Below are positions 1 through 24,638 of a stretch of 24,638 nucleotides of DNA, piece by piece (position 1 is the stretch's first letter; every line of letters starts with the position of its first letter). The DNA is from a virus. The stretch is from positions 1 to 24,638 of IMG/VR virus record IMGVR_UViG_3300020430_000086; one strand, 5' to 3'. The position numbers and the translations under genes were made by a program. The notes under the pieces were generated by a model that was not told the DNA's origin, did not search any database, and saw only the letters and a list, made by a program, of their open reading frames with translations.

Positions 1-65
1 TTACTATCTGGTGCAGCTATGATTACTGAATTACCACCGCTATGTTTTAGTTTGATCTGGCTCAT
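1..65 (-). CDS. Tail fibre-like protein, N-terminal fragment (runs off left edge)
   Basis: Only the first 21 codons are visible, beginning MSQIKLKHSGGNSVIIAAPD. This opening resembles short fibre or appendage proteins common in marine phages, whose N-terminus reads SQIKLLHSGGNGV followed by a Pro/Asp-rich turn (family likeness from memory). The start is well supported: a strong Shine-Dalgarno GGAGGT lies 6 nt upstream, inside the end of the preceding gene. The start codon overlaps the preceding stop as ATGA, which implies translational coupling. The role is probably a distal tail fibre or host-recognition component. The rest of the protein lies outside the window, so the family cannot be confirmed. 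Confidence 0.7.
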   Translation of the reverse strand, partial: MSQIKLKHSGGNSVIIAAPDS

Positions 66-664
66 GCTGCTACCTCCATTACAGTTATACTTGTCGGAAC
101 TCTTGGTCTATATATTGCATTTGAATCTTCTTGAGACTTACCAATATAAACAAAAGCATTACTATAATCTGATGCGTATTGTAATTTGTATGTAATTGCA
201 GAAATTGTATTAGGAGAATCTAAGAACTCACCATTCATATCACGTGTTTTAATGTGACCATAGCCATCAACATCTGCTTGCATTGCACTTGAACATTGTC
301 TTCTATTCCCAGAAGCATCACCCACATAAATTGCAGTTGAATCTCTTGTTAAACGTACAGCACCAGAATATCCACCATTTGCAGTTGACATTGTACATTT
401 GTAAGAAACTAGAAATTTACTTGCAGCAGAAGCAGGGGTAATAGTTACTGTTACTAAATCGGCAAAAGATGTAGCTATTCTACTTGCTGTATTTGTTTTT
501 ACTGTTTGTTTAACTTGAAGAATTTTACCACCAGCACCACTAGCTAGTTTTGCAGAGCTAACAGCATTAGCAGCAAGCATATCGGTATCAACAATACCAT
601 CTGGTAGTCCTCCTACCGCTATTCCTGTTATTACATTTGTAGATCCGTTTAATGAAATTGCCAT
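62..664 (-). CDS. Short tail fibre / appendage protein (200 aa)
   Basis: A 200-residue protein starting MAISLNGSTNVITGIAVGGL, followed by a low-complexity stalk-like stretch (DGIVDTDMLAANAVSSAKLA, residues about 22-41) and then a beta-rich C-terminal domain with many Thr, Ser, Ala and Gly. The opening SLNGSTN..TG.AVGGLPDG recurs at the start of phage fibre modules in cyanophages and related marine phages (known pattern, by eye). The start ATG directly follows the stop of the gp17-like fibre, and the stop overlaps the next ATG. It is therefore the middle member of a coupled fibre cassette. A role as a host-range adhesin is inferred. No enzymatic motif is visible. Confidence 0.7.
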   Translation of the reverse strand: MAISLNGSTNVITGIAVGGLPDGIVDTDMLAANAVSSAKLASGAGGKILQVKQTVKTNTASRIATSFADLVTVTITPASAASKFLVSYKCTMSTANGGYSGAVRLTRDSTAIYVGDASGNRRQCSSAMQADVDGYGHIKTRDMNGEFLDSPNTISAITYKLQYASDYSNAFVYIGKSQEDSNAIYRPRVPTSITVMEVAA

Positions 665-1984
665 TTATACAAAAGTAACTACTGATCCAGAACCTACAGT
701 AAGTGTAGCATTGATTGTAAGAGGTGTCGGCACAACCGCATTATGATTTGCAGTTATTGTGTAATCATTATCCATTTGATTCTCAGATTCGTGAAAAATC
801 TTTTCACCACCTCCACCTGTAGCTCCACCTCCACCATCTGCAAATTCTAACTGTCCTACAGCAGTAGCACCTGATCCACTAATACTTTTTACTTTTAAAA
901 ATTTATCTGCTGCTATCTGGTTATCAGGTAGCTTCATAGTATAAGACTGTCCAGCAGAATGATCTGGGGATTCTACTTTTACACCATGACTATTTTGTGA
1001 ACAGTTAAGTTGTAACTTTCCATTATTACTACTACCATCACCTTTTACTTCTACTGCACCAGAGCCATTAGGATTTAATTTTATATTGCCATTAGATGTA
1101 GATGTATTTATTTCTCTCGTCTGCACATCTAAATCTCCTCCTAGCTGCGGTGTAGTATCTCCTACAACGTCTGAAATTTGATCTACAAACTCTAAAGCAT
1201 TGGCACTACTGTTTACTTTAACTGTCTTACCTGCTGCACTTGTAAAGTTTGCAGGGGTATCTGTTAAAGATGTAAAATCTGTTGCTCCTGTACCAGCCGA
1301 TATACCTGCTAGTTTTGTTTTCTCTGCATCAGTAAAAGCATTTGTATCGGAGTTTGCTTCATAAGCTGTCTTTATCTCAGCGTTAGTTTGATCGGCAGTT
1401 GCATTAGCTTCAATATTATTTAATTTAGTATGGTCAGCATCAGTAAACACGTTGCTATCACTAGCACTTTCTACAAGTGTTCTTATTTCACCTGCGGTTT
1501 GATCTTGGGTTGCATTGGCTTCTATTGCATCTAATTTACTTTTTAGTGCATCTGTAAAAATATTACTGTCACTTGCATTACCTACAGCAGTTCTTATCTC
1601 TGCATCTGTCTGATCTGCGGTGGCATTTTCTTCTATTCCACTTAATTTATCTGTAATCTCTTGTTGAGCAAATAATACTTGGTCGCTATTGGTGTCTAAA
1701 TCTATTTCAGTTAAAACACTACCATCTTTAAAATCTACTTTCTTTGTACTGATATTTGTATCCCTGGTAAATTTAACATTACCTGTACCACTTGGAGGGG
1801 TATTACCAGAAGTAAATTGTACTTCAGATCCTACAATATTATAGTGAGTACCTAATGTTTTAAGGACTCCTCCTACTGTTACATCAATTTCTGTATTAGC
1901 TAAGAAAGCAAAACTTATGGCAAAGTTATTTTGACTACCTGTACCATTATGATTTTGTGAGGTAGCTGTTGTGTTAGTAGCCAT
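665..1984 (-). CDS. Tail fibre protein, T7 gp17-like N-terminus (439 aa)
   Basis: Residues 1 to about 110 have the features of the T7 gp17 N-terminal tail-attachment domain: an opening rich in Thr/Asn/Gly with NNFAISFAFL, then DVTVGGV, a YTR-type FTRDTN motif and LTEIDLDTNSDQVLFAQQEI. This part docks the fibre on the tail tube. Residues 117-227 are three tandem 37-residue repeats. After that come a beta-rich region (DTPQLGGDLD-type motif), a glycine-rich linker near residue 390, and a C-terminal tip ending VGSGSVVTFV. The length is shorter than T7 gp17 (553 aa), so the receptor-binding part is probably shared with the two fibre genes downstream. The gene starts 2 nt after the gp16-like gene ends. 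Confidence 0.88.
   Translation of the reverse strand: MATNTTATSQNHNGTGSQNNFAISFAFLANTEIDVTVGGVLKTLGTHYNIVGSEVQFTSGNTPPSGTGNVKFTRDTNISTKKVDFKDGSVLTEIDLDTNSDQVLFAQQEITDKLSGIEENATADQTDAEIRTAVGNASDSNIFTDALKSKLDAIEANATQDQTAGEIRTLVESASDSNVFTDADHTKLNNIEANATADQTNAEIKTAYEANSDTNAFTDAEKTKLAGISAGTGATDFTSLTDTPANFTSAAGKTVKVNSSANALEFVDQISDVVGDTTPQLGGDLDVQTREINTSTSNGNIKLNPNGSGAVEVKGDGSSNNGKLQLNCSQNSHGVKVESPDHSAGQSYTMKLPDNQIAADKFLKVKSISGSGATAVGQLEFADGGGGATGGGGEKIFHESENQMDNDYTITANHNAVVPTPLTINATLTVGSGSVVTFV
1304..1636 (-). repeat. Three in-frame tandem repeats of 111 nt (37 aa) in the tail fibre
   Basis: The fibre contains three consecutive 37-residue units beginning IEENATADQT, IEANATQDQT and IEANATADQT. Each continues with an AEI[RK]T motif, then SD[ST]N.FTDA, and ends in K(S/T)KL plus two residues. 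Spacing is exact, with no insertions. Such Asn-Ala-Thr repeats are known in phage fibres as elongated trimeric stalk segments; here they probably set fibre length. The nucleotide copies have diverged, mostly at third positions, so the repeats look old and selected at the protein level. Confidence 0.9.
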
Positions 1985-1986
1985 AA

Positions 1987-4900
1987 TTAATTACCAAGGT
2001 TTTTAATTTTTTCCAAATTAGTAACTGTTGCTTTGGTTGTTTCATTGTTTATTGCTTCTATATTAGCACTATACTTTTTAAATAATTCTCTATTTTCTGG
2101 TAAACGTAACCATTCATTTCTTGCTTTTACTTTATAATCTGCCACTATTTTTTTAATATTTTTTGAAAGTATAGCTCTTGCATTATCTTGAGTACCTACC
2201 ATAACATCTTGATTGGTTGAATCTACATTTTCACCCATAGCAGTTTTATAAAAAGCTTTCATATCAGGTTGATTTAACTTTTTGTATAAACTTACGATTA
2301 ACCTTTGACCATCTTCTTTTGTATTAAAAGCTAAATATTTAATATAGCTTGCATATTGTTTGCTTGTAAGTTCAATACCACTTCCTTGTATTCCTTGTTT
2401 TCTAAAAAAGAATTTTTTGGGTGGTTGCAAAGATATATTTAAATCATTAATAACACTTAGAACATAATTATCTTTTGTATTAGTAGCAGTAAAAGGATTT
2501 AAAATATCAAAAGTATCAGGTCCAAAACCACTAGGATATTCAACAACTGAACCTGTCAACCAGTTTCTATCAGGTTCTAAATTAGCATTATAAAAAGGTA
2601 TTGTTCTAGCTAACTCATTTAAAACTTGTCTTATACCTGTATTCATTTCATCTGCTGGATAATATGTGGTATCTAGTTTTGTTTTGTCTGTAGCTCTTTG
2701 TACTGATCTACCAAGTCCAGCAACAGGATTAATAATATTAGCAGCCCTTCTAGCTAATAAAGTTTGTAGTGCATAAGGATTATGTATGGCTTCAGCAACT
2801 TCTGTAAGACCTCTAATATAAGTTCTATCTGTTAGATTTCTTGCAATAGAAACTGTAATTGCAGTAGCAATATCATTAGTTTGTTGACTTCCTATTTGTC
2901 CTTCTATATCCATAAAATCTGCAAGAAGCATAAAAGTACCAGACCAAGGATCAAGTCTTTTATATGAAATATATTTATATTTGGGCTTACCACTTTTTGT
3001 TAAAACTATTTCTCCATTTGAATCTCTTACTAAAAATCTAAACGAATAAGGTTGCCAACCTTCTTCTTTCTTTTGTTTTACTAATTGTCTATTAGCTTCT
3101 GTTGTATCACCAAATCCTACAGTATTAGGACCACCACCTGTCATAGCTATTTCTGCAAAAGGATTTTCTATGTCTCTAGCAATTAAAGCTGCTGAAACAG
3201 CAAATCCACCTCCTAAATACATTTCACCTCTAGCTCTTGCAGCAATATTAGGATCTGCACTTCTAAGTGCTTGCCTATATTCACTCATAAATAAATTTAC
3301 AACAGGTGTATATCTCATTTGTGTTTTTAGTATATTTAAAGGTGTTCTTACAAAAGGAAAAACTATTCTTCCATAAGGGTGTTGTGCAAAATTTTGTATC
3401 TTTCCACTAAAAGATTTAGGGTCTAATTCTTTTGTAAATGTAGCTTCAGCAGCAAAATCTTTTGCTTTTTTATACATATCTTGAATACTTTTTGGCATTT
3501 TTCCAACACTACCAGTATCAACAATTTTAAATACTTTTTCTGTTTGCGTATTGATATATCTTTTAAGTTGTTCTCCTTGTAGATTTTTTCTAACACCTTG
3601 CTCCCAAGCTTCTGCTTTTACATAAGCTCTGAAGTTTACTTGTTTTAAAAACTCATCTTCTGTAATTAGCATACGAGAACCAAAACCATTGATTCTTCTG
3701 AAATTGTTATAGATAGAAGGAAGCCAGGCATCAGCAAGAAATACATCAACAAATGGTTTTACTGTTCCTCTAGTAACAACATTTTGATCTGCAAAATTTC
3801 TTACATCTTCTGCATTTATATTTCTTGATACTCGTTGTGCATCTGAAACCATTGCACCCCTATCAAGAACATTTTCATTTGTTTTAAAAGCTTTACGAGC
3901 AATATTAAAAGCATCACCTAAAGATTCACCCATATAAATAAATTGTTTCCAACCTTTTATAAACTCATCAGAATTAAATTCTGGTTTAAATACTAAATTA
4001 TCTCTTCTGCTGAAAAGTGTATCTGCAAAAGAAATATCCATATCTTTTCTAAAAACTATTTTTGCAGCACCAGCAGACTGACTTAATGGTTTTGATAAAG
4101 TATTTAAACTTGTAGATAAAAGGTTTACTATATGAGTAGGTGGACCACTAAGAATAGAGTTAATAAATATCTCGTTTGTAAATTCAACACCTTTTAAAAG
4201 TAATCCTTTTTTAATCATGTGTTTCATAACTTCTGGATTACCGCCTGCTACGTTTAAGTATTTTGTAAGTCGTGTTAGAGCCAAAGCAGCTTCTTGATCT
4301 CCTTTTTCTACTAAATCAAAAATTTTATTAAAGGTTTCATCTATTTCACTTACACCAACAGACTCAATAAAATCTCTATTAATATTATTTACATTCTCTG
4401 TACCTCTTGATCTTCTACCAAAATCTTTAGCTTCCGTTACTGTATCTCTTAAATCACCTGCAATTCTTCTAGCACCTAAAGTTTGTGAGGTTAAAGCACC
4501 AACTCCTTTGTTTAAGTAAACTAGACCTTTTAATACTTTTACTTGTTTTAAAAACTCTGGTTGTATTTCTTTAATAAGATCTACATTTTTTGTAGCTATG
4601 GCATTATGCAAGGCAGCAGACAAATTAAAAACAGCTTCGCCATTTTTATTCATCATTTGATTAATTGATATAGTTGTAGCAGGTAAATATCTTGGGTTAT
4701 TAATTATTTTTCCATTTTTAGTTTTTAAAAAAGGACCAAATTCTTGCAAGAAAAATCTAGCAGCTTCTAAAGCTTGACCTTTTGTTTGTCTTTGAGAAGC
4801 AACAAACATATCACCTAAACCAACAGATCTAGCCCATTGATCTAGTTCATCTGTACTTTTAAAGTATTCAGCAATATTTAAAAGACTATCTGTAAGTTCA

Positions 4901-5946
4901 TCAATACCACCACCTGTAAGTTTTGGGTTGAATGTAGATTCTATTTTGTCACCGACCTCTGGTATTTGTGTCGTATCTCCTATCCCTGGTGCTTTTTTTG
5001 TATCTAAAGGTTTAATTAAATCAATAACTTTTTCATCTAATAATTCGTTACCAGCTTCATCAATTCCAAGGTCTTTAAATTTTAATTTTCTTTTACGTTC
5101 TAAGGTTGCTAAGATCTTTGGAGCTAAAGGAGAGTTTCTAAAACCTTTTAAAGCTACAGATAGTCCTGTTAAAGTTTCTCCAATAACTGCACCACCCAAA
5201 GCCTTTCTAAACCTTGCTTCTATAGGAGATATATCATCATCAGCTTTAAATACTGATGCTGGCATTTTTAATATATCTATTACTGGTTCTAAAGTACCTT
5301 CATACTCATCAACCATGTTGTAAAGGTTTTGCTCAAATGGATCTTCTACTACAAAATCTGTAAGAAAACCTGCAACAAGGTTTCTTGTCCAAGGGTTTTT
5401 AATACCTTTAAGACCTTTGCTAAAGATCCCCATAGGCAATAGGAATTGAGTTATAGCTTGTGGTATTTGAAAAAATGCACCATCATCTTCTCTTTCAAAA
5501 TAACTGTAATCAATAAGGTCGTTATTGTCGTATGGATTCCCTGCTAGGTAATCGTATATATCATCTGCAAACTCTACAGTTTCGTTTATTGCTTTTAAAG
5601 GGCCAGTAATAGCACCTCTAATTACTTGTGATGTCTTTGTCTTAGTAATTTTCTCATCAATTTCTTCTCTTTTTTCTTCTGCTTCATTTCTTATTCTTGA
5701 TCTATTTTCTAATATTTCTTCAAAACTTCTTTGATCTCCTAAAAATTTGTTATCAAAAAAATCTACTATACCTGCCTGACTTTTATTTATGGCTTTACTT
5801 ACAGATGATAAAGGTTGATTATCAAGCTTTTGAAATAAGGCATCTGTTTCTGGTGTTTCTATTTTTTGATTTTCTTCTTCTTCCTTTCTTCTTTTTTCTT
5901 CTTCTTCTTCGTTGTTAAGAAGATTAGTAATGTTGGAATCAGTCAT
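1987..5946 (-). CDS. Internal virion protein, T7 gp16-like position and size (1319 aa)
   Basis: A 1319-residue protein, almost the length of T7 gp16 (1318 aa), in the gp16 position between the gp15-like protein and the fibre. It begins with a charged stretch (NNEEEEEKRRKEEEE, residues 11-25) encoded by a purine tract. Long helical regions follow, with few recognisable motifs and a short hydrophobic patch (GGGFAVSAALIA) in the C-terminal half. In T7, gp16 leaves the capsid during infection and builds a channel across the envelope. Unlike T7 gp16, I see no transglycosylase motif at the N-terminus; that domain is in the upstream gene. The start is 2 nt after the upstream stop. Assignment rests on synteny and length more than on motifs. 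Confidence 0.8.
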   Translation of the reverse strand: MTDSNITNLLNNEEEEEKRRKEEEENQKIETPETDALFQKLDNQPLSSVSKAINKSQAGIVDFFDNKFLGDQRSFEEILENRSRIRNEAEEKREEIDEKITKTKTSQVIRGAITGPLKAINETVEFADDIYDYLAGNPYDNNDLIDYSYFEREDDGAFFQIPQAITQFLLPMGIFSKGLKGIKNPWTRNLVAGFLTDFVVEDPFEQNLYNMVDEYEGTLEPVIDILKMPASVFKADDDISPIEARFRKALGGAVIGETLTGLSVALKGFRNSPLAPKILATLERKRKLKFKDLGIDEAGNELLDEKVIDLIKPLDTKKAPGIGDTTQIPEVGDKIESTFNPKLTGGGIDELTDSLLNIAEYFKSTDELDQWARSVGLGDMFVASQRQTKGQALEAARFFLQEFGPFLKTKNGKIINNPRYLPATTISINQMMNKNGEAVFNLSAALHNAIATKNVDLIKEIQPEFLKQVKVLKGLVYLNKGVGALTSQTLGARRIAGDLRDTVTEAKDFGRRSRGTENVNNINRDFIESVGVSEIDETFNKIFDLVEKGDQEAALALTRLTKYLNVAGGNPEVMKHMIKKGLLLKGVEFTNEIFINSILSGPPTHIVNLLSTSLNTLSKPLSQSAGAAKIVFRKDMDISFADTLFSRRDNLVFKPEFNSDEFIKGWKQFIYMGESLGDAFNIARKAFKTNENVLDRGAMVSDAQRVSRNINAEDVRNFADQNVVTRGTVKPFVDVFLADAWLPSIYNNFRRINGFGSRMLITEDEFLKQVNFRAYVKAEAWEQGVRKNLQGEQLKRYINTQTEKVFKIVDTGSVGKMPKSIQDMYKKAKDFAAEATFTKELDPKSFSGKIQNFAQHPYGRIVFPFVRTPLNILKTQMRYTPVVNLFMSEYRQALRSADPNIAARARGEMYLGGGFAVSAALIARDIENPFAEIAMTGGGPNTVGFGDTTEANRQLVKQKKEEGWQPYSFRFLVRDSNGEIVLTKSGKPKYKYISYKRLDPWSGTFMLLADFMDIEGQIGSQQTNDIATAITVSIARNLTDRTYIRGLTEVAEAIHNPYALQTLLARRAANIINPVAGLGRSVQRATDKTKLDTTYYPADEMNTGIRQVLNELARTIPFYNANLEPDRNWLTGSVVEYPSGFGPDTFDILNPFTATNTKDNYVLSVINDLNISLQPPKKFFFRKQGIQGSGIELTSKQYASYIKYLAFNTKEDGQRLIVSLYKKLNQPDMKAFYKTAMGENVDSTNQDVMVGTQDNARAILSKNIKKIVADYKVKARNEWLRLPENRELFKKYSANIEAINNETTKATVTNLEKIKNLGN

Positions 5947-5948
5947 GT

Positions 5949-8606
5949 TTAATCAAGAAATTTTTTGTATTTAGCGTCAGGATCTTCAGTTTGTCCATCT
6001 TTAGAATAGACACCCCAAGCTAAATAACCATTACCTTTAAGTGCTTGTGTTTCATCAAACACTAATTTAGCAGCTATAGCGTTAAGAACAGGATCATATA
6101 AATCTTCATTATTATCTATACCAAGTTTAGGTTGTCTATCATTTCCTAATTCCATACCTTTGTAGTTATACATATTTATTTGAAATAGTCCATAAGAAGC
6201 TTCTGGATTTTTCTCTGTACCACCATAGAAAGCATTTGCCTTGTTAGCTGATTCTGCCATAGCAATAGCAGTCATTATTTTTGCTTGTTCTTTTGTAAAG
6301 CCTGCATTAAGTAATAACTTATTTATTTGTTGCTTAGTAAGAGGTTGTTTTTTATCTGTTTTTAATTTAATTTCTTGTCTTAGTTTATTTAATTCTACTT
6401 CTGGTAATTTATTTTTTGTCTTTGTTTCTATTTTTGTTTCGTTAGGAGTTACAGCTTCTACTATCGGTACAATTAATTCTTGACCTGCTTTTATTAAATC
6501 AGCGTTAGTAATATTATTTGCTTCCATAAAATCTTTTAAAGAAATACCAAACTCTTCTGCTAATTGACTTAAAGTATCTCCTGGTTGTACTTCAACTGTA
6601 GTAGGTGAATCGTCATCACTAAAAGCAGCAGCTTCAAAATTATCAGTATCTACCAATAGTTTCATTGGTTCATATATTTTAGTTTTATTACCAAATCCAT
6701 ATTCACCTGTTTGTAAGAATCTAATTATTCGATCTGCTTCTGACTTTCCAACAATATTTGTAAAGTTCATTTTTGCTTTTTCAGCCACTACTTCTTCGAT
6801 AAGCTTATCTCTATTTTCTTTTGTAATACCTCCCATTCTTATAAGTTCTGCAATAACTCTTGATTCAACTGAAGGTAGACTTGTGTTACCAAAGAAATCA
6901 CCAGTTTCGTTATCGTTATTATTACCATCACCTTCTATAGCCACCCCTTCAAGTCCGCTTTGGTTTTCATTAATAAATTTTGTATTATTGTCAACTTGTT
7001 TTGATGAAGGGTCTAATAAAGCGTTTAGATCATTAATTAATTTATTATTATATGTTGTTTTAAGTTGTTCATATTTAGCTTCAAGTTGTCCTGTGTCCGC
7101 ATCAGGATTAGCTAATTTATATTCTCTAAATTCATTTTTAAAAGCTTCAGTATTAAGTTTTACAGTAGTTAATTGTTGTTCTTTTCCTATTTGTGAGAAT
7201 ATTTTAAACTTTGGATCTAATGTTAGTAAAAGTTTTGATTGATCTTCATATCTAACAAAATAACTATTCAAAGGTGTTAAGACTCCTTTATCAACTGTAC
7301 CTGCAAGTTTCATTAAAGTATTTAATCGGTTTACATTAAGATCACTTTTTAATGTTCCAGGGTCAAGAAACCAAGCCATAGCTGCTGTTCTTGCATCTGC
7401 TAAGGTATCAAAATTATTTTCAGTGATTCTTTTAAGTAATATTCCAAATTTTTGATTTGTATCACCATCTAAAGCTTCTGCGTTTGCTTGTAATTTTGTT
7501 GCAAGTAATGGATTAGCGTCTTGTAATTTTTCTAATAATGCAACTGCTTCTTCTCCTTTACCTGCTGTGTATAAAGCAGCAACATTCAACATACCTAATT
7601 CTAACGCTTCTTCTTTTGCTCTTTTTGCTTCTGCCCTATTTCTTTTATCTGCTTTATCAGTATAGTCTTCAACATCTTCAAGTAATTTATTTTCCATTTC
7701 TACATAGTCAGGGTGATCTAATAAAGTTAATTTTCCACCAGGACCAAAAGGAAATTGACTTGCACTTTTAAAAACTGATAAAGCTAAATCTTCATCACCA
7801 GTTTCAAAACCAATTCTTTTTGCTTCAGCACTAAGACTATTTAATATAGTTTTATTAATAGCTGATCTATTGGCTGAACTTAATCCTAATTTATTAATAT
7901 CATTCTCAAATTGATCTATAGAAGCTGTTAATAATAAAAATTGATTTTTACTTACTTCATCTGAATCTGGACCTGCTGTTTGAAAATTTATTATATTTTT
8001 AGCAAGGCCAGCAGCATCAATTTTTAATTTTTCTACTTGAAATTCTTCGTGTTTCTTTTCGTGAATGTCAGTAATTTTAGTTGTAGCATTTATTAAATAT
8101 GGAAAAAATTTCTTGTTAAAGGTATCACTATCTACATCACCTAAAGAATTTATAACTTCTGTTCTTGTTTCATTTAGCCAATCTGAAAATTCTGTTGAAT
8201 CTAAAGAAAAGTTTGATAAAGGTACTCCATCTACATTTGCGTCATTATATTCAGTTTTAAATTTGCTTTCTAAACTACCACCTAAAATTGTAGCTTTTGT
8301 TCTTTTAAAAACTTTGTTATATAGTCTATTACCACTAAAAAGTTTATTAGATCTAACATATTTAGATGCGTCAGCCCAATCGTTAGTTGAACTATCTAAA
8401 GCATCATTTAAAGCTTCTTCTGATATTTCTGCTCTTTTCTCATCAATTTTAGTTTCAATAAATTTTTCTAAAACTGGATTTACAACCTTTAAAGTTTCGG
8501 CAAGTGCCATCATATTTGTTTTAGGCAAAACCTTTACAGGTTCTACAAATGTATTAACAGGTTGTGCAAAGGATTGGTAAGCAGTACTTTGAAAACTTGA
8601 TGACAT
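5949..8606 (-). CDS. Internal virion protein, gp15 position, with C-terminal LysM and lytic transglycosylase domains (885 aa)
   Basis: The first 650 residues or so are a mainly helical, acidic region as expected for a T7 gp15-like core protein. Residues about 668-716 form a LysM peptidoglycan-binding module (VEVQPGDTLSQLAEEFGI, then NNIT.ADLI.AGQELIVP). A Lys/Thr-rich linker leads to an SLT/lysozyme-like domain from about residue 760 to the end. That domain has AMAES with the putative catalytic Glu at residue 785, then SYGLFQIN, DP..NA.AA and a final GYLAWGVYSKDG segment. The protein should cut peptidoglycan during DNA ejection. It is longer than T7 gp15 (747 aa), matching the added C-terminal modules. 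It lies 2 nt before gp16-like and 4 nt after gp14-like. Confidence 0.87.
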   Translation of the reverse strand: MSSSFQSTAYQSFAQPVNTFVEPVKVLPKTNMMALAETLKVVNPVLEKFIETKIDEKRAEISEEALNDALDSSTNDWADASKYVRSNKLFSGNRLYNKVFKRTKATILGGSLESKFKTEYNDANVDGVPLSNFSLDSTEFSDWLNETRTEVINSLGDVDSDTFNKKFFPYLINATTKITDIHEKKHEEFQVEKLKIDAAGLAKNIINFQTAGPDSDEVSKNQFLLLTASIDQFENDINKLGLSSANRSAINKTILNSLSAEAKRIGFETGDEDLALSVFKSASQFPFGPGGKLTLLDHPDYVEMENKLLEDVEDYTDKADKRNRAEAKRAKEEALELGMLNVAALYTAGKGEEAVALLEKLQDANPLLATKLQANAEALDGDTNQKFGILLKRITENNFDTLADARTAAMAWFLDPGTLKSDLNVNRLNTLMKLAGTVDKGVLTPLNSYFVRYEDQSKLLLTLDPKFKIFSQIGKEQQLTTVKLNTEAFKNEFREYKLANPDADTGQLEAKYEQLKTTYNNKLINDLNALLDPSSKQVDNNTKFINENQSGLEGVAIEGDGNNNDNETGDFFGNTSLPSVESRVIAELIRMGGITKENRDKLIEEVVAEKAKMNFTNIVGKSEADRIIRFLQTGEYGFGNKTKIYEPMKLLVDTDNFEAAAFSDDDSPTTVEVQPGDTLSQLAEEFGISLKDFMEANNITNADLIKAGQELIVPIVEAVTPNETKIETKTKNKLPEVELNKLRQEIKLKTDKKQPLTKQQINKLLLNAGFTKEQAKIMTAIAMAESANKANAFYGGTEKNPEASYGLFQINMYNYKGMELGNDRQPKLGIDNNEDLYDPVLNAIAAKLVFDETQALKGNGYLAWGVYSKDGQTEDPDAKYKKFLD

Positions 8607-8610
8607 AATT

Positions 8611-9129
8611 TTAACCGTCTAAAGCAATTTGAGTTTGCAAGGCACTTGCACCTGCACCTAATAATACTGATCCTATAGAAGGTATTTGATTATATGCTTG
8701 TTGTGTCTGACTTCTGTATTGATTTCTTATATTTTGGTATTGTGCCTGTGTTTGTTGTATAGATCTCATGTGTTGTCTCCTTGCTGATTCTAATGATTGT
8801 CTTATAGATTCTCTATAATTTGCTGCTTGCCTTTCATTATCTTGTAAAATCAAACCAAAACTTACTCCCGATCTTCCAGAAGCCATAAGTTTAGCCCTAG
8901 CTCTTAATGAATCAATACTTTTTGCAAATTTATCTTGTGCAGATGTTTTTTCTTTATCACTTAATTGTTCTCTTAAAGCTGCCTGTTTATTTCTTTTATC
9001 AGTTTCAGCATTAGCTATACCTGCAACTTCAACTTGAGCAGCCTGTTCAGCTTTATCTTGTGCAGCACTACGCATAGCAAGCCCTTGAAATAAACTTATA
9101 CCAGCACTAGCAGCTACAAGATTACACAT
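8611..9129 (-). CDS. Internal virion protein, T7 gp14-like (172 aa)
   Basis: A 172-residue protein in the T7 gp14 position, directly after the gp13-like gene. It opens MCNLVAASAGISLFQGLAM, a hydrophobic segment, continues as a long Gln/Ala/Arg-rich helical region with coiled-coil character (KAEQAAQVEVAG, then RRQHMRSIQQTQAQYQ), and ends with a second hydrophobic segment (SVLLGAGASALQTQIAL). Two apolar ends around a helical centre fit gp14, which inserts in the outer membrane as the first part of the ejection channel (known for T7). The start codon is immediately next to the previous stop. The assignment is by position, size and composition. Confidence 0.8.
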   Translation of the reverse strand: MCNLVAASAGISLFQGLAMRSAAQDKAEQAAQVEVAGIANAETDKRNKQAALREQLSDKEKTSAQDKFAKSIDSLRARAKLMASGRSGVSFGLILQDNERQAANYRESIRQSLESARRQHMRSIQQTQAQYQNIRNQYRSQTQQAYNQIPSIGSVLLGAGASALQTQIALDG

Positions 9130-9582
9130 TTAGGCGATCCTCAAAAATTCATAAAATGGTTTTTCATGTTGTCCATACTTTTCGTGATACTTTATAAAAA
9201 CAAAACCTAAAGCTTCTAACCACTTTATAGCAGAATGATTCTCTGCATATACAAAATTATATAGGAGTTTATAAGATTTCAACAAACTATCTACCCATTT
9301 TCTGCCTTTTCTAATAAGTTGTATTTTATATTTTTTATTAGAAAACAATTCATCAGTACAAATCATAAATATACAACCACCTTTTATTACTCCACATAAC
9401 CCCATAGGTTGATCTTCGTCACCTGCTATAGTTTGTATCTTTTGACCAAATAGATAACATAAACGTAAAGAATCTGCTGCATCTCTTCCTGTTTGATATA
9501 AACCTTCTAGTCGATCTATTTCTCTCATGTTTTTACATACATAATTTAAGTCTGATAGTTTTGATTTTCTTAAATATCCCAT
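9130..9582 (-). CDS. T7 gp13-like protein with GNAT-type fold (150 aa)
   Basis: A 150-residue protein in the T7 gp13 position, between tail tube B and gp14; T7 gp13 has 138 residues. The C-terminal part contains NHSAIKWLEALGFVF, which matches the N..A..W...GF signature of the last helix-strand of GNAT acetyltransferases. The N-terminus (MGYLRKSKLSDLNYV) also fits a GNAT beta1-alpha1 start. The glycine-rich acetyl-CoA loop (Q/RxxGxG/A) is not evident: the corresponding stretch reads IQLIRKGRKW, so catalysis is doubtful and a structural or assembly role is more likely. Its start overlaps the tail tube B stop by one base (TAATG). Confidence 0.75.
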   Translation of the reverse strand: MGYLRKSKLSDLNYVCKNMREIDRLEGLYQTGRDAADSLRLCYLFGQKIQTIAGDEDQPMGLCGVIKGGCIFMICTDELFSNKKYKIQLIRKGRKWVDSLLKSYKLLYNFVYAENHSAIKWLEALGFVFIKYHEKYGQHEKPFYEFLRIA

Positions 9583-12038
9583 TAAGTTCTTCTACTCCTC
9601 ATATGAAATACTCCTTCATATTCTGCACTAGCTAATAATGTAGGCAAGAATGTATTGTTTTTTATATCTATATCAACTCTATCTGACTTACTCATAATAG
9701 GTACTTTAAATGTTCCTGTATCTAAATTAATCTGACCAATAGAAGCAGAAGCAGCACCAAGCAAACGACCAGTAAATTTATGTAGAGATGTATCTCTGTT
9801 CTCTGGTGTTACTTCTACCTGGAAGAAACCAGAATCTTCATACTTGATATAAAAATGATGAATCTGTAATCGACCACTAATTAATTCAGTAGCACCTCCA
9901 CCACCTTGAGTTAATCTTTGCTGACTGAATCTATAGTGCATTTCATAAGGTTCACCAATAATAAACTTACTATTTCTAAAATCTCCTGTAGCTGTAATGG
10001 TAGAAGTAGAGCCATTAGTTGCATTAGTAGTTGTAAGTGCTTGTCCTGATACAAGAGTTTTTGTATTACCTTGAGCATCAACAAACGTGCTTGTTTCTCC
10101 ACTCGCAAGATACCTGCCAACTATATTCATATCGGCTCTTAATCTATAAGGAACTGTAAAGGTAGAGATGCCAGTAGAAGAGTTATAAGCAACAGACACA
10201 CCGCTAGTTGCTTCTGTTACTTTATGGTCAAGATGATATTCAAACTCTGCATTAGGTTCTCTGAAGTTTGTCTCAAATGGTATTTTTTCTAATGTAACTC
10301 CATTAGCTTCTTGTATAACCATTATTAAATCAGTACCAATAAAATCAATATTTAAGATAGATCTATTACTGTTGATAGTAAAAGTAAACCAAGCATTTAA
10401 GGCTTTAGTAAAACCTTCACCATATAACCATCTGTTTACATATAGCTTGTTTGGATTTTCTGTACCAAGCAAGACAAGAATATCCTGGTTGTTTGATACT
10501 GCCATTTTAAAAATACCACTTGGTATCAGTCTTGGTACATGAATAGTTGTGTTTGCAGCATCTTGGATCTGTTGATTACCTGCAATAATATATTCTCTAA
10601 TACCTGCAAAAGAACCTTTTTTTGTAAGAAAATAAATAGAAGAACCAGAACCTACAGGTTGTGCTGCTGCATTACTTTCAAATTCAGTTTGTACCAGTAC
10701 GTTAGCTGTTGAAGGTGTAAGGTTATCTGCTGAACTTGATAAGACAAATTGTGTTTGTTCAGAAAATAAGATCAACTTTTCTCCCATAGTTACTGCGTGT
10801 TTTAAGATCGCAACTTTTGTATGAGATGCAGCTACATCTATGGGTTCAGTATCTAAAACTGATATAACTGTTTCTGGAAAAAAATTAAAAAATTCTGATA
10901 CTGTTGAAAGTATTACATTATCACCTGCTAAAAATCCAAGCCTGTTTCTAAAGAAAAATACGTTATTGATTTTGTTACCAATAAAAGAAGGATCTGGTGC
11001 TGATACTAAATCACCAACAATACGTTCACCCCATTTTGGAAGGTTAAATGATTGACCACTTGCTGTATATGAATCTCCATCTACTCTTGCAAATCTAAAG
11101 TTACCATCAGCCTGACGTATCAGAACGTGTGGCATAGTATCGTAATTAAATTTAAAAGGTATGCCAGCTTCTACTGTTTCAGACCATTGGCCTTCTTCAA
11201 AAGCATTTCCATTATTAGTCGTAAATTTAACGTAGTAATTATCAAAATCTGTACTTTCATCACCAGCAACTTCTACTACATATCCATTAGGTGACACATT
11301 TGGTAGATCAGTAAACTGCTGTACTGTATCTTTTATTATTGTCATCTTGGTATTACCTTGTGAGTCGTTACCATCTATAGAAAAATCACTACCATCATTC
11401 TTTTTTATATGTATAACAGGACCATTTCTAGCAATGGTAAAACCTGTAAGGCCAGAGTTTAGACCACCTGCAAGATCATTAGCCACAGTATCAGTTGATA
11501 ATGGATCATTACCAGTAGTGTCATCTGTTACTGTCACTCCATCTACAGTCACAGAATAAGTAGTTTTAGATGTTGCCTGGTTTATAAATATAATTGCCTG
11601 AGTTATGTTGCTTGCACTATTTGATAAGGCACTATCCATTGCAGGGGTGATACTGGTATTAACAACAAACGTGAAGTCAGCAATAGTAACTGTCTTCATT
11701 ACACTTCTGGGATTTGATGTGTTTAAATATGATGTGCCATCTGGTTTATGAACTGTTAGTTCAGTACCATCTAATTCAAAAACTTTTACATTACCATTAC
11801 TAAATACAGCTACATACTGTTCAGTTGCATCTCTATTTATAGTTTGAATATGTACATTTCCTAGAGTCGAATTGCTGATTGTTGCCAAGAATTGAGATCC
11901 AGACCTTTTTGTAAGACCAAGAACAGGGTTGCTGTCAGCATTATCCTGTATGTCAGCGTGATCTGCTTGTTTCAAAGCATCAGAAGACTGCGATATACCT
12001 CTTAATAATGTAGGTATAGCTCTTGATATGACAGCCAT
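9582..12038 (-). CDS. Tail tubular protein B, T7 gp12-like nozzle (818 aa)
   Basis: Position directly after tail tubular protein A, length 818 against 794 in T7 gp12, and a beta-rich sequence identify the tail nozzle protein. The N-terminus (ISRAIPTLLRGISQSSDALK.ADH..IQDNADSNPVLGLTKRSGSQFL) is the conserved gp12 opening, where the chain lists pass through the start of the beta-propeller. FFRNRLGFLAGDNVILSTVSEFFNFFP is another typical block, near the middle. The C-terminus ends in a basic stretch (RSRRT). Six copies should form the conical nozzle below gp11. It starts 2 nt after the tail tube A stop. Confidence 0.93.
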   Translation of the reverse strand: MAVISRAIPTLLRGISQSSDALKQADHADIQDNADSNPVLGLTKRSGSQFLATISNSTLGNVHIQTINRDATEQYVAVFSNGNVKVFELDGTELTVHKPDGTSYLNTSNPRSVMKTVTIADFTFVVNTSITPAMDSALSNSASNITQAIIFINQATSKTTYSVTVDGVTVTDDTTGNDPLSTDTVANDLAGGLNSGLTGFTIARNGPVIHIKKNDGSDFSIDGNDSQGNTKMTIIKDTVQQFTDLPNVSPNGYVVEVAGDESTDFDNYYVKFTTNNGNAFEEGQWSETVEAGIPFKFNYDTMPHVLIRQADGNFRFARVDGDSYTASGQSFNLPKWGERIVGDLVSAPDPSFIGNKINNVFFFRNRLGFLAGDNVILSTVSEFFNFFPETVISVLDTEPIDVAASHTKVAILKHAVTMGEKLILFSEQTQFVLSSSADNLTPSTANVLVQTEFESNAAAQPVGSGSSIYFLTKKGSFAGIREYIIAGNQQIQDAANTTIHVPRLIPSGIFKMAVSNNQDILVLLGTENPNKLYVNRWLYGEGFTKALNAWFTFTINSNRSILNIDFIGTDLIMVIQEANGVTLEKIPFETNFREPNAEFEYHLDHKVTEATSGVSVAYNSSTGISTFTVPYRLRADMNIVGRYLASGETSTFVDAQGNTKTLVSGQALTTTNATNGSTSTITATGDFRNSKFIIGEPYEMHYRFSQQRLTQGGGGATELISGRLQIHHFYIKYEDSGFFQVEVTPENRDTSLHKFTGRLLGAASASIGQINLDTGTFKVPIMSKSDRVDIDIKNNTFLPTLLASAEYEGVFHMRSRRT

Positions 12039-12040
12039 AG

Positions 12041-12649
12041 TTATCTAATTAAGGCACTAGAAGGATTGTAAGTATCAAAGATACTGGTAAGAGAAGGATC
12101 TCCTCTAAGTATATTATGATCTCCGTTTGCCAAGTCTGTTTCCATCAATATAGCTCTAGCTCTTTGCTCGTCTTGTTGTGTATAGGTTCTTAAAGATTGG
12201 TCACTAACAAGTCTGTCAACAAACTTTCTTGCAGCTTGTATATTCATATAATGTCTAGCTGGTTCTGGTATCTCATCAAAATCTCTTAAATAAACAACAG
12301 TACAAATTAAGTCTTCATCAAATTCAAACTTATTGTTCTGTCTGTCATATAGTTTTAAACCACGTTGTATAGGATCAATGGTCGGGTGTTGATGTATATT
12401 TGCATCTACCCTTAATACATTTGTAGGAATGTTTATTTGATTAGATCCATCTCTGGTAAGAGTTACATCTATTTCTGTATTAAAAGACCAGCCTTCTGAC
12501 TGAACACTTTTATTAACTTCTGTAAGAGTTGATTGAGCAATACGAGCATCAACAGGAAGTGTACCGACAAGACTATTGATAGGTGCTTCTCCTATAGCTG
12601 CCAACATAATATTGATAGCTTCAAGTTCTGTAGTTGCTGCTACTGCCAT
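12041..12649 (-). CDS. Tail tubular protein A, T7 gp11-like adaptor (202 aa)
   Basis: A 202-residue protein (T7 gp11: 196) placed after capsid and before tail tube B. It carries the typical N-terminal block TELEAINIMLAAIGEAPINSL, followed by LTEVNKSVQSEGWSFNTE and INIPTNVLRVD, then a long helix (ARHYMNIQAARKFVDRL). These are the landmarks of the dodecameric adaptor joining portal and nozzle. It starts 2 nt after the stop of the 26-aa Lys-rich peptide, so it is probably translated by coupling to it, since no good Shine-Dalgarno is seen just upstream. Confidence 0.93.
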   Translation of the reverse strand: MAVAATTELEAINIMLAAIGEAPINSLVGTLPVDARIAQSTLTEVNKSVQSEGWSFNTEIDVTLTRDGSNQINIPTNVLRVDANIHQHPTIDPIQRGLKLYDRQNNKFEFDEDLICTVVYLRDFDEIPEPARHYMNIQAARKFVDRLVSDQSLRTYTQQDEQRARAILMETDLANGDHNILRGDPSLTSIFDTYNPSSALIR

Positions 12650-12651
12650 AA

Positions 12652-12732
12652 TTAGTATTTAATTTTTAAAGAGTCTCTACCACCTTTCATTTTTTTCTTT
12701 TTCTTCTTTTTCATTGATGTACCATAACCCAT
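12652..12732 (-). CDS. Lys-rich 26-aa micropeptide between capsid and tail tube A
   Basis: A 26-codon frame reading MGYGTSMKKKKKKKMKGG and ending KIKY. It has seven consecutive lysines at residues 8-14 and a net charge near +11. The start has a good ribosome-binding site (GGAG, 7 nt before ATG) and follows the capsid terminator; the stop is 2 nt before the tail tube A start. I recall similar MGYG...KKK peptides at this locus in other marine T7-like phages, but cannot verify that here. A function in DNA or RNA contact, or simply in delivering ribosomes to tail tube A, is inference only. Confidence 0.72.
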   Translation of the reverse strand: MGYGTSMKKKKKKKMKGGRDSLKIKY

Positions 12733-12751
12733 AATAATTCTCCGTATTAGT

Positions 12752-12785
12752 AAAAAAAAGGGTATCTAATAATAAGATACCCTTT
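12752..12785 (-). terminator. Rho-independent-type terminator after the capsid gene
   Basis: A perfect 10-bp inverted repeat (AAAGGGTATC / GATACCCTTT) with a 9-nt loop. On the minus strand it is followed by a run of eight T. It begins 8 nt past the capsid stop. T7 has its late terminator (T-phi) in the same place, after gene 10, where it lets capsid mRNA exceed tail mRNA. The match in structure, strand and position makes this the best regulatory call in the window. Confidence 0.93.
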
Positions 12786-12792
12786 ATGTGAA

Positions 12793-13779
12793 TTAAGAAG
12801 CAGATAGCTTGATTGTTGCTGCACATTCTGGTCTTAAGATACCATGCCCTAGAGCATATTTTGCAACCATAAGTGTCCCTTGATACATTATTCCGTAATC
12901 AGAGCCACTTATCTCAGTTGTCATATCCATCAACTTAACTGTACCAACAGCAGATTTGTGGAAGACAAGACCAATAGTTTTACTATCGTCACCTGAGTAA
13001 GTGTTGTTCGCACCACTTGGGTTAGATCCTACGTTTGATTGAGGTACGTTGTTACTCATCATTACAGGAATACCTGCAATCTGTTGTACACGACCAGAAG
13101 CAAATGAACCATTACCACCTGGGTTAAAGTCAACATCTACAGTTCTTGTAGCAGATTCAGCAAGTTTGTAGTACTCAGCAGGTGGTAGTACACAGAAACG
13201 ATCTGTTGGAGGAATGTCTCTTTCGTCAAATGTCTGTGCAATGTCATAGATAGCTGCTGCTATCTCATCACCTGTTACGTTTGCTGAAGCTGTATTACCA
13301 GAAGCAAGTGTAAGAACAAGACCACCATTACCACCACTAAGGTTAGTAGAAGCTCTGGAAGCGTTAGCGATTTGCTTCGCTACGTTTTGGTCATACGTTC
13401 TGGCAAGTGCCTTACCTAGCTCATCAGCATAGGTAGCTCTAACGTCATAATGATTCTTGAGTTCATCAATATTAGCAATGAAACTCTGTGCAATTAATAG
13501 ATCATCAATGTTGATAATCTTTTCGTTTGCCTTGATTTGGTTTGCTCCTACAAGTGGAGTTCCTACTGTGTGATATGCAGCAGTAGCAGTTCCTAATACT
13601 GGGAACTGTGCTGACTTACCACTTGTGATAGTACGAACTGAATGTAGTTGCTCGTTAAAAATGTTGTTTCTGGCAAAGGCTGTAAGAACTTCGCCGCTGA
13701 ACACTTTTAAAAAAAGTGCATCAAAGTCTGTACCAGAATTATTCACCAAACCAAGTCTGCTAGTAGTGGCATTAGCCAT
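12793..13779 (-). CDS. Major capsid protein, T7 gp10-like (328 aa)
   Basis: A 328-residue protein (T7 gp10A: 345) between the scaffold region and the terminator/tail genes. The opening NATTSRLGLVNNSGTDFDALFLKVFSGEVLTAFAR.NNIF is the conserved start of T7-type HK97-fold capsids (E-loop region, then LHSVRTITSGKSAQFPVLG). Later blocks include RATYADELGKALARTYDQNV and PPTDRFCVLPPAEYYKL. It has a strong Shine-Dalgarno (AAGGAG, 7 nt from ATG). Its base composition is less AT-rich than the small genes next to it, typical for a highly expressed gene. The terminator closely follows the stop, so there is no room for a long T7-type 10B frameshift extension. Confidence 0.96.
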   Translation of the reverse strand: MANATTSRLGLVNNSGTDFDALFLKVFSGEVLTAFARNNIFNEQLHSVRTITSGKSAQFPVLGTATAAYHTVGTPLVGANQIKANEKIINIDDLLIAQSFIANIDELKNHYDVRATYADELGKALARTYDQNVAKQIANASRASTNLSGGNGGLVLTLASGNTASANVTGDEIAAAIYDIAQTFDERDIPPTDRFCVLPPAEYYKLAESATRTVDVDFNPGGNGSFASGRVQQIAGIPVMMSNNVPQSNVGSNPSGANNTYSGDDSKTIGLVFHKSAVGTVKLMDMTTEISGSDYGIMYQGTLMVAKYALGHGILRPECAATIKLSAS

Positions 13780-13891
13780 CTAAAAACTCCTTGATAAAAT
13801 TTACAAATTTGAGAAACTAACTTCGTTTCGATCCTTTCTCACAAGTGGTATCTGACGCATCAGGCACAAGGATATTTAGATTTCTACTCTG
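13780..13891 (-). other. Non-coding leader upstream of the capsid gene
   Basis: A gap of 112 nt between the last micro-gene and capsid. It contains the capsid Shine-Dalgarno, a 4-bp GC-containing palindromic hairpin (CTGACGCATCAG at 13852-13863), a direct repeat CTTGTG flanking that hairpin, and GAGAAA/TTTCTC arms at 13811-13816 and 13835-13840. I found no T7-like promoter core (CTATAG) here, although T7 has its strongest late promoter at this place. The hairpins may protect or position the capsid mRNA 5' end; this is inference. Confidence 0.45.
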
Positions 13892-14143
13892 TTAAGTTTT
13901 TACTGACCCACAATTCCACTTCCTTAAAGCAAGGGCTTTGCGAGTTAGCTTGCCATTCTTTTTTAGTGGTCCTTTTACCTTAGACATTCTTGCACAAAAA
14001 GATTTTCTTCTTGCTTTCTGTCTAGGAGAAAGACCTGTCTTTTTAGTAACAGGAGCTTGCAAGTTTCCACCTGTTGCTCGGTTGTATTTTCTACGACCAG
14101 AAGCAGTAAGACCACCTGTGGGGTCTTTGTCCTTCTTAGTCAT
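13892..14143 (-). CDS. Small basic Cys-containing phage protein (83 aa)
   Basis: The last of six small genes between scaffold and capsid. It has DPTGGLTASGRRKYNRATGGNL near the N-terminus, RRKSFCARMSKVKGPL in the middle and a KALALRKWNCG end. The GGLT..GR..YN..TG.NL and RRKSFCARM blocks recur in a small DUF family found in many marine phages (I would test DUF6321; not certain). I chose the ATG at 14143 because AAGG lies 7 nt before it; an upstream in-frame ATG at 14161 has no visible Shine-Dalgarno. The charge is strongly positive. Function unknown; structural or nucleic-acid contact is possible. Confidence 0.78.
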   Translation of the reverse strand: MTKKDKDPTGGLTASGRRKYNRATGGNLQAPVTKKTGLSPRQKARRKSFCARMSKVKGPLKKNGKLTRKALALRKWNCGSVKT

Positions 14144-14193
14144 TGATACACCTTTAGACATAAAAAATGTAAGCTATTTAAAATATAACACTC

Positions 14194-14448
14194 TTATGCA
14201 ATCTTTAAACTATTTCTTTTTCTTCTTCTATGTTGATAAGTAATATTTTTAGAACTTGTCTTTTCTCTTTTAAACCTGGCTTTCTCTTTACTACTCATCT
14301 CACTTGTAGTCTTAGGAGTCTTGCTACTAATTCTTTTAGATGGTCTGCAAGCAGGGTAAGGTCTGCCTTTTTCATTAGTACCTCGACCACATTTCTTGCC
14401 TGTTTTGACATCAACCCATTTTTCTTTAAACCATCTTTTAAGACTCAT
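14194..14448 (-). CDS. Small basic phage protein with paired Cys (84 aa)
   Basis: The sequence starts MSLKRWFKEKWVDVKTGKKC, then GR...EKGRPYPACRPSKRISSKTPKT and ends in a Lys/Arg-rich tail (YQHRRRKRN). The block WVDV.TGK.CGR....GRPYPACRP.KR recurs in a small, widely spread phage family of unknown function (possibly DUF5872; family name uncertain). Two Cys, 15 residues apart, may bind metal or form a disulphide, but a full zinc-finger set is absent. It starts 2 nt after the preceding stop, within the micro-gene cassette. The N-terminal WFKEKW segment is amphipathic. Confidence 0.78.
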   Translation of the reverse strand: MSLKRWFKEKWVDVKTGKKCGRGTNEKGRPYPACRPSKRISSKTPKTTSEMSSKEKARFKREKTSSKNITYQHRRRKRNSLKIA

Positions 14449-14450
14449 AA

Positions 14451-14597
14451 CTATACAATTTTTATATTACCTGATTTTAGTGTCATCTCTTGAACCATAA
14501 AAGTAGGTGAATAAATTCCTTTAGTTAGTTTTTCTTTTCTTTTCTTTTCAAGCTGTTTTATTTCTTGACAAAGCTTTTGGTATTTAAAATCATTCAT
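14451..14597 (-). CDS. Small coiled-coil-like hypothetical protein (48 aa)
   Basis: A 48-residue frame, MNDFKYQKLCQEIKQLEKKR then KEKLTKGIYSPTFMVQEMTL and a short end. Residues 5-25 are a charged amphipathic helix, likely coiled coil; the second half is more apolar. Its ATG overlaps the stop of the upstream 50-aa gene as ATGA, and its stop is 2 nt before the next ATG, which supports it as a real gene despite its size. I do not recognise the family. Confidence 0.65.
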   Translation of the reverse strand: MNDFKYQKLCQEIKQLEKKRKEKLTKGIYSPTFMVQEMTLKSGNIKIV

Positions 14598-14746
14598 TTG
14601 CCTACTTGTTTCTGTGCAGTAGTATGTGCAGCTTTAAATGATTTACCTTCACGCATGAGCTTTTTCATAAGGTTCATGTGTTTGGGTGTGTGATGAACTG
14701 AATGTGCTTTCAGTTTTCTCATCTGTGAAAGATTAAGCTTTGCCAT
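14594..14746 (-). CDS. Small His/Lys-rich hypothetical protein (50 aa)
   Basis: The sequence begins MAKLNLSQMRKLKAHSVHHT and continues PKHMNLMKKLMREGKSFKAA to an HTTAQKQVGK end. It is a helical, strongly basic miniprotein with four His in the centre (HSVHHTPKH). Proteins of the same plan (MAKL..Q..KM..HS.HHS.KHM..M...M..G..F..AH..A...VGK) recur in marine phage genomes from memory. It overlaps the EF-hand-like gene before it by 14 nt and the next gene by ATGA. Function unknown. Confidence 0.72.
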   Translation of the reverse strand: MAKLNLSQMRKLKAHSVHHTPKHMNLMKKLMREGKSFKAAHTTAQKQVGK

Positions 14747-14855
14747 TTTTCTTTTTGTTTCTTAATCTGCGAACTAATAAAAAATCTTCTTTAGTGAGTT
14801 TACCATCACCAGTTTTATCAAGATTTTTCTTTTGTTTAGCTGATAGTTTTTTCAT
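14733..14855 (-). CDS. Micropeptide with a single EF-hand-like loop (40 aa)
   Basis: A 40-residue frame starting MKKLSAKQKKNLDKTGDGKL. Residues 13-24 (DKTGDGKLTKED) fit the EF-hand calcium loop: Asp at position 1, Thr at 3, Asp at 5, Gly at 6, hydrophobic Leu at 8 and Asp at 12. A basic helix precedes the loop and FLLVRRLR follows it, so the helix-loop-helix plan is complete, but with one hand only. Canonical Glu at position 12 is replaced by Asp, which usually lowers calcium affinity. The start overlaps the upstream stop as ATGA. Calcium binding is inferred from the motif; dimerisation would normally be needed for a paired site. Confidence 0.7.
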   Translation of the reverse strand: MKKLSAKQKKNLDKTGDGKLTKEDFLLVRRLRNKKKNGKA

Positions 14856-14998
14856 GCTTTAGTGTACCCTCCACCTGCTGCTTTGTATTCTCTTACAAGT
14901 TGTCCACTTGCATAAGCACTAGGCCATTTTTTGACCCTTGCTTTTACTTTAGCTTTAATTCTTGCATAAAGCTTTGGTTTTGTAGGTTTGTTAGCCAT
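14852..14998 (-). CDS. Small basic hypothetical protein (48 aa)
   Basis: The sequence reads MANKPTKPKLYARIKAKVKA then RVKKWPSAYASGQLVREYKA and ends AAGGGYTKA. The pattern KP.LY.R.K...K.R...WPSAYAS..LV..YK..GG.Y is shared by a small marine phage family (from memory, possibly a short relative of a DUF family). It begins inside the last codons of scaffold (8-nt overlap) and ends by ATGA overlap with the EF-hand-like gene. Very basic (many Lys/Arg), function unknown. Confidence 0.75.
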   Translation of the reverse strand: MANKPTKPKLYARIKAKVKARVKKWPSAYASGQLVREYKAAGGGYTKA

Positions 14999-15797
14999 TA
15001 CCAAATACGTTAGAACCTTGTAAACGCTGTTTCACGTTTTCTGTATATGCTACATCTTTTTCCCAACGAGGATCAGACATGGCAGTTACTACTTCTGCTG
15101 TAGATCTAAATGGTGTAGGTCCACTTGTTGAAGCACGACCTGAGTAGAGACTTGGTTCAACTCCCATAGCGTTATTGTATTGTGAATAGATACCTTGAAC
15201 AGCCAACTTAATAGCAGGTCCATCTCCAGTATCGGTAAGTTTGTTAAAAGCCTGGACTTCTTCAGCAGGCAGATTTTCTATAGCCCAAGAAACCATCTGA
15301 CCATAGCTTTCATCTCCACCAACTGAATCTTTTATACCTTGTGCATCAACTTCACCTGCTATCCCTGCATTACGAAGACCATCTAAATAGGTATCAACAA
15401 TTTGTCTTGAGAAACCAGCTTCATTTAGTTTGCTGTAATCATCTTCAGAGATTTCATCATTTTCTGCAAATCTATTTGATATGTCTTGTGGATCAATACC
15501 AACTTCTTCTAAGACAGAAGCAAGACCTTCTCCATAAAATTCTTCTGCATCAAAATCAGAATCATTTGTTTCCTGTTCTGTTTCTGCTTCTTCTGTTTGT
15601 TCTTCAGCGTTAGCTTCTGGTTCTTCTCTGGTTTGATCTATAGCACCAAGCTTACCTTCAAGTTCTTTATAGCTACCAACAAGATCTTCAACAGTTTTAA
15701 ACTTGCCAGCATACAAACCATTTTCATCTTTTAAACCTTCCAAGTCGTTAGCCGACATTGGCGGTGTTTCTGAAACATTAACTTGTGATGATGTCAT
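14991..15797 (-). CDS. Capsid assembly scaffold protein, T7 gp9-like (268 aa)
   Basis: A 268-residue acidic protein (T7 gp9: 307) between portal and capsid. Its N-terminal half carries a long Glu-rich run (EEPEANAEEQTEEAETEQE, residues about 57-75) after a short conserved GLKDENGLYAGKFKTVEDLVGSYKELE block. The C-terminal part is helical and ends with TSGPTPFRSTAEVVTAMSDPRW, the region that in T7-type scaffolds contacts the capsid shell. It is needed for procapsid formation and then leaves. The Shine-Dalgarno is weak (AGAAAAC), and a T7-like promoter lies just 17 nt upstream. Its 3' end overlaps the next micro-gene. Confidence 0.9.
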   Translation of the reverse strand: MTSSQVNVSETPPMSANDLEGLKDENGLYAGKFKTVEDLVGSYKELEGKLGAIDQTREEPEANAEEQTEEAETEQETNDSDFDAEEFYGEGLASVLEEVGIDPQDISNRFAENDEISEDDYSKLNEAGFSRQIVDTYLDGLRNAGIAGEVDAQGIKDSVGGDESYGQMVSWAIENLPAEEVQAFNKLTDTGDGPAIKLAVQGIYSQYNNAMGVEPSLYSGRASTSGPTPFRSTAEVVTAMSDPRWEKDVAYTENVKQRLQGSNVFGNG

Positions 15798-15809
15798 AGT
15801 AGTTTTCTT

Positions 15810-15965
15810 TTAACTATAGTGAATTGTATTGCCATGTCCAGTAACGACATCACCTGACTTCTCTGGTACAGGGTTAGTTTCGTTTACACCGAGTTCGCTA
15901 ACAATAGCTTTTTCTGGTGCATTTTCTGGTGTTTCTTTTTTTGTACTAGGCTTCTTGCTGGGCAT
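15810..15965 (-). CDS. Small protein between portal and scaffold (51 aa)
   Basis: The chosen start (MPSKKPSTKKETPENAPEK) has a strong Shine-Dalgarno, GGAGG, 9 nt upstream; a longer in-frame start at 16001 lacks this. The gene overlaps the portal 3' end by 20 nt. The protein has a Lys/Pro-rich N-terminus, is mostly disordered-looking, and ends GHGNTIHYS. The last seven codons and stop coincide with the T7-like promoter, so the DNA appears to serve both functions. The family is not recognised. Confidence 0.72.
   Translation of the reverse strand: MPSKKPSTKKETPENAPEKAIVSELGVNETNPVPEKSGDVVTGHGNTIHYS
15814..15831 (-). promoter_or_regulatory. Candidate phage RNA polymerase promoter upstream of scaffold (T7-like)
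   Basis: The minus strand reads CAATACAATTCACTATAG. Against the T7 consensus from -17 to +1 (TAATACGACTCACTATAG) 15 of 18 bases agree. The mismatches are at -17, -11 and -9. The start base would be G at 15814, 17 nt before the scaffold ATG. T7 has promoter phi-9 at the same place. The phage carries its own T7-type RNA polymerase, so a matching promoter is expected. Weak points: it overlaps coding sequence and the leader would be short. Confidence 0.65.
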
Positions 15966-17538
15966 CTTGAGTTTCCTCCATTGGTAGTTGTTGTTGAGCA
16001 TCAGCTAGTTTTTTAGGATCAACTAAAGGTGAACCTAAAGCAGCAGGTCCAAGACTTTGAATAAGCTGCTGTTGTTGTGCTGCCTGTTGCTCTTCTTGAA
16101 TTTGCTCTTGTGTTTTTATAAGGTTAGCAGTATCAATTCCTATACTGGTAGCAAGACGTTTGACTGCTTCATCTACATTAACGTACTGTCTCATAACATC
16201 TGGTCCTAAAGCTTGAGCGACAGTTCCTATAAACTCTATTAATTTATTTCTATCATTACCTCTACCAAGTCCTTGTAGTCCTGTAACGATCTTAGGTTTG
16301 ACCAGTTCATCAGGCAGCTTGGGAACTTTACCTTGTCTTACAAGTAAGTGCATACGTCTTCTTAGATAAGGCAGTTGAAACTCCTGAGTCAAGATACTGT
16401 AGATACCACCAAGACTATTCTCTAGTTCTTGTGCCATAAGATTTATTTCTGCTGCTGTTACTCTTTCAGCGTCACGTTGTACTGATCTTGCCATCAGGAA
16501 AGCAAACTCAAGTCTTTGTTCAATACGTTGTATGGCACTAAAGGCAACATTAAAATCACCACCTTTGCCTACCTGCATTACAGAAATATCTGATGCTGTA
16601 CCTTCTCTTACTGCACCATTTGGAGCTTTTGCTATTGTGGCTGCCCTAGTAACCCCATTAGGATTTACAAGGAATATAGTCTTTGCACTTGCAGCAGCAC
16701 CTTCTATTATTGCCTGCATCAAAGACTCAAGACTGATTAAATCTCCTCTGTATTCTTCAACATATCCTCTTCCATAATCTTCACCATCAACTCTGATAAA
16801 TCTAAGAGGTAGCCAGGGTGTTACATCAACTCTTGATCTACCATCTGTACCTGGTATCTTTTCTCCTTTACATTCTTGAAACCAGAAGACATCATCATTG
16901 ATCCTTTGAATATGTGTATATATATCAAGATCATCTGTCATTGTCTTGGCATCATAGTTCTCTTTTTTTTTGATCTGTTCTAAGAAAGCAGCAGGCAAAG
17001 CCTGTGGGTGAACTGTTTCTTTTGTAAGTATTTCTAAGACATTACCTACTTCATCTCTTTTACATACAAACTTTGATAATGGATATACCTTCAATCCTTT
17101 ATCTGTCAGATATAACAAGACATTACCAGACACGACAAGATGCTTGATAGCTTCAAACATAGCAACTCTGTCATTAGATATTTCTATCTGATTCATCAAA
17201 GCATTTTCTATTGTGCGTAGTCCTTTATCTATTTCACTTTGCATTTGTTCTTGCCCTTGCTTTCTAATTTCAAGAGCATCTATTTCTAATTTAAAAAATG
17301 ATGTGCTTGGTGGAAGCAAAGTCATTAATAATTTATTCGACAAACTATTAACACCACGACTACCAGTAGCCTGGAAAGGAGTTTTGATTCTTGCTCTTGT
17401 GCCAGATGTCTGTTCTGGTATCAAGCTTGGTATTGTTAATTTTGAAGATTCTTTTGCTTCTCTATCGTAGGTTGATCTACTGCTAACAAGTGCTTCATAC
17501 CTACCTGCTGCGGTTGTGCCTTGTGCTGAGTATTCCAT
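15946..17538 (-). CDS. Portal / head-tail connector, T7 gp8-like (530 aa)
   Basis: A 530-residue protein, almost the length of T7 gp8 (536). The N-terminal block ARYEALVSSRSTYDREAKESSKLTIPSLIP, then GSRGVNSLSNKLLMTLLPPSTSFFKLEID, is characteristic of the podovirus portal family (Head-tail_con). VTAAEINLMAQELENSLGGIYSIL and RRMHLL near the last third are further landmarks. The C-terminus is Gln-rich (QEEQQAAQQQQ), probably the flexible barrel/crown end. Twelve copies form the DNA entry vertex. It starts 1 nt after the preceding stop and overlaps the next small gene. Confidence 0.95.
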   Translation of the reverse strand: MEYSAQGTTAAGRYEALVSSRSTYDREAKESSKLTIPSLIPEQTSGTRARIKTPFQATGSRGVNSLSNKLLMTLLPPSTSFFKLEIDALEIRKQGQEQMQSEIDKGLRTIENALMNQIEISNDRVAMFEAIKHLVVSGNVLLYLTDKGLKVYPLSKFVCKRDEVGNVLEILTKETVHPQALPAAFLEQIKKKENYDAKTMTDDLDIYTHIQRINDDVFWFQECKGEKIPGTDGRSRVDVTPWLPLRFIRVDGEDYGRGYVEEYRGDLISLESLMQAIIEGAAASAKTIFLVNPNGVTRAATIAKAPNGAVREGTASDISVMQVGKGGDFNVAFSAIQRIEQRLEFAFLMARSVQRDAERVTAAEINLMAQELENSLGGIYSILTQEFQLPYLRRRMHLLVRQGKVPKLPDELVKPKIVTGLQGLGRGNDRNKLIEFIGTVAQALGPDVMRQYVNVDEAVKRLATSIGIDTANLIKTQEQIQEEQQAAQQQQLIQSLGPAALGSPLVDPKKLADAQQQLPMEETQDAQQEA

Positions 17539-17539
17539 A

Positions 17540-17764
17540 TTAAGTTGGGTAATTTAGATTACCAGAAGAACTACCTGTTGTGCCTAGTAATGGTATCTGT
17601 AAAGATTTAGTTCCCATTCTTCTACCCAAAGCAACCTGACTTTCACTCTTTTTCTTTTTCTGTTGCTTACCAACTACAACTGCATCAGCAGTCTCTTCTA
17701 TAGGAGAATCTTCTGGCTCTGGTGCAGGTGCAGGTGGTGGTGATGGTTGCCTAAAAAAACACAT
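17540..17764 (-). CDS. Small MCFF protein, Pro-rich (74 aa)
   Basis: The sequence opens MCFFRQPSPPPAPAPEPEDS, followed by an acidic patch, VVVGKQQKKKKSES, then a hydrophobic LQIPLLG segment and NLNYPT. The MCFF start is shared with the next upstream gene. MCFF-starting small proteins near the portal occur in other marine T7-like phages (from memory). There is no lipobox (the Cys is at residue 2 with no signal peptide), so a membrane lipoprotein is not supported. The stop is 1 nt before the portal ATG. No clear Shine-Dalgarno. Function unknown; a virion-associated or portal-assembly role is conceivable. Confidence 0.7.
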   Translation of the reverse strand: MCFFRQPSPPPAPAPEPEDSPIEETADAVVVGKQQKKKKSESQVALGRRMGTKSLQIPLLGTTGSSSGNLNYPT

Positions 17765-17802
17765 AACAAGTGTATATTATTTTTTCTTTATACTAGCATG
17801 AG

Positions 17803-18021
17803 CTAAATGATTGTCTTCTTTTTTGTTTGGGAAAGCTTTTTGGCTGTCGTAATAGTTGGGTTTTGTTTTGCACTTACAATTTTTAGACTGTCTGCAACTT
17901 GTGGAACTTTTTTAGAAGTTTCTTCAATATTTTCCTGTTCACCTGTAACTACAACAGGATCATTTTTACTTTGATATTTTTGTACCGCAGGTTCTCTTCT
18001 ACGACTACCGAAAAAACACAT
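17803..18021 (-). CDS. Small MCFF protein, basic (72 aa)
   Basis: The sequence opens MCFFGSRRREPAVQKYQSKN, has a Val/Thr-rich DPVVVTGEQE segment, and ends in a Thr/Lys-rich tail (TTAKKLSQTKKKTII). It shares the MCFF start and the VV.G.Q motif with the next gene downstream, so the two may be a diverged duplication. A good Shine-Dalgarno (GGAG, 8 nt) lies inside the end of the preceding gene. A 37-nt gap with no clear signal follows its stop. Function unknown. Confidence 0.7.
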   Translation of the reverse strand: MCFFGSRRREPAVQKYQSKNDPVVVTGEQENIEETSKKVPQVADSLKIVSAKQNPTITTAKKLSQTKKKTII

Positions 18022-18023
18022 AG

Positions 18024-18218
18024 TTAGTTCTCCAATACTCTGTTGCTTAACATAGTTTCTTTTTGTCTAAGTTGTTGTTCAATTAAATAATCAACAACAG
18101 ACCTTTGCCCTGCACGATACCACACCTCACGATCAGAAAGCGATAGATCTGGGTGTCTGTTAGGAAACACTTGATCTAAAGCTTGTATAAGTTCATCAGT
18201 AATAACTGGTAAAGGCAC
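18024..18218 (-). CDS. Small hypothetical protein upstream of portal (64 aa, GTG start)
   Basis: A 64-residue helical protein with the motif ITDELIQALDQVFPNRHPDL then DREVWYRAGQRSVVDYLIEQ. I recall similar small proteins (F P.R.PD...S.REVW..AGQRSVVD.L) in the gp7/gp8 region of marine podoviruses, function unknown. The start is GTG, and no proper Shine-Dalgarno precedes it. It is the first gene after the non-coding gap, so it would be the first gene of the head transcript. The stop is 2 nt before the next ATG. Confidence 0.75.
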   Translation of the reverse strand: MPLPVITDELIQALDQVFPNRHPDLSLSDREVWYRAGQRSVVDYLIEQQLRQKETMLSNRVLEN

Positions 18219-18237
18219 AAAAATTTAAGAGCTATTC

Positions 18238-18255
18238 TTATAGTATATGTTAATG
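18238..18255 (-). promoter_or_regulatory. Weak candidate phage promoter before the head gene block
   Basis: The minus strand reads CATTAACATATACTATAA. It shares 10 of 18 positions with T7 consensus and 12 of 18 with the better site at 15814, including the ACTATA core, but the +1 base is A, not G. Its location, 20 nt before the first head gene, is where a promoter is expected. In AT-rich sequence this level of match can occur by chance. Confidence 0.3.
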
Positions 18256-18293
18256 TGTAGATAACAAGGAGTGGTTACCTTGTTGTATTGCAA

Positions 18294-18337
18294 AAAGAAA
18301 ACCTCTAGGTAAGTGGTTCTATCTAGGGGTTTTCTTT
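18294..18337. terminator. 17-bp terminator-like hairpin in the non-coding gap
   Basis: Arms 18294-18310 and 18321-18337 pair over 17 positions around a 10-nt loop. In plus-strand RNA all pairs hold, two as G-U wobbles. In minus-strand RNA the same two become A-C mismatches, although the minus strand has the better trailing U-run (TTTTCTTTTT). It may act in both directions: ending early transcription that passed the exonuclease, or ending plus-strand RNA. Confidence 0.65.
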
Positions 18338-18348
18338 ATGAGAACTTG

Positions 18349-18500
18349 TGCTATATTGTTTATTAAGTTTGAGACTTCGGTCACTTTCCAAAGCCTACAG
18401 CCCTCAGGTTTATGAGAAGGTGCTATCAAGAACGAGAGGGCAACTAATATACAAAGAAGCACTAACAACCTATGCTACTGTGTTGTTGGTGCTTTCTTTT
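18349..18500 (+). ncRNA. Candidate plus-strand small RNA (about 140 nt)
   Basis: A possible extended -10 promoter (TGCTATATT, 18349-18357) is followed by about 140 nt with three potential hairpins. These are a GAC-UUCG-GTC tetraloop (18373-18382), GCCCTC/GAGGGC arms (18400-18405 and 18436-18441), and the terminator hairpin ending in TTTCTTTT at 18500. The terminator pairs better in plus-strand RNA. No -35 box is seen and no open frame is convincing. The RNA would end at the exonuclease stop codon, convergent to that gene. This is a structural inference only; it could equally be unused leader sequence. Confidence 0.3.
18454..18500. terminator. Terminator-like hairpin after the exonuclease gene
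   Basis: Core arms GCACTAACAAC (18459-18469) and GTTGTTGGTGC (18482-18492) pair over 11 bp around a 12-nt loop. They extend by A-T/G-C pairs with one bulged T into the flanking AAAGAA/TTTCTTT. The single non-Watson-Crick position is U-G in plus-strand RNA but A-C in minus-strand RNA, and the plus strand ends TTTCTTTT. On the minus strand it begins right after the exonuclease stop and has a weaker tail (TTCTTTGTATATT). It probably works in both directions. Confidence 0.65.
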
Positions 18501-19233
18501 ATGGATTCCAAAGTTTTACTTCACCTGTCTGATAATTATAATCTCCTTCTCTTAATATTCTTGTCAGTCTTGCGTTCAAGATAGCGTCAGCTATTGTATA
18601 TCCTTTCTTTGTATATGTTTCCTGTACCTTAGACCATAGTGCTTCTTTAGTATCAGGTGTATCAGCCAATGTCTTGCTTGCTGTAACCATACCCATACCT
18701 TTGATTCCTAGTATTCCGTCACCTGCATCACCAGCTAGAGACATTTCAAACCAATGTCTAGTTGCTTTCTTGTTTGTTATATGTTCTATCTCTTCAGCAG
18801 CTATAAGCTTACAAGGTAAAGTTCTCATATCCTTATCAACTGAAACTATAATCGGATCTTTGTATCTGCCATTGGTAGCAAGCAAACCTAATACATCATC
18901 ACCTTCTAGGTTTTCATAGGCAACAGTTTCATATCTTTGTTTTACCTCTTTAATAACTCTTTTAAGTGCAAGTGGTTTGCGTTTACCTATCCTGTTAATC
19001 TTGTACTCAGGGAATATCTCATGTCGAAATGTAGGGTATGAAGTAAAGCACATAACTATGTCATGGTTATTATCAGCAATACCTCTATAAACATCTAATC
19101 TGTTTTCAATCAGATTAAGTATATCTCTTTCATCAGAGTGAAGAGTATGCTCCCATTCATTCCAACGTGTGTCTTCTTCACAAGCACAACAGGAATTGAA
19201 TATCAACCAATCAGCATCTATTAATAGTGTCAT
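18499..19233 (-). CDS. 5'-3' exonuclease, T7 gp6-like FEN/PIN-fold (244 aa)
   Basis: The protein starts MTLLIDADWLIFNSC, with the first metal-binding Asp residues at 6 and 8. It has YENLEGDDVLGLLA, IIVSVDKDMRTLP and EMSLAGDAGDGILGIKGMGMVTA. These are the acidic clusters and the helix-hairpin-helix (GIKGMGMVTA) of the T7 gp6 / FEN-1 nuclease family. The role is degradation of host DNA for nucleotides and removal of RNA primers. Length 244 against 300 in T7. The gene begins 2 nt after the primase-helicase, where T7-like phages usually have DNA polymerase in between. Shine-Dalgarno GGAGA lies 7 nt before the start. Confidence 0.92.
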   Translation of the reverse strand: MTLLIDADWLIFNSCCACEEDTRWNEWEHTLHSDERDILNLIENRLDVYRGIADNNHDIVMCFTSYPTFRHEIFPEYKINRIGKRKPLALKRVIKEVKQRYETVAYENLEGDDVLGLLATNGRYKDPIIVSVDKDMRTLPCKLIAAEEIEHITNKKATRHWFEMSLAGDAGDGILGIKGMGMVTASKTLADTPDTKEALWSKVQETYTKKGYTIADAILNARLTRILREGDYNYQTGEVKLWNP

Positions 19234-19235
19234 AA

Positions 19236-20843
19236 TTAATCTCCAAAGGTGTCTTCATAAACAACTAACCGACCTGTGTTCTGGTCGTACAGTAACCTAT
19301 CTACTTCTCCTGTCATACCAGTATGTCTTGACTTAAGTATCTTTAGTTGTAGTCTTGATCTTTCGTATGCTTCTCCTACTTGGTTTCGTGAAGCACCAAG
19401 AACAATGTCACTTAACTGAACAAGACTATGAGATCCTCGTAGATCAGAAACAGATATGTCTCTACCTTCCTCATGCCCTTGGCCTTGTGGTCTGCGTAGA
19501 TGGCTGACTACTATCAAAGCTATATTTGTAGATTCACATAAGCTTCTAAGCTTAGTCATAGTTACATCTATAGCTCTTCGTTCATTGTCTAGCTCAAGAC
19601 CAGACATGACTATGGATATGTGATCCAGTATTACTACCTTTACTTTATCTACTGTTGCCAGATACCTTATCTGTTCAAGCAATACATCAGGATCAAGACT
19701 ACCAAAGTGGTTATATAAAAATAGATTTCTTGTAGATGTCAGCTTATCAAATGCAGCTTTGATCTCTTCATCTGTATATCTATTGTCGTTGAGATGTAAA
19801 GGGCAGTTAAGATCAATGCCAACCAATCCCTGTAATGTTCTTTGTACTGTTTCTTCTAGTCCTATATAACCTACCTTGATGTCACGTTGCAGAAAGTGAT
19901 AAGCCATCTCTCTACATATAGTGCTTTTACCTGCACCACTACCACTAGCTATCGTAAACAGTTGGCTTGGAAATAAACCTCTTGTATATTCATTTAGTTT
20001 TGGATAAGGAAAGTCTGATATAGGTAGGCTTGTTTCTTTATTAAATAGATCCCAGGCATCAGCAGCATTTATTAAACTGTCTGGTCTTACTGGTCTAGCT
20101 TTCCATAATCTATCTCTTACAAGTTCACCTTCGTTTAATACAAGATGTTCATTGACATCTTTTCTATCTAGTCTTGCAATAGCAACCTTACCTTTAGGCA
20201 AGACCTCCATACATTTCTCACTAGCTTTCTCCCCTGCTTCATCATTATCAAAGCAAAGAACTATACGACAATAATTATCAAGCCATTTATAGTTTGCTGC
20301 CAGATACTTGGCTGCTGACTGCACTCCTGACGGAATAGATATACAAGGAAACTTATTACCTTGTATCTGACTAGCACTCATGCAGTCAATCTCTCCCTCG
20401 CAACAGGTAACAAAGACTGATCCATTACTACCATGTTGTCTCCATAAATGCTGACCCCATAGTTGTACTTTTGACATATCACCAATCCATATAAACTTCT
20501 TGTCTTGAAACCTTATATGCTGTGCTACATCTTTACCGAATTGATCCTTGTAAGTAGCCACTTGAACTGGTTGTCCTCTATATTCTCCCTGTCCATAACC
20601 AAATAGTTCGCAAGTCTCTTTAGTGATTCCACGTTTAGGTAGAGCTATGGGTGTCACCTTTAATAACTTAGGTGATGGCTTTCTCATTGGAATGATGTTA
20701 GTCAATTTCTTTTCTTTCTTGTTTGGGTAGTAGGTATAGCCACAGTCCATAGTAAAGCAATGTTCATGTCCATCATCAAAGACTGCACAATTCTTTTTGC
20801 CACACTCAGGACAAATCTTTTTACTCTTGTATTGGCTCTTCAT
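19236..20843 (-). CDS. Bifunctional primase-helicase, T7 gp4-like (535 aa)
   Basis: An N-terminal zinc-binding domain has C11, C14, C29 and C34 (CPEC ... HCFTMDC). The TOPRIM primase core has TCCEGEIDC with Glu near 149 and CFDNDEAG with Asp near 199. The C-terminal RecA-type helicase has Walker A GSGAGKST at 301-308, Walker B VVILDH near 403-408, and VVSHLRRP near 445-452. The length (535) is close to T7 gp4A (566), so this is the full primase-helicase form, which unwinds DNA and makes primers at the fork. The C-terminus is acidic with a near-terminal Phe (YEDTFGD), like the T7 tail that binds DNA polymerase. The start lies inside the end of the 51-aa gene. Confidence 0.95.
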   Translation of the reverse strand: MKSQYKSKKICPECGKKNCAVFDDGHEHCFTMDCGYTYYPNKKEKKLTNIIPMRKPSPKLLKVTPIALPKRGITKETCELFGYGQGEYRGQPVQVATYKDQFGKDVAQHIRFQDKKFIWIGDMSKVQLWGQHLWRQHGSNGSVFVTCCEGEIDCMSASQIQGNKFPCISIPSGVQSAAKYLAANYKWLDNYCRIVLCFDNDEAGEKASEKCMEVLPKGKVAIARLDRKDVNEHLVLNEGELVRDRLWKARPVRPDSLINAADAWDLFNKETSLPISDFPYPKLNEYTRGLFPSQLFTIASGSGAGKSTICREMAYHFLQRDIKVGYIGLEETVQRTLQGLVGIDLNCPLHLNDNRYTDEEIKAAFDKLTSTRNLFLYNHFGSLDPDVLLEQIRYLATVDKVKVVILDHISIVMSGLELDNERRAIDVTMTKLRSLCESTNIALIVVSHLRRPQGQGHEEGRDISVSDLRGSHSLVQLSDIVLGASRNQVGEAYERSRLQLKILKSRHTGMTGEVDRLLYDQNTGRLVVYEDTFGD

Positions 20844-20976
20844 CTAAATTACATTTGTGTTCTTTCAAGCTGACATCAACCCATGTTTTACCATTAAAAA
20901 CTCTCCACATTTCATTAATAGGATCAAAATAAATAGCACCTGCTTTTGGATTGTCAGGCATTTTGTAATTAAACAT
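20821..20976 (-). CDS. Small hypothetical protein between endonuclease and primase (51 aa)
   Basis: The frame reads MFNYKMPDNPKAGAIYFDPI then NEMWRVFNGKTWVDVSLKEH and ends KCNLDEEPIQE. It looks like a small beta-rich domain with aromatic positions (IYFDP, MWRVFNGKTWVDV), similar in style to short phage proteins that repeat a W.V.NG..W motif. The start overlaps the endonuclease stop by one base (TAATG) and the end overlaps the primase-helicase start by 23 nt. This tight packing supports it as real. Function unknown. Confidence 0.68.
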   Translation of the reverse strand: MFNYKMPDNPKAGAIYFDPINEMWRVFNGKTWVDVSLKEHKCNLDEEPIQE

Positions 20977-21359
20977 TAGTACCAATCATCAGGAATAGTT
21001 TTATCGCAGTATTGAAACCCATGTCTCGTACACCATTTGGCATACGAGATAGAGTTCTTAGCTTTAGATAATTTAGTCTTACTGTTTTGAAAACAGAATC
21101 TAATATCTAGTTCGGGTCTAGTCTTCTTGATGATAAGATGTTTTCTTCTGTCCTCTTTTGAGAAGTACCCTTTTGTTTCAACAATAAAATTGTCGAGGAT
21201 AAAATCAGGCTTGTAGCAGCAAGTAATTTCATAATCTATTTCAAGGGTTTCGTAAGTAAATACAATTTTCTTTTTGTTTAGTGTAGCTGCAAAGTCAGCT
21301 TCAAACTTACTTTTGTATTTAGAAGTCGGCTGCTGATGATGCAGTTCTTTTTTCTTCAT
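20976..21359 (-). CDS. Endonuclease I, T7 gp3-like Holliday junction resolvase (127 aa)
   Basis: The ATG at 21359 is preferred over an upstream in-frame TTG at 21383, because it places the first catalytic Glu (SKFEADF) at residue 20, exactly as E20 in T7 gp3. Further active-site matches are Asp52 (YKPDFIL), Glu61 and Lys63 (VETKG), followed by the family block EDRRKHLIIKKTRPELDIRF and a C-terminal IPDDWY (T7: IPAEW). T7 E35 aligns by eye with Thr35, while Glu37 is kept. The dimer resolves branched DNA and helps break down host DNA. The 5' end overlaps the SSB gene by 41 nt. Confidence 0.92.
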   Translation of the reverse strand: MKKKELHHQQPTSKYKSKFEADFAATLNKKKIVFTYETLEIDYEITCCYKPDFILDNFIVETKGYFSKEDRRKHLIIKKTRPELDIRFCFQNSKTKLSKAKNSISYAKWCTRHGFQYCDKTIPDDWY

Positions 21360-21975
21360 AACTAGGTTGTGTTTCTGCTTCAAAGTCTGGGCTGCCTGTC
21401 CATTCAGCGTGTCTTCTTACTATGACTTGTAAAGGTTGGCATCTGATACCGACACCATTAGCACCTGCATCATAACCACTACACTTCATAGACATCTGAC
21501 CTTCTAAAGCTGGACTGATCTTTTCATACTCTTTCTTTTCTTCCTCTGTCATAAGACGTAAGGGATCTTCATTAGCCCAAAAAGTTACAGGTGGATTAGT
21601 CCATACATCACCATTCTGTTTAACACCACCAGCTTTCTTACTTGTTCTGATTACAAGGTAATCATCTTCAAGAAAGTAAGGTAATGATGGTTCGCCATGT
21701 TTGTTTTTTGTAAGACTAAACTTTCTGTCTGGATAGTGTTCTTTCAAAGCAACTTTCCATCTTTCAAGCAACCCTTCCAGTTGTCCAAAGATATGCTCTA
21801 CTGCATCAACTTCTTTCCCCCTTTCATCTTTCATCATTGTGCCTTTTTTAATAAGACACTCTGCTTTATATTTTCTAACACCTTTGTATTCATCAGGGGT
21901 TACAAGATATGAATACCTAAAGTTAGTAGGGTTAGGTGTGACTATCTTAATAGTCTCTGGCTTGAGTTCTTCCAT
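21319..21975 (-). CDS. Single-stranded DNA-binding protein, T7 gp2.5-like (218 aa)
   Basis: A 218-residue protein (T7 gp2.5: 232) between RNA polymerase and endonuclease I, the gp2.5 position. It begins with a beta-strand-rich part (TIKIVTPNPTNFRYSYLVTPDEY) and has features of the phage OB-fold family such as KAECLIKKG and PVTFWANEDPL. The very last residue is Phe (SAADF), as in T7 gp2.5, whose C-terminal acidic tail and terminal Phe contact DNA polymerase and helicase. Here the tail is only weakly acidic and has Lys/Arg among the acids. Shine-Dalgarno AAGG lies 7 nt before the start. Confidence 0.85.
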   Translation of the reverse strand: MEELKPETIKIVTPNPTNFRYSYLVTPDEYKGVRKYKAECLIKKGTMMKDERGKEVDAVEHIFGQLEGLLERWKVALKEHYPDRKFSLTKNKHGEPSLPYFLEDDYLVIRTSKKAGGVKQNGDVWTNPPVTFWANEDPLRLMTEEEKKEYEKISPALEGQMSMKCSGYDAGANGVGIRCQPLQVIVRRHAEWTGSPDFEAETQPSYEEKRTASSAADF

Positions 21976-22007
21976 GTTTTTACCTTGGTTTGGTTTCCGT
22001 TTTATTG

Positions 22008-22022
22008 CGTCTATAAAAGACG
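22008..22022 (-). other. Hairpin in the SSB leader
   Basis: A perfect 5-bp hairpin, CGTCT/AGACG with a 5-nt AT loop, in the 73-nt gap between RNA polymerase and SSB genes. It would lie 9 nt inside a transcript starting at 22031, so it could stabilise that mRNA 5' end. It is too short and lacks a T-run, so it is not a terminator. Confidence 0.4.
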
Positions 22023-22030
22023 TTCCTTAA

Positions 22031-22048
22031 CTATACCTTGATCTTTTG
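22031..22048 (-). promoter_or_regulatory. Weak candidate phage promoter between RNAP and SSB genes
   Basis: The minus strand reads CAAAAGATCAAGGTATAG, starting immediately after the RNAP stop. It has 9 of 18 matches to T7 consensus, but shares TATAGTTAA from -4 to +5 and the CAA.A start with the stronger candidate at 15814. T7-like phages normally have promoters for middle genes here. Weak on its own; stronger if the polymerase has shifted specificity. Confidence 0.35.
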
Positions 22049-24445
22049 TTATGTAAATATATATGGTGCTGTCAAGACATCTTTAATGTCATAGTCTCCC
22101 ATATCTAGTGCTGTTGGTAATTTACTGGTATCACTTAACTGGCTTGCTGTCTGTTGATACAAATTATCTAAATTATTATCGCTATAAATTTTAAAAAAAC
22201 TTTGCTTCACACATTCAATAAATTTTTGTAGTTCACTTGCAGGGCTTCCATAGCAGTCATGGATAACACAAAAGTTTGTAAGTCCATGCTTGCTTGCTTC
22301 AACTAAACTCAAGTGACAATGTGCAGCATCAAGACTATGAATATAATTACTAGGAAAACCTTGTGACTGTTTACGTTTATCTACTTTACTTCTATCAGGT
22401 TCGTTTAAATGTAACCTCATACTTGAATCGCTTAATTTAGTTCTGACAATTTTAATATCATTCTTGTGGTAGTTTTGCTGCACAAAAAAACCTGATGGTG
22501 TATGCCAGGAAATAGATTTATTTTCGTTATTAAAACAAGAAGCTGTAGTCCGTAGATATTTTAGGACTTCATAACTTTCTGGGGTTACATATTTAACTGC
22601 TTGTTCTATCATGCTTGCCAGATAAAAATTGTTCTTAAAATTTTTTGCCATAAAAACATTTTCATTAACAAAATATTTTTCTATGTAGTTTGCTATCCCG
22701 AATGTTGTTGAATTATATGGAATCATAAGTACAGGTTTCTTTATAAACTTTCTTGTTAATTTATCTTTTAACTTATACCATTCTTTAGCTTGTTCAGAGT
22801 CTTCACTCTTCAGTAATAGCAATAGAATATCAAGGATTTGTTTATATAAATCCTGTGGTTGTTTTTCATTTTGCAGATTTACTTTATTAGCTAAATGTTT
22901 ATTTGATATAAGACCAGCTATATGTTGATAGCCATTATTTGTACCATCAAGGCAGCAAACATGATGAGAGATATAACCCCAACCTGTGATTTGAAACTCA
23001 GACCATTCTCTGCACCAGGCAAGGAATTGAAATGGTTCTTTTGCCTTACCCCAGATACCAACATTAGCTAGAGGATCTTTATAAACTTCTTCTGCAAGAT
23101 CAGTACCTTCTATATAAGCCCACTCTAATCTTTCCTCGTATGTATGTTTATTCATGCCAAAATGATTAGCACCTGCTATGGCAAGCCAGTTTAAATCTTG
23201 TTTAGTTTTTATCTCTGCACCTTTATAAAACCTATGTAATCCTCTTGCAATATCATTACCTTGTGGGTGAAAGTGTGCAGTCATTGGGTACATACGACCA
23301 GTAAAATCAAACTGATAAACGTGATAAAATTTTTCACCAATATATCTTTTAGCTGTATCAATCATGGATAGTATCTGATACCGCTTGACCATATTCTGAT
23401 GGTTCATATCATGTATTAAGGAAGCCATATATCGCCACTCTTTTCTTGCTTCTTTATTTGTATCTATATCGAGTGGTTTTGTTGGCAGTTCTGCAAGCTC
23501 CCTATCAATTAATGAACCAACCTCTATTCGTTCCTCCCAACAGTATTCAAGAGTTTCTAATACAAATTGATTTACTTCCCAGGCTGTCTGACTCGCCAGA
23601 GTTAACGCTTTCAGACTTGTTGATAAGTCTTCTGTTCGTAGTGTGTTTAGGTAGTCTCGATTAGAACTCTTTATAGCTTTTGCTTTTAGTCTGTCTGTAA
23701 AATATCCACCCTCGTCAATGGACTTCCAAGGGCGAGGTTTGTCCAAGCAAGGAAGATATATAGGAAAGGCAGCTATCCTGTTTGTTCTACCCTGTCTTAT
23801 ATATTTCATAAACCTTTCAGTAAAAACTACATAACTTGCTGATGTTTTACCTACTTTTTTATTAATCATTCTGACCATATTAATTTTTATCATTACCAAC
23901 TCAATCAACTTAAGACCAACCTTAACCTTATTACCTCTTGTCCATGTCTGAAACTCATGGCCTTTACTGTTCATGTGATAGACCATAAGATTTCTTTTAT
24001 ACCTTTCATGCCTGGTATCTCTGGTATGTTTCTTTATATTCCTAAAATGTTTAGGGTCTAGTTCTTCAAACTTGGTAAACCTAAGTTCGTCTTCTAACTT
24101 CTGCCCTATCTTTAAAGCAGTAGTAACAGTTGTCTTTAGTTGCGAAGCATTATCCAGTAGTACTTTGAAAGCAATAAAGGAAACTACATCTACGTCTGGG
24201 AACTGTGAAAGAAACAAAGCAGAGACAGCTTTGACACCAACCTTACCGCTAAGACTTTCTTCTATATGTTCTTCTATGGCTTTGCTTAATCTCTGTAGTC
24301 CTGACTCTATGATGTTGCGAGCATAATAGTTCTCTGATTCTCTACCTTTTTCAATGTTTTTATTTTGTTTACTGATCTTGTTATAAGCTGAGATACTACA
24401 GATGCTTTGCTCTAGCTCCAGTTGTTTCTTGCTAGGCTCAGTCAT
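22049..24445 (-). CDS. Single-subunit T7-type RNA polymerase (798 aa)
   Basis: Motifs occur in T7 order: DFTGRMYPM near residue 380; CCLDGTNNGYQHIAG with catalytic Asp500 (T7 D537); LTRKFIKKPVLMIPYNS with R565, K569 and Y577 at the same spacing as T7 R627, K631 and Y639; FPSNYIHSLDAAH near 697-709; and CVIHDCYG with His729 and Asp730 (T7 H811, D812). The protein is shorter than T7 RNAP (883 aa), mainly in the N-terminal promoter-binding domain. The loop that reads promoter bases lies around residues 653-690 and differs from T7. The enzyme transcribes the phage's own middle and late genes. The start overlaps the integrase stop by 8 nt, suggesting the two are co-translated. Confidence 0.97.
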   Translation of the reverse strand: MTEPSKKQLELEQSICSISAYNKISKQNKNIEKGRESENYYARNIIESGLQRLSKAIEEHIEESLSGKVGVKAVSALFLSQFPDVDVVSFIAFKVLLDNASQLKTTVTTALKIGQKLEDELRFTKFEELDPKHFRNIKKHTRDTRHERYKRNLMVYHMNSKGHEFQTWTRGNKVKVGLKLIELVMIKINMVRMINKKVGKTSASYVVFTERFMKYIRQGRTNRIAAFPIYLPCLDKPRPWKSIDEGGYFTDRLKAKAIKSSNRDYLNTLRTEDLSTSLKALTLASQTAWEVNQFVLETLEYCWEERIEVGSLIDRELAELPTKPLDIDTNKEARKEWRYMASLIHDMNHQNMVKRYQILSMIDTAKRYIGEKFYHVYQFDFTGRMYPMTAHFHPQGNDIARGLHRFYKGAEIKTKQDLNWLAIAGANHFGMNKHTYEERLEWAYIEGTDLAEEVYKDPLANVGIWGKAKEPFQFLAWCREWSEFQITGWGYISHHVCCLDGTNNGYQHIAGLISNKHLANKVNLQNEKQPQDLYKQILDILLLLLKSEDSEQAKEWYKLKDKLTRKFIKKPVLMIPYNSTTFGIANYIEKYFVNENVFMAKNFKNNFYLASMIEQAVKYVTPESYEVLKYLRTTASCFNNENKSISWHTPSGFFVQQNYHKNDIKIVRTKLSDSSMRLHLNEPDRSKVDKRKQSQGFPSNYIHSLDAAHCHLSLVEASKHGLTNFCVIHDCYGSPASELQKFIECVKQSFFKIYSDNNLDNLYQQTASQLSDTSKLPTALDMGDYDIKDVLTAPYIFT

Positions 24446-24638
24446 TTAAAACATTAACTACAGAGTGCAAAGCCTTTGGTGCTAGGTGTGCATAGATCAT
24501 GGTATTTTCTATGTCTTCATGCCCTAGCCAATCTTTAACTAACAGTATCGGTACTCCTCTCTGTACTAGCCTTGATGCACAGGTATGTCGGCATAGGTGG
24601 ATAGTATAAAACTTCTTATCGGCATAGCCTAAGTCCTT
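24438..24638 (-). CDS. int: Tyrosine integrase, C-terminal 66 residues (runs off right edge)
   Basis: This frame is open to the window edge, so only the C-terminal catalytic end is seen. It contains IHLCRHTCASRLVQRGVPIL with the H-x-x-R pair, VKDWLGHEDIENTMIYAHL with the conserved Leu-Gly-His and the nucleophile Tyr, and ends VVNVLND. These are the box II residues of tyrosine recombinases. The stop overlaps the RNA polymerase start by 8 nt. An integrase just upstream of RNAP is known from P-SSP7-like cyanophages and HTVC019P-like pelagiphages. The attP site is not visible in the window. Confidence 0.93.
   Translation of the reverse strand, partial: KDLGYADKKFYTIHLCRHTCASRLVQRGVPILLVKDWLGHEDIENTMIYAHLAPKALHSVVNVLND

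Follow-up and report, generated by a model that had tools for sequence, protein, structure and literature searches.

A lytic domain at the C-terminus of a protein in the gp15 position is already known from phiKMV gp36, the OEP of PhiM1 and the SP6/K1E homologues. The C-terminal lysozyme domain of gp36 from the Pseudomonas phage phiKMV is active in vitro, according to the available portion of PMC5380687; the OEP of Pectobacterium phage PhiM1 is described in PMC11440229 as an octamer-forming ejection protein whose lysozyme-like domain lies at the C-terminus (Gly718-Ser903); and extracts of PMC8954989 and PMC5380687 give SP6 gp36 and K1E/K1-5 gp35 as gp15-like proteins with lysozyme activity. Phage T7 carries an SLT domain (PF01464, 108.6 bits) at residues 15-127 of gp16. 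The ejection proteins of marine podoviruses are poorly annotated, and the functions of those of P-SCSP1a and P-SCSP2 could not be assigned, as an extract of PMC9860041 has it. Here, we analysed a stretch of viral DNA of 24,638 nucleotides (IMG/VR record IMGVR_UViG_3300020430_000086, hereafter the window), in which one such C-terminus now has a predicted, testable enzyme (Table 1).

Table 1. Features of the gp15-position gene and its surroundings (window coordinates).
Feature	Position	Strand	Evidence or remark
gp15-position ejection protein	5949..8606	(-)	885 aa; helical body (1 to ~657) + C-terminal hydrolase cassette
LysM module, residues 672-714	6465..6593	(-)	PF01476 53.6 bits; LysM fold Z 8.7 to 4uz2
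SLT_3 lysozyme-like domain, residues ~765-853	6048..6314	(-)	PF18896 48.7 bits
Glu785 codon, putative catalytic acid	6252..6254	(-)	kept in 27/27 modules
SYGLFQIN motif, residues 804-811	6174..6197	(-)	sequence
left bracket, EAAAFS, residues 658-663	6618..6635	(-)	pattern + breakpoints of relatives
right bracket, gp16-like gene start MTDSNITNLL	5917..5946	(-)	conserved start + breakpoints on ATG
gp16-like internal virion protein	1987..5946	(-)	1319 aa; phrog_6651 E 1.1e-43; no Pfam hydrolase
gp14-like internal virion protein	8611..9129	(-)	PF24072 E 3.8e-10

The 885-aa open reading frame has gp13-like, gp14-like and gp16-like genes as neighbours (Pfam, PHROGs) and occupies the gp15 position, between the gp14-like gene (PF24072) upstream and the gp16-like gene downstream. 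It ends two bases ahead of the 1319-aa frame, whose sole strong PHROGs match is phrog_6651 (internal virion protein). Gene position and a C-terminal hydrolase are thereby found together in one protein. The nearest isolate is the Prochlorococcus phage P-SCSP2 (71% in RNAP, 81% in portal), from which we infer Prochlorococcus as the host. DNA polymerase A (PF00476) was found neither in the 24.6-kb window, itself a fragment, nor in 10 related contigs, also fragments; this and the closeness to P-SCSP1/P-SCSP2 place the window with the MPP-C cyanopodoviruses.

Both C-terminal domains score well over their Pfam cut-offs (LysM, E 2.1e-14, cut-off 20.9 bits; SLT_3, residues 766-852, E 1.1e-12, curated cut-off 27), confirming that the 885-aa protein ends in a predicted peptidoglycan hydrolase with a LysM wall-binding module. 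The preliminary description had read an SLT-type domain and LysM at this C-terminus, with Glu785 and SYGLFQIN where we also find them; only the family had to be corrected, the window domain matching PF18896 (SLT_3) and not PF01464 (SLT). Glu785 is invariant in all 27 SLT_3 modules compared, as are 29 more positions, the P-SCSP1i homologue (39% identical) included; it is the putative catalytic acid, the role of its equivalent in the lysozyme superfamily. The LysM model superposes on 4uz2 with an rmsd of 0.8 over 46 aa. Foldseek gave no PDB match at E<=0.001; the model recovers the LysM fold and has low confidence in its SLT_3 part. Phmmer searches of the PDB returned LysM matches and weak lysozyme matches for P0001 and nothing useful for P0002. 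The model of the body is all-helical and co-linear with T7 gp15 (6yt5, Z 6.7; 7k5c, Z 6.6; 6ysz, Z 6.1; 9jyy, Z 6.1), values in the grey zone for helical proteins, and hhalign with shallow profiles found no sequence similarity between the two.

The preliminary description had also seen no transglycosylase motif in the gp16-like protein, and this held: Pfam recognised no hydrolase family in the whole 1319-aa protein at E<=1. A second transglycosylase there would have spoken against that description; the first ~620 residues were also searched, in the window and 18 relatives (19 members), and Pfam found no hydrolase. A divergent hydrolase is conceivable in this protein, since the lysozyme domain of phiKMV gp36, established by experiment, also goes unmatched by Pfam and the AlphaFold model of residues 1-620 has a pLDDT of 33.5, unusable for reading the fold. 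The gp16-like N-terminus showed no similarity to T7 gp16 (hhalign, shallow profiles).

On related bodies, four module types occupy the C-terminal place: SLT_3a, SLT_3b, a glucosaminidase (PF01832, FlgJ-like) and a PHROG endolysin-like domain. LysM accompanies some modules and is absent with others (L026, L067, L106 and P-SCSP1i lack it), and is thus not essential in these proteins. At this place no hydrolase was recognised in L103 or P-SCSP2, and L103 matches neither Pfam nor PHROGs. A PDB search with the last domain of L108 turned up a single all-helical protein, matched only weakly (best E 0.0098) and regarded as chance.

Relatives appear to have exchanged the hydrolase for unrelated ones at the same place by recombination. 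In two pairs of contigs (L086/L068 and L108/L112), flanks that are 94-98% identical in DNA on both sides enclose an unrelated middle; in both pairs the left breakpoint falls at the peptide EAGA-[FV]-[ST] and the right one at the gp16 start ATG. The left bracket, as the pattern E[AGSP][GASR][AVTS]F[STE], is present in 34 of 41 gp15-position sequences, with variants in four more, and the MTDSNITNLL start is conserved across gp16 types that are otherwise ~25-29% identical. At silent sites, the comparison of the window with L024 gives 86% for the module (44 sites) and 54% for gp16 (327 sites; Fisher test, P 3e-5; such tests were made for six of ten silent-site pairs, from rounded percentages). Discordance is not always a swap of the cassette: in L009-L058 and window-L017 it is the body that departs from the other two, module and gp16 being in accord (window-L017, P 0.59). 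Block 451-560 of gp15 is also variable between close relatives, with 21 of 84 pairs below 55% (L012, L013, L025 and L092 were left out of the pair control).

The trees speak to how often this exchange has occurred. The gp15-body tree (30 rows) needs nine module changes; it comprises proteins of >600 aa, without named phages, rows repeating an earlier row's last 400 aa, or nine contigs that only a later pattern scan found. Ten are needed on the 44-row gp16 tree, a 'quick' tree with the long branch of L103 flagged, which omits L086 and L106 (gp16 <200 aa) and also L125, which shares its contig with L068. Module labels cluster on both trees (shuffles were equally low in 4/200 for the gp15 body and 0/200 for gp16), so the exchange recurs but is not free. 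A census by the last 100 residues merges contigs with identical ends, and its figures are not usable as contig counts. All relative loci (L numbers) are metagenomic contigs, and the swaps could be assembly chimeras formed at short conserved sequences: such brackets could mislead an assembler, and several recombinants (L086, L106, L108) are single contigs. We consider this very unlikely, since the combinations recur. Glucosaminidase is repeated on a window-like body in L018 and L019, type B in L009, L010, L011 and L023, and six contigs of the L021/L024 group share a combination; type A modules share 87-97% identity with that of the window, rather than repeating one sequence.

The proposal of the preliminary description that the domain had changed partner at the gp15/gp16 border survives in that the border is indeed a site of exchange; an origin from T7 is disfavoured, because the window domain is SLT_3 and not the SLT family of T7 gp16. 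That the T7 domain simply crossed the junction, leaving the N-terminus of gp16 for the C-terminus of gp15, might seem natural, given the few bases between the window domain and the gp16 start codon and given that SLT and SLT_3 are both lysozyme-like. It is nonetheless improbable: the window has no PF01464 match at E<=0.01 (T7 gp16 scores 108 bits), glucosaminidase or endolysin-like domains hold the same place in relatives, and neither PF01464 nor PF18896 occurs anywhere in the records of Gjalp, HTVC119P, HTVC011P, HTVC019P, CRP-114, ProddE, Syn5, P-SSP7 and P-SCSP2. The two families do overlap. The close type A relatives L006 and L007 match both (PF01464 at 30.1 bits, cut-off 21.3), and type B modules and P-SCSP1i reach 18-26 bits, so that a distant kinship with SLT remains. 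That the SLT_3 domain is dead and merely binds peptidoglycan is hardly credible; its activity is a prediction, but the invariance of Glu785 and 29 other positions, and its replacement in relatives by predicted hydrolases of other families, argue against loss of function. Somewhat less remote, and still unlikely, is a role also or mainly in lysis. In its favour, the 37,115-base relative G008 shows no other hydrolase among the best 25 of 40 Pfam families in 37 of its 45 listed ORFs, a result confined to those best matches, and endolysins may diverge past detection. Against it, the module forms part of a protein that takes the place of a structural ejection protein, as does phiKMV gp36, which PMC5380687 counts among virion-associated lysins, and the P-SCSP2 protein has no Pfam hydrolase.

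We consider it probable that the feature is a LysM + SLT_3 cassette, placed at the C-terminus of the ejection protein in the gp15 position of a T7-like marine phage near the DNA-polymerase-lacking Prochlorococcus phages, exchanged by recombination and acting at entry. Its enzyme activity and its role at entry are what we infer from sequence. During infection, the gp14-, gp15- and gp16-like proteins would exit the head and the gp15-like body would build a periplasmic tunnel, LysM would fix each tail end to glycan, and SLT_3 would open a local hole in the wall. Since LysM and SLT_3 sit on the tunnel protein, the enzyme would be delivered in the copy number of that protein, not in that of gp16. 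Because the cassette is a separate tail with conserved sequence at both edges, it could be replaced without disturbing the tunnel.

A wider reading is possible and is offered tentatively: in these marine podoviruses the border between gp15 and gp16 may be a dedicated socket. Lineages with tunnel proteins only 24-50% identical would trade hydrolase cassettes there, drawn from at least three catalytic families and carrying LysM or not, through recombination at the EAGAFT-like peptide and the first gp16 codons, both short and conserved. With such a socket, the wall-cutting step would evolve independently of the tunnel, and its turnover perhaps follows differences in host peptidoglycan. The exchange amounts to a natural domain-swap experiment, in which the far end of the tunnel protein tolerates quite different cargo. 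The natural pairs differ almost only in the hydrolase over the few kilobases compared, and would let one ask whether wall-cutting limits the cells that a podovirus enters.

Comparison with known systems shows what is shared. P-SCSP2 (MPP-C clade), like the window, has no DNA polymerase A but differs in having no recognised hydrolase on its gp15-position protein; P-SCSP1i (MPP-C) also ends this protein in SLT_3, although it lacks LysM and BLAST aligns nothing of its body with the window protein beyond the SLT_3 module. T7 shares the gene order and, at middling Z, the co-linear helical body, whereas its SLT stands at the gp16 N-terminus, its gp15 has no Pfam hydrolase and LysM is absent. Like the window protein, phiKMV gp36 (898 aa, 'internal virion lysozyme motif') lies in the gp15 position, directly ahead of the gp16-like gp37. 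It gives no Pfam match at E<=0.1, so no LysM is recognised, and it belongs to phrog_2083 (1074 bits), a family absent from the matches of the window protein at E<=1. The gp16-like TEP of PhiM1 bears a second, endolysin-like domain, according to PMC11440229, whereas the window's gp16-like protein shows no recognised domain of this kind. SP6 gp36 and K1E/K1-5 gp35 resemble the window protein by description, and the extracts describing them make no mention of LysM. Against this background, the less expected part is that the segment, as far as sequence comparison goes, behaves as an exchangeable cassette.

The minus strand of the window encodes the middle part of a T7-like phage (table below), and the 885-aa protein at the gp15 position probably carries its LysM and SLT_3 (PF18896) tail as an exchangeable hydrolase cassette of an ejection protein. 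The names of early and head genes other than RNA polymerase and portal are taken from their relatives and from position. The nearest named phage is Prochlorococcus phage P-SCSP2 (RNA polymerase 71% identical over its full length, portal 81%), together with MedDCM-OCT-S08-C159, an uncultured clone (portal 82%, RNA polymerase 73% over part of its length); in the next records the RNA polymerase falls to ~30% and the portal to 50-52%. DNA polymerase A (PF00476) was not found in the window, 10 related contigs (one of 37 kb), P-SCSP1i and P-SCSP2, while the same search found it in T7, phiKMV, Gjalp, CRP-114 and HTVC119P. This apparent absence matches MPP-C, a cyanopodovirus clade without DNA polymerase (PMC9860041); according to that paper, the internal virion candidates of P-SCSP1a and P-SCSP2 could not be annotated and do not resemble one another. 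Going by the nearest isolate, the host of the window's phage would be Prochlorococcus. In the translated tail fibre, three repeat units of ~37 residues each can be seen by eye (NATADQTDAEIRTAV.., NATQDQTAGEIRTLV.., NATADQTNAEIKTAY..).

Features of the window and the basis for each name
Feature	Position	Strand	Basis
RNA polymerase	22049-24445	-	comparison with named phages
Primase-helicase, exonuclease directly after	18499-20843	-	relatives and position
Portal, capsid and tail tube genes	between exonuclease and gp13-like	-	portal by comparison; others by relatives and position
gp13-like	9130-9582	-	PF11090
gp14-like	8611-9129	-	PF24072
gp15-position protein, 885 aa	5949-8606	-	open reading frame; LysM and SLT_3 at its end
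gp16-like protein, 1319 aa	1987-5946	-	phrog_6651, E 1.1e-43
Tail fibre, T7-type	665-1984	-	gene order, Pfam and PHROG reading

Pfam places LysM at residues 672-714 and SLT_3 at 766-852 of the 885-aa protein, and the translation has Glu785 and SYGLFQIN where the preliminary description put them. The arrangement it described extends to relatives: among 28 records (the window, 16 IMG/VR contigs chosen as relatives of the 885-aa protein, and 11 named phages), SLT_3 occurs in 18. These are the window, P-SCSP1i and the complete set of 16 contigs, and the match always falls inside an open frame of 829-961 residues; LysM is present in the window and in 15 contigs, 16 records altogether. In P-SCSP1i the match (51.9 bits) is C-terminal in a protein annotated as hypothetical (L033:6493-9351; L-numbers denote compared loci), which suggests a putative function for it. 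At E<=0.1, Pfam recognised no hydrolase in the gp15-position proteins of Gjalp, ProddE, CRP-114, HTVC119P, HTVC011P, HTVC019P, T7 and P-SSP7, but these negatives are weak, since gp36 of phiKMV, a measured lysozyme, likewise gave no match. Syn5 gp44 (L039:3263-5770) has a weak phage-lysozyme match (PF18013, E 0.013) at its C-terminal residues 695-815, and Syn5 may thus share the arrangement. Within the 28-record set, members of the window's group bear a predicted lytic domain at the C-terminus of their gp15-position protein.

What stands at this C-terminus differs among relatives. The type A module (SLT_3 with SYGLFQIN) is found in the window and 18 other rows of the module comparison; type B, an SLT_3 with SIGLLQLN or SIGLFQLN, in L009, L010, L011, L023, L047, L055, L058, L059, L061, L067, L068, L074, L081 and L106; and a glucosaminidase (PF01832, E 8e-14 to 2e-16) in L018, L019, L086, L092, L094, L104, L109, L112, L121 and L126, that of L019 matching a solved FlgJ structure at E 2.6e-8. 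L108 ends with LysM and a stretch matching the PHROG endolysin phrog_90 (E 3.3e-11), and no hydrolase was recognised at this position in L103 (Pfam, PHROG) or P-SCSP2 (Pfam). Identities to the window show body and module discordant in both directions. L009 is 94% identical over residues 1-150 and 90% over 151-300, yet its catalytic part drops to 47%. In L021, L022, L024, L025 and L026 the catalytic part reaches 91-95%, against 42-48% over 1-300. L018 and L019 are 82-88% identical over 1-300, with unrelated ends (18-19%).

Two pairs bracket the exchange at the nucleotide level. L086 and L068 are 98.1% identical along 2619 bases, as far as gp15 codon 667 just past IEAGAFT; stretches of 684 and 448 bases without alignment follow, and similarity resumes at the gp16 ATG with 96.6% identity over 322 bases. 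For L108 and L112 the left flank (1963 bases, 96.5% identical) stops no more than a few codons from FEAGAVS in the former and FEAGAFS in the latter; their middles, 772 and 692 bases long, cannot be aligned, and the right flank (94.3% over 5371 columns) begins exactly at the gp16 ATG. L086 and L092 have 770 bases in common at 91%, outside of which the body is 24% identical and gp16 27% over 84 residues, and the type B cassette of L106 is 91.8% identical to that of L068 while its gp16 start is 96.7% identical to that of L104 (243 bases). Upstream of the cassette, 34 of 41 gp15-position sequences carry E[AGSP][GASR][AVTS]F[STE]; L002, L059, L061 and L108 have variants, L103 lacks it within the 60 residues examined, and the sequences of L066 and L094 are truncated on the upstream side. 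Downstream, gp16 opens with MTDSNINNLL or a near copy even where its remainder is 25-29% identical, although nine contigs, first reached via this pattern, carry it by selection. At 5860-5946 of the window, the gp16-like start MTDSNI..LLNN is accompanied by a glutamate-rich stretch that differs in length among relatives.

On trees that are approximate, since both flanking genes may themselves recombine, three module types require 9 changes on the gp15 body (30 rows; minimum possible 2) and five types 10 changes on gp16 (44 rows; minimum 4). Well-supported branches of the body tree force at least 5 changes for type A, at least 6 for type B and at least 3 for the glucosaminidase; for gp16 the forced changes are at least 6, 5 and 3. 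Module labels are still clustered: shuffling gave means of 12.3 (body) and 20.9 (gp16), and of 200 shuffles each, 4 for the body and 0 for gp16 came as low as observed.

Exchange is not confined to the junction. In 84 pairs from 26 rows, chosen as alike over residues 1-300, the catalytic part was the most discordant segment (49 pairs below 55% identity), followed by LysM (25); block 451-560 was also variable (21), and there were no such pairs for 301-450 or for 1-150, 151-300 and 561-655, where the outcome is partly set by how pairs were chosen. Block 451-560, at 6927-7256 of the window, varies strongly among otherwise close relatives. Four-fold silent sites give an agreement between the window and L024 of 86% (of 44) for the module, against 54% (of 327) for gp16, P 3e-5, and 54% (of 92) for the body; the likeness of the modules thus goes beyond protein conservation. 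The window with L022 (P 2e-5) and L019 with L092 (P 5e-4) go in the same direction, and the window with L009 (P 2e-3) and L011 with L004 (P 7e-5) in the opposite one. The window and L017 showed no such difference (P 0.59), and L009 and L058 agree at 78% of 36 sites in the module and 85% of 413 in gp16, the body being odd at 52% of 105; these two results indicate that bodies are replaced too. Whole bodies seem to have been replaced in L058 and L017, and such bodies, like block 451-560, seem to be further exchanged segments within the putative tunnel body.

One alternative, that the SLT domain of T7 moved across the junction from the start of gp16 to the end of gp15, we regard as improbable. Its family (PF01464) was matched in four of the 28 records, T7 gp16 (108 bits), L006, L007 and P-SCSP1i, the last three weakly (25.7-30.1 bits) and on the SLT_3 module itself. 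SLT on gp16 is recognised in T7 alone among these records. The matches of L006 and L007 do lie above the PF01464 cut-off and, with the body-replacement discordances, make a moved domain slightly more probable and an exchangeable cassette slightly less so.

In T7, according to PMC8954989, gp14, gp15 and gp16 exit the head and form a channel across the envelope: six copies of gp15 make up a tunnel in the periplasm, whose wings are formed by the transglycosylase-bearing N-terminus of gp16. In the structure predicted for the 885-aa protein (mean pLDDT 68), everything up to residue ~650 is helical apart from short bridges; residues 55-379 are co-linear with 59-374 of T7 gp15 (6ysz; rmsd 7.5 over 248 residues), as likewise with 6yt5, 7k5c and 9jyy, at Z of 6.1-6.7, a range in which chance matches among helical proteins are frequent. 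The body would be the tunnel, with LysM and SLT_3 hanging at its far end, where they would make a local opening in the wall. LysM, which L026 (type A), L067 and L106 (both type B) lack, is probably useful yet dispensable, as the body tree calls for at least 3 switches between its presence and absence. By sequence, SLT_3 could be a lytic transglycosylase or a muramidase, the two not being separable at that level. The 37-kb contig G008 (L130, L009, L131) yielded no second hydrolase among the best 25 of 40 Pfam families over 37 of 45 listed ORFs, its lysis enzyme thus being divergent, weaker-matching or absent. G008 carries an integrase.

Used as a query, the L019 glucosaminidase also led to another set of loci resembling marine podoviruses (L135 to L152, and L156; modules 68-72% identical to that of L019), in which a glucosaminidase without LysM ends a long protein at the gp15 position. 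In the 14 inspected of these 19 loci, the open frame closes with the module and the following gene starts a few bases away at most; frames that are not truncated have a start that by eye resembles that of the window's 885-aa protein. LysM was not found in 15 distinct ends of the group. Among ten listed matches, the gp16-like protein of L144 is nearest to internal virion proteins of roseophages, cyanophages and pelagiphages (25-29%). The corresponding type A scan gave 22 loci, 21 on contigs already found and one new (L186).

Among the open-access papers listed in literature searches, no title or displayed abstract dealt with such a hydrolase or LysM cassette on podovirus ejection or internal virion proteins. 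The lytic domain at the end of the gp15-position protein, the headline of the preliminary description, is not new in kind. The 898-aa gp36 of phiKMV directly precedes gp37, and its annotation is that of an internal virion protein with a lysozyme motif; PMC5380687 lists it as a C-terminal lysozyme of measured activity, SP6 gp36 also being in that list, and PMC11440229 assigns the PhiM1 counterpart of gp15 a lysozyme-like domain at Gly718-Ser903.
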